A DNA stretch of 51,244 nucleotides, from contig NZ_AVAF01000010.1 of NCBI RefSeq assembly GCF_000445185.1, positions 1 to 51,244 on the forward strand, written 5' to 3'. The notes beneath the pieces were generated by a model. The model was not told the DNA's origin and searched no databases. It saw only the letters and a list, made by a program, of their open reading frames with translations. Below, one piece after another: positions 1-51,244 of the stretch. How positions within the stretch are numbered: the stretch's first letter is position 1; each line of letters begins with the position of its first letter. This DNA comes from Thermoanaerobacter sp. A7A. Lineage in GTDB: Bacteria > Bacillota > Thermoanaerobacteria > Thermoanaerobacterales > Thermoanaerobacteraceae. A program made the translations under genes and the position numbers.

Positions 1-164
1 GACGGAGGCGGGGCTGGAGCCACGGATGGCGGAAGCGGCCACCTGAGACAGGATGTCGAATGTGGCCGGAACCCCGCTGGAGTCTGAGAGCGAGCGTTAG
101 TTTAGCCTGCTTTGTCGCTGGAGCAACAAAATGCCAATCAAAATTATACTTTGTCAACAAGCTG
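1..164. repeat. Partial GC-rich palindromic element, copy 1 (TwoAYGGAY-like RNA core)
   Basis: This GC-rich stretch in an AT-rich genome shares structure and sequence blocks with the complete element at 25221-25485. Nested stems are visible: 8-13 with 72-77, 37-42 with 62-67, 47-50 with 54-57 (GGA loop) and 19-22 with 27-30 (CGGA loop). The paired bases differ from copy 2 but pairing is kept, which is covariation. The right end reads CTTTGTCAACAAGCTG and stops directly at the hairpin 165-185 at the end of gatD. Its left end lies outside the window, so a left terminal repeat and a target duplication cannot be tested here. An apparent reading frame through it is not believed to be coding. Confidence 0.75.
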
Positions 165-185
165 ATAGAGGCCGTAATCCTCTAT
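165..185 (-). terminator. Hairpin at the 3' end of gatD
   Basis: ATAGAGG and CCTCTAT form a 7-bp stem with a 7-base loop, and the stem includes the gatD stop codon at 182-184. Read on the minus strand there is no good T-run after the stem, because the palindromic element begins at once. It probably was, or still is, the gatD terminator. Confidence 0.55.
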
Positions 186-913
186 TTTTTTACAAATCTT
201 TCTATCAAAGATTGTTTAGCTTGTTGTTCTAAAGAGTCATCCAAAGGAGTTAATTCTACTTTTCCATATTTTCTCTTTAAAGCAGTTTCAATTAAAATAT
301 CTGCAAATTCAGGATTTTTGGGTAGTACTGGACCGTGGAGATATGTTCCATACACATTTTTATAGATACATCCTTCTGTTTTATCTTCTCCATTATTTCC
401 ATTTCCAATTATTACTTTACCTAAAGGCTCCATTTTTTCCAAAAAAGTTTTTCCTGAGTGATTCTCAAAACCTACCATTTTAAAATTTTTATCGGCTATA
501 TTTGTATCTATAACTATATTTCCTATCATTCTTCTATTACCAGCTATTGTCCAGGCTTTTAAAATTCCTAAACCTTCTAATTTGCTACCAGCCAGAGTTT
601 GATAGTATTCTCCAAGTAATTGATATCCTCCACATATAGCTAATACTGTCAAACCATCTTCAATAGCTGTTTTCAAATTTTTACCCTTTTTATTTTTTAA
701 ATCATCACTTACAATTTTTTGCTCTCTATCTGACCCTCCTCCTAAGAATAGAAGGTCTATGTCAGTAAATTCTTCAGTGTAATCTAAAGTTATTGGCTTT
801 ATCTCTATTTCAATTTTTCTCCATTCACATCTTTTTTTTAAAGCTACAATATTTCCTATGTCTCCATATAAGTTTAATAAATCAGGATACATGTGGCCAA
901 CGACTAATTTCAT
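182..913 (-). CDS. gatD: Lipid II isoglutaminyl synthase, glutamine amidotransferase subunit GatD
   Basis: This 243-residue class I glutamine amidotransferase of the CobB/CobQ-like type is expected to supply ammonia to MurT, which amidates the D-glutamate of lipid II in the cytoplasm. The nucleophile lies in AICGGYQ (Cys94), and a late His193 in YLHGP fits the catalytic histidine. The start at 913 overlaps the end of murT by four bases, which indicates translational coupling with its partner. The length is normal for GatD. A cobyric-acid-synthase-like role is unlikely because of the murT neighbour. The stop codon lies in the hairpin 165-185. Confidence 0.88.
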   Translation of the reverse strand: MKLVVGHMYPDLLNLYGDIGNIVALKKRCEWRKIEIEIKPITLDYTEEFTDIDLLFLGGGSDREQKIVSDDLKNKKGKNLKTAIEDGLTVLAICGGYQLLGEYYQTLAGSKLEGLGILKAWTIAGNRRMIGNIVIDTNIADKNFKMVGFENHSGKTFLEKMEPLGKVIIGNGNNGEDKTEGCIYKNVYGTYLHGPVLPKNPEFADILIETALKRKYGKVELTPLDDSLEQQAKQSLIERFVKK

Positions 914-2265
914 TTTTTTGCCTCCTGTAATTTTAAATATTTGCTTACATCATACAAAGAAGTGTAGTTGGGAAGTACAGCTATTAATTCTTCTTCTGTT
1001 AAATCAGCTATAGTGTCAAGAGCTTTTTCTATAGAATTTATTATTTTTATTTTTTTAATATCAAAGCCGGCATATTTTAATCTTACTGCCATGTCTTCTG
1101 CCCTTAAACCTGAAGTTACTATATAGTTTACTTTTGTCTTTGATAAAAAGCTTTCTAAGTTTACATCCCACAGCCAAGACACATCCCTTCCATCAGCGTA
1201 ATTATCATTTATAGAAATTAAAAGGTTTAAGGGTTTATTAAATTGAGATAGCATATTTAAAGTGCTTTCAAAACCGATGGGGTTTTTGATTAAATTTATT
1301 ATTGTCCTTTTGCTTTTTATTTTAGTTTTTTGTAATCTTCCTTCTATTGGCCAATAGCTTTCTATTGCTTTTAATATAGTGCTAAAGTCTATGTTCAACA
1401 AAATGCCAGCAGATATAGCTGCTAATAAATTATACACATTGTATAAGCCTATTAATCTACTTTTAACTGTAAAAATTTTATCTTTATAGTATAGATTAAA
1501 ATTTATTCCATCTTCATTTAAAAATATATTAGTGGCTTTAAAATTAGGATTTGGCCGCTTTTTGCCACAATTGGGGCAGTAATAGTCTCCCAGTTGCCCG
1601 TAATATATTTTTTTATATTCGTATTTGTGGGCACAAATTGGACAGTATTTTTGTTCAAAAGAAGAGGAGTTAATTCCTTCAATGTTGTCTTCAATTCCAT
1701 AGTAAAAAACTTTCGATTTTATTTCATCTCCTATTGAAGCTGTAAAAGGTTCATCAGCGTTTAGTAATACTATAGAATCTTGTGGCAGGTTTAAAAGGGC
1801 TTTTTTTACTTTTTCTACTGTTGTATCTAGTTCTCCATATCTGTCTAATTGGTCTCTAAAAAAGTTGGTTATTACTACTATATTGGGTTTTACATCTTCT
1901 ATCACAATGGGCATGTTTGCTTCATCTACTTCAAAAACGGTCGCATCTTTTTGTAAATTTCCCAAAAAATTGCTGCTTTTTATTAAAGCAGTCGCAATTC
2001 CCGTTTTCATATTTGCTCCTTCTTTGTTGTGTACAACACTTTTCCCAGCAGTGGTCAAAATAGAGGCTATTAATCCGGAAGTTGTAGTTTTGCCATTTGT
2101 ACCTGTTATTATTACTTTGTTGTTTTTTATGGGCCCTATTAGTTTTTCAATTAATTTAGAATCGTACTTTAGTGCGATTTTTCCGGGAAGAGATGTTCCA
2201 CCTTTTCCTGTGATTTTGCAGGATATGTTGATGAGTTTACCTATGTTGACGCCTAAAAATTTCAT
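910..2265 (-). CDS. murT: Lipid II isoglutaminyl synthase, Mur-ligase-like subunit MurT
   Basis: This 451-residue Mur ligase homologue activates the gamma-carboxylate of D-glutamate in lipid II with ATP and uses ammonia from GatD. The P-loop GTNGKTT is at residues 55-61. A zinc ribbon of the kind seen in MurT is inserted in the central domain (Cys208, Cys211, Cys230, Cys233). The C-terminal part matches DUF1727. The start follows GGAAGGTGG on the minus strand. It is the middle gene of csaA-murT-gatD, 31 bases after csaA and overlapping gatD. The ribbon is a family feature and not a disruption. Confidence 0.9.
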   Translation of the reverse strand: MKFLGVNIGKLINISCKITGKGGTSLPGKIALKYDSKLIEKLIGPIKNNKVIITGTNGKTTTSGLIASILTTAGKSVVHNKEGANMKTGIATALIKSSNFLGNLQKDATVFEVDEANMPIVIEDVKPNIVVITNFFRDQLDRYGELDTTVEKVKKALLNLPQDSIVLLNADEPFTASIGDEIKSKVFYYGIEDNIEGINSSSFEQKYCPICAHKYEYKKIYYGQLGDYYCPNCGKKRPNPNFKATNIFLNEDGINFNLYYKDKIFTVKSRLIGLYNVYNLLAAISAGILLNIDFSTILKAIESYWPIEGRLQKTKIKSKRTIINLIKNPIGFESTLNMLSQFNKPLNLLISINDNYADGRDVSWLWDVNLESFLSKTKVNYIVTSGLRAEDMAVRLKYAGFDIKKIKIINSIEKALDTIADLTEEELIAVLPNYTSLYDVSKYLKLQEAKK

Positions 2266-2296
2266 TATTTACCACCTTCCATAAAAAATAAAACCA

Positions 2297-2626
2297 TTAA
2301 TAGATTTTATTGCCTATTTTTACTTCTCTTTCTGGTTGAAGCAAGACGACATTCCCATCTTCGTCATCAACTCCAAGCAACAATACTTCAGATATAAAAT
2401 CTACTACTTGTTTTGGAGGAAAATTAACTACGCAGACCACCAATTTATTATACAACTCTTCTTTTTTGTACAATTTTGTTATTTGAGCGCTGGACTTTTT
2501 GATTCCTAATTCGCCAAAGTCAATTTTTAACTTATAAGCAGGTTTTTTTGCTTTTGGAAAGTCTTCTACCTCAATTATTCTTCCTATACGTATGTCAAGT
2601 TTTAAAAAATCTTCATAAGTAGCCAT
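2297..2626 (-). CDS. csaA: CsaA-type tRNA-binding (EMAP/Trbp111) protein
   Basis: This 109-residue single-domain OB-fold protein belongs to the tRNA-binding family that includes Bacillus CsaA, a protein with chaperone-like activity. The N-terminal FLKLDIRIGRI and the PPKQV segment near residue 72 are typical. The start at 2626 is chosen because GAGGTG precedes it at proper spacing; the upstream GTG lies inside that ribosome binding site. It heads a leftward operon with murT and gatD and is divergent from gyrB. The A/T-rich repeats at 2642-2691 lie in its promoter region. Confidence 0.88.
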   Translation of the reverse strand: MATYEDFLKLDIRIGRIIEVEDFPKAKKPAYKLKIDFGELGIKKSSAQITKLYKKEELYNKLVVCVVNFPPKQVVDFISEVLLLGVDDEDGNVVLLQPEREVKIGNKIY

Positions 2627-2641
2627 TGAATTCACCTCAAT

Positions 2642-2691
2642 TTAAGTATATTATATTATAGGTATATTTGTTAAGTATATTATATTATAGG
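2642..2691. repeat. 21-bp direct repeat in the csaA-gyrB intergenic region
   Basis: The block TTAAGTATATTATATTATAGG occurs exactly at 2642-2662 and 2671-2691, a 29-base period. Each copy carries a TATAAT-like sequence on the minus strand, so the pair may provide alternative -10 elements for csaA. It may also simply be a duplicated promoter segment. Confidence 0.8.
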
Positions 2692-2720
2692 CAATAATAA
2701 AAATAAAATTATTTCCTCTT

Positions 2721-2748
2721 CATTTCCCGGGAAATTTTTCGGGAAATG
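2721..2748. promoter_or_regulatory. Palindromic element upstream of the gyrB promoter
   Basis: ATTTCCCGGGAAAT at 2722-2735 is a perfect 14-bp palindrome. CATTTCCCG (2721-2729) also pairs with CGGGAAATG (2740-2748). It ends eight bases before the -35 of gyrB, a suitable place for an operator. The GC-rich core stands out against its surroundings. No known binding protein is recognised. Confidence 0.5.
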
Positions 2749-2755
2749 TTTTGAA

Positions 2756-4720
<1,965 letters not shown>

Positions 4721-4734
4721 AAGAGGTGAAATAG

Positions 4735-7158
4735 ATGAGTGAAGAAAAAGAGAAAGTAATCCCTGTAGACATTGAAGATGAAATGAAAAAATCTTATATA
4801 GATTATGCGATGAGTGTAATTGTTGGAAGGGCATTGCCAGATGTGAGAGATGGTTTAAAACCAGTTCATAGAAGGATTCTCTATGCTATGAATGAGTTGG
4901 GATTAACCCCTGACAAGCCATATAAAAAGAGCGTTGCAGTTGTTGGTGAAGTTTTAGGAAAATACCATCCTCACGGTGATGCAGCTGTTTACGATACTTT
5001 AGTGAGACTAGCACAGGATTTTTCAATGAGAGAAACTTTGATAGATGGGCACGGAAACTTTGGAAGCATAGATGGAGACCCTCCGGCTGCCATGAGGTAC
5101 ACAGAGGCGAGGCTTTCAAAAATTGCCCTTGAGATGCTTACAGATATCAACAAAGAGACAGTAGATTTTGTGCCAAACTTTGATGAGACTTTAAAGGAAC
5201 CAGTTGTACTTCCCTCTCGATTTCCTAATCTTTTAGTCAACGGCTCTCAAGGAATTGCTGTAGGTATGGCTACGAATATTCCTCCTCACAATTTAGGAGA
5301 AGTCATAGATGGAATTGTCGCTTATATAGACAATCCTTATATTTCAGTAGATGAACTGATGAAATATATAAAAGGACCTGACTTTCCTACAGGAGGAATA
5401 ATTCTAGGAAGAGACGGTATAAAAGAGACTTATGAGACAGGAAGAGGTAAAATTGTCGTTAGGGCAAAGGCAGAAATTGAAGAACACCACGGTAAGACGA
5501 GAATTGTAATTACTGAGATTCCTTATATGGTTTTAAAAGCTAAGTTAATTGAAAAAATAGCTGAGTTAGTCCGTGACAAGCACATAGAAGGGATTTCTGA
5601 TTTGAGAGATGAATCTGATAGGAATGGAATGAAAATTGTAATAGAGCTAAAAAGAGATGTCAATCCAAAGGTGATACTTAATAAACTTTATATGCACACA
5701 CAAATGCAGCAGACCTTTGGAGCTATAATGTTAGCTCTTGTAGATGGAGAGCCAAAAATACTAAATTTAAAGCAGATTATAGAAAAGTATGTAGATCATC
5801 AAGCGGATGTTGTAACGAGAAGGACCAAGTTTGACTTAAGAAAAGCAGAAGAAAGAGCCCATATTTTAGAAGGGTTAAAAATCGCCCTTGACCACATTGA
5901 TGAAGTGATAAACATAATAAGAAGTTCAAGGACAGAAGCAATTGCTAAACAAAATTTAATGGACAAGTTTGGGTTAAGCGAAAAACAAGCACAAGCGATA
6001 GTTGACATGAGATTAGGAAGGTTGACTGGGCTTGAAAGGCAAAAAGTAGAAGATGAGCTTAAGGAGTTAATTGAAAAGATAAAAGAATTGAAGGAAATTT
6101 TGGCAGATGAAAGAAAAGTGCTGGAAATAATCAAAAAAGAGCTTTTGGAAATAAAAGATAAATATGCTACTCCGAGAAAGACAAGCATTGTGGCAAAAGA
6201 AGAAGAGTTAGATTTAGAGGATTTGGTTCAATTGGAAGATGTTGTAGTGACAATGACACACTATGGATATATAAAGAGAATGCCTCTTGATACTTACAAG
6301 GCTCAAAAACGTGGAGGGAAAGGCATATTAGGTATATCTACAAGAGAAGATGACTTTGTAGAGGATATATTTATCACTACAACTCATGACAGACTGTTGT
6401 TCTTTACAAACAAAGGGAAAGTATATAGTTTAAGGACAATAGACATTCCTGAGACAGGAAGACAAGCAAAAGGCACGGCTATTGTCAATCTCATACAGAT
6501 AGCTCAAGGAGAGAAAGTCACAGCGGTTATTCCTCTTAAAAAGTCAGAAGATATTAAGTATATTGTGATGTGCACTAAAAAAGGCATAATTAAAAAGACT
6601 TCTATAGAAGAGTTCAGGTCAATTAAGAGAAATGGTATAATTGCTATCACGTTGGAAGAAAGTGATGAGCTTATAAATGTAAAATTAACAAATGGAGAAA
6701 GAGAAATAATAATAGGGACTGCCAGAGGCTATGCTATAAGATTTAATGAAAAAGACATAAGACCTATGGGAAGAGTGGCAAAAGGTGTAATAGCTATTTC
6801 CTTGAGAGAAGATGATGAAGTGGTAGAAATGGACCTTGTTCATCCCAATAGCGAAATTTTAGTAGTAACAGAAAATGGATTTGGGAAGAGAACGGACTTA
6901 GAGGAATACAGGCTTCAAACAAGAGCAGGAAAGGGAATAATTGCAATAAGGCTTAGCGAAAAGACTGGTAAATTGGTGTCTATACGGTCAGTAAATCCGG
7001 AAGATGAATTTATGATAATTTCTGCAAATGGGATTCTTATAAGAATGAAGGTGTCCGATATTTCTAAGATGCACAGAGATACAAGAGGAGTAACCCTTAT
7101 GAAGCTTGATGATGGTGACAGGGTTGTTTCTACTGCAAGAATAGAAAATGAAGAATAA
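4735..7158 (+). CDS. gyrA: DNA gyrase subunit A
   Basis: This is the DNA breakage-reunion subunit of gyrase (807 residues). The catalytic tyrosine is Tyr122 in [10 protein letters not shown]. The C-terminal beta-pinwheel domain carries the GyrA box QKRGGKG near residue 523, which identifies gyrase and not topoisomerase IV. In the helix [10 protein letters not shown], the position equal to E. coli Ser83 is Ala83, while Asp87 is kept. The gene is co-transcribed with gyrB and ends at a strong terminator shared with the convergent oxidoreductase gene. Confidence 0.97.
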
Positions 7159-7159
7159 A

Positions 7160-7193
7160 AATAAGCCCTCAATTTTTGGGGGCTTATTTTTTA
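7160..7193. terminator. Bidirectional terminator between gyrA and the oxidoreductase gene
   Basis: AATAAGCCC and GGGCTTATT flank a short AT-rich loop and are followed by T6 on the plus strand; A-rich sequence on the other side would serve the minus strand. The stop codon of the convergent gene (7184-7186) lies inside the stem. Confidence 0.85.
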
Positions 7194-8197
7194 AAAGCTC
7201 TTTCATATTGTTTTGGCCAGTCTTCCTTTGAAGTGTAGGTATGCAGAACCCAATAGGGATTTCTTAAAAGTTCTCTTCCAAGTGCAACTAAGTCTGCCCT
7301 TTCATTTGAAAGAATTTCTTCTGCAAGCTCTTGTGTCGTTATTAATCCTACCGCAGAAGTTTTTATATTACAGCGCTTTTTAATTGTTTCAGCGTATTTA
7401 ACTTGATATCCAGGATATAGATTTATATCAACATTTAAAAGTCCTCCACTGCTTACATCAATTAAATCAACTTTGTCTTTTATCATGTTGATATATTCTA
7501 CCATCATATCTATGTTTATTCCGCCTTCCATGTAATCATCTGCAGATACACGCACGAAAATAGGTTTATTTTCAGGCCAATTTTTTCTAACTTCATCTAT
7601 CACTTCAATTAAAAATCTTGCTCTATTTTCAATGCTATTGCCGTATTCATCTTTTCGTTTATTTGAAAGAGGAGAAAGAAATTCGTGGATTAAATAGCCG
7701 TGAGCTGCATGTATTTCAACCACATCATAACCTGCTAAATGAGCCCTTCTGGCAGCCTCTCCAAAAGCTTTTACTATAGATTTTATTTCCTCAACTGATA
7801 ATTCTCTTGGGAGTTTGTAGTGGTTTCCTGCTTTAATAGGGGAAGGTCCTACAACATCTTCATAAAGTATATCACATTTTCTTCCTGCATGAGCAAGCTG
7901 TATTCCCATCACAGCGCCATTTGCTTTACAAATGTCTACAATTTTTTTTAATTCTTTAACTTGTTCATCATTCCATATACCAAGGTCATGGTCAGTTATT
8001 CTTCCTCTGCTTTCAACAGCTGTAGCTTCTTGCATAATAAGTCCTACTCCACCAATAGCCCTTGTGGCGTAATGAACTATATGCCAGTCATTTGGCATCC
8101 CATTTGTAGAAGCTGTGTACATACACATAGGAGACATCATGATTCTATTTTTTATTGTAATATCCTTTATCTTTAAAGGTATATGTAAAATACTCAT
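7184..8197 (-). CDS. namA: NADH:flavin oxidoreductase, old yellow enzyme family (YqjM/NamA-like)
   Basis: This 337-residue FMN-dependent TIM-barrel enzyme probably reduces activated C=C bonds such as those in enones or nitro compounds, using NAD(P)H. YqjM-type marks are Cys25 in SPMCMYT (a flavin-tuning cysteine in that class), QLAHAGRK, EIHAAHGYLIHEFLSP and the N-K-R-x-D-E-Y-G segment. The start at 8197 has GGAGAG at good spacing; the GTG six bases upstream overlaps that site. It is a single gene, convergent with gyrA. The natural substrate cannot be told from sequence. Confidence 0.85.
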   Translation of the reverse strand: MSILHIPLKIKDITIKNRIMMSPMCMYTASTNGMPNDWHIVHYATRAIGGVGLIMQEATAVESRGRITDHDLGIWNDEQVKELKKIVDICKANGAVMGIQLAHAGRKCDILYEDVVGPSPIKAGNHYKLPRELSVEEIKSIVKAFGEAARRAHLAGYDVVEIHAAHGYLIHEFLSPLSNKRKDEYGNSIENRARFLIEVIDEVRKNWPENKPIFVRVSADDYMEGGINIDMMVEYINMIKDKVDLIDVSSGGLLNVDINLYPGYQVKYAETIKKRCNIKTSAVGLITTQELAEEILSNERADLVALGRELLRNPYWVLHTYTSKEDWPKQYERAFKK

Positions 8198-8399
8198 AAA
8201 CACTCTCCTTTCTTGAACTTTCTAATTTTAATCATAATACATATCTTTTTAAAAACCAAATTTAGCAAAAATGTTTAAGCTGCATGTGATTAAAGCAATT
8301 TTTAATGATAGTTAAAAAAAGAGCAATTTTTTTGGGAGATATTTAAAATTTTTTAGTAAATGTAAACGATAGATTATTGAAAATTTACAAATAATTTAG

Positions 8400-8428
8400 T
8401 TGACTAAAGTAAAATATGCTGTTAAAAT
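8400..8428 (+). promoter_or_regulatory. Promoter of the ilv-leu operon
   Basis: TTGACT (8400-8405), a 17-base spacer and TAAAAT (8423-8428) form a near-consensus vegetative promoter just ahead of the T-box leader. Its -10 lies in the left arm of the inverted repeat 8416-8467. Confidence 0.8.
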
Positions 8429-8467
8429 AACAAGTAACTTTAACTGGATTTACTTTTTTAACAGCAT
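8416..8467. repeat. 12-bp inverted repeat overlapping the ilv-leu promoter
   Basis: ATGCTGTTAAAA (8416-8427) and TTTTAACAGCAT (8456-8467) are perfect inverted copies 28 bases apart. The left arm covers the -10 hexamer and the right arm lies in the early transcribed region. This geometry fits two half-operators of a repressor. The full stem could not form in the RNA, because the start point lies between the arms. Confidence 0.6.
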
Positions 8468-8469
8468 AC

Positions 8470-8735
8470 AGGATAAAAAGCGATGAAGGTGAGGGGTATG
8501 TGCGTAGGCTTAAGAGAGCCGGTGGGTGGTGCAAACCGGTGCCGAGGCGCATATTAGATCGCTCTGGAGCTGTATAGCTGAACGGCGGTAAGCTTATTAG
8601 GCTATACCGGGATTACCCGTTACAGGTCAAGTTGTATAACTTGGTGAGGCTATTGCCGTGAGGTAATAGCGAAAACAGGTGGTACCGCGTGGAGAAAATC
8701 CCCGCCCTGTGCTTTCAGGGCGGGGAATGATTTTT
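8470..8735 (+). promoter_or_regulatory. T-box leader (Leu-type) of the ilv-leu operon
   Basis: The leader has the T-box stem I distal sequence (GAGAGCCGGTGGGTGGTG), GGAGC near 8576 and the antiterminator bulge AGGTGGTACCGCG at 8677-8689. The UGGU at 8680-8683 would pair with ACCA ends, which fits a tRNA with discriminator A. Stem I pairs AGCGAT with ATCGCT, leaving UUAG in the specifier loop. By analogy with the serS leader, the specifier is UUA (8554-8556, Leu) followed by a purine; AUU (Ile) one base earlier is the alternative. A 10-bp terminator stem, 8700-8709 with 8716-8725, is followed by a T-run. Confidence 0.93.
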
Positions 8736-8752
8736 ATATAGGGGGTGATAAT

Positions 8753-10251
<1,499 letters not shown>

Positions 10252-10270
10252 ATAAGGAGGTAGATAGGCG

Positions 10271-11467
10271 ATGGGGGTCAAAAGAGTCATTGTTTTTGAC
10301 ACTACGTTACGAGATGGTGAGCAGACTCCTGGTGTGAATTTTAACAGCAATGACAAGTTTGAAATAGCAAAGCAATTGGTAAATTTAGGGGTAGATGTCA
10401 TAGAAGCTGGATTTCCCGCGGCTTCAAATGGAGATTTTGAAGCAGTCAAAAATATTGCTGACAAATTAAGAGGGGTTACTATTGCTGCAATGGCAAGGTC
10501 TGTAAAAGAGGATATAGACAGAGCTAGCAGCGCTTTGAAAAATGCTGAAAGGTCGAGATTACACGTTTTTATCGCAACTTCTGATATACATCTTAAATAC
10601 AAACTTAAGATGTCAAGAGAAGAAATGCTTGAAAAAGCCGTTGAAATGGTAAAATACGCAAAAGGAAAATTTGATGAGATTCAATTTTCAGCAGAAGACG
10701 CTTCAAGGACTGATTGGGATTTCTTAGTAAAAGTTTTTAGTGAGGTAATTGATGCAGGAGCAAATGTAATAAATGTGCCCGATACTGTGGGATATGCGAT
10801 GCCAAGAGAATTTGGAGAACTCATAAAATACATCAGAAATAATGTTCCCAACATCGATGGAGTAATGATAAGTGCTCATTGTCACAATGATTTAGGAATG
10901 GCTGTAGCGAATTCTTTGTCTGCCATAGAAAACGGAGCAACTCAGGTAGAAGTGACTGTAAACGGAATAGGAGAAAGGGCAGGAAATGCAGCTATGGAAG
11001 AAGTAGTGATGGCATTAAATACGAGAAAAGATTATTTTGGCCTTGTTCACGGAATAAACACTAAAGAGATATACAATACAAGCAAATTGGTAAGCGAACT
11101 TACAGGAATTAAACTCCAACCTAATAAAGCAATTGTAGGTGCTAATGCTTTTAGACATCAAGCGGGAATTCACCAACATGGAGTTATAAACAACAGAGCT
11201 ACTTATGAAATAATGAAACCAGAGGACATTGGAATAATTCCAGATACTTTTGCATTAGGTAAGCTTTCAGGAAGAAATGCTTTTGAATTGAAAGTCAGAC
11301 AATTGGGGTACAATAATCTTTCACCAGGAGAATTAAGTGATGCTTTTAGAAGGTTTAAAGATTTGGCAGACAGAAAAAAGGTCATTGTGGATGAGGATAT
11401 AAGATTTGTTGTTGAAGAGACTTTGGAAGAGTTTAGGAGTTTTAAGGAGGGAGAAGCTTGGGCTTAA
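10271..11467 (+). CDS. leuA: 2-Isopropylmalate synthase, short form without regulatory domain
   Basis: This protein condenses 2-ketoisovalerate with acetyl-CoA, the first committed step to leucine. The DRE-TIM barrel motif [13 protein letters not shown] begins at residue 10, and the metal-binding [13 protein letters not shown] and the [10 protein letters not shown] segment are intact. The protein has 398 residues, about 110 fewer than usual, and stops just after the linker subdomain, so the C-terminal LeuA dimer domain that senses leucine is absent. leuC overlaps the end by 10 bases, so this is the natural end and not a late frameshift. Homocitrate or citramalate synthase is less likely in this operon. 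Confidence 0.9.
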
Positions 11468-12711
11468 CATTGACACAAAAGATATTGTCAGCAAAAGTTG
11501 GTAGAGAAGTAAAACCAGGGGAGTTAATTGAAGTTGATGTGGATATGGTGTTAGGCAATGACGTCACTGCTCCTGTTGCTATAAAGGAGTTTGAAAAGAT
11601 AGGCATTGATAGAGTTTTTGACAATACAAAAATTGCCCTTGTTCCTGATCATTTTGTTCCTAATAAAGATATAAAATCGGCGGAGCAAGTGAATATAATG
11701 AGAAAATTTGCAAAAAAACATGGAATAGTAAATTTCTTTGAAGTAGGGCAAATGGGAATAGAGCACGCACTTTTACCCGAAAAAGGACTTGTACTTCCTG
11801 GGGATGTTGTCATAGGTGCCGATTCTCATACTTGTACCTATGGCGCTCTTACTTGTTTTTCTACAGGAGTTGGAAGCACTGACATGGCGGCAGCGATGGC
11901 GACAGGCAAGGCTTGGTTTAAAGTGCCAGAAGCTATAAAATTTGTGTTAAAAGGCAATTTGCAAAAATGGGTAAGCGGAAAAGATGTTATCTTGTATATA
12001 ATCGGAAAAATAGGAGTTGACGGAGCTTTATACAAATCTATGGAATTTACAGGAAACATAAAAGCTTTGTCAATCGACGATAGATTCACAATTGCCAATA
12101 TGGCAATTGAAGCAGGGGCTAAAAACGGTATTTTCGATTTTGACAAAATTACCGACGCATATGTTAAAGGGAGAGCAAAAAGAGAATATAAAGTATTTGA
12201 AAGGGATGAAGATGCTGAGTACAGTGAGGTTTATGAGATAAATTTGGATGAGATAAGGCCTCAAGTAGCATTTCCTCATTTGCCTGAAAACACCAGAAAT
12301 ATTGATGAGGTTGGAAAAGTGAAAATAGACCAAGTTGTTATTGGTTCTTGTACGAATGGACGTCTCTCAGATATGGAGATAGCGTATAAGATACTAAAAG
12401 GCAAAAAGGTTCATCCTGATGTAAGACTTTTAATTTTTCCCGCAACACAGGAAATATACTTAGAATGTGTTAAAAGAGGTTACATCGAAGAGTTTATAAA
12501 AGCAGGTGCGGCAGTATCTACTCCTACTTGTGGACCTTGCCTTGGCGGACATATGGGAATTTTGGCTAAAGGAGAAAGGGCACTGGCTACTACTAATAGA
12601 AATTTTGTAGGAAGAATGGGACATCCTGAGAGTGAAGTGTATCTTTCAAGTCCAGCTGTTGCGGCGGCTTCAGCTATTGCAGGATATATCGTAAGTCCAG
12701 AGGAGGTATAA
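11458..12711 (+). CDS. leuC: 3-Isopropylmalate dehydratase, large subunit
   Basis: This 417-residue aconitase-family protein, with LeuD, isomerises 2- to 3-isopropylmalate. Its 4Fe-4S ligands are visible in [10 protein letters not shown] and in the CGPCLGG motif. [12 protein letters not shown] is a further family mark. The length matches the short archaeal-type LeuC found in many clostridia. Translation starts at TTG 11458 behind AAGGAGGG, inside the end of leuA. The stop overlaps the first base of leuD. Confidence 0.95.
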
Positions 12712-13196
12712 TGATGCAGGGGAAAGCCATAAAATACGGGGACAATATAGATACAGATGTTATAATACCAGCAAGGTATTTAAACACATCAGACCCACAA
12801 GAATTGGCACAGCATTGCATGGAAGATTTAGACAAAGAGTTTAAAAACAAAGTTCAAGAAGGAGATATACTGGTTGTAGGTGAAAATTTTGGTAGTGGTT
12901 CTTCTAGAGAGCACGCGCCAATCGCTATTAAAGCATCTGGTATATCCTGTATAATTGCTAAGTCGTTTGCAAGAATTTTTTTCAGAAATGCGATAAATAT
13001 AGGGCTTCCGATATTAGAATGCAAAGAGGCAGTAGATGGGATTGAAGAAGGTGATATTGTTTTGGTTGATACAGATAATGGAATTATAAAAAATTTAACT
13101 AAAGGGACAGAATTTAAAGCTCAACCCTTTCCTGACTTTATAAAAGAAATAATGAAATATGGTGGACTTATAAATTATGTCAGAGAGAAGGTGTGA
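12711..13196 (+). CDS. leuD: 3-Isopropylmalate dehydratase, small subunit
   Basis: This 161-residue swivel domain partners LeuC. Family motifs are [16 protein letters not shown] near the N terminus and [14 protein letters not shown] near residue 60. AGGAGG at 12701-12706 serves ATG 12711; a second ATG follows directly at 12714 and could also be used. It is tightly coupled to leuC. Confidence 0.95.
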
Positions 13197-13198
13197 CA

Positions 13199-14266
13199 TT
13201 GTTTAAAATTGCAGTGCTGCCTGGAGATGGAATTGGACCTGAGGTCATAGAAGAAGGGTTAAAAGTTTTGTCTGCTATAGAAGACAAGTACAAACTTAAA
13301 TTTGATGTAAAAAAGTATCCTTTTGGGGGAGAAGCTATAGACAAATATGGCGTTCCCTATCCGGAAGAGACAAAAAATGCATGTCTTTCCAGCGATGCTG
13401 TTCTTTTGGGAGCAGTAGGTGGACATAAATGGGATGACCTTGAGGGGGATAAAAGGCCAGAAGCGGGTCTTCTGGCTTTAAGAAAAAGCCTAGGGGTTTA
13501 TGCAAATCTAAGACCTGCTGTTCTTTATCCTCCTTTAAAAGAAGCTTCTCCTTTAAAAAACGAGTTATTACAAGAGGGTTTAGATATTCTTGTGGTAAGA
13601 GAACTTACTGGTGGTATTTATTTTGGACCAAGAGGAATAGTTGCTATAGATTATGGCTTTAAGGCTTATGATACAGAAGTGTACCAGACTTCAGAGATAG
13701 AAAGGATAGCGGTTATTGCCTTTGAAGCGGCTTTAAAGAGGAAAAAGAAAGTCACTTCTGTAGACAAGGCAAACATTTTAGATTCTTCAAGATTGTGGAG
13801 AAAAACGGTAGAAGAAATAAGTAAGAGATATTCTGATGTTGAGTTAAACCATATGTATGTAGATAACTGTGCTATGCAACTAATTAAAAATCCTTCTCAA
13901 TTTGATGTAATTCTTACTTCCAATATGTTTGGCGATATTTTAAGTGACGAGGCTTCCCAACTTACAGGTTCTATAGGTATGCTTCCTTCTGCTAGCTTAA
14001 GAGAAGATAAAGTGGGACTTTATGAACCTATACACGGTTCTGCTCCAGATATTGCTGGAACAAAGAAGGCAAATCCTTTAGCTACAATACTGTCAGTTGC
14101 TATGATGTTGGAATATTCTTTTAATCTACTTGATGCTGCTAATGACATAAAGGATGCAGTAAATAAAGTTTTAGAGGCAGGTTATAGGACTTTTGATTTA
14201 GGAAAAGGAATAATTTTAAATACCCAACAAATGGGAGATAAAGTGGTGGAGTATATAAAGGGGTGA
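13199..14266 (+). CDS. leuB: 3-Isopropylmalate dehydrogenase
   Basis: This 355-residue enzyme of the isocitrate/isopropylmalate dehydrogenase family oxidatively decarboxylates 3-isopropylmalate with NAD+. Motifs are [12 protein letters not shown] at the N terminus, [10 protein letters not shown], the metal-binding DNCAMQL with [12 protein letters not shown], and [15 protein letters not shown] for NAD specificity. The TTG at 13199 is preferred because AGAAGG lies seven bases ahead. The frame is open from GTG 13193, which sits too close to that site. It overlaps the end of leuD if the upstream start is used. Confidence 0.95.
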
Positions 14267-14271
14267 GGATA

Positions 14272-15942
14272 TTGATAAGTGATAGCATAAAAAAGGGAGT
14301 TGAAAAGGCGCCACATAGGTCACTTTTATATGCTTTAGGCTTGACTTATGAAGAAATAAAAAGGCCGATTATCGGTGTAGCAAATTCAAAAAACGAAATT
14401 ATACCAGGACATATTCACCTTGATAAAATAGCTGAGGCTGTAAAAGCAGGCATCAGAATGGCAGGAGGAACGCCTATAGAATTTTCCACTATCGGCGTTT
14501 GTGATGGTATTGCCATGAACCATAAAGGTATGAAATATTCACTGGGAAGCAGAGAACTTATAGCAGATAGCATTGAAATTATGGCAACAGCACACGGATT
14601 TGATGGGCTTGTGCTGATTCCCAATTGCGACAAAATAGTGCCGGGAATGCTTATGGCAGCAGCACGACTTAATATTCCTGCAATAGTTGTAAGCGGAGGC
14701 CCAATGCTTGCAGGAAAGTGTAATGGAGAGGTGTGCGATTTAAGCAGCGTCTTTGAAGCTGTAGGAGCACATAAAATAGGGAAAATCTCAGAGGAAGACC
14801 TTTATAAAATAGAACTTAATGCTTGTCCTACTTGTGGGTCCTGTTCAGGAATGTTTACGGCAAATACTATGAATTGCTTGACAGAAGCTTTAGGATTAGG
14901 GCTTCCGGGAAATGGCACAATTCCTGCGGTTTATTCTGAAAGAATAAGACTTGCAAAACAAGCTGGAATAAAAATCATGGAGCTTGTAGAGAGAGGAATT
15001 AAGCCTTCTTATATAATCACAAAAGAGGCATTCATAAACGCCTTTAGTTTAGACATGGCTTTAGGCGGTTCCACAAATACAATTTTGCATTTAAAGGCTA
15101 TAGCCCATGAGGCAGGGGTAGAAATATCTCTTGATGAAATAAACGATATAAGCGGGAGAGTGCCTAATTTGTGTAAGTTAAGTCCTGCAGGTAAATACCA
15201 CATAGAGGACTTGTATTTTGCAGGGGGAGTATCGGCTGTTTTAAAAGAACTGACGAAAGCTAATCTTATAAATACTGAAGCGTTAACAGTTACAGGAAAG
15301 ACATTAGGAGAGAATATAAAAGACGCGAAAGTTTTAAATCATGATGTGATAAGGCCAATAGACAACCCTTACAGCAGTACTGGAGGTCTTGCGATACTGT
15401 ACGGGAACATTGCAAGAGAAGGAGCTGTTGTAAAAGCATCTGCTGTAGCAAAAGAGATGTTAAGACACGAAGGGCCAGCAAAGGTGTTTAATTCTGAGGA
15501 AGAAGCCATAGCTGCAATATATGGAGGAAAAATACAAAAAGGCGATGTAGTTGTAATAAGGTACGAAGGGCCAAAAGGTGGGCCGGGAATGAGAGAAATG
15601 TTAAGTCCTACTTCAGCCCTTGCAGGTATGGGACTTGACAAAGATGTCGCTCTTATAACAGACGGCAGGTTTTCAGGTGCAACAAGAGGGGCTTCAATAG
15701 GACATGTATCTCCAGAGGCTATGGAAGGGGGAGAAATAGCGATTATTGAAGATGGGGATATTATTGAAATTGATATTCCCGCAAGAAAAATTAATGTGAA
15801 ATTAACTGATGAGGAGATTAAAGAAAGAATGAAAAGATGGGTAAGACCTGAACCAAAGATAAAAACTGGTTATATGGCAAGATATGCAGAACAAGTGACT
15901 TCTGCAAATACAGGTGCAGTTTTTAAGGGGGGAGGTATATGA
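14272..15942 (+). CDS. ilvD: Dihydroxy-acid dehydratase
   Basis: This roughly 556-residue iron-sulfur dehydratase makes the 2-keto acids of valine and isoleucine. Cysteines expected to bind the cluster are in [13 protein letters not shown] (Cys77), PNCDK (Cys119) and [18 protein letters not shown] (near residue 190). The TTG at 14272 is placed correctly behind AAAGGGGTG; a GTG at 14263 in the same frame overlaps that site. The stop overlaps the ilvB start (ATGA). Confidence 0.95.
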
Positions 15943-17600
15943 AGTTAAAAGGAGCGCAAGTAATTATAGAAGTTTTAAAAGAGATGGGCGTTGATACTAT
16001 ATTTGGCATACCAGGAGGGGCAGTTATTCCCATTTATGATGCTCTTTATGACTCTGATATAAGGCATATTTTAGCTACTCACGAGCAAATGGCAGCCCAT
16101 ATGGCAGATGGTTACGCTAGGGCAACAGGAAGAGTTGGAGTTTGTTTTGCTACCTCTGGTCCTGGGTCTACCAATCTTGTGACAGGCATAGCCAATGCTT
16201 ATATGGATTCTGTACCTGTTGTGGCGATAACAGGACAGGTTCCTACAAATCTCATAGGAAAAGACGCTTTTCAAGAGGTTGACATAACAGGAATTACAAT
16301 GCCTATAACTAAACACAACTTTATTGTAAAATCTCCTGATAAATTAGCAGATACAATAAGGCAGGCATTTGCAATAGCCAAAAGTGGAAGGCCTGGTCCT
16401 GTGTTAGTTGATATTCCAAAAGATATGCAAAATGCCGATATAGAATATGTTAAAGGAAAGGAAGATAGTAATATAAAAAACAATGTCAAGGGAATAGTTT
16501 CACAAAAAGAGTTAGACAAAGCTATAGAGCTTATTTTGCAAAGTAAAAAGCCTGTAATCTTTGCAGGAGGAGGAGTGATTTGGGGGGAAGCATCAGCCGA
16601 ACTCATAGAATTTGCAGAGAAGACCAATATACCTGTTGCCAGTTCTTTAATGGGGTTAGGATGCTTTCCAGAGGACCATCCTTTGTCATTAGGCCTTATA
16701 GGCATGCATGGAAGTAGATTTGCAAATTTGGCTGTATTTAAATCAGACCTTGTGATAGCGATAGGGACGAGATTTAGCGACAGAGTCGCTAGCAAAGCAG
16801 GAGGACTTGCTCCAAATGCTAAAATAATCCATATTGATATTGACCCTGCAGAATTAGGGAAAAATGTAGAAGTAGAGGTAGCAATTATAGGTAAAGTAAA
16901 AGAAGTTTTAAAACTCTTAACGAACAAACTTCCGTTCCTTGAGAGAAAAGAATGGTTAAAAGAAATTTCTGACTTAAAAGAAAAGCACGGATTAAAATAC
17001 AAAAACGATGAAGTTTTAAGGCCTCAGTGGATAGTAGAAAAAATTCAACAGCTTTCAAACGATGACCTTATAATAGCCACTGAAGTAGGACAAAATCAAA
17101 TGTGGGCTGCCCAGTTTTATAAATTTAAACACCCCAGAACCTTTGTCACCTCAGGAGGATTAGGGGCAATGGGCTTTGGACTTCCTGCTGCAATAGGAGC
17201 GCAAGTAGGAAGGCCAGATAAAAGAGTTGTAAACATTGCAGGTGATGGAAGTCTGAGAATGAATATACATGCCTTAGAAACAGCTGCTGTGTATAATCTT
17301 CCGGTTATAACAGTACTACTCAATAACCAAACTTTAGGCATGGTAAGACAATGGCAAAACCTTTTGTATGACAAGAGATTTTCCCACACAGATTTGAACG
17401 CAAATTTGAATTTTGCTAAGCTCGCAAACGACTTTGGAGTAGAAGGAATAAGAGTTACAACAAAAGAAGAATTTGAAAAAGCCTTCAAAAAAGCCTATTG
17501 CGAAAAAAGACCTTTTATGATAGAATGTATTATAAATAAAGACGAGATGGTGCTTCCATTTATTCCTGCAGGTGGAACTGTTGAAAATACAATTGGATAA
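15939..17600 (+). CDS. ilvB: Acetolactate synthase, catalytic (large) subunit
   Basis: This 553-residue thiamine-diphosphate enzyme condenses two pyruvates, or pyruvate with 2-ketobutyrate. The N-terminal PYR domain has [15 protein letters not shown] and [20 protein letters not shown] with the catalytic glutamate. The C-terminal PP domain has the thiamine-diphosphate motif [15 protein letters not shown] ending near [14 protein letters not shown]. It closes the operon that begins with its regulatory subunit. No terminator is seen between its stop and the FMN riboswitch two bases later. A likely promoter for the rib genes lies within its 3' end. Confidence 0.96.
17498..17526 (+). promoter_or_regulatory. 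Possible promoter for the rib operon inside ilvB
   Basis: TTGCGA (17498-17503), a 17-base spacer and TAGAAT (17521-17526) could start a transcript near 17533, about 70 bases before the FMN riboswitch. There is no room for a promoter between ilvB and the riboswitch, so either this one or ilv read-through must serve the rib genes. Confidence 0.5.
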
Positions 17601-17602
17601 AA

Positions 17603-17707
17603 CCTTCGGGGATCGGTGAAATTCCGTACCGGCGGTATAGCCCGCGAGCCTTTTGGCAGACTCGGTGAAATTCCGAGGCCGACAGTTAAAGTCTGGATGG
17701 GAGAAGG
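17603..17707 (+). promoter_or_regulatory. FMN riboswitch (RFN element)
   Basis: The conserved RFN blocks are all present: CCTTCGGGGATCGGTGAAAT at the start, CCGGCGGTATAGCCCGCGAGCC, GGTGAAATTCCGAGGCCGACAGT, AGTCTGGATGGGAGAAGG at the end. P1 pairs CCTTC (17603-17607) with GAAGG (17703-17707). It precedes ribD and two terminators, so FMN binding should stop transcription. Confidence 0.96.
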
Positions 17708-17715
17708 AGAAATAT

Positions 17716-17747
17716 TCCCCAGGGGATATATTCTCTGGGGATTTTTT
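17716..17747 (+). terminator. First terminator of the FMN riboswitch platform
   Basis: TCCCCAG (17716-17722) and CTGGGGA (17735-17741) pair around an AT-rich loop, and T6 follows at 17742-17747. This is the expected FMN-controlled terminator. Confidence 0.8.
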
Positions 17748-17750
17748 AAC

Positions 17751-17778
17751 CCTGAAGGTTTAACCTTCAGGATTTTTT
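17751..17778 (+). terminator. Second tandem terminator before ribD
   Basis: CCTGAAGGTT (17751-17760) and AACCTTCAGG (17762-17771) form a near-perfect 10-bp palindrome followed by T6. Its left arm (GAAGGTT, 17754-17760) can also pair with AACCTTC at 17601-17607, the 5' strand of riboswitch P1. It may therefore take part in switching and not only act as a backup. Confidence 0.75.
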
Positions 17779-17796
17779 AGTATAGGAGGGATTAAA

Positions 17797-18879
17797 TTGG
17801 AAGAATATATGAAAAGGGCTTTAACACTGGTTGAAAAAGGATGGGGATATACAAACCCTAATCCACTTGTGGGTGCTGTAATAGTTAAAAATGGAAAAAT
17901 AATAGGCGAGGGTTATCATGAATATTTTGGAGGGCCACATGCTGAAGTAAATGCATTAAAAAATGCAGTTGAAGATGTCAAAGGTTCTACTATGTTTGTA
18001 ACACTTGAACCTTGCAGCCATTATGGCAAAACGCCTCCTTGTGTTGAAGAAATAATTAAATCTGGCATTAAGAGAGTGTATATAGCGATGGAAGACCCAA
18101 ATCCTAAAGTTAGCGGGAACGGTATAAAAAGGTTAAAAGAGGCGGGAATAGAAGTACATGTGGGGATAATGGAGAAAAAAGCGAGGAAACTCAACGAAAT
18201 ATTTGTTAAATATATTACGACAAAATTTCCATTTGTGATAGTAAAATCTGCTATGAGTATTGATGGTAAGATTGCTTGTTATAATGGAAATTCTAAATGG
18301 ATTACAAATGAGAAATCAAGAAAATTTGCTCATAAAATAAGAGGACGTGTATCCGCGATTATGGTTGGGGTAAATACAGTAATTAAGGATAACCCAATGC
18401 TTACAACAAGGTTGGAGGGGTATAAAAGTCCTGTAAGGATTATTGTGGATAGTAGAGGTAGAATTCCATTTGACTCAAATGTAATAAGAGACAAAACGGC
18501 AAAAACGATAATTGCTACAACAGAACTTATGCCAAACAATGTGAGAAAGAAGCTTGAAGATATGGATATTGAAGTTATTATATTAAAAAACGACAATGGA
18601 AAAGTACCTTTAAAAGAGCTAATGATAAAACTTGGAGAGAGGGGGATTGATAGTGTATTGATTGAAGGCGGTGGGACATTAAATTGGTCTGCACTTAAAG
18701 AGGGAATTGTTGATAAAGTTATGTTTTTTATATCACCTAGAATAATAGGAGGAAAAAATGCTTTAACACCTGTAGAAGGTATAGGTTTTTCGGATATAGG
18801 AAATTCAATAGAATTAAAAGATGTGGAGATTGATAGAATAGATGATGATATACTAATAACAGCATATGTAAGAAAGTAG
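17797..18879 (+). CDS. ribD: Riboflavin biosynthesis bifunctional deaminase/reductase RibD
   Basis: This 360-residue protein deaminates and then reduces the pyrimidine product of GTP cyclohydrolase II. The N-terminal zinc deaminase has His48-Ala-Glu50 and Cys73/Cys82 in LEPCSHYGKTPPC. The C-terminal reductase of the dihydrofolate-reductase type spans about residues 145-358 (KSAMSIDGKIA, IEGGGTLNWSAL). The start is TTG behind AGGAGGG. It is the first gene of ribD-ribE-ribBA-ribH under FMN riboswitch control. Confidence 0.96.
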   Translation: MEEYMKRALTLVEKGWGYTNPNPLVGAVIVKNGKIIGEGYHEYFGGPHAEVNALKNAVEDVKGSTMFVTLEPCSHYGKTPPCVEEIIKSGIKRVYIAMEDPNPKVSGNGIKRLKEAGIEVHVGIMEKKARKLNEIFVKYITTKFPFVIVKSAMSIDGKIACYNGNSKWITNEKSRKFAHKIRGRVSAIMVGVNTVIKDNPMLTTRLEGYKSPVRIIVDSRGRIPFDSNVIRDKTAKTIIATTELMPNNVRKKLEDMDIEVIILKNDNGKVPLKELMIKLGERGIDSVLIEGGGTLNWSALKEGIVDKVMFFISPRIIGGKNALTPVEGIGFSDIGNSIELKDVEIDRIDDDILITAYVRK

Positions 18880-18889
18880 GTTATGGCGT

Positions 18890-19513
18890 ATGTTTACTGG
18901 AATTATAGAAGAAACAGGAACTGTTAAAAATATTATACATGGTACTTTTACAAAAATTGTTATAAAATGTAGTAAAGTCCTTGAGGGGACAAAAATAGGT
19001 GATAGTATAGCAGTTAACGGTGTATGTTTAACTGTTACTAATATATCAAACGAAAGTTTTGCAGCTGACGTTATGCCTGAAACCATGAGAGCAAGCAATT
19101 TAAAAGATTTAAAAACTGGAAGCATTGTCAATCTTGAAAGAGCACTTCAAGTTGGAAGGAGAATGGGTGGTCACATCGTAACTGGTCATATAGATTGCGT
19201 TGGAAAAATCATAGACAAAAGGCAGGAAAAAAATGCTTTTATATTTAAGATAGCTATAAATGAGAAATTTGCAAAATACATTGTGCGGAAGGGAAGTATT
19301 GCGGTTGATGGTATAAGTTTAACGGTTGTTGAGGATGGATATGATTATTTTACTGTTTCAATTATTCCACATACAATGCTTAAGACGACATTGCGTTATA
19401 AAAGGGTAGGAGATAGTGTGAATATCGAAGTTGATATACTTTCTAAGTATGTAGAAAAACTAATAGGGAAAAAGGATATAAAAGATTTATTAAAAGAAAA
19501 TGGATTTATATAG
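18890..19513 (+). CDS. ribE: Riboflavin synthase, alpha chain
   Basis: This 207-residue protein makes riboflavin from two molecules of 6,7-dimethyl-8-ribityllumazine. It has the two lumazine-binding repeats typical of the family: MFTGIIEETGTV at residue 1 and GHIVTGHIDCVGKI near residue 97. The ribosome binding site is weak (AAGTAGG), so translation may depend on coupling to ribD, which ends 10 bases upstream. Confidence 0.95.
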   Translation: MFTGIIEETGTVKNIIHGTFTKIVIKCSKVLEGTKIGDSIAVNGVCLTVTNISNESFAADVMPETMRASNLKDLKTGSIVNLERALQVGRRMGGHIVTGHIDCVGKIIDKRQEKNAFIFKIAINEKFAKYIVRKGSIAVDGISLTVVEDGYDYFTVSIIPHTMLKTTLRYKRVGDSVNIEVDILSKYVEKLIGKKDIKDLLKENGFI

Positions 19514-19550
19514 ATGTTGATGACTTCTCTAAGTTAAGGAGGAAAGACCA

Positions 19551-20741
19551 ATGTTTGATAGGGTAGAAGATGCAATAGAAGATATAAAGCAAGGGAAAAT
19601 GATTATTGTGGTAGATGATGAAAATAGGGAAAATGAAGGCGACTTAGTTATGGCAGCAGAAAAAGTTACAGGAGAACACATTAATTTTATGATAAAATAT
19701 GGACGGGGTCTTGTATGTGTTCCAATGACAGAAAATAGACTTAATGAGCTTGGCATTTACCAAATGGTTGAGAATAACACTGACCATAAAGAAACTGCTT
19801 TTACTGTATCTGTAGACTATAAAGAATGTACCACTGGTATTTCTGCATTTGAAAGAGCAATGACGGTGAAGAAATTAGTAGATGATAATTCAAAGCCAGA
19901 AGATTTTACAAAGCCAGGACATATCTTTCCTTTAAGAGCAAAAGATGGTGGTGTCTTAGTAAGAGCAGGACATACAGAAGCAGCTGTAGACCTTGCAGTT
20001 CTTGCGGGACTCAAACCTGCTGGAGTAATATGCGAAATCATAAAAGATGATGGAAATATGGCAAGGCTGCCTGACCTTTTGGAGTTTGCAAAAAAATTTG
20101 GGTTGAGGATTATATCTATTGAAGATTTAATAGAGTACAGAATGAAAAATGAAATACTTGTGAGAAGGGTAGCACAGGCGAAACTTCCAACAAAATATGG
20201 GAATTTTGAAATTGTCGGGTATGAAGAAATATTAACAGGAAAACAGCATGTAGCTCTGATTAAAGGAGACATAAATAGGGACCCTGTACTTGTGAGGATA
20301 CATTCAGAGTGCCTGACGGGGGATATATTGGGGTCATTAAGATGTGACTGTGGTGACCAGCTTCATGCGGCAATGGAAAGAATAGGACAGGAAGGAGGAG
20401 TACTAGTCTATCTGAGACAGGAAGGAAGGGGTATAGGACTTTTAAACAAGATTAAGGCGTATCATTTGCAGGATCAAGGGTTTGATACTGTTGAAGCGAA
20501 TATTAAGCTTGGTTTTCCACCTGATTTAAGAGAATACAGCATAGCTGCCCAGATTTTGAAAGATATAGGAGTTAAAAAGATAAGGATTATGACAAATAAT
20601 CCGCAAAAAATTATGGAATTATCAGACTATGGTCTTGAGGTTGTAGAAAGGATTCCTATAGAAATTTGTCCAAATTATTATAATGAAAAATACCTCAAAA
20701 CAAAAAAGGAAAAAATGGGACATCTAATTTTGGAAGTGTGA
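19551..20741 (+). CDS. ribBA: 3,4-Dihydroxy-2-butanone-4-phosphate synthase / GTP cyclohydrolase II
   Basis: This 396-residue fusion provides both entry substrates of riboflavin synthesis. Residues about 1-200 are the RibB domain ([29 protein letters not shown]). Residues about 205-396 are the RibA domain with zinc ligands in [20 protein letters not shown] and the arginine-containing [19 protein letters not shown] lies eight bases ahead of the ATG. Both halves are complete. Confidence 0.96.
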
Positions 20742-20814
20742 AATGCTATGCAAAAAGTGAATTGAATGTAATTATAAGCACAGTGAAGAACACTAGTAAG
20801 GGGAGTGTATAGTT

Positions 20815-21279
20815 ATGAAAATATACGAAGGAAAACTTACGGTAGAAGGAAAGAAATTTGGAATTGTGGTAAGCAGATTCAATGAATTTATAACGAACAA
20901 ACTTCTCGAAGGAGCACTTGATGCCCTAAAAAGGCATGGTGCTTTAAATGAGGATATTGAAATTGCATGGGTACCTGGAGCATTTGAAATACCACTTATA
21001 GCTAAAAAGATGGCTGAATCTAAAAGATATAATGCAGTAATTGCACTTGGAGCAGTAATAAGAGGAGAGACACCCCATTTTGATTACGTTGCAAATGAGG
21101 TATCAAAAGGTATTGCAAAAATATCTCTTGATACAGAAGTTCCAGTTATATTCGGCGTTCTTACCACAGATACAATTGAGCAAGCTATTGTAAGGGCGGG
21201 AACAAAAGGTGGGAATAAAGGTTTTGAGGCAGCCGTTACAGCAATAGAGATGGCAAATCTAATAGATGAAATAAAATAA
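20815..21279 (+). CDS. ribH: 6,7-Dimethyl-8-ribityllumazine synthase
   Basis: This 154-residue protein forms lumazine from the RibD and RibB products and assembles as pentamers or icosahedra. Family motifs are [25 protein letters not shown] and the active-site histidine in [25 protein letters not shown] precedes the ATG. A 73-base gap follows ribBA without a terminator, so it is counted as the last gene of the operon. Confidence 0.96.
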
Positions 21280-21303
21280 GGGCAAAATGCCCTTATTTTA
21301 TTT
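21275..21303. terminator. Bidirectional terminator between ribH and the permease gene
   Basis: AAATAAGGGC and GCCCTTATTT pair around AAAAT, with T-rich sequence on the right and A-rich sequence on the left. It overlaps both stop codons of the convergent genes. Confidence 0.8.
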
Positions 21304-22362
21304 CCAAGGAGGAATAATTTCTGCTTTTTGAAGAGCTTTAAATACTACTACAAATACAGGCCCTATTACAAGCCCTAAAGCACCGAAAAGTTTTGCACCT
21401 ATAAACATAGATAAAAGCGTAACAAGAGGATGAAGTCCGATACTCTGACCTACAATCTTAGGCTCTATCATCTGTCTTACAACTACCACCAAGCCGTACA
21501 GTATTAAAAGATATATCCCTACCATGTAGTTTTTCATTATGATGTTATAAAGCGCCCATGGTACCATGACAGCACCAGGACCAAGTACGGGCAATGCATC
21601 TACAATGGTTACAAGAAGACCCAATAGAAATGGATAGTCAAAACCTATCATTGCAAGGCCTATGGAGACTTCCAAAAAGGTTATAAGCATTATTGTTGCT
21701 ACTGCTCGCAGATAACCGAAAAATGTCTTTAAAAGGTCTACCTGAATATTTTTTGCATGCTGTGCCCAATGAGATGGAATCTGCCTTTTTATAAAATCTA
21801 GTATAAGCTGTTTATCTTTGCTTATAAAAAAAGTAGCAACGAGTGTTATCAAAGTCATAAAGAAAAAATTAGGCAATTTTGTTGCAAAATTCAAAAGCCA
21901 TGTAGAAAGATTTTTTGCAAATAATGATATATAGTTTAAAATCGATTGCATGTTGTTTTCAATAAGGGATGTAATATTTGGGGGTAATGTTACGTAATAC
22001 ATTCTTATTCTATCAACGAGATTTAAAATTATGTCATTAATAGTATTTGCATAATTTGTACTTATTTCCGCAAGAGAACTTAGTTCATATATAAGTTGTG
22101 TTATTGATATTGCAATAAGTGAACCTATCACGCCTATTAATATCAAAAGTAAAATAAAGGATGCTAATCCTCTCGGCACCTTTAATTTTTTCTCTAAGAA
22201 ATTTACACCAGGATCGATTATCACAGCGAAAAGCAAAGCCACTACAAATGGCATCAAGAAAGGAATAATTTTAAATATGATTAAGTAAAATATAATAAAG
22301 ACAGCAACAATGAGCAGTGTTTTTTTTATTATATCACCGTATCTCAATAGAAAATTATTCAC
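21298..22362 (-). CDS. AI-2E family permease, probably sporulation protein YtvI
   Basis: This 354-residue integral membrane protein belongs to the UPF0118 (AI-2E transporter) family. About seven to eight hydrophobic segments are visible, two at the N terminus (residues about 12-47), one near 60-85 and several after 150, separated by a soluble stretch. Features such as ISKDKQLILDF and the C-terminal glycine-rich IGAKLFGALGLVIGPV are typical. Spore-formers carry the YtvI branch of this family, which is why that name is suggested. The start is GTG behind GGAGGT. A minus-strand TATAAT at 22385-22390 may be its -10. Confidence 0.8.
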   Translation of the reverse strand: MNNFLLRYGDIIKKTLLIVAVFIIFYLIIFKIIPFLMPFVVALLFAVIIDPGVNFLEKKLKVPRGLASFILLLILIGVIGSLIAISITQLIYELSSLAEISTNYANTINDIILNLVDRIRMYYVTLPPNITSLIENNMQSILNYISLFAKNLSTWLLNFATKLPNFFFMTLITLVATFFISKDKQLILDFIKRQIPSHWAQHAKNIQVDLLKTFFGYLRAVATIMLITFLEVSIGLAMIGFDYPFLLGLLVTIVDALPVLGPGAVMVPWALYNIIMKNYMVGIYLLILYGLVVVVRQMIEPKIVGQSIGLHPLVTLLSMFIGAKLFGALGLVIGPVFVVVFKALQKAEIIPPWK

Positions 22363-22438
22363 CGTTTTGACCTCCTTTTTCTTTATTATAATATGAGAAT
22401 TGATGAAAGTCTATCATTAAGAGTAATTATTGACTATA

Positions 22439-22467
22439 ATAAAAAAATCCGCCGAAACGGATTTTTT
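22439..22467 (-). terminator. Terminator of the 56-residue ORF
   Basis: On the minus strand AAATCCG and CGGATTT pair around a six-base loop and run into a T-tract. It lies directly behind the stop codon at 22466. Confidence 0.7.
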
Positions 22468-22636
22468 AAAGGGCGGTTTTTATTTTTGCTATTTCTTTTG
22501 ATTTTTGGGCAAGTTCGCTTCGCGTTATAATTCCTTTTTCTACTAGTAAATCTATGAGGGAAAGTAAAGCCAATAAATTTTTGTACTCTGTGTCTTTTAT
22601 TTCGGCTAAATCTAGAAGATATTCTATTTCTCTCAT
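22466..22636 (-). CDS. Small helical protein of unknown function (56 residues)
   Basis: An ATG at 22636 follows GGGAG on the minus strand and opens a 56-codon frame that ends right at a terminator, so it reads as a small stand-alone gene. The predicted protein begins MREIEYLLDLAEIKD and contains LLVEKGIITRSELAQKSKEI. It is Leu-, Glu- and Lys-rich with no cysteine and no membrane segment, and probably forms two or three helices. No family is recognised. Its product resembles the short helical proteins often found near sporulation genes in clostridia only in a general way. Confidence 0.6.
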   Translation of the reverse strand: MREIEYLLDLAEIKDTEYKNLLALLSLIDLLVEKGIITRSELAQKSKEIAKIKTAL

Positions 22637-22728
22637 TTTACATCTCTCCCAAATAATTCTTTAATTTTATTATTGACATATATTAGAAAAATATGCATAC
22701 AAAATAAAAAAATTAGAATTTGTTTGAA

Positions 22729-22742
22729 GTTTATGCTATAAT
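22729..22742 (+). promoter_or_regulatory. Extended -10 promoter of lepB
   Basis: TGCTATAAT at 22734-22742 is an extended -10 element. The -35 is poor (TTAGAA at 22713-22718, spacer 18). It lies 31 bases before the lepB start. Confidence 0.5.
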
Positions 22743-22773
22743 ATCACTGTACTTTTAAGTGAGGAGAGAAAAT

Positions 22774-23304
22774 ATGGGCAAAAATGTACAAAAAGAAATA
22801 TTAAGCTGGATATTTACTATAGCTCTTGCTTTTTTAATTGCAATGTTTATAAGAACTTATGTTTTTGAATTGGTAGATGTACCCACAGGTTCAATGTTAA
22901 ATACTATTCAAATAAATGATAAATTTATTGTAAACAAGTTTATATACAGGTTTGAACCTATAAAACGAGGAGATATTGTAGTATTTCGTTTTCCTGACGA
23001 CCCAAAAGTTAATTTTGTAAAAAGAGTTATTGGCATTGGTGGAGATGTAATTGAAATAAAAAATGGTCAGTTAATAAGAAATGGAAAAGTAGTTAAGGAG
23101 CCCTATATAAAAGAACCTATGAAAGGCAATTTTGGACCATATGTCGTCCCACCTGGTCATTATTTTATGTTAGGTGATAATAGAAATGAGTCTATGGATA
23201 GTAGATTTTGGCAGCACAAGTATGTATCAAAAGACCAAATTTTGGGTAAAATAGTTTTTAGAATTTGGCCTCCTGATCGAATTGGTTCTATGTCTGGAAA
23301 ATAG
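22774..23304 (+). CDS. lepB: Signal peptidase I
   Basis: This 176-residue type I leader peptidase removes signal peptides on the outer face of the membrane. One N-terminal membrane segment (about residues 9-30) anchors it. The catalytic serine is Ser40 in VPTGSMLNT and the lysine is Lys83 in VKRVIGIGGD. The end motif GDNRNESMDSRFW is also present. The ATG at 22774 is chosen because GAGGAGAG precedes it; the in-frame GTG at 22759 overlaps that site. It is a single gene. Confidence 0.95.
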   Translation: MGKNVQKEILSWIFTIALAFLIAMFIRTYVFELVDVPTGSMLNTIQINDKFIVNKFIYRFEPIKRGDIVVFRFPDDPKVNFVKRVIGIGGDVIEIKNGQLIRNGKVVKEPYIKEPMKGNFGPYVVPPGHYFMLGDNRNESMDSRFWQHKYVSKDQILGKIVFRIWPPDRIGSMSGK

Positions 23305-23307
23305 TTA

Positions 23308-23336
23308 TTGAAAGTAGTGTTATAAAGTAGTATAAT
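23308..23336 (+). promoter_or_regulatory. Promoter of serS
   Basis: TTGAAA (23308-23313), a 17-base spacer and TATAAT (23331-23336) form a strong promoter directly behind lepB and just ahead of the T-box leader. Confidence 0.8.
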
Positions 23337-23344
23337 ATTAAAAA

Positions 23345-24851
<1,507 letters not shown>

Positions 24852-24887
24852 ATATATTGTTTTCCAATATTATACTATATAAGCATA

Positions 24888-24916
24888 TTGACAATAAAGC
24901 TGGGGTATGATATACT
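24888..24916 (+). promoter_or_regulatory. Promoter of the tRNA-Ser pair
   Basis: TTGACA (24888-24893), 17 bases and TATACT (24911-24916) form a near-consensus promoter 18 bases before tRNA-Ser(UGA). The two tRNAs are thus transcribed apart from serS. Confidence 0.85.
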
Positions 24917-24933
24917 TTATATCGTCCCAGCTG

Positions 24934-25025
<92 letters not shown>

Positions 25026-25056
25026 AAGTTAATATTTTTTTATGAGCAACTAACGT

Positions 25057-25150
25057 GGAGAAGTACCCAAGATGGTGAAGGGGCGGTCCTGCTAAGACTG
25101 TAGGTCGGGGATAACCCGGCGCGAGGGTTCGAGTCCCTCCTTCTCCGCCA
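25057..25150 (+). tRNA. tRNA-Ser(GCU)
   Basis: Acceptor GGAGAAG pairs with CTTCTCC, the discriminator is G and CCA is encoded. The anticodon GCT is at 25091-25093, the variable arm is long and the T arm has GGTTCGAGT. It reads AGC and AGU. Confidence 0.97.
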
Positions 25151-25198
25151 TTTTATTATAGTGTTATAGTGTTGCTCTATTTTTCATAGAAAAAATAC

Positions 25199-25220
25199 AA
25201 AGTAGGCTTTTGCCTACTTT
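25199..25220. repeat. Left copy of a 22-bp terminator palindrome flanking the element
   Basis: This is the perfect palindrome AAAGTAGGC-TTTT-GCCTACTTT, identical to 25486-25507. The two copies bracket the element 25221-25485 exactly, as a target-site duplication would. Confidence 0.8.
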
Positions 25221-25485
25221 CAGACTGTAGACAAACTTTCGTAAAGGAGATATTTTGCATAAGGAACGACTTGTGACAAAGCGGCAACAAAACTTAGCGA
25301 GACCAAGGGTGGAGGCAGGGCCGAAGCCATGGATGGCGAAGGCGGGCACCTTAAGGCATGGATGCCGATTGTGCCCGGTACCCTGCCGGAACCTGAAGGT
25401 CGAGTTTAGTTTTGTCGCTTTGGAACATCGGAGCAACGATGCAAAATATCTCCTTTGAATATTTTTTAACTTTGTCAACAAACTG
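25221..25485. mobile_element. 265-bp palindromic element with terminal inverted repeats and a TwoAYGGAY-like RNA core
   Basis: The ends are imperfect inverted repeats: left CAGACTGTAGACAAAC, right (reverse complement) CAGTTTGTTGACAAAG. Further in, 25243-25260 and 25439-25456 are perfect 18-bp inverted copies. Inside are nested RNA-like stems: 25314-25320 with 25381-25387, 25344-25349 with 25371-25376, and two small hairpins at 25326-25337 and 25355-25366, each with AUGGAU in or next to the loop. Compared with 1-164, stem bases change in compensating pairs. No transposase is encoded, so it would be non-autonomous. The frame at 25255-25458 has no ribosome binding site and is not believed. An independent small RNA gene is the other reading. 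Confidence 0.7.
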
Positions 25486-25507
25486 AAAGTAGGCTTTTGC
25501 CTACTTT
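25486..25507 (-). terminator. Terminator hairpin of the LCP gene, second copy of the flanking palindrome
   Basis: AAAGTAGGC and GCCTACTTT form a 9-bp stem with a four-base loop at the end of the minus-strand gene, touching its stop codon. Only TTT follows before the element begins, so the terminator may have lost part of its T-run. Confidence 0.7.
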
Positions 25508-26724
25508 TATTCTTTGTCTTTGCCTAATATAACTGTCACATCTACATTTGCATCAGGAGAGATATCTTTTTCTACATTGGTTATAAAAAGAGTTTTTGCG
25601 ACTTTTTCAGCCCTTTCTTCATCTGTTCTTGCATATACATGGGAAGAAGTAAAAGTCATGCCAATGACGTTTCCGATTTTCACAACGTCAAAACCCTCAT
25701 TTTTTAAAACTTCAGCGTACTTTGTGGCAAGCCCTGGTATTCCTGCACCGTTTAACACTTCTACTTTTATGTTTTTGTTTTCTGCAAAAGATGTTGTTGA
25801 AGTATTTGAGGTTGAAACCTCATCGCTAAAAAGTTCTTTTACTATTTCTTGAACTTTTATATTGTCTACAAAGAAATAGCTGGTATTTCCTTCATATCGG
25901 CCTTCTCCGGGAAGAGCCATTGCATTTATAGTCGAAGGCTTGTCTTTTATAAATTGATAAGCGTATTGAGTTATCTCAGAGGCGGTTAAGTCTGTTTTCA
26001 AATATTGACTGACTGTTATTGCTAAAGAAGGTACTTTTGGTAATATTGAGGGTTGCAGCATTTTTTTTAAGAAAGCTTCGAGAAATTGATGCTGTGCCTT
26101 TATTCTTCCAAGGTCACCGTCTACATAACCATGTCTATATCTTACAAACTGAATTGCCTTTTCTCCATCTAATACTTGCCTACCTTTTTTTAAATCTATA
26201 TGAAGAGGGGGATTTGCACTGTTGTCATCGTATTTCATGTTAAAGGGTACATCGACTTCTACTCCCCCGATTGTATCTATTATTTTTTTGAAACCTTCAT
26301 AATTTAAAATTACATAATTATCAATTTTGATACCTAATAAATCTTCTACTGCTTTTTCTAGCCCTTCAATTTTTCCTTCAGAAAAGGCAGCATTTATTTT
26401 TTTCTCTTCTGGAGCGTTAAATCCTGGCCTTGGATAGTATGTATCTCTTGGAATTGATAATATATTTATTTTTTTGTTTACAGCGTCATAGTTTATTACA
26501 AAAATAGTATCTGATAAATTGTTTTCATCACTGCCTACAAAAAGAATGTTTTTCCTTTCTATAGCTTGCTCTTTATTTTGAGACTCATTTTTACTGACGG
26601 TAGAAGTATTTTTTTCATGAGAAGCAGGGACATGAATATTTTTATAAAATATATAAGTTCCCACACCAAGGGAAAGGACAATACCTATTATAATAAGAAT
26701 TATTATTTTTAATATTCTTTTCAT
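25507..26724 (-). CDS. LytR-CpsA-Psr (LCP) family cell envelope protein with LytR C-terminal domain
   Basis: This 405-residue protein is likely a phosphotransferase that attaches glycopolymers to peptidoglycan outside the membrane. One N-terminal membrane segment (residues about 5-27) is followed by a Ser/Asn/Glu-rich linker. The LCP domain spans about residues 60-270, with NILSIPRDTYYPRPG, KINAAFSEG and QFVRYRHGYVDGDLGRIKAQHQFLEAFLKK (Arg and Asp residues that bind the polyprenyl phosphate). A LytR_C domain at about 310-400 begins KVEVLNGAGIPGLA. It is a single gene, divergent from the UPF0182 gene. Confidence 0.92.
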   Translation of the reverse strand: MKRILKIIILIIIGIVLSLGVGTYIFYKNIHVPASHEKNTSTVSKNESQNKEQAIERKNILFVGSDENNLSDTIFVINYDAVNKKINILSIPRDTYYPRPGFNAPEEKKINAAFSEGKIEGLEKAVEDLLGIKIDNYVILNYEGFKKIIDTIGGVEVDVPFNMKYDDNSANPPLHIDLKKGRQVLDGEKAIQFVRYRHGYVDGDLGRIKAQHQFLEAFLKKMLQPSILPKVPSLAITVSQYLKTDLTASEITQYAYQFIKDKPSTINAMALPGEGRYEGNTSYFFVDNIKVQEIVKELFSDEVSTSNTSTTSFAENKNIKVEVLNGAGIPGLATKYAEVLKNEGFDVVKIGNVIGMTFTSSHVYARTDEERAEKVAKTLFITNVEKDISPDANVDVTVILGKDKE

Positions 26725-26930
26725 GGTTTTTCCTCCTATAACTACCGTACCATTATTTTGTTTATATAATGAATATATAGCATTTTAAAAATTAAAAGTC
26801 AATTAATAGAATGTTAAAAGTTATTAAATATTTATTAAGTTTATTCTCCTTCTTTCTCTATTTAAAGACTACATATCAAGATTATGATATAATTAATAAA
26901 AAGAAAAGCTATGAAAAAGGGGTGCTGAGT

Positions 26931-29660
26931 TTGAAAAGACCTAATATTTTTTTAATTTCTTTTATCATTTTAATTTTTGTGATTTTGGGAATTATTGTGA
27001 GTTTTATAAACATCCTCGTGGATTTTCAATGGTTTTCTGATTTGCATTATCTTAATGTATTTTTTAAAAAATTTTTGACTCAGCTTACAATGGGTGTGCC
27101 GATTTTCATTCTTGTATTTATGGTGTTGTATTTTTATACAAACAAGATAATAAGAGATTATGTTAACTTTGCACAGGATATAATCGTTAAAAAGAATATT
27201 AACATATATAGAAGATTGGGTATTGCTATTTCTCTATTAATTGCACTATTTATAACGCTATATGCAGCGACAAATTGGTGGAATGATTTATTGTTTTTTG
27301 TAAATTCTGTAGATTTTAATGAAACTGACCCCATATTTCATAAAGACATTAGCTTCTATATGTTTAAGTTACCGCTTTTTTATGATATTTATAATCTTTT
27401 AATTGTGTTTATACCTGTGATGATAGTTGTCGTAATAATCGCGTATGGACTAATGTACTTGTCTGATAAAACAAGGTTTTATGAGATTTCAGACAGAGAC
27501 GGAAATTTATTTAAAGCCATTTATAACAAAGACATTTTAATAAAAGCATTTAAAGAAGTTGTCCTCTTAGGATTTATCTTTTTTGTACTCATGGGCATAG
27601 GGTATTATTTAAAAGCTTTTAAACTTTTGTATTCTACCAAAGGTATAGTTTTTGGAGCGACTTATACTGATATTCACGTTTCACTGCAGTTTTACAGGGC
27701 ACTTGCAATAATTTCTTTTGTAGCAGCTATTTTACTTTTGATAGGATTTTATAAGAAAAATATAAAATATATAGTTGCTGCTCCGGCTATTATAATAATT
27801 TTAGCAGCCATAATGGTGATCACTGAAACAGCCGTTCAGAATTTAATTGTTTCTCCTAATGAGTTAGACAAAGAAAAAAAATATATAAGCTATAACATAG
27901 AATACACAAAAAAGGCTTTTGGGTTAGATAGAGTAACAGAAAAAAATTATGATATGAAAAAAGAGTTAACTCCTAAAGTTTTGGAAGAAAATAAGGCTAC
28001 TATTGATAATATAATGATTAACGACTATAGACCAGTTAAACAGGCGTATAATCAATTACAAGCGATAAGGCTTTATTACAAGTTTAATGACATTGACATA
28101 GATAGGTATACAATAAGTGGAAAGTACAGGCAAGTATTTTTAGCAGCAAGAGAGATGGACCATGAGAGTTTATCTCCTCAAGCAAAAACATGGATAAATT
28201 TGCATTTAAAATATACCCATGGCTACGGTGTAGTAATGTCTCTAGTCAATGATGTTACACCAACAGGCCAACCGGCTATGATAATAAAAAACATACCACC
28301 TTCTACTAATACTGATATAAAAATTGATAGGCCTGAAATTTACTTTGGAGAACTTACTAACGATTATGCAATTGTAAATACAAAAACTGGAGAATTTGAT
28401 TATCCTTCTGGAGACAAAAATGTCCAGACAAATTATAAAGGAACTACAGGTATACCTATGACATTTATAAACAGGATACTTTTTAGCATATATACAGGGG
28501 ATGCAAGAATTTTATTGTCTACTGATATAACAAAAGACAGTAAGATACTCATATATCGCAATATAGAGCAAAGGGTTTCTAAAATAGCTCCTTTTTTGCT
28601 CTATGACGATGACCCTTACATTGTAATAGATAATGGTAAATTATATTGGATAATAGACGCTTACACTTATTCTGCCAATTATCCATATTCTCAGCCTTAT
28701 GGGAGTATGGGAATCAATTATATAAGAAATTCTGTGAAAGTAGTAGTAGATGCTTATAATGGAGATGTTAAGTACTATATTTCAGACAATAATGATCCTT
28801 TAATAAAAGTATATAGCAAAATCTTCCCTACATTATTTAGAGATATAAAAGAAATGCCTCCTGGTTTGAGACAGCATATAAGGTATCCTCAATTTCTATT
28901 TGACATTCAAGCAGAGGTTTATAAAAATTATCACATGACTGACCCACAAGTGTTTTACAATAAAGAAGACGCATGGGATATTGCAAAAGAAAAATTTGAA
29001 GATAAAATAGAGTACCAAGAATCTCAATATATGATAATGAGGTTACCTGGGGAAAGCAAGGAAGAATTCATTTTGATGATACCTTATACTCCTGCTACAA
29101 AAGCTAACATGGTGGCTTGGATGGCAGCGAGAATGGACGGAGAAAATTATGGCAAACTTATTTTATATAAATTTCCCAAAAATACCATTATTTATGGACC
29201 TTTGCAAATAGAAAACATGATTGACCAGGACCCTAATATTTCTAAAGAGTTAAGTTTGTGGAACCAACAGGGCTCAACAGTCAGCAGAGGAAATCTCCTT
29301 TCGATCCCGATTGATGATTCTATGCTTTATGTAGAGCCTTTGTATATACAGTCGCAAAATCAGAATGCATTGCCAGAAGTAAAGAGAGTTATTGTAGCTT
29401 ATAAAGACCAGATTGTAATGGAAGATACTTTAAAAAATGCTTTAAATAAATTGTTTAACCTGAATACTCAGCAAATATCTCAGCAAAATGTACCTTCAAA
29501 TACAGCAAATGATACACAAAAGCAGCTTATAGAGAAGGCTCATGAAACATATCAAAACGCTATGGAAGCAGTTCAGAAAGGAAATTGGTCTGATTTTGGA
29601 AAATATATGGAGGAATTAAGGAAGATATTAGATGAATTAAATAAAAGTGTGAAAAAATAA
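26931..29660 (+). CDS. UPF0182 family large membrane protein
   Basis: This 909-residue protein has about seven transmembrane segments in its first 320 residues and a large, probably extracellular domain after that. It ends in a Gln-rich linker and a short helical tail. The family is widespread in Gram-positive bacteria and cyanobacteria, and its function is unknown. The frame is open from 26811, but a TATAAT lies at 26887-26892 and AAAGGGGTG precedes TTG 26931, so the shorter start is chosen; it also gives the expected LKRPNIFLISFI membrane start. Confidence 0.88.
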   Translation: MKRPNIFLISFIILIFVILGIIVSFINILVDFQWFSDLHYLNVFFKKFLTQLTMGVPIFILVFMVLYFYTNKIIRDYVNFAQDIIVKKNINIYRRLGIAISLLIALFITLYAATNWWNDLLFFVNSVDFNETDPIFHKDISFYMFKLPLFYDIYNLLIVFIPVMIVVVIIAYGLMYLSDKTRFYEISDRDGNLFKAIYNKDILIKAFKEVVLLGFIFFVLMGIGYYLKAFKLLYSTKGIVFGATYTDIHVSLQFYRALAIISFVAAILLLIGFYKKNIKYIVAAPAIIIILAAIMVITETAVQNLIVSPNELDKEKKYISYNIEYTKKAFGLDRVTEKNYDMKKELTPKVLEENKATIDNIMINDYRPVKQAYNQLQAIRLYYKFNDIDIDRYTISGKYRQVFLAAREMDHESLSPQAKTWINLHLKYTHGYGVVMSLVNDVTPTGQPAMIIKNIPPSTNTDIKIDRPEIYFGELTNDYAIVNTKTGEFDYPSGDKNVQTNYKGTTGIPMTFINRILFSIYTGDARILLSTDITKDSKILIYRNIEQRVSKIAPFLLYDDDPYIVIDNGKLYWIIDAYTYSANYPYSQPYGSMGINYIRNSVKVVVDAYNGDVKYYISDNNDPLIKVYSKIFPTLFRDIKEMPPGLRQHIRYPQFLFDIQAEVYKNYHMTDPQVFYNKEDAWDIAKEKFEDKIEYQESQYMIMRLPGESKEEFILMIPYTPATKANMVAWMAARMDGENYGKLILYKFPKNTIIYGPLQIENMIDQDPNISKELSLWNQQGSTVSRGNLLSIPIDDSMLYVEPLYIQSQNQNALPEVKRVIVAYKDQIVMEDTLKNALNKLFNLNTQQISQQNVPSNTANDTQKQLIEKAHETYQNAMEAVQKGNWSDFGKYMEELRKILDELNKSVKK

Positions 29661-29730
29661 TATAAGGGAAATAAAGCAAAGTTACAATTGCAATTGAAAT
29701 TAAAATGTGTTATTATATATTATAGCTTAA

Positions 29731-29807
29731 GCGCCCGTAGCTCAATTGGATAGAGCGTTTGACTACGGATCAGAAGGCTGGGGGTTCGAGTCCCTCCGGG
29801 CGCACCA
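29731..29807 (+). tRNA. tRNA-Arg(ACG)
   Basis: Acceptor GCGCCCG pairs with CGGGCGC, the discriminator is A and CCA is encoded. The anticodon ACG is at 29765-29767. A34 is expected to be turned to inosine by TadA, encoded at 41983, so that it reads CGU, CGC and CGA. TATTATATATTAT lies just upstream as a possible -10. Confidence 0.97.
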
Positions 29808-29817
29808 TTTTGAGAGA

Positions 29818-29852
29818 TTGAAGGTATCGGAATTGCGCCGATACCTTTTTTG
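29818..29852 (+). terminator. Terminator of tRNA-Arg
   Basis: AAGGTATCGG and CCGATACCTT pair around a short loop and are followed by a T6 run. Confidence 0.85.
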
Positions 29853-30004
29853 ATTTTTATATTTTTCATGCATTCCCAGCAAAAGCTCCAAATATTATTG
29901 AAGGCATAACATCATAATAGATAGAAATGACATGTCTACAGGTGACTTATTAATATTGTATACTAACATTAAAACAGCAATTCTATCTACCAATTTCCTA
30001 TATC

Positions 30005-30217
30005 CGAAATTATCTGCAATGATATAAAAAACCAGTATTTCTATTTTTATTCATATTTTTCACCTTTTTACGAAGCAAGTAAGTAGGCACTTTTGCAATA
30101 TTAACATCCAATATTTTCTTTTTATATTTAGGTATCTATACAAACCTGTAATTCTCTTTGCTTCATTTTTAGCATTTTTCTAATTTTCTTAACTATTTCA
30201 CCTGGTGTTAGAAATTC
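30005..30217 (-). pseudogene. Relic of an XRE-family (helix-turn-helix) regulator
   Basis: On the minus strand, 30217 to 30128 translates as EFLTPGEIVKKIRKMLKMKQRELQ and then runs to a stop. This resembles the first helices of XRE-type HTH regulators of the LTPGEKIKKIRKEL type that are common in this group. No start codon precedes it (TAA TCG come directly before). In another frame a short stretch reads KKILDVNIAKVPTYLLRKK. The whole is taken as a decayed gene with frameshifts. Confidence 0.45.
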
Positions 30218-30273
30218 CGATTATTTGGACTTAAGCGACATTATTTTGTACAAAAGTGCCAAATTTCCTCCAT

Positions 30274-30301
30274 TGGTGTAAGTGGTTATTAGTGGTATAA
30301 T
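30274..30301 (+). promoter_or_regulatory. Promoter of the SGNH hydrolase gene
   Basis: TTGGTG (30273-30278), 17 bases and TATAAT (30296-30301) stand about 97 bases before the gene. Confidence 0.6.
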
Positions 30302-30397
30302 GATAATGGAAATTGCTAAAAAGTTAACTTTTGTTACAAAATGGTTGATGTCAGTTGATGTTTTGGCAAATAAAAATTTTATGGTGGGGTGGTAAAA

Positions 30398-31123
30398 ATG
30401 GCCAGTGTGACATTGCAAAATTATTATGACATTGTTATAGCAGGGGACTCTATTTCAAGGGGTGTAGTATACAGCGAAGAAAAAAATAAATATGTTATAT
30501 CAGATGTAAATTATGTAAATTTACTAAAGAATAACATAAAAGGAACAGTAAAAAATATTGCTAAGTTTGGGAACACTCTTTTAAAAGGTATTGACACTTT
30601 GAAGAGGTACTTGTCAAAAGATAAACCTGATATAGTTGTAATAGAATTTGGAGGAAATGACTGTGATTTCGACTGGGAAGAAATTGCAAAGAATCCTTAT
30701 GATGAGCATAGACCCAAAACAGATTTTTATATTTTTAAAGAAAAGCTTAAAGAATTGATAAAATCCTTAGATGATGCAAACATAATTCCTGTGTTAATGA
30801 CATTACCTCCTTTGGATGCTGACAGATATTTTAAATGGATAAGTAAAAACAGTGAAGAGATGGGCAAAAACATTTTAAAGTGGTTAGGCAGTGTGACTAA
30901 AATATATTGGTGGCAGGAAAAGTATAACTCAGCTATATTGAGTATAGCTGAAGAAACAAAAACAAGGCTTATTGATATAAGGAGCGCTTTTTTGGATTAC
31001 CCAGATTTTAGGCAATTTATTTGTGCAGATGGTATTCATCCTAATGAAAAAGGCCATAAAATAATAGCACATAAGATATATGAGTATCTGCAGAGAAATT
31101 ATACATATCTTTTAAAAGAGTAA
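30398..31123 (+). CDS. SGNH/GDSL-family hydrolase
   Basis: This 241-residue protein has the SGNH hydrolase blocks: GDSIS with nucleophile Ser18, Gly60 region (FGNTL) for block II, GGND (residues 85-88) for block III, and DGIHPNEKGH with Asp211 and His214 for block V. It has no signal peptide, so it should act in the cytoplasm on an ester or thioester. The ATG at 30398 is chosen because GGTGGGG is well placed; a GTG at 30389 lies inside that site. The gene stands alone, and the substrate cannot be inferred. Confidence 0.85.
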   Translation: MASVTLQNYYDIVIAGDSISRGVVYSEEKNKYVISDVNYVNLLKNNIKGTVKNIAKFGNTLLKGIDTLKRYLSKDKPDIVVIEFGGNDCDFDWEEIAKNPYDEHRPKTDFYIFKEKLKELIKSLDDANIIPVLMTLPPLDADRYFKWISKNSEEMGKNILKWLGSVTKIYWWQEKYNSAILSIAEETKTRLIDIRSAFLDYPDFRQFICADGIHPNEKGHKIIAHKIYEYLQRNYTYLLKE

Positions 31124-31304
31124 ACATATAAAGATTAATCCAAAATTTAAAAAAAAAGATAGCAAAGACTTATGTTGTAACGATATCCTTTTATTTTTAT
31201 CAAGGAAGTAAGGAATCTGTGACAATCTATTTTTGTATTAAATAATAATTTTGCTACAACTATTATAAAAGTTGAACAAAATTAAAAAAATTTTGTTGAG
31301 AATG

Positions 31305-31333
31305 TTTACTATGAATGTTTTGTGTGATATAAT
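31305..31333 (+). promoter_or_regulatory. Promoter of the Mbx operon
   Basis: TTTACT (31305-31310), 17 bases and TATAAT (31328-31333) place the transcript start near 31340, just ahead of the folded leader. The rest of the 312-base gap (31124-31304) is AT-rich and shows nothing else. Confidence 0.6.
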
Positions 31334-31344
31334 TTCAAGTGGAA

Positions 31345-31430
31345 ATAATATATACCTCCCTAGAGTAAGGCGGTAATAAACGACGATACAGCTGAGCTTT
31401 ATACGTGATACTAATGAAAATGGAGGTGTG
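31345..31430 (+). promoter_or_regulatory. Candidate ion-responsive leader (Na+-riboswitch/DUF1646-motif-like)
   Basis: ACCTCC (31354-31359) can pair perfectly with GGAGGT (31422-31427), the ribosome binding site of the first gene, or with GGCGGT (31369-31374) nearby. These pairings exclude each other, as in a translational riboswitch. The stretch between holds a compact conserved-looking core (CTAGAGTAAGGCGGTAATAA and onward). The operon encodes an ion-pumping complex and a DUF1646 protein, and DUF1646 genes are the namesake targets of a published sodium-riboswitch class. The assignment to that class is from memory and not checked. Confidence 0.55.
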
Positions 31431-31435
31431 ACTAA

Positions 31436-31909
31436 TTGACCAATTTGTTATTTATTTGGGTAGCGATGTTTTTGGTATGGACTGCATTGAATGCGCCACT
31501 ATCAGCCCAAAAAACTATTTTTGGAATTATTTTATCATTTTTGATTGCAGTAATTGCTAATGTATATGATAAAGAGCAAAAAAAATTTAAATTAAAAACT
31601 TTTTTTTATTTGATTAAATATTTCCTCGTGTTTTTAAAAGAACTTGTCAAAGCTAATTTGAATATGGCAAGAATAGTTTTGACTCCTTATTTACCTATTT
31701 CGCCTAAGATTTTCAAGGTTACAACAAGCCTTAAGTCTCCAATAGCAAGAACATTACTTGCAAATTCTATAACTTTAACTCCAGGAACAATATCTGTAGA
31801 ACTTGATGGGGATACATTATACATTCATGTGGTTGAGGGTGATAAAGTAGAAAACGTTGAAGATTTAAAAGGACCCTTTGAAAAGATTTTAAGGGAGGCT
31901 TTTGAATGA
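31436..31909 (+). CDS. mbxA: Mbx/Mbs complex subunit A, MnhE-like antiporter subunit
   Basis: This 157-residue protein of the MnhE/MrpE family has two N-terminal membrane segments (residues about 2-38), a third near 52-68, and a cytoplasmic C-terminal domain with the typical SLKSPIARTLLANSITLTPGTISVELDGDTLYIHVVE. The start is TTG with GGAGG nine bases ahead, and that site lies in the leader stem. It is the first of 13 genes in the order A-B-C-D-F-G-H-H'-M-J-K-L-N. It overlaps mbxB by four bases. Confidence 0.88.
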   Translation: MTNLLFIWVAMFLVWTALNAPLSAQKTIFGIILSFLIAVIANVYDKEQKKFKLKTFFYLIKYFLVFLKELVKANLNMARIVLTPYLPISPKIFKVTTSLKSPIARTLLANSITLTPGTISVELDGDTLYIHVVEGDKVENVEDLKGPFEKILREAFE

Positions 31910-32157
31910 TAATAAATGTTATTTTAGGATTAGTGATTTTCGGTCTTTTATTAAGCTTTATAAGGTTGGTAAGGAGCAGTTCAATTGAAAGCAAAGTGGT
32001 TGCTATTGACATTATGACAACTATTTCTTCGGGACTAATAGTGATTTTTGCTTTTATAAGCGATAACGGGTTATTTTTAGATGTGGCGCTAGTATATGGT
32101 ATTTTGTCTTTTATTGGGGTTGTAGCAATAGCTCGTTATTTAGAAGGAGGAATTTAG
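31906..32157 (+). CDS. mbxB: Mbx/Mbs complex subunit B, MnhF-like antiporter subunit
   Basis: This 83-residue protein has three membrane helices, as MnhF/MrpF does, with the typical RLVRSSSIESKVVAIDI between the first two. It starts inside the end of mbxA (ATGA overlap) and is followed by mbxC after one base. It is part of the sodium-translocating membrane module. Confidence 0.88.
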   Translation: MIINVILGLVIFGLLLSFIRLVRSSSIESKVVAIDIMTTISSGLIVIFAFISDNGLFLDVALVYGILSFIGVVAIARYLEGGI

Positions 32158-32158
32158 T

Positions 32159-32473
32159 ATGCAGTATATTGGATACTTTTTCTTGCTTATTGGAGCTGTT
32201 TTTTTAGCGCTAGCAGGTCTCGGAATATATAGGATGCCGGATGTATTAAATCAATCTCAAGCGGGGACTAAAGCATCAACTATGGGGATTGTTGGATTGT
32301 TTGTTGGTTTTGCTTTTCTCAAGCCATTGTGGGCACCCAAGTTAATTCTTATGGCATTGTTTTTTCTTTTTACTTCGCCGATTGCTTCACATGCAATATG
32401 TAAGGCAGCGATAAAGAGAAATAAAGCAAAATTTATATTAAAAGAAAATGCTTTTTCAAAAGAAGGTGAGTAA
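32159..32473 (+). CDS. mbxC: Mbx/Mbs complex subunit C, MnhG-like antiporter subunit
   Basis: This 104-residue protein has three membrane segments and the MnhG signature GLGIYRMPDVLNQSQAGTKASTMGI near residue 20. GGAGGAATTT lies ahead of the start. It follows mbxB by one base. Confidence 0.88.
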   Translation: MQYIGYFFLLIGAVFLALAGLGIYRMPDVLNQSQAGTKASTMGIVGLFVGFAFLKPLWAPKLILMALFFLFTSPIASHAICKAAIKRNKAKFILKENAFSKEGE

Positions 32474-32474
32474 T

Positions 32475-32717
32475 ATGTTTTTATCAGTAATTATTGCGGT
32501 TATTATGATATTTGGTGCTATGTGGACAATTGTAACTGAAGATTTATTTAAAGCTATTGTTATATTTGCAATAGTATCCCTTTCTTCTTCTATAATGTTT
32601 TTACTTATGCAGGCGCCAGATGTTGCTATAACGGAAGCGGCTATAGGCTCGGGCATAACTACTGGGCTATTTATTTTCACATACAAAAAAGTGGAGGAGG
32701 AAAAAGATGAAAGATGA
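32475..32717 (+). CDS. mbxD: Mbx/Mbs complex subunit D (MbhD-like, DUF4040)
   Basis: This 80-residue protein corresponds to a piece of the MrpA C-terminal region. It has two to three membrane helices with the conserved MQAPDVAITEAAIGSG. AAGGTGAG precedes ATG 32475. The frame is open from an ATG at 32448 inside mbxC, which has no ribosome binding site. It overlaps the next gene by 11 bases. Confidence 0.85.
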   Translation: MFLSVIIAVIMIFGAMWTIVTEDLFKAIVIFAIVSLSSSIMFLLMQAPDVAITEAAIGSGITTGLFIFTYKKVEEEKDER

Positions 32718-33447
32718 AACATCTGTATTAGTAAATATTATTGCTTTTTTAATTCTCTTTGTGATAGGAATTTATATATATAGTGTAGCTATTGATACAG
32801 GAGCAGGAATAAAAATAACGGATAATATAACTCCTACCATGAGGGTGGCCGATAAATATCTAAACAAGAACGTGTTAGATGATAATAGCACATATCAATG
32901 GGGAGGTACAGCTGAAGATACAGCTGCTAATATTGTAACTTCGGTTGTTGTTGATTATAGATTATTTGATACAACTCTTGAGGTAATAGTTTTATTTATT
33001 ACAATATTAGGTTTTGGCTTTGTTATTCCTAAAGACAAGAGAAAGATAATTAAACCTACTACTATACTTAACAGGTGGGCGCCAATTCTGATGCTGCTTA
33101 TGCTTATGATAGGGGGATACACATTTATTAATGGACACTTATCTCCTGGAGGGGGTTTCCCGGCAGGTGCTATTATATCGACGGCTATTTTGACGGGTGT
33201 TTTGACTGGAAGGAGAACAATAAGTCAAAAATCCCTTAAAATAATAGAGGCAATAACAGGTATATCAATATTTTCCATCGGAATCATAAGTTATTTTCTA
33301 ACTGGTAGCTTCTTTCAGAATTTTATATTAAATGACAAGATAGGAGATCTATTTTCAGGTGGATTGATACCTATATTTTATGGTCTTATAGCATTTAAAG
33401 TTGCTGCTGAGCTTTCAAATATCTATTTTGAATTTTATGAGGAGTGA
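32707..33447 (+). CDS. mbxF: Mbx/Mbs complex subunit F (MbhE and MnhB-like domains fused)
   Basis: This 246-residue membrane protein joins an MbhE-like N-terminal part (residues about 1-110, with TAANIVTSVVVDYRLFDTTLEV) to an MnhB-like part (about 118-246, with NGHLSPGGGFPAGAIIST). In the Mbh hydrogenase clusters these are separate genes E and F; the fused form matches the mbx arrangement. GGAGGA precedes the ATG. Confidence 0.85.
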   Translation: MKDETSVLVNIIAFLILFVIGIYIYSVAIDTGAGIKITDNITPTMRVADKYLNKNVLDDNSTYQWGGTAEDTAANIVTSVVVDYRLFDTTLEVIVLFITILGFGFVIPKDKRKIIKPTTILNRWAPILMLLMLMIGGYTFINGHLSPGGGFPAGAIISTAILTGVLTGRRTISQKSLKIIEAITGISIFSIGIISYFLTGSFFQNFILNDKIGDLFSGGLIPIFYGLIAFKVAAELSNIYFEFYEE

Positions 33448-33451
33448 TGTT

Positions 33452-33814
33452 ATGACGCAAGTTTTTATACTGTCCTCCCTTTCTCTTATGTTTATAGGTC
33501 TATATGGAGTTTTGACGAGAAAAAATTTACTAAAAATAATTATAGCGCTAAATATTATAGAAACAGGTATCAACTTACTTTTGGTTTCCTTTGGATACAT
33601 TGATCATGGAATAACACCTATTTTAACTTCACAGGAGAGTATACTTAACCTAAATAAAATGGTAGATCCAGTTCCACAGGCGATTGTTCTTACATCAATA
33701 GTTATAGGCTTGGGAACAACTGCATTTGCTTTAGCATTGGCAATACGATACAAAATTACTCATAATTCTATTTCGATAAATGCATCTGAAGAGGAAGAGG
33801 GAAGAGGTATATGA
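33452..33814 (+). CDS. mbxG: Mbx/Mbs complex subunit G, MnhC/NuoK-like
   Basis: This 120-residue protein has three membrane helices and NuoK/MnhC features: GLYGVLTRKNLLKIIIALNIIETGINLLLV and DPVPQAIVLTSIVIGLGTTAFALAL. ATG 33452 follows GAGGAG; the open frame upstream to 33401 lies inside mbxF and is not used. Its end overlaps mbxH by four bases. Confidence 0.9.
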   Translation: MTQVFILSSLSLMFIGLYGVLTRKNLLKIIIALNIIETGINLLLVSFGYIDHGITPILTSQESILNLNKMVDPVPQAIVLTSIVIGLGTTAFALALAIRYKITHNSISINASEEEEGRGI

Positions 33815-35274
33815 ATAGCATAGTTTTTTTAGTTGTAATACCAATTATTGCGGCGTTTTTATCTTTATTTTTAGGCAAGGTGAATAAATTAATTGCATAT
33901 ATAGTTACAATTTTTAACTTATCTTTTTCTATAGTTGTCCTTGTAAGTGGGAAAATACCCTTTAATGTTGCAATTGGAGGTTGGAGGGCTCCATATGGAA
34001 TAAACTTTGTTGTTAGTGATATCACAATTTTCTTTTTACTACTTATTAATGTAGCAGCAGTTCTTTCACTGACAACAATAAAGGAACATATGGAGTACCA
34101 ATTCTATGCTTTCTATTTTATACTACTTGCTGCGACTAATGGTATGGTTTTGACAGGTGATATATTTAACTTTTATCTTTTTACAGAGCTTACTACCTTT
34201 GCAATTGGAGGACTTGTGGCGTACAAAAGAGATAGATTAGCTACAGGTGCATCACTAAAATATTTAATATTATCATCAACTGCATCTACTTTTAGCTTAG
34301 CAGCAATAGGCCTCATATACAAGACTTTAGGGACTCTTAATTTCGCAGACATAGCCAGCAAAATTTCTAATTTAAACAAAGCATCATTATCTTTAATTTT
34401 AATACTCTTTATTTCTAGTATGCTAGTTGAACTAAAGATTTTTCCATTTAACATTTGGGTTGTAAAGGCTTATGATGCTTCTATTCCAGCAGTAAATCTT
34501 TTTCTTCATGGGATGGTTAGTACTGCCGGTGTATATGGGGCAATAAGAATACTTCTTATGGTATTTTCAAAAAATAGTATAATGTTAAGTCAAAGTAGCA
34601 ACATAGCAAACATTTTAATATTGTTAGCTTTTATAACAGTAATAATAAGTGAAATTGGAGCTTTGACAGAAAAAAATTTAATTAAAGTTTTGGCGTTTTC
34701 CTCTATGGCACAACTTGGTATATTCCTGTTTGGAATAAGTTTAGGCAATTATGAAGCACTAAAAGGAGCATTTTATATAGTTATATCAAACTATTTTGCG
34801 AAATTTGTAATGTTTATTGTTGCAAAAAATTATTCTGTTATTGCAGGAAGCAGAAATTACGAGGACATGAAAGGATTAGGGAGAAAATATCCTGGACTCG
34901 CGATAGCTTTTACAATATCAGCTTTAAGTCTTATGGGAATGCCTTTTTTCGCAGGATTTTGGGGTAAACTTTCCATAGTTGGAAATGCACTTTTAATGGA
35001 CAAAATTGCCATTATAGGTGTAATAATAATACTGATTTCCTCTGTAATTGAAGGTGTTTATTATCTTAGAATATCTCATACATTTTTTAGTGATGGAAAT
35101 ATTCAAGACACTAAATTATCAAGGATTAATTGCGTGCTACCAATAATTTTAGCGGCGGTTATTTTGATTATAGGGATATATCCAAATTCAATTGAAAATA
35201 TAATATGGACGATGATAAATGAAATACAGAATACACCAGAAAAATATATACAAGTAATTTTGCCTTTAAAGTGA
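33811..35274 (+). CDS. mbxH: Mbx/Mbs complex subunit H, MnhD/NuoN-like ion-translocating subunit
   Basis: This 487-residue protein has about 14 membrane helices, as do the antiporter-like complex I subunits. Conserved blocks include TGDIFNFYLFTELTTFAIGGLVAYK with a helix-5 glutamate, ELKIFPFNIWVVKAYDASIPAVNLFLHGMVSTAGVYGAIR, and the lysine-containing LTEKNLIKVLAFSSMAQLG. It should move Na+ or H+ across the membrane. It is paired with a second, longer subunit H' directly downstream. Confidence 0.92.
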   Translation: MNSIVFLVVIPIIAAFLSLFLGKVNKLIAYIVTIFNLSFSIVVLVSGKIPFNVAIGGWRAPYGINFVVSDITIFFLLLINVAAVLSLTTIKEHMEYQFYAFYFILLAATNGMVLTGDIFNFYLFTELTTFAIGGLVAYKRDRLATGASLKYLILSSTASTFSLAAIGLIYKTLGTLNFADIASKISNLNKASLSLILILFISSMLVELKIFPFNIWVVKAYDASIPAVNLFLHGMVSTAGVYGAIRILLMVFSKNSIMLSQSSNIANILILLAFITVIISEIGALTEKNLIKVLAFSSMAQLGIFLFGISLGNYEALKGAFYIVISNYFAKFVMFIVAKNYSVIAGSRNYEDMKGLGRKYPGLAIAFTISALSLMGMPFFAGFWGKLSIVGNALLMDKIAIIGVIIILISSVIEGVYYLRISHTFFSDGNIQDTKLSRINCVLPIILAAVILIIGIYPNSIENIIWTMINEIQNTPEKYIQVILPLK

Positions 35275-35284
35275 GGGTGAGAAT

Positions 35285-37159
35285 ATGGTAGAAATTTTAC
35301 TGGTTCCTCTTATAACAGCATTTATATCGGATATTTTTATAAAAAACAAGCGGCTCGTATGGTTTCTTTTTCTGATTTCTAATGGCTATATATTATATAA
35401 ACTTTACTCATTGTATGGAAAGTGGGATTTAACTTATATATTAAACACTGATTACCAAATATTTGGTGCAAAACTAAGTTTAGGACTTTCAAATAATCCT
35501 TTAGGATGGTATTTTGCCTTTTTCTCGGCTGTTGTTACCTTAGTAATTGCTATATTTTCTATAGGATTTAATACAAACTCTAAAGGAAATGTAGCTCCTA
35601 TATGGATGCTAATTATATTTGCTAATCTTGGAATATTCTATGCAGCAGATTGGATAACATTTTTTATGATGTGGGAACTTATGGGATGGACATCTTTTTT
35701 CGCAATAACCAATGGAAATACTAAAGCATTAGATGGTGCAAAATATTACTTGGCTCTTTCTCTTCTTGGTGGGTCTTCCATGTTAATTGCAATATTACTG
35801 CTTGGTGCATATACTAAAACTTTTATTATTATTACTTCTGCTTATAGATTGATCCAGCTGTTTAATTTGGCAGAAGGTGTTTTTACAACAATATTACTTT
35901 TGTTTATTATGGCATTCTTCATAAAATCGGCAATATTTCCATTTTACATGTGGCCTTCAAAAGTATATGCTGTAGGTCCTGAAGATTACATTGCGTTTAT
36001 GTCTTCAGTAATGATAAAATATGGCATTTATCCTATGGCAATATTCATAGTTCCTGTAATTGGAAATTTACAACTTCCTAAGATATTTAATGCAGGTAAT
36101 TGGATGCAATATTTTATTGGTTATCTTGGAGCGCTTAGTGCTGTTGTAGGGACTTTACTTGCTATGTTTCAGACTGATATGAAAAAATTATTTGCGTATT
36201 CCTCTGTGGCAAACATGGGATATATACTTTTAGGTTTCGCATCTATGAGTATAGTAGGTTTTGAAGGTTCGCTTTTCCATGTTGTTAATCATATTGTTTT
36301 AAAAGCTGCGATATTTTTATCTCTTGCTGCTGTAGTGTATAGGACGGGTGAGAGTGAGATGCACAAATTAGGTGGACTTGTATATAAAATGCCTATTACT
36401 TTTTTGACATTTCTTTTTGGAATAATAGCAGCAGCAGGAATACCACCGCTTAATGGCTTTGGCTCAAAGTGGATGATAATACAAGCGCTTATGGAGAAGA
36501 AGATGGTTGTTCTTGTAATATCCATGGTATTTGCATCAACCGGAGCGTTTATGTATTTATTTAGGGCACTTGTTTCTATATTTTTAGGACAACTTCCCGA
36601 AAGATATAAGGATGTAAAAGAGGTACCATATACAATGTCAATACCCATGATTATAATGATGGGCTTGATGCTTCTAATTGGTGTGGTACCAGGGGTTGTG
36701 ATGAAACCATTAACTATTGCACTGGATGCATTAGGGTATAAAGTTGATATCGCTACTTGGACTACTCTTAGTTCGTCTTTTAAAAATGCGACGATAGATT
36801 TAAAAATAGTATTTTACATGTTTGCTATGGGTATTGTAGTTGCAGCTTTGATGTATTTGTTTGGAAACAAATCCGAAACTATACCACAGCATGATAATTA
36901 CACAGCAGGAGAGAACCCAATAGAATGGGGAGTTGATGCAGACAAGTTTAACTATTCTTATTCATTTTACCAACCATTTAAGGAGATGTTTGACCCGCTT
37001 TTTGAAAGAATTTCAATAGATAGATTTTTTTCAAGTATAGGTAAAAATTTTGAATATATAAGCCCAACCATTCAAGGGCTATATAAAAGAGGAGAAGGAG
37101 CAGTGTTGCTTTTTAGCATTGGTGTTCTCTTATTTATACTAGGGGGTTGGATTTTATGA
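35285..37159 (+). CDS. mbxH': Mbx/Mbs complex subunit H', second antiporter-like (NuoL/HyfB-type) subunit
   Basis: This 624-residue protein has about 15-16 membrane helices. It carries MMWELMGWTSFFAI, IKSAIFPFYMWPSKVYAVGPEDYIAFMSSVMIKYG and FQTDMKKLFAYSSVANMGYILLG of the proton-conducting family. Presence of both H and H' sets the Mbx/Mbs layout apart from Mbh, which has one. GAGGGTGAG lies ahead of the ATG. The stop overlaps the mbxM start (ATGA). Confidence 0.9.
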   Translation: MVEILLVPLITAFISDIFIKNKRLVWFLFLISNGYILYKLYSLYGKWDLTYILNTDYQIFGAKLSLGLSNNPLGWYFAFFSAVVTLVIAIFSIGFNTNSKGNVAPIWMLIIFANLGIFYAADWITFFMMWELMGWTSFFAITNGNTKALDGAKYYLALSLLGGSSMLIAILLLGAYTKTFIIITSAYRLIQLFNLAEGVFTTILLLFIMAFFIKSAIFPFYMWPSKVYAVGPEDYIAFMSSVMIKYGIYPMAIFIVPVIGNLQLPKIFNAGNWMQYFIGYLGALSAVVGTLLAMFQTDMKKLFAYSSVANMGYILLGFASMSIVGFEGSLFHVVNHIVLKAAIFLSLAAVVYRTGESEMHKLGGLVYKMPITFLTFLFGIIAAAGIPPLNGFGSKWMIIQALMEKKMVVLVISMVFASTGAFMYLFRALVSIFLGQLPERYKDVKEVPYTMSIPMIIMMGLMLLIGVVPGVVMKPLTIALDALGYKVDIATWTTLSSSFKNATIDLKIVFYMFAMGIVVAALMYLFGNKSETIPQHDNYTAGENPIEWGVDADKFNYSYSFYQPFKEMFDPLFERISIDRFFSSIGKNFEYISPTIQGLYKRGEGAVLLFSIGVLLFILGGWIL

Positions 37160-38040
37160 TAGCAGCTATAAGAGTTTTTGGTTATAGCTTGTTTGCAATA
37201 TTTATTGGACTCTTATTTATGGGTATAGGGAGGAAGATTATTGCAAGAATTCAGCTGAGATTAGGTCCACCATTTTATCAGGCATTTTTAGATGTAGGAA
37301 AACTCTTTGCCAGAAAGTCCATAACACACAATTTTGTGATGGACCTTGGAATGATAATGTCGCTTGCGGGACTACTGTCAACTATGCTATTTGTTCCAGT
37401 AGCTGGACATATGGCTATAAAGACTAGTTCTAATCTAATTCTAATAATTTACCTCATGGCCATTGGACATCTTGGAATGGCGATGGCAGCTGCAGCCAGT
37501 GGAAATCCCAATGCAACAATTGGCGTATCTCGTGCACTTACAATGATGCTGGGATATGAAATTCCGTTTTTTACAGTAATGTTAGGATTAATAATTTTTA
37601 ATGGGACTTCTTCTCTTGAGCTTATTGCGCAAAGTCAGGCAGGTGGAATATTGAATTGGAATATGGTTAAATTTCCGCTTGGATTTTTAGCAGCTGAAAT
37701 TGCATTACAAGCGATAATGGGAGAAAAACCATTTGATGCAATGGTAGCACCTGCTGAGATAGCTTCAGGACCTATGGTGGAGCTTGGTGGTAAGTACCTG
37801 GGACTTGCATTTTTGACACATGCAGTTTCAATTTTTGTTGAAACAGGGATAATGGTAAATTTATTTATGGGCGGTGCTTCAAATGTATTTACTTTTGTAT
37901 TAAAACAATTTGAAATATATTTAATTACTATACTTATTGAGGCCGTATTCCCGAGATTTAGAATAGAGCAGGCAGTTAAATTTCTCTGGACTGTTCCCAT
38001 GAGCATTGCAGTTGTCCAGCTTGCGATAATATTATTGTAA
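37156..38040 (+). CDS. mbxM: Mbx/Mbs complex subunit M, NuoH-like
   Basis: This 294-residue protein has eight predicted membrane helices and links the membrane and peripheral arms, as NuoH does in complex I. Family marks are RIQLRLGPPFYQAFLDVGKLFARKS, GYEIPFFTVMLGL and the acidic loop GEKPFDAMVAPAEIASGPMVELGGKYLG. ATG 37156 lies nine bases behind AGGGGG. The TTG at 37147 touches that site and is rejected. Confidence 0.9.
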   Translation: MIAAIRVFGYSLFAIFIGLLFMGIGRKIIARIQLRLGPPFYQAFLDVGKLFARKSITHNFVMDLGMIMSLAGLLSTMLFVPVAGHMAIKTSSNLILIIYLMAIGHLGMAMAAAASGNPNATIGVSRALTMMLGYEIPFFTVMLGLIIFNGTSSLELIAQSQAGGILNWNMVKFPLGFLAAEIALQAIMGEKPFDAMVAPAEIASGPMVELGGKYLGLAFLTHAVSIFVETGIMVNLFMGGASNVFTFVLKQFEIYLITILIEAVFPRFRIEQAVKFLWTVPMSIAVVQLAIILL

Positions 38041-38063
38041 GATAATAGAAGGGGGCAATTTGA

Positions 38064-38660
38064 ATGGAAGATTTAAAGGCTAATGATAAAAGAAGCTATA
38101 TTGATAATTTGATAGATTTTTTTAGAAAAAGATCTATATGGATGCTTCATTACTGTACAGGTTGCGGAGCAGTGGAACTGCCGCCTTCAATGACATCCAG
38201 GTGGGATATTGAAAGATTTGGCATAGTGCCAATGGCGACGCCAAGACAGGCAGATGTCCTTTTAGTAACAGGATATGTTTCGTTGAAGACATTAAAGAGG
38301 ATTATAAAGATTTATGAACAAATGCCAGAACCCAAATGGGTTTTAGCATTTGGTTCGTGTACAGTAAATGGAGGAATTTACTGGGATTCTTATAACACCA
38401 TAACAAATCTTGCGGAATATATTCCTGTTGATATTACTGTATCGGGCTGTATGCCTAGGCCAGAAGCAGTTATAGATGCATTGCAAACGCTAATGGAAAT
38501 GATACAGTCTGGCGAGGGAGGAGCGTACAAAAAATACAAAGAAAACTATGAATACTATAAAAAGAACCAGGATAGAGTTTTAAGGAAAACAGCCCCAATA
38601 TTAGGAAGCAGCGAAACAGAGTCAATTTATCAAGAAAAGGAGGGGAATTATGAAACTTGA
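38064..38660 (+). CDS. mbxJ: Mbx/Mbs complex subunit J, NuoB-like iron-sulfur subunit
   Basis: This 198-residue protein corresponds to the small hydrogenase subunit and to NuoB. Four cysteines for the proximal 4Fe-4S cluster are present: Cys31 and Cys34 in YCTGCGAVELP, Cys99 in AFGSCTVNGG and Cys129 in VSGCMPRPEAV. The C-terminal tail is charged. It overlaps mbxK by 11 bases. Confidence 0.93.
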   Translation: MEDLKANDKRSYIDNLIDFFRKRSIWMLHYCTGCGAVELPPSMTSRWDIERFGIVPMATPRQADVLLVTGYVSLKTLKRIIKIYEQMPEPKWVLAFGSCTVNGGIYWDSYNTITNLAEYIPVDITVSGCMPRPEAVIDALQTLMEMIQSGEGGAYKKYKENYEYYKKNQDRVLRKTAPILGSSETESIYQEKEGNYET

Positions 38661-39126
38661 TAAAGAAAGCATAATAGAACTTTTAAATCAAAAAGGAGTA
38701 GAGGTTTTAGACCTTTATCCAAATCAAATAAGTGTAAATATTAAAAAAGATAACCTCTTAAACCATTTGGTATTTTTAAGGTCAATAGGTTTTGATCATC
38801 TATCATTTATAAATGCAGTTGATTTTATAGATGAAGGTGAATTTGAACTTGTTTATCATGTTTGGTCTTACACTCATAAAATTCATGTTTTAAACAAAGT
38901 AAGAATAAGCAGAAATAATCCTGTTATACCAACGATAGTAAATCTTTGGGAACAAGCGCAGTTTTATGAGCAAGAAATACACGAGTTTTTTGGGATAATT
39001 TTTGAGGGAAACAAAGATTTATCTCCTTTGTTCTTGGAAAATTGGGTAGATATACCGCCGCTTAGAAAAGATTTTGATACAAAAGAGTTTTCTGTAAGAT
39101 TGTTTGGTGCCGAGATAAGGAGGTGA
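38650..39126 (+). CDS. mbxK: Mbx/Mbs complex subunit K, NuoC-like
   Basis: This 158-residue protein matches the NuoC (30-kDa) family, with DHLSFINAVDFIDEGEFELVYHVWSY and the conserved WEQAQFYEQEIHEFFGIIFEGN, ending in PPLRKDF. AAGGAGGGG precedes the ATG inside mbxJ. It helps to hold the peripheral arm on the membrane part. Confidence 0.92.
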   Translation: MKLDKESIIELLNQKGVEVLDLYPNQISVNIKKDNLLNHLVFLRSIGFDHLSFINAVDFIDEGEFELVYHVWSYTHKIHVLNKVRISRNNPVIPTIVNLWEQAQFYEQEIHEFFGIIFEGNKDLSPLFLENWVDIPPLRKDFDTKEFSVRLFGAEIRR

Positions 39127-39129
39127 TAT

Positions 39130-40278
39130 ATGATGGATTCACCATCATATATGTTGAGCAAAATAGCTGAAAAAGACAATTTAACTGTATACGAGCTTTT
39201 TTTTGGTCCTAATCATCCAGGAATGCATGGTAATTTTGGCTATGTACTTGAAATGATAGGGACAGAAATAGTTAAAGTTAGACCCAATGCAGGACATTTG
39301 CATAGAGGATTTGAAAAATTAATGGAACAGAAGCTGTGGGTTCAAAATATAGCACTTGTTCCTAGAATATGTGTTGCTGATCCAGACCCCAATGAAGTAG
39401 CCTATTGTACAGCCATTGAAAAGATACTAAGGGTTGACATCCCAGATAGAGCAAAATTTTTAAGAACAATCACTCTTGAAATGAGCAGGCTGTCTTCTTT
39501 CTTAATGGGAATGGGTGCCCTTGCTGCAGCTGTAGGTCTATATACGGCTATGAACATTATGACCGCCGATAGGGACTTAATACTTGATTTATTCGAATGG
39601 TTAACAGGAGCAAGAGTATACCACATGTTTAGCATACCAGGAGGCGTTAGAAATGATTTGGCTGATGGTTTTGTAGAAAGACTATATAAAGTATTGGACC
39701 ATTTAGAAAAAAGGCTAATTGAATATGATAAATTACTGTTTGAAAATCCTATAATCCACAAAAGATTAAAAGGATTAGGTTATGTCTCTAAAGAAGATGC
39801 AGTAAAATATGGGCTTACTGGCCCGAATCTTAGAGCATCAGGTAACCCCTATGATGTAAGAGTTGATGATCCATATGCAGCTTACCCCTACCTTGACGTT
39901 AGAGTAATAACACAAGAAGGTGGAGATGCATTAACTAGGGCTATTCAAATAAGATTGGAGTTTGAAGAAACGATTAATCTTATAAGGCGGGCACTTAAGA
40001 CCATGCCAGAAGGAGAGATTAGACTAAATCTTGGAAATCTTTCGGCACTTAAAGTGCCAAAAGGAGAAGCATATGCAAAAGTTGAATCGTCAAAGGGAGA
40101 GTTTGGATATTATGTAGTGTCAGACGGCGGAATGAAGCCATACAGAGTTGCGGTTAGAGGTCCTTCTCTTCCTGCAGGATTACTGCTTGCGCAAAAACAT
40201 CTTCCCAAAATGAAAATAGATGATGTAGCTGCGTGGATGGCATCACTTGCAATTTGTCCGCCTGATATAGATAAATAG
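39130..40278 (+). CDS. mbxL: Mbx/Mbs complex subunit L, NuoD/hydrogenase-large-subunit-like, without NiFe cysteines
   Basis: This 382-residue protein belongs to the NuoD/NiFe-hydrogenase large-subunit superfamily (GPNHPGMHGN, GHLHRGFEKLMEQK). In true hydrogenases two CxxC motifs hold NiFe. Here the first reads Cys81-Val-Ala-Asp84 (RICVADPD) and the second Cys376-Pro-Pro-Asp379 next to the C terminus, so two of four ligands are aspartate. Hydrogenase activity is therefore unlikely, and an Mbs-type sulfur-related reduction is favoured. AGGAGGTGAT precedes the ATG; a second ATG follows at 39133. Confidence 0.92.
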   Translation: MMDSPSYMLSKIAEKDNLTVYELFFGPNHPGMHGNFGYVLEMIGTEIVKVRPNAGHLHRGFEKLMEQKLWVQNIALVPRICVADPDPNEVAYCTAIEKILRVDIPDRAKFLRTITLEMSRLSSFLMGMGALAAAVGLYTAMNIMTADRDLILDLFEWLTGARVYHMFSIPGGVRNDLADGFVERLYKVLDHLEKRLIEYDKLLFENPIIHKRLKGLGYVSKEDAVKYGLTGPNLRASGNPYDVRVDDPYAAYPYLDVRVITQEGGDALTRAIQIRLEFEETINLIRRALKTMPEGEIRLNLGNLSALKVPKGEAYAKVESSKGEFGYYVVSDGGMKPYRVAVRGPSLPAGLLLAQKHLPKMKIDDVAAWMASLAICPPDIDK

Positions 40279-40293
40279 GAGGGAAGTAACGAT

Positions 40294-40782
40294 ATGTCAC
40301 TGGGAGATAAGAGTGTATATTCCCCGCTTACTAATCTTAAAAATTTATTTAAAAAACCTATAACAGTAAAATATCCCAAAGAAATTTTGAAAGTGTTTCC
40401 AAAAGATGGCGTATCGCCTATTTATAGAGGGCTTCATACCAATGATTTAAACAAATGTATTGGATGTGGAATGTGCCAGAGAATATGTCCTTTCGATGCT
40501 ATAGAAATGAAAGTTATTGGCGAAAATGAGCAAGGCAGAGCTATTAAAAAACCAGTTGTTGATTATGGAAGGTGTAGTTTTTGTGGATTTTGCGTAGATG
40601 TTTGTCCAACTAACTCATTAAAGATGTCAAGACATTATATATACAAAGTAAAGACAGTAAAATCGATGAGTGCAAAGGAAGAGGTAGAGCATATAAAGCA
40701 AAAATTTAAGCTTATGCCGGATGAATCTTTGGGAGATGATATAGGGTATAATACTGGGAAAGCCAAGAAAATATTAGGATAA
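40294..40782 (+). CDS. mbxN: Mbx/Mbs complex subunit N, 2[4Fe-4S] ferredoxin-like (NuoI-like)
   Basis: This 162-residue protein carries two 4Fe-4S motifs: Cys55, 58, 61 and 65 (CIGCGMCQRICP) and Cys94, 97, 100 and 104 (CSFCGFCVDVCP). It relays electrons from reduced ferredoxin to the J cluster. It is the last of the 13 complex genes. The DUF1646 gene follows after 56 bases with no terminator. Confidence 0.93.
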   Translation: MSLGDKSVYSPLTNLKNLFKKPITVKYPKEILKVFPKDGVSPIYRGLHTNDLNKCIGCGMCQRICPFDAIEMKVIGENEQGRAIKKPVVDYGRCSFCGFCVDVCPTNSLKMSRHYIYKVKTVKSMSAKEEVEHIKQKFKLMPDESLGDDIGYNTGKAKKILG

Positions 40783-40838
40783 AAATTATTCATTGTGATT
40801 ATATTGATAAACATATGCAAAAGTAGGAGGTATAATAT

Positions 40839-41861
40839 ATGGTAACAGCATTAGTTGTAATTTTAGTACTTATTCTGTTATTGCCATTTGTGGTAAAGCA
40901 AGTAGAACACAATTTGGAATATTTTTTATTTACAATGGGAATTATATCTGTAATTGTGTCAAAACAATTTAGTGCAGAATTGTTTTTCCATATTTTCAAA
41001 AATCCACTCATTTACTATATTACTTTGGCAGTTTTGATTGCAGGGTTAATTTTTACATTGTTAAAAGAAAAATTGAAAATAGGTGTTGAAAAAGTTGCAG
41101 ATAAAATATCTTTGAGGCTTTTCGCATTCATTATAATCGTGGTACTTGGGCTCATGTCAAGCATTATTACAGCAATAATTGCCTCTTTGGTTTTGGTTGA
41201 AGTCGTAAACTACTTGCCTCTTACTAGAAAAAACAAAGTAAATTTGATTGTCATTGCTTGTTTCTCCATAGGCCTTGGTGCTGTTTTAACGCCTGTAGGA
41301 GAGCCACTGGCTACTATTGTTGTATCCAAGTTACATGCGGACTTCTTTTATCTTGCACGATTAATAGGTATTGATATAATAATTGCAATTTTAGCTCTTG
41401 GATTAATAGGAACATTTTTTGCAAAAAGAGAAAGTGGGATAGGTGAGCCTACAGAAGATGTTGAGGCAGATGAGAATATAAAAGAAGTATTCATTAGAGC
41501 TTTTAAAGTATTCGTCTTTATTTTTGCATTAGAGCTACTTGGAACAGGTTTTAAGCCTATAATTGATTTATATATTGTTAAAATGAAAAGTGAGCTTTTA
41601 TACTGGGTAAATACAATTTCCGCAATTGTTGATAATGCTACGCTAGCAGCAGCAGAAATTTCTCCATCAATGACGCCGGAACAGATAAGAGCTATTTTAA
41701 TGGGAATGCTTATTAGTGGAGGGATGTTAATTCCAGGTAATATTCCAAACATCATTTCAGCGGGAAAATTAAAAATAAAAAGTACAGAATGGGCACGAAC
41801 TGCTGTTCCTCTAGGTGCAATACTTTTGATAGTGTATTATATTGTATTGTTTGTGATCTAA
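40839..41861 (+). CDS. DUF1646 family membrane protein, probable cation transporter
   Basis: This 340-residue protein has about ten membrane helices. Family-like stretches are IGLGAVLTPVGEPLATIVVSKL near residue 145 and AEISPSMTPEQIRAILMGMLISGGMLIPGNIPNIISAGKLKI near 275, which recall sodium/proton antiporters of the NhaD type. AGGAGG precedes the ATG. It follows the Mbx genes in the same direction, so it may share their sodium-linked control. Transported ion and direction are unproven. Confidence 0.75.
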   Translation: MVTALVVILVLILLLPFVVKQVEHNLEYFLFTMGIISVIVSKQFSAELFFHIFKNPLIYYITLAVLIAGLIFTLLKEKLKIGVEKVADKISLRLFAFIIIVVLGLMSSIITAIIASLVLVEVVNYLPLTRKNKVNLIVIACFSIGLGAVLTPVGEPLATIVVSKLHADFFYLARLIGIDIIIAILALGLIGTFFAKRESGIGEPTEDVEADENIKEVFIRAFKVFVFIFALELLGTGFKPIIDLYIVKMKSELLYWVNTISAIVDNATLAAAEISPSMTPEQIRAILMGMLISGGMLIPGNIPNIISAGKLKIKSTEWARTAVPLGAILLIVYYIVLFVI

Positions 41862-41883
41862 ATAAATTCAAGTAGGAGTATAC

Positions 41884-41912
41884 TTGACACTTAAATAATT
41901 CTCTGATAAAAT
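41884..41912 (+). promoter_or_regulatory. Promoter of tadA
   Basis: TTGACA (41884-41889), 17 bases and TAAAAT (41907-41912) form a near-consensus promoter. A small hairpin (CAAGTA with TACTTG) overlaps the -35 side. Confidence 0.8.
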
Positions 41913-41982
41913 ACCTTTATGCAGAGTACAAATAAAAAGCCACAGGTTTATTTTGTGGGCATGCATATTTACGGTGGATTGT

Positions 41983-42429
41983 ATGATTAATAGATTCATG
42001 GAAGCTGCTATTTTAGAGGCGAAGAAAAGTTACCAACTTGGAGAAGTACCTGTTGGAGCTGTTATTGTAAAAGATGGACAAATAATTGGGAAAGGATTCA
42101 ATCAAAAAGAATCATCAAATGATGCAACAGCTCATGCGGAAATATTAGCGATAAAAGAAGCTTGTAAAACTCTTGGCAGTTGGAGACTTGATGACTGTAG
42201 CATGTATGTGACTTTAGAGCCTTGCCCTATGTGCGCTGGAGCTATTTTAGAATCCCGCATAAAGAGGGTATATATAGGAGCGGAAAGTGAAAGAACAGGT
42301 GCTGCAGGTACAGTAGTTGATATTTTAAATAACAGCTATTTAGGAAGTAAAACAGAAGTGTATTTTGGAATAATGGAAGAGGAATGCAAAACTCTTTTAA
42401 AAGATTTCTTTGAAAATTTAAGGGGATAA
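41983..42429 (+). CDS. tadA: tRNA-specific adenosine deaminase
   Basis: This 148-residue zinc deaminase converts A34 of tRNA-Arg(ACG) to inosine. The zinc site is His51-Ala-Glu53 and Cys81/Cys84 in PCPMCAG. The ATG at 41983 has GGTGG ahead and gives the usual length; the longer frame from 41953 has no ribosome binding site. It lies next to two Ser tRNA genes and SRP RNA, the same neighbourhood as in Bacillus. Its likely substrate gene is at 29731. Confidence 0.96.
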   Translation: MINRFMEAAILEAKKSYQLGEVPVGAVIVKDGQIIGKGFNQKESSNDATAHAEILAIKEACKTLGSWRLDDCSMYVTLEPCPMCAGAILESRIKRVYIGAESERTGAAGTVVDILNNSYLGSKTEVYFGIMEEECKTLLKDFFENLRG

Positions 42430-42433
42430 GTGC

Positions 42434-42524
42434 GGAGAGATGGCTGAGTGGTCGAAAGCGCTCGCCTCGAAAGCGAGTGGGCGAATTTTTCGCCTCGTGA
42501 GTTCGAATCTCACTCTCTCCGCCA
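42434..42524 (+). tRNA. tRNA-Ser(CGA)
   Basis: Acceptor GGAGAGA pairs with TCTCTCC, the discriminator is G and CCA is encoded. The anticodon CGA is at 42468-42470 and the variable arm is long. It begins five bases after the tadA stop and is probably co-transcribed with it. Confidence 0.97.
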
Positions 42525-42579
42525 TGAAAATTGAATAAAAAGGTGGAGTAATTACATGGGTTGAAGTCCAGTAAAACGT

Positions 42580-42673
42580 GGAGAGATGACCGAGTGGACG
42601 AAGGTGCACGACTGGAAATCGTGTGTACCCTTTAAAAGGGGTACCGAGGGTTCGAATCCCTCTCTCTCCGCCA
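42580..42673 (+). tRNA. tRNA-Ser(GGA)
   Basis: Acceptor GGAGAGA pairs with TCTCTCC, the discriminator is G and CCA is encoded. The anticodon GGA is at 42614-42616 with a long variable arm. It reads UCC and UCU and is the match for the UCC specifier of the serS T-box. Confidence 0.97.
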
Positions 42674-42690
42674 TGAAAAAGGTAATTCTT

Positions 42691-42966
42691 GGCCGTACTA
42701 GATGGGGAGGTAGCGGTGCCCTATAACCTGCAACCCGCTATAGCAGGGTCGAATTCCCAGGCTGAGGCCTGACCATTGTAAGGTCTGGCATAAGTAAGTG
42801 GCGTTGATACTTGAGTCCTGCGCAACGGAAATTTGCGAACCCCGTCAGGTCCGGAAGGAAGCAGCGGTAAGCAAACACTTCCGTGTGCCGCAGGGGCGCT
42901 TGAGTGGAGCTAACTGCTTATGTAACGCTTATGGTGGCAGGTCGAAGCTGGGTGTACGGCCTTTTA
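42691..42966 (+). ncRNA. ffs: Signal recognition particle RNA, long (Alu-containing) form
   Basis: GGCCGTAC (42691-42698) pairs with GTACGGCC (42954-42961) to close the molecule, about 270 bases long. The conserved apical S domain reads GTCAGGTCCGGAAGGAAGCAGCGGTAAGC near 42843-42871. The 5' part GATGGGGAGGTAGCGGTGCCC with the TAACCTGCAA segment forms the Alu domain of Gram-positive SRP RNA. A T-rich run follows. An open frame at 42798-43022 lies in this RNA and is not a gene. Confidence 0.95.
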
Positions 42967-43043
42967 TTTTTTATTTGTCCTTTGCCTATTATGTTCTCAA
43001 AAATCATATCTTCAGCTTTTAGAAATTTTGTGATGATTGGGAT

Positions 43044-43098
43044 GCACTTATTCTGAGTCTATTTTTGTGGGAGGCATTCAGAATAAGTGCGCTATTTT
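43044..43098 (+). terminator. 13-bp hairpin downstream of SRP RNA
   Basis: GCACTTATTCTGA (43044-43056) and TCAGAATAAGTGC (43078-43090) are perfect inverted copies around a 21-base loop, followed by GCTA and T7. It may be a terminator for the tadA-tRNA-SRP transcript. The rest of the gap up to 43252 shows nothing clear. Confidence 0.6.
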
Positions 43099-43252
43099 TT
43101 TATGGGTGATTTTTGCCTACTCCAACGTTTATTCTAGAACCCATATGTTTTTACATAACCCTTCTTAAAAGTTTCCATTTAAGTTTTTATAGGTTTATCC
43201 GAAATAACATAGAGAAGTCGTTTTCTACAAAAGAAGAAAGTTGGGGGATTTT

Positions 43253-45148
43253 ATGTTAAGTGATTATAATAAAAAGCTATTCTTTGTTTTATTTGGTTTA
43301 TCGATAACTGTGTACACATTGTCTGTTGCGCATTTTTTATCAGGATTTGAAAATAAAATTTTTATCGGTGGCATAATTTTATTAATTTTAACGGGGCTAT
43401 CTGTTATTTTGTCTAAAAAGCTATCTCAGCCCCTTGAGAAATTAAATGAAGGTGTAAAAAGAATAGCTCAAGGGGATTTTAGTTTTCGCATAAATGTTAC
43501 CGATTCAAAAGAATTTATAGAACTATCAAAAAATTTCAATTCTATGGCAATGGAGTTATCACAAAGTTACATGAAACTAAAAGAACAAACTGAGAATTTA
43601 ATGCGCCAAAACGAAGAATTACAAGAATTTAATGCAGAGTTGGAAGCTTCATATGAGCAATTAGAAGTTTTAGCTCATGAGCTAGAAATTTCTGAAAGAA
43701 AATATAGATTGTTAGTTGATAATATTCTAGATATTTTGTGGGTGACAGACAAAAATTTTATTATTGAATTTGTCAATTCAAGAGTTGTAAGATATTTGAA
43801 TTATACACCTCCGGAGTTAATAGGGAAAAGTCTCTTGGAAATTGTGGATGAAGAAAGTAAAGAGACATTAAAAGACATGATGGCAGGAAAAATCAATTTT
43901 TCGGAGATTAATTTTAAAAGTAAAGAAGGTTTGCTGGTCATAACAGAAACTCATGTAAAAAGGCTTAAAGTTGAGGGAGATGTGGTAGGCATACAAGGTA
44001 TTTCCAGGGATATTACAGAGATCTATCATGTTAAACAGCAAATAGTTGAAAAAAACAATGAAATATTGGCCATAAGCGATGTAGGAAGACTTTTAACATC
44101 GGGAAGTGACATGAAGGAAGTGTTAAATAATATTGTGGAAAAAGTAGCAAATATACTCAATTCACCTCTCTGTACCATAAGAGAGCATGATAAAAAGTCA
44201 CAAAAATTTATTTTACTTACAAAAGGCGGGGAGCTTAAAGATTATCCTATCTCAAGTGAAATAATATTACCACAACAAGATATTAATGATTTAGTGAATT
44301 TGAAAGAAATAAAAATAAAAGGTGTTGAGGAGTTCCCACATGATAATAATTTAACCTCTATTTTTGTTGCTAAAGAAGTCTTTTCTGTCGTTATTGTGCC
44401 TTTAGTCTCCAGGAATGAAACGATTGGAATATTGACTGTATGGACTTCTACCAAGACAGTAAAAAACATGAGTTTGTTGAGGTCGATTGCGAGTGCAGTC
44501 TCTGTTGCAATTGAAAATTCCAAGCTTTATGACGAAATCAAGAAGTTATTTATAAAGACTATAGAAGCTTTAGCTTATGCAATGGAAGCAAAGGATTTAT
44601 ATACGAAAGGACATTCTATGAGAGTATCTCAATATGCGGCTTTGATAGGAGAATATATGGGACTTTCAAGAGAAAAAGTAGAACAACTTAGAATTGCTGG
44701 GATATTACATGATATAGGAAAGATAGGTATTTCAGATGCGATTCTTTTGAAGATGGGAAAACTTACAGATGAAGAATATAAGGTAATTAAAAGTCATCCA
44801 GAAATATCAAGAAGAATTTTAATGCCTATTGATCTGCCAGAAGAGATATTAGAGGCTGTTTCAAAGCATCATGAGCGATATGATGGGAAAGGTTATCCTT
44901 ATGGGTTAAAAGGGGAAGAAATTCCTATAGAGGCAGCAATTCTCGGTGTGGCAGATGCATTTGATGCCATGACTTCAGATAGGTCTTACAGAAAAGGAAT
45001 GAATGTTGAAGAAGCTATAAATGAGTTTTTAAAATATAAAGGAACACAATTCCATCCTGAAGTGGTAGATACCTTTATTTCTCTTTACATGAATGAAAAA
45101 CACAGACTAGAAGAGATAAAAAATCAAGTTTTTTCAAATGCTTCTTAA
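43253..45148 (+). CDS. Membrane sensor with HAMP, PAS, GAF and HD-GYP domains
   Basis: This 631-residue protein is a likely cyclic-di-GMP phosphodiesterase with sensory input. Two membrane helices lie at residues about 7-52, then a HAMP domain (about 53-105), a coiled coil (about 105-150), a PAS domain (about 150-270), a GAF domain (about 290-430) and the HD-GYP domain (about 435-615). His486-Asp487 in GILHDIGK and HHERYDGKGYPYGLKG show that the metal site and GYP motif are intact. ATG 43253 follows GGGGG. There is no GGDEF partner domain. Confidence 0.9.
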   Translation: MLSDYNKKLFFVLFGLSITVYTLSVAHFLSGFENKIFIGGIILLILTGLSVILSKKLSQPLEKLNEGVKRIAQGDFSFRINVTDSKEFIELSKNFNSMAMELSQSYMKLKEQTENLMRQNEELQEFNAELEASYEQLEVLAHELEISERKYRLLVDNILDILWVTDKNFIIEFVNSRVVRYLNYTPPELIGKSLLEIVDEESKETLKDMMAGKINFSEINFKSKEGLLVITETHVKRLKVEGDVVGIQGISRDITEIYHVKQQIVEKNNEILAISDVGRLLTSGSDMKEVLNNIVEKVANILNSPLCTIREHDKKSQKFILLTKGGELKDYPISSEIILPQQDINDLVNLKEIKIKGVEEFPHDNNLTSIFVAKEVFSVVIVPLVSRNETIGILTVWTSTKTVKNMSLLRSIASAVSVAIENSKLYDEIKKLFIKTIEALAYAMEAKDLYTKGHSMRVSQYAALIGEYMGLSREKVEQLRIAGILHDIGKIGISDAILLKMGKLTDEEYKVIKSHPEISRRILMPIDLPEEILEAVSKHHERYDGKGYPYGLKGEEIPIEAAILGVADAFDAMTSDRSYRKGMNVEEAINEFLKYKGTQFHPEVVDTFISLYMNEKHRLEEIKNQVFSNAS

Positions 45149-45175
45149 AAGATATAGAAATATCTCTTTTTTTTT
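45149..45175 (+). terminator. Terminator after the HD-GYP gene
   Basis: AGATAT and ATATCT pair around AGAA and are followed by a long T-run. The stem is weak for a thermophile, but the position directly behind the stop codon fits. Confidence 0.55.
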
Positions 45176-45206
45176 GTTACAATTGAATATAACGAGGTGT
45201 TAAAGT

Positions 45207-46763
45207 ATGTATCAGTCTTTATATAGAAAGTACAGGCCCAAAAGCTTTAAAGAGGTGGTGGGGCAAGAGCATATTGTAAAAACTTTAAAAAATCAAATAA
45301 AGCTTAATAAGATAGGACATGCTTATCTCTTTACAGGCACAAGAGGAACAGGGAAAACCAGTATAGCTAAGATTTTTGCAAAAGCAGTTAATTGTTTAAA
45401 TAATACAGATGGAGAGCCTTGTAATTCTTGTGAGATTTGTCAAGCTATAAATAACAATACTACGATGGATGTTTTAGAGATTGATGCTGCATCTAATAAC
45501 AGTGTAAATGATGTAAGAGAATTGAGAGAGTCTGTAATTTACGCTCCTTCTCAAGCTAAGTACAAAGTATATATAATTGATGAAGTGCATATGCTTTCTA
45601 CGGGGGCTTTTAATGCTCTTTTAAAAACGTTGGAAGAACCTCCTCCTCATGTGATTTTTATTCTTGCTACTACTGAACCGGATAAATTGCCTGATACAAT
45701 TTTATCCCGCTGTCAAAGGTTTGACTTCAAAAGAATACCTACCCGGTTAATCGCTCAAAATCTCGATAGAATTTGCAATGACAGTGGAATAAAAATCGAA
45801 GAGAAGGGCCTTAAAACTATTGCTCTCTATGGCAATGGTTCTATGAGAGATGCAATAAGTCTACTAGAACAATGTGGTTCTTACAAAGAAGGCCTTATAA
45901 CCTATGAAGATGTATGCGAAATGTTAGGTGTAGCTAATGATGAAATGTTATTTTCACTTTTAGATCACATGAATGCTAGAGATGTAGCAGCTTCATTGAA
46001 ACAATTAGATAAAATTTTGTCTTATGGAATAGACGTGGGAAATTTTTTAAAGTCCTTAACTTATATTTTAAGAGATATGGTGCTTTACAAAACAGGAGGA
46101 GAAGAGTTAAAAGAAATTTTGTATAGCGATGTAGAAACTATAAAAGAAAGAGTGCAAAAATTTGGTACAGCTTTTTTGACTAACGCTTTAGAAAAATTTA
46201 CAAATCTACAAAAAGAAGTTAGATATGCTATATCTCCGTTAACCCTCTTAGAAGTAACTATTTTGAGGTTGATAAAGCCGGAAATTTCTTACGATATGAT
46301 GAGTTTGTTAACAAGAGTAGAACAAATAGAAGACAAATTAGAAAAAGGACAATTTTTTTTGAAGGAAGAAAAAGGAGAGAAAAATAAAAAAATAAATTTG
46401 CCAGAAGAAGAAAAAGAAGAAAACGTGATATCGCAAATAGTACAGCAAGAGGATATAGATCTAGAAAAGGTGTGGGCTGAAGTAAAAGAAATGATAAAAA
46501 AAGAAAGAATAGCTTTGTATGCCTTTATAGAAAAAGGGACTCCTTATTTAAAAAAAGGAATAATTGTGGTAGAATATCCTGAAGAGTATGCTTTATTAAA
46601 GGAAGAATTAAGCAAAGCGGAAAACAAGAGTTTTATTGAAGAAATATTAAAAAAACTAGTTGGGAAAGCAATCCCTTTGAAGTTTGAGTTAAGGAAAAAT
46701 GAAGAAGAATTACTTGTGCAGCAAGTTAAAGAGCTTTTTGGCGAAGATATAGAGATAATATAA
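45207..46763 (+). CDS. dnaX: DNA polymerase III subunits gamma/tau
   Basis: This 518-residue clamp-loader ATPase has Walker A GTRGTGKTS (residues 44-52), zinc cysteines 63, 72, 75 and 78, the DEVH Walker B box and the SRC motif (ILSRCQRF). A charged linker (about 370-425) leads to the C-terminal tau part. Two homopolymers lie in this linker: T8 at 46353-46360 and A7 at 46386-46392. A forward slip at either gives a stop at once, so a gamma-like shorter product of about 385-395 residues is conceivable. The order dnaX-ybaB-recR is conserved. Confidence 0.95.
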   Translation: MYQSLYRKYRPKSFKEVVGQEHIVKTLKNQIKLNKIGHAYLFTGTRGTGKTSIAKIFAKAVNCLNNTDGEPCNSCEICQAINNNTTMDVLEIDAASNNSVNDVRELRESVIYAPSQAKYKVYIIDEVHMLSTGAFNALLKTLEEPPPHVIFILATTEPDKLPDTILSRCQRFDFKRIPTRLIAQNLDRICNDSGIKIEEKGLKTIALYGNGSMRDAISLLEQCGSYKEGLITYEDVCEMLGVANDEMLFSLLDHMNARDVAASLKQLDKILSYGIDVGNFLKSLTYILRDMVLYKTGGEELKEILYSDVETIKERVQKFGTAFLTNALEKFTNLQKEVRYAISPLTLLEVTILRLIKPEISYDMMSLLTRVEQIEDKLEKGQFFLKEEKGEKNKKINLPEEEKEENVISQIVQQEDIDLEKVWAEVKEMIKKERIALYAFIEKGTPYLKKGIIVVEYPEEYALLKEELSKAENKSFIEEILKKLVGKAIPLKFELRKNEEELLVQQVKELFGEDIEII

Positions 46764-46833
46764 TAATTTTCACAAATAATTCAAAAAAGCATATAAATAT
46801 TTTTAGAATAAAAATTTAGGAGGTTATACTGTT

Positions 46834-47169
46834 ATGGCAAAAGGAGGATTTCCGGGCGGGTTTAATATAAATAACATGATTAAACAAGCCCAACAGATGC
46901 AGGAAGAAATGAAAAGAGTGCAAGAGGAATTAGTGCAAAAAACTGTAGAAGCTACTGCCGGTGGTGGGATGGTAAAAGTAGTGGCTAATGGCAGAAAAGA
47001 GCTTGTCAGTATTGAAATAAGCCCTGATGTGGTGGATAAAGAGGATGTAGAAATGCTGGAAGACCTTGTATTGGCTGCGGTTAATCAAGCTTTGAGAAAT
47101 GCAGAAGAAATGATTGCTTCTGAAATGGCAAAGATAACTGGAGGACTAAACATTCCTGGACTGTTTTGA
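46834..47169 (+). CDS. YbaB/EbfC family nucleoid-associated protein
   Basis: This 111-residue DNA-binding protein has the typical Gly- and Phe-rich start ([23 protein letters not shown]), a helical stretch and the [26 protein letters not shown] core. It forms dimers. AGGAGG precedes the ATG. It is located between dnaX and recR, as in most bacteria. Confidence 0.95.
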
Positions 47170-47178
47170 GGTGAAAAA

Positions 47179-47778
47179 ATGAATTATTATTCTGCATCTT
47201 TAGCAAAGCTTATAGAAGAACTGTCAAAGTTGCCCGGTATAGGTCCTAAAACAGCACAAAGGCTTGGTTTTTTCATAATAAACATGCCTTTAGAAGAGGT
47301 AAAAAGCTTATCTCAAGCGATTATTGATGCAAAAGAAAAGATAAAGTATTGTAGAATTTGTTATAACATAACTGATACAGAGGTTTGTAATATATGCAGT
47401 AATAAAGAAAGAGATCATTCTCTTATATGTGTTGTTTCTCATCCTATGGATGTTGTCGCAATGGAGAAAATACGAGAATATAAAGGAGTGTATCATGTAC
47501 TCCATGGTGTTATTTCTCCGATAGAAGGCGTTGGTCCTGAAGATATAAAAATTAAAGAACTTTTAGACAGGGTTAAAAATGGAAATATAAAAGAAGTCAT
47601 ACTTGCTACAAATCCTGACATAGAAGGAGAAGCGACGGCAATGTACATTGCTAAGCTATTAAAGCCGTTAGGAATAAAAGTCACAAGGATTGCTCATGGG
47701 GTGCCGGTAGGCGGTGACCTGGAATACACCGATGTTGTAACTCTTTCAAGGGCTCTTGAAGGTAGAAGAGAATTGTAA
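47179..47778 (+). CDS. recR: Recombination protein RecR
   Basis: This 199-residue protein acts with RecF/RecO in gap repair. It has a helix-hairpin-helix ([14 protein letters not shown]), a zinc finger (Cys58, 61, 70, 73) and a Toprim domain (about 80-175, with [13 protein letters not shown] and [19 protein letters not shown]). GAGGTG precedes the ATG. In Bacillus it is followed by yaaL and bofA; here the fluoride locus and an HD-GYP gene lie between. Confidence 0.96.
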
Positions 47779-47784
47779 AAGGTA

Positions 47785-47813
47785 TTGCATTTTCATTTGT
47801 AGTTTATTATAAT
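47785..47813 (+). promoter_or_regulatory. Promoter of the fluoride locus
   Basis: TTGCAT (47785-47790), 17 bases and TATAAT (47808-47813) lie just after recR and about 34 bases before the riboswitch. Confidence 0.7.
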
Positions 47814-47846
47814 AAATTTATAATAAATTTGTGATGAATACCATAA

Positions 47847-47890
47847 GGCGATGGAGCTCGCCATAAATGCGGAAACGCTAATGGCTCCTA
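47847..47890 (+). promoter_or_regulatory. Fluoride riboswitch (crcB motif)
   Basis: The sequence matches the crcB motif closely: GGCGATGGAGCTCGCCATAA, then a small hairpin (GCGGAAACGC) and TAATGGCTCCT, which closes the pseudoknot. It precedes two crcB genes. Fluoride binding should prevent the terminator 47887-47923. Confidence 0.95.
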
Positions 47891-47923
47891 TTAGGATGAT
47901 AGAAGGCCTAATAGGGGTTTTTT
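47887..47923 (+). terminator. Terminator of the fluoride riboswitch
   Basis: CCTATTAGG (47887-47895) and CCTAATAGG (47907-47915) pair and T6 follows. The left arm overlaps the aptamer end (GGCTCCT), so the two structures compete. Confidence 0.88.
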
Positions 47924-47957
47924 ATTGCCTAAAAATGTAAACAGAAAGGGGATTTTC

Positions 47958-48416
47958 ATGGAGTACATCTATATAGGAATTGGAGGATTTTTTGGAGCAG
48001 TACTAAGATATTTAATAACAATTTACTTTACAAAAATGTATCACACTATATTTCCCTTTGAAACTTTTATGATAAATATTTTAGGTTCGTTTTTGTTAAG
48101 TTTTATCGCTAATTTTACTATGGATGAGTACGAGGTAAATACTAATTTGAGGTTAGCGATAACAACAGGATTTATTGGGGCTTTTACAACATTTTCTACT
48201 TTTAGTATGGAAACAATAAATTTATTAAAAGCAGGGAAAGATTATATTGCTCTAAGTTATATAATTTTATCAATATTTGGTGGCCTTTTGATGTCTTATT
48301 TAGGATTTGAATTTGCTGACAAAACTTTTGACTTACTAAAGGAGCGGAAGAAGGAAGATAACAAGTATACTGTATGTGGGAATTGGAGGAATTTTTGGAA
48401 CAATATTGAGATATGA
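47958..48416 (+). CDS. crcB1: Fluoride channel Fluc/CrcB, first copy
   Basis: This 152-residue four-helix membrane protein exports fluoride. Family motifs are GIGGFFGAVLRYLI at the start, FETFMINILGSFLLSF and TGFIGAFTTFSTFSMET. AAAGGGG precedes ATG 47958; the frame upstream to 47925 lies in the terminator T-run and is rejected. It has a longer charged tail than the second copy, and that tail overlaps it. Adjacent Fluc pairs in Gram-positive bacteria often form heterodimers. Confidence 0.93.
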   Translation: MEYIYIGIGGFFGAVLRYLITIYFTKMYHTIFPFETFMINILGSFLLSFIANFTMDEYEVNTNLRLAITTGFIGAFTTFSTFSMETINLLKAGKDYIALSYIILSIFGGLLMSYLGFEFADKTFDLLKERKKEDNKYTVCGNWRNFWNNIEI

Positions 48417-48741
48417 AATATCGCGGCATATAAAGGAAAACCGAGAGATAGTTATTCCTATTGAAACTTTTATTATAAATGTATTAGGTGCGTTTTTATT
48501 AAACTTTTTATCAAGTCCTAAAATAAATGTAAATTTAAGCTATGATGTTAAACTTTTTCTGACAACGGGATTTCTAGGTGCTTTTACAACATACTCAACT
48601 TTTTCCCATGAGACAGTAGACTTAATCAAGAATAAAAAATATTTTCATGCATTTATATATATGTCCTTAACAATTATATTTGGACTAATAGGAGGAGTAT
48701 TGGGATATTATCTCGGAAATTATATGGGAAAATTGATTTGA
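48376..48741 (+). CDS. crcB2: Fluoride channel Fluc/CrcB, second copy
   Basis: This protein has about 121 residues and four membrane helices, with GIGGIFGTILRYEI, IETFIINVLGAFLLNFL and TGFLGAFTTYSTFSHET. It overlaps crcB1 by 41 bases or more. The start is uncertain: GTG 48376 removes residues usually found before VGIGG, and has no well-placed ribosome binding site. AAGGAAG at 48351-48357 would better serve a rare ATA at 48367 or CTG at 48370. Translational coupling to crcB1 is likely. Confidence 0.9.
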   Translation: MGIGGIFGTILRYEISRHIKENREIVIPIETFIINVLGAFLLNFLSSPKINVNLSYDVKLFLTTGFLGAFTTYSTFSHETVDLIKNKKYFHAFIYMSLTIIFGLIGGVLGYYLGNYMGKLI

Positions 48742-48795
48742 TTGGTGTATAATATATATCAGTAGAAAATAAATATCAATTAGGAGGAATAAAAT

Positions 48796-49968
48796 GTGAA
48801 CTTAAATTATAATAATTTGCTGTCCGCTTTATCTTTGGCCCTTGACGTCCAAGAGTATAAAAACATGGGACATGCAAGAAGGGTGGCTTATATTTCTTTA
48901 AGGATTTCTGAGATGTTAAATTTAAACGAAGAAGAATCAAAAAAAGTATACTATTCTGCTTTTTTACATGATATAGGGAAAGGGGATATATACGAAGACT
49001 TTGACACAGATGAATGGTGGAAACACAGTGAAAGAGGAAGTGAGATTGTAAAGAAGTTGCCCTTTGGAGAAAATTTTTCGGATATTATAAGATATCATCA
49101 TGAAAATTACGATGGAAGCGGACATTTTAAGCTAAACGGCGATTCTATTCCTTTAGGAGCTCAAATTGTTTTTATATCTGATCAATTTGATATACGGTAC
49201 ACCTCATTGGCTGGGAAAGAAAGCGAGTATAGTATTCGGAATAATATCAAAGAATATATAAAAAGTGGTGCTGGCAAGACGTTTAATCCTGTGATTGCAA
49301 ATGCATTACTTGATCTTACAAGACAAGAAAAATTTTGGCTTGATTATAAATTTTTTGATATAAAAACTATATTAAAAAGGATTGAACCTAAGGACATGGT
49401 TTCAATAGGAATTAATGAATTAGAGGATATAGCAGAAACTTTCGCGCAGATTATCGATAATAGAAGCCGATTTACATATAACCATTCAAGAGGTATTTCA
49501 AACTTGGCATATAATATGGCCAAAGTGATAGGCTATGATGAAGAAGTGACCAGGAAAATAAAAATTGCGGGATTGCTACATGACCTTGGAAAGCTAGCTA
49601 TACCTAATTCTATTCTTGACAAACCGGACAAGCTTACTGAAGAGGAGTTTATGGTTATAAAATCTCATACCTATTATACTAAAGAAATACTCAAAGAAAT
49701 AGGAGGAATAGATGATATAGCAGAATGGGCAGCAAATCATCACGAGAAATTAGATGGAAGCGGGTATCCTGAGGGATTAAAAGGTGATGAAATTGGAGAG
49801 ATTGATAGACATGTGGCGGTTTGTGACATGTATCAAGCATTGACAGAAGACAGGCCTTATAGAAAGGGACTTGAACCGAAGCAAGCGATAGACATTATTG
49901 CAAAATCGGTGAAAGATAATAAAGTAAGCGAAGAATCTTTAGAAATTTTAAAAGAAGTGGTACTTTGA
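48796..49968 (+). CDS. Tandem HD / HD-GYP domain protein
   Basis: This 390-residue soluble protein has two HD-GYP-like halves. The first (about 10-170) has His58-Asp59 in FLHDIGK but reads GSGHF where GYP is expected. The second (about 225-385) has His262-Asp263 in LLHDLGK and an intact GSGYPEGLKG. Cyclic-di-GMP or related phosphodiesterase activity is likely for the second half, while the first may be regulatory. The start is GTG behind AGGAGG; the ATG two bases earlier is followed at once by a stop. A TATAAT at 48748-48753 may be its -10. Confidence 0.85.
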   Translation: MNLNYNNLLSALSLALDVQEYKNMGHARRVAYISLRISEMLNLNEEESKKVYYSAFLHDIGKGDIYEDFDTDEWWKHSERGSEIVKKLPFGENFSDIIRYHHENYDGSGHFKLNGDSIPLGAQIVFISDQFDIRYTSLAGKESEYSIRNNIKEYIKSGAGKTFNPVIANALLDLTRQEKFWLDYKFFDIKTILKRIEPKDMVSIGINELEDIAETFAQIIDNRSRFTYNHSRGISNLAYNMAKVIGYDEEVTRKIKIAGLLHDLGKLAIPNSILDKPDKLTEEEFMVIKSHTYYTKEILKEIGGIDDIAEWAANHHEKLDGSGYPEGLKGDEIGEIDRHVAVCDMYQALTEDRPYRKGLEPKQAIDIIAKSVKDNKVSEESLEILKEVVL

Positions 49969-49974
49969 TGTATA

Positions 49975-50007
49975 CTCAACCGTATTTTAGGAAATAATAC
50001 GGTTGAG
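49975..50007 (+). promoter_or_regulatory. 12-bp hairpin touching the yaaL ribosome binding site
   Basis: CTCAACCGTATT (49975-49986) and AATACGGTTGAG (49996-50007) are perfect inverted copies with a nine-base loop. The right arm runs into GAGGAGG (50005-50011), the ribosome binding site of yaaL. There is no T-run, so it is not a plain terminator. Confidence 0.6.
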
Positions 50008-50017
50008 GAGGTATATT

Positions 50018-50290
50018 ATGGGAATGCTTTTTGATTATTTAAAAGAAATAGCGGTAACAAAAAATATATATGACTACAATAGTGAGAACTATCAATTAGT
50101 AAATGAAGTGAGACAAACGATAAAAGAATTGAAAGATGCAGAAATATATTTTCAAAGTGTCACAGACCCTGATTTAGTAGATTATGCCATATATCGGTTA
50201 GAGAGTTTAAAGAGAAAGTACATATATTTATTGAAAAAAGCAAAAGAAGAGGGAATAAATTCTGATAATTTTAACTCTCTTTTATCATAA
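50018..50290 (+). CDS. yaaL: YaaL family (DUF2508) protein
   Basis: This 90-residue, mostly helical and charged protein matches the small YaaL family, which is found between recR and bofA in spore-formers. A helical hairpin with a DPDLVDYAIYRLESLKRKYIYLLKKAKEEG segment is typical. ATG 50018 follows GAGGAGG. The frame is open from TTG 50003, which lies ahead of that site. The function is unknown. Confidence 0.85.
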   Translation: MGMLFDYLKEIAVTKNIYDYNSENYQLVNEVRQTIKELKDAEIYFQSVTDPDLVDYAIYRLESLKRKYIYLLKKAKEEGINSDNFNSLLS

Positions 50291-50299
50291 TTTGTCCTT

Positions 50300-50343
50300 C
50301 CCCTAAGTATAAATATAACAGTATAAACTCTTAGGGGGTTTTT
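50300..50343 (+). promoter_or_regulatory. Terminator-like hairpin over the bofA ribosome binding site
   Basis: CCCCTAAG (50300-50307) pairs with CTTAGGGG (50330-50337), and T5 follows directly. The right arm holds the AGGGGG that would be the bofA ribosome binding site. The structure could stop transcription or block translation. Confidence 0.6.
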
Positions 50344-50345
50344 AT

Positions 50346-50618
50346 ATGAACATAAGCATTGAATACAATATAATTATCGCTTATCTAATAGGCTTATTTC
50401 TCCTCTACTTTTTAGGTTGGTTATTAGTTGTACCAAGAAAATTTTTGTTAAGAATTATAATAAATGGAATTATTGGTGGATTGATTTTGTTTATTATCAA
50501 TTTGTTAGGAAAATCCATCGGCTTATATATAGCTATAAATCCTGTTACTGCTCTTGTTGCGGGTTTTTTAGGCATCCCTGGGATTATTCTTTTGATAATT
50601 CTTCAGTATATTGTTTGA
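50346..50618 (+). CDS. bofA: Pro-sigma-K processing inhibitor BofA
   Basis: This 90-residue membrane protein has about three hydrophobic segments (residues 9-28, 36-52 and 62-88). The C-terminal NPVTALVAGFLGIPGIILLIILQYIV is the BofA signature. In sporulation it holds the SpoIVFB protease inactive in the outer forespore membrane. It is expected to be expressed in the mother cell. Its ribosome binding site lies in the preceding hairpin. Confidence 0.92.
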   Translation: MNISIEYNIIIAYLIGLFLLYFLGWLLVVPRKFLLRIIINGIIGGLILFIINLLGKSIGLYIAINPVTALVAGFLGIPGIILLIILQYIV

Positions 50619-50641
50619 AGTTGCAACAAAAATAAATAGTT

Positions 50642-50700
50642 TAAAAATCCTCCTTTTTGAAATAATAATTTATGTAAAACAAATAAAAGGAGGATTTTTA
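50642..50700 (+). promoter_or_regulatory. Perfect 16-bp hairpin hiding a ribosome binding site
   Basis: TAAAAATCCTCCTTTT (50642-50657) and AAAAGGAGGATTTTTA (50685-50700) are perfect inverted copies 27 bases apart. The right arm contains AAAGGAGG and ends on the A of the start codon at 50700. It is also terminator-shaped (stem and T5), so it could end bofA transcription. Confidence 0.75.
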
Positions 50701-50963
50701 TGACTGTCAAGAGCGATATGGAAAAGGCTATTGCAGCAGCGCAAGCTGCCCTTGGAACTTATGCGCAGTTTGCAAGCTCTACAGACGACCCTGCTGCAAA
50801 ACAAATGTTCCAACAGATGCAACAAGATATGCAGAGACATGTTACTATGCTCACTAATAGGTTAAATTATATAAATACCCACAACAAACTCAATCAACAG
50901 TCTCAAGCTACTCAACAAGCAACTCAGCAGAATCAACAAAATGTTCTTACTAATAAAAAGTAG
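50700..50963 (+). CDS. DUF1657-like small Gln-rich protein
   Basis: This 87-residue protein begins MTVKSDMEKAIAAAQAALGTYAQFASSTDDPAAKQMF and then has DMQRHVTMLTNRLNYI, which resembles the DUF1657 family of sporulation-linked small proteins. The last 22 residues are a Gln- and Thr-rich tail. It is helical with no cysteine. Its ribosome binding site is inside a 16-bp stem. A terminator follows directly. Confidence 0.7.
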   Translation: MTVKSDMEKAIAAAQAALGTYAQFASSTDDPAAKQMFQQMQQDMQRHVTMLTNRLNYINTHNKLNQQSQATQQATQQNQQNVLTNKK

Positions 50964-50965
50964 TT

Positions 50966-50990
50966 TGTGGAGGCCTTGTGCCTCCAATCA
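50966..50990 (+). terminator. Terminator after the DUF1657-like gene
   Basis: GGAGGC and GCCTCC pair around CTTGT, with weak T-rich sequence behind (AATCAATTTATT). The remaining 250 bases to the window end hold no gene but show two promoter-like sequences. Confidence 0.6.
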
Positions 50991-51125
50991 ATTTATTCCT
51001 AATAAATTAAAACTTCCTGCTAATATTTACACGAATTTAATCTCATAAAAATGAGGATTAACATGTAATAATAAGATAGATACACTAAATAGTCGTTATT
51101 TAAGTTTAATAAATATTTTTAAGGC

Positions 51126-51154
51126 TTGTCATGAACATGTATTTGTGATATAGT
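51126..51154 (+). promoter_or_regulatory. Promoter-like sequence near the window end
   Basis: TTGTCA (51126-51131), 17 bases and TATAGT (51149-51154) match a vegetative promoter for whatever lies beyond the window. Confidence 0.6.
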
Positions 51155-51216
51155 ATATACACGCAAAGTCAAATTTTATTAATAAAACTTTTAGGATAAA
51201 TGGACAAAAGAGGGTA

Positions 51217-51244
51217 TTGACAAAGGGAATAGAATTTGCTAATA
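51217..51244 (+). promoter_or_regulatory. Second promoter cut by the window end
   Basis: TTGACA (51217-51222) is followed after 17 bases by TAATA, at which the window stops. With the promoter at 51126 it would make a tandem pair, as often found ahead of strongly expressed RNA operons. Confidence 0.45.

Follow-up and report, generated by a model that had tools for sequence, protein, structure and literature searches.

The operon at positions 31436-40782 of the window, the 51,244-nucleotide stretch of Thermoanaerobacter sp. A7A DNA analysed here, is read, with a probability of about 0.7, as encoding a bacterial Mbx orthologous to the MBS of Pyrococcus furiosus, in which ferredoxin-driven polysulfide reduction would be combined with ion pumping, and whose counterparts in sister genomes would contain selenocysteine (Sec). 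Sequence comparisons define its subunit set and order, the predicted cluster-ligand cysteines, the loss of the NiFe site, a complete putative proton path in H' and an incomplete one in H. A ferredoxin-driven polysulfide reductase and ion pump is the most likely function, for which we infer the substrate, the coupling ion and the direction. The operon itself is already known, the Thermoanaerobacter mbx operon having been in print since 2013 and 2015 together with these flanking genes (PMC3608648, PMC4596419), publications of which the first-pass annotation was unaware; the new part of the findings is the selenocysteine reading of mbxJ in the sister genomes.

Organization of the mbx operon

All 13 open reading frames were intact and co-directional on the forward strand, in the order A-B-C-D-E(fused)-G-H-H'-M-J-K-L-N, in agreement with the first-pass annotation, which had described a complete Mbx/Mbs-type set in archaeal order with an E-F fusion. 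The operon opens with mbxA (31436..31909; MnhE/MrpE-like, 157 aa, TTG start; PF01899, 1.5e-37), whose orthologue is also first in the operons of relatives, followed by mbxB (31906..32157; MrpF-like, 83 aa; PF04066, 2.6e-16), mbxC (32159..32473; MrpG-like, 104 aa; PF03334, 3.2e-20), mbxD (32448..32717; MbhD-like; PF13244 MbhD, 2.8e-20; 6u8y_D, 1.6e-13), the 246-aa mbxE/F fusion (32707..33447; MbhE + MnhB; 6u8y_E, 2.5e-26; PF04039) and mbxG (33401..33814; MnhC/NuoK-like; PF00420, 2e-22; conserved from residue 17 on). Next come mbxH (33811..35274; MrpD/NuoN-like, 487 aa; 6u8y_H, 2e-65) and mbxH' (35285..37159; MrpA/NuoL-like, 624 aa; 6u8y_X, 2e-71), both also assigned by residue mapping, and mbxM (37147..38040; NuoH-like membrane anchor, 297 aa; 6u8y_M, 1e-55; PF00146). 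The last four genes are mbxJ (38064..38660; NuoB-like, proximal [4Fe-4S] subunit, 198 aa; 6u8y_J, 2e-70), mbxK (38650..39126; NuoC-like, 158 aa; PF00329, 1.9e-31), mbxL (39130..40278; NuoD/hydrogenase-large-subunit-like, 382 aa; 6u8y_L, 1e-101, and tree position) and mbxN (40294..40782; NuoI-like with two [4Fe-4S], 162 aa; 6u8y_N, 8e-28; two Fer4 domains).

Pfam and NCBIfam matches covered MnhE, MrpF, MnhG, MbhD, MnhB and a NuoK/MnhC-like subunit in the A-G part, and two Proton_antipo_M, NuoH, NuoB, NuoC, NuoD and 4Fe-4S families in the rest of the operon. The identical 13-gene order was found again in dozens of named genomes and is therefore not due to chance, and the E-F fusion is real, as shown by the alignment of the 32707-33447 reading frame to the 235-aa fused MbsE. 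Every reading frame as called, with the exception of D, G and M, has a clear Shine-Dalgarno-like sequence upstream. For D and G the true start probably lies downstream of the called one (32448 and 33401, respectively), as conserved sequence sets in near 32475 in D and near 33449 in G.

Outside the complex, a GDSL lipase/esterase gene (30389..31123, forward strand; PF13472) lies on the left and a DUF1646 putative cation transporter gene (40839..41861, forward strand; PF07854, 1e-156) on the right, both flanks being as in PMC4596419. For Thermoanaerobacter clade 3 and Caldanaerobacter subterraneus yonseiensis, this operon has been described between the same two neighbours, the GDSL lipase and cation transporter genes (PMC3608648, PMC4596419), and MbxL is 99.7-100% identical among the mbx-carrying members of the genus. 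The window thus represents another genus member with the published clade 3 mbx, from which nothing essential differs; those papers assumed NAD(P) as the acceptor, and the TGA codon of the sister genes is not described in them. A plasmid search gave no match.

Conserved residues and relation to the archaeal MBS

PDB searches with eight of the subunits (D, E, H, H', M, J, L and N) gave the P. furiosus MBS (6u8y) as top match each time, with MBH (6cfw), complex I and Mrp ranking lower. The two complexes share their 13 subunits, the gene order, the E-F fusion and the H/H' pair, as well as the cysteines of MbxJ, the two NiFe cysteines remaining in L and the complete H' channel; they differ in that L is only 46% identical. 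In MbxL, one cysteine of each [NiFe] pair is left (C81 and C376, equivalent to MbsL C85 and C385, within the motifs RICVAD and CPPDID) and the other two are absent, whereas the separate Ech encoded on contig C82 of this genome, which has a related catalytic module, retains both NiFe CxxC motifs intact. In MbxJ, C31, C34, C99 and C129 correspond to MbsJ C25, C28, C93 and C123 in an ungapped alignment with CTGCG spacing, so that, as in MBS, three cysteines are predicted to bind the cluster and the first to be unligated.

Residue mapping also equated MbsD E58 with E63 of MbxD and recovered 5/5 proton-path residues in MbxH'. In MbxH, by contrast, T238 and I323 replace the central Lys K250 and His H330 of MbsH (2/5 proton-path residues missing); E104 and E193, part of the charged axis in the archaeal complex, are absent from MbxM. 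The H/H' pair noted in the first-pass annotation is thus present, with a complete path in H', but the pumping ascribed to it was overstated with respect to MbxH. Nearly all bacterial relatives show the same two-residue loss; it therefore separates the archaeal MBS from bacterial Mbx in general and is not peculiar to this operon.

Proposed reaction and alternative substrates

In the proposed mechanism, electrons from reduced ferredoxin would pass through the two [4Fe-4S] clusters of MbxN to the proximal [4Fe-4S] cluster of MbxJ (putative ligands C34, C99 and C129). At this cluster, polysulfide or some other S-S bond is most likely reduced, within a chamber that J, L and M enclose; H+ movement through H' and the Mrp-type Na+/H+ module (A-D, E, G, H) would be powered by the energy released. 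Cys31, a fourth cysteine next to the open iron site, is most likely selenocysteine (U-T-G-C motif) in the MbxJ of Caloramator and Thermobrachium, while Thermoanaerobacter, in which no Sec machinery was found, keeps Cys there. Selenocysteine at Cys31 in the sisters would suggest a redox or metal-ligand role of this residue in bacterial Mbx. The C25A variant of P. furiosus MbsJ, by contrast, is still active with dimethyl trisulfide, which speaks against such a role (PMC7684303). Polysulfide is reduced by the P. furiosus MBS (PMC7684303), and the bacterial 13-subunit homologue of Thermotoga maritima is induced by S0 and thiosulfate, mbxA rising 4.4-fold with S0 (PMC9431562).

The same open-cluster chemistry might instead act on some other disulfide or on a small thiol carrier, which the selenium at the C25 position of the sisters would then reflect. 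A UxxC motif is a typical feature of thiol-disulfide selenoenzymes (PMC13188914), the MBS authors hold that the mechanism also fits organic disulfides (PMC7684303), and the titles and abstracts searched held no report of sulfur respiration by Caloramator-type carriers; nevertheless, the operon contains no other candidate substrate gene and the sole tested homologue uses polysulfide, so this substrate is considered unlikely. Selenocysteine ferredoxin-thioredoxin reductase and HdrA families likewise place Sec in Fe-S proteins acting on S-S bonds (PMC13188914), although their folds are unrelated to that of MbxJ.

The 2013 and 2015 papers proposed an ion-pumping ferredoxin:NAD(P)+ oxidoreductase that takes the place of Rnf in these strains of Thermoanaerobacter (PMC3608648, PMC4596419), which appears quite unlikely. 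Domain searches detected neither flavin- nor nucleotide (NAD(P))-binding domains among the 13 subunits (0/13), and later work showed polysulfide itself to be what MBS acts on (PMC7684303). No genome of the genus sample had both mbx (G000, G004, G005) and rnfC (G007, G010, G011), a pattern that is suggestive of Mbx substituting for Rnf within the genus and is a pattern only; such non-overlap among 10 genomes is expected by chance in 29% of cases, and Thermotoga maritima carries both mbx and rnf (PMC9431562).

A probable selenocysteine codon in sister mbxJ genes

The codon of mbxJ that corresponds to Cys31 of the window (TGT, 38154..38156, forward strand; equivalent to MbsJ C25) is TGA in five Caloramator/Thermobrachium-type genomes, whose mbxJ frames are otherwise open on both sides and 82-87% identical. 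Across all 13 subunits of 82 loci, these five were the only TGA codons aligned with a Cys, and the C25-equivalent position was Cys in 66/72 of the J proteins read. A selB gene scored over the cut-off in 5/5 of the TGA-bearing genomes, tRNA-Sec lay beside selB in the four genomes tested, and in both genomes checked (2/2) a selD-selA-selB operon adjoined tRNA-Sec, selD itself having an in-frame TGA. Thermoanaerobacter had no selB over the cut-off and carries TGT; TGT was also present in one Caloramatoraceae genome (G439), the assembly of which is frameshift-ridden.

A SECIS-like hairpin (GGUGG-AGUUR-CCACC) begins 14 nt after the UGA in sister mbxJ. Published bSECIS rules ask for a stem of 4-16 bp, a loop of 3-9 nt with an early G, a distance of 16-37 nt from the UGA and an MFE of at most -7.5 kcal/mol. 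Loop, stem and spacing (19 nt) agreed with these rules in 5/5 sister hairpins, while the bare 5-bp stem gave -6.3 to -6.5 kcal/mol against the -7.5 limit, and the 39-nt region -10 to -12. The background rate of such hairpins is about 1%; taken singly, the hairpins did not exceed synonymous shuffles in stability (p 0.06-0.16), and synonymous-codon conservation after the TGA was 7/10 vs 36/134 (p 0.008) in an interval picked after looking.

Taken alone, this SECIS evidence is weak, which would leave room for a true stop, in a pseudogene or a two-part gene. We regard this as very unlikely, because TGA stands at this codon in each of five separate assemblies with the rest of the operon intact, at a position that is Cys in nearly all J proteins, in genomes that all carry selB and, in the two examined, a selD with its own in-frame TGA. 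The TGA of sister mbxJ is thus very probably read as selenocysteine, a candidate without precedent among the 119 prokaryotic families of a 2026 list, which holds no NuoB/PF01058-type selenoprotein (PMC13188914).

Phylogenetic position

Trees of MbxL and MbxJ took in Ech, Thermococcus group-4 hydrogenases and Nuo. All Mbx-like rows formed a single starred clade, apart from Ech and the Thermococcus group-4 hydrogenases, with support of 100/100 for MbxL and 99/97 for MbxJ. The first-pass annotation had proposed an Mbx/Mbs-type complex, not Ech or Mbh, and had named L and J as the subunits whose placement inside Mbh or Ech hydrogenases would refute it; both fell within the Mbx clade instead of inside the hydrogenases, and its assignment is borne out by these trees and by the MbxL cysteine loss. 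Group-4 related complexes all share a common ancestry, but with the NiFe ligands gone from MbxL and L and J placed apart, an Ech- or Mbh-type hydrogenase has practically no chance of being the correct identity and was rejected.

The nearest kin outside the genus were Caloramator and Thermobrachium (MbxL 88-89%), followed in the MbxL tree by C. tepidiprofundi, Brevinematales and Cloacimonadota/WOR-3. Thermotogae and Thermococcales formed separate branches, MbxL being ~50% identical in the Thermosipho, Fervidobacterium and Marinitoga relatives examined. As a recent event, the sharing by transfer with Thermococcales or Thermotogales that had been suggested earlier finds no support, and such a recent transfer was rejected on tree position. 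The trees did not separate the possible branching orders of Thermoanaerobacter and the two Caloramator groups, and monophyly of Caloramator was not rejected (p-AU 0.28), so that the Sec/Cys change in Thermoanaerobacter may have run in either direction.

Implications for bacterial Mbx

On balance we favour a joint reading in which the MbxJ of Caloramator and Thermobrachium is a new selenoprotein type, its Sec residue active in turnover as an Fe ligand or nucleophile, and in which the operon was transferred with a Sec/Cys exchange. Sec at the MbsJ C25 position, adjoining the open-site [4Fe-4S] cluster, would imply that this residue takes part in bacterial Mbx turnover. Replacement of Cys by Sec usually marks catalytic redox residues (PMC1794560), and nature has therefore made the mutant needed to reopen the C25 question: Sec in the sisters would directly test the recent claim that MBS reduces S-S bonds by its iron-sulfur cluster alone, with C25 idle. 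A turnover role of this position, if true, runs counter to the current view that the cluster does its work unaided by amino acid residues. The selenocysteine reading, if true, adds a complex-I-type (NuoB) subunit to the known selenoproteins, and horizontal transfer of the operon between thermophiles that use Sec and those that do not, if it occurred, went with Sec/Cys exchange. The loss of two proton-path residues from MbxH in most bacterial Mbx bears on the amount of energy conserved by these complexes.

The mbx operon and its place among related complexes

Thirteen intact open reading frames, all in one direction, were found at 31436-40782, where the gene order and the E-F fusion claimed by the first-pass annotation were borne out. 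Pfam and NCBIfam assigned them to MnhE, MrpF, MnhG, MbhD, an MnhB fusion and a NuoK/MnhC-like protein and, for the remaining subunits, to two antiporter-like proteins, NuoH, NuoB, NuoC, NuoD and a two-cluster ferredoxin subunit. The top solved-structure match was the P. furiosus MBS (6u8y) for the eight window subunits compared (8/8), and the identical gene order was seen again in many genomes in a scan of one collection. C81 and C376 of MbxL correspond to MbsL C85 and C385, the other two NiFe ligands being absent, and MbxJ C31, C34, C99 and C129 align without gaps with MbsJ C25, C28, C93 and C123.

The L tree, with 49 proteins, united 30 Mbx-like rows in a single branch (100/100), separate from Ech and the Thermococcus group-4 hydrogenases and adjoining NuoD; the J tree reproduced this grouping (99/97), with long branches flagged by the tree tool. 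Within Mbx, the window grouped with Caloramator/Thermobrachium, then with Clostridium tepidiprofundi, Brevinematales/Spirochaetes and Cloacimonadota/WOR-3, and both Thermotogae and Thermococcales had their own branches. An intact Ech is also carried by this genome, apart from mbx. In another mbx locus (L086), extra G- and H-like matches 5' of the operon suggest a second Mrp or Mbx-like cluster.

Distribution and possible transfer

A 13-gene mbx cluster has been described in Thermoanaerobacter clade 3 (PMC3608648). That of Caldanaerobacter subterraneus yonseiensis, 97% identical to T. wiegelii and argued to be horizontally transferred, is flanked by genes for a GDSL lipase and a cation transporter (PMC4596419), flanks exactly matched by the window copies at 30389-31123 and 40839-41861. 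The window operon by itself is already known; the new part is the putative selenocysteine (Sec) variant in close relatives. In the T. wiegelii Rt8.B1 record (L041), mbxA looks frameshifted, with an in-frame TAA, reflecting either a broken gene or a sequencing error.

The mbxL gene was present in 3/24 genomes of the order and, in a phylum sample of 398 genomes, in only three further ones (47-49% identity), weaker matches being taken as Ech or NuoD without a one-by-one check. Among 10 Thermoanaerobacter genomes (G000, G004-G012), mbx was present in G000, G004 and G005 and rnfC in G007, G010 and G011; none carried both and four carried neither, a pattern not significant at n = 10. Window and Caloramator/Thermobrachium proteins were 88-89% identical for MbxL versus 67-69% for RecR, the single marker compared, which suggests that mbx moved between these lineages; the membrane subunits were less similar than MbxL (e.g. 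MbxH, 69-72%).

In-frame TGA codons in mbxJ of close relatives

A TGA codon, the reading frame being open before and after it (HY-TGA-TGCGAVELPP), aligned with window Cys31 (TGT at 38154) in mbxJ of Caloramator australicus (L042), C. proteoclasticus (L043), Thermobrachium celere (L044), a Clostridiales MAG (L045) and a fifth genome, G429. Seven of the 226 genomes of one order had mbxJ, five with TGA and two with Cys. Over 13 subunits and 82 loci, only these five showed TGA opposite a Cys, the remaining in-frame stops lying at gene ends or within frameshifted copies. The C25 position of 72 J proteins held Cys in 66, TGA in five and Ala in one, the last (GCT) in a Latescibacteria MAG (L114), the sole J protein with neither Cys nor TGA there. 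Four Peptococcaceae/Clostridiales proteins (L088, L091, L098, L118) read CTGCC, with an additional Cys directly after the C28 equivalent, resembling the tandem CC of complex I NuoB.

SelB scored above the cut-off in 5/5 TGA-bearing genomes, and tRNA-Sec adjoined selB in 4/4 tested (68-71 bits, other class II tRNAs scoring ~48). Both loci read carried an intact selD-selA-selB (2/2), and SelD had its own in-frame TGA within the active-site motif (G-TGA-AAKIGPE). No SelB above the cut-off was detected in the window's genome or in T. wiegelii; C. tepidiprofundi has SelB, yet Cys in MbxJ. As read from these sequences, Sec would apply to MbxJ of the close relatives, the window MbxJ itself having cysteine.

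A candidate SECIS hairpin, GGUGG-AGUU(A/G)-CCACC, starts 14 nt past the UGA in 5/5 sister loci, thus placing 19 nt between the UGA and the loop, which opens A-G-U. Its loop, stem and spacing obey the published rules (PMC13188914); its fit to the energy rule is uncertain, the bare stem giving -6.3 to -6.5 kcal/mol and the 39-nt region -10 to -12. A comparable hairpin follows ~1% of codons in these loci, and its stability was not significant in single-sequence tests. A second perfect 7-bp hairpin, GACAUCC-AGGUG-GGAUGUU, lies 3' of it in L160-L164, ~36-54 nt past the TGA; in C. tepidiprofundi one of its pairs is altered on both sides, from A-U to G-C. Within the Sec clade, G439 (Caloramatoraceae) combines TGT with the identical candidate hairpin. 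Its mbx (L168, G439:C1:133500-146500) and selB are broken by many frameshifts, so the TGT may be an error of what is probably an error-prone assembly.

A 2026 inventory of 119 prokaryotic selenoprotein families has no PF01058 or NuoB-type entry, the closest name being NuoE (PMC13188914), and no link between Caloramator, Mbx and selenocysteine was found in the open-licence literature.

Possible regulation, predicted ion pumping and the catalytic site

An ArsR/SmtB-family regulator, absent from the window, is encoded directly 5' of mbxA in Caloramator-type loci and C. tepidiprofundi (L042:2009-2287, L043 ~2005-2310, L044 ~2004-2312, L045 ~2006, L167 ~2184 and L046:1693-2061), the Caloramator-type copies having two cysteines in common (LxCLL, IQxCL). 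P. furiosus mbs has a sulfur regulator, SurR, that likewise belongs to the ArsR family.

All five MbsH' proton-path residues are present in window H' (5/5). Window H retains E126, E207 and K386, with T238 and I323 in place of MbsH K250 and H330; among ~60 H sequences, Lys at K250 was confined to Thermococcales and three more, and most bacteria lacked H330. Window M retains D197, E204 and E212, MBS E104 and E193 being replaced by A105 and K194. Because H and M lack some MBS charged residues, bacterial Mbx may differ from MBS in energy yield.

The 13 window subunits lack NAD(P) and flavin domains, and S0 induces Thermotoga mbxA (PMC9431562); the Mbx acceptor is therefore most likely polysulfide, as we infer for Thermoanaerobacter. 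In MBS, three cysteines ligate the proximal cluster, whose free iron is proposed to cut polysulfide; the C25A cytoplasmic subcomplex was still active with dimethyl trisulfide (PMC7684303). Since Cys or TGA occupies the C25 position in 71/72 J proteins, and cysteines replaced by Sec are usually redox-active ones in UxxC motifs (PMC1794560), the residue there would appear to matter in bacterial Mbx enzymes, perhaps as a nucleophile or by reversibly coordinating the open iron.
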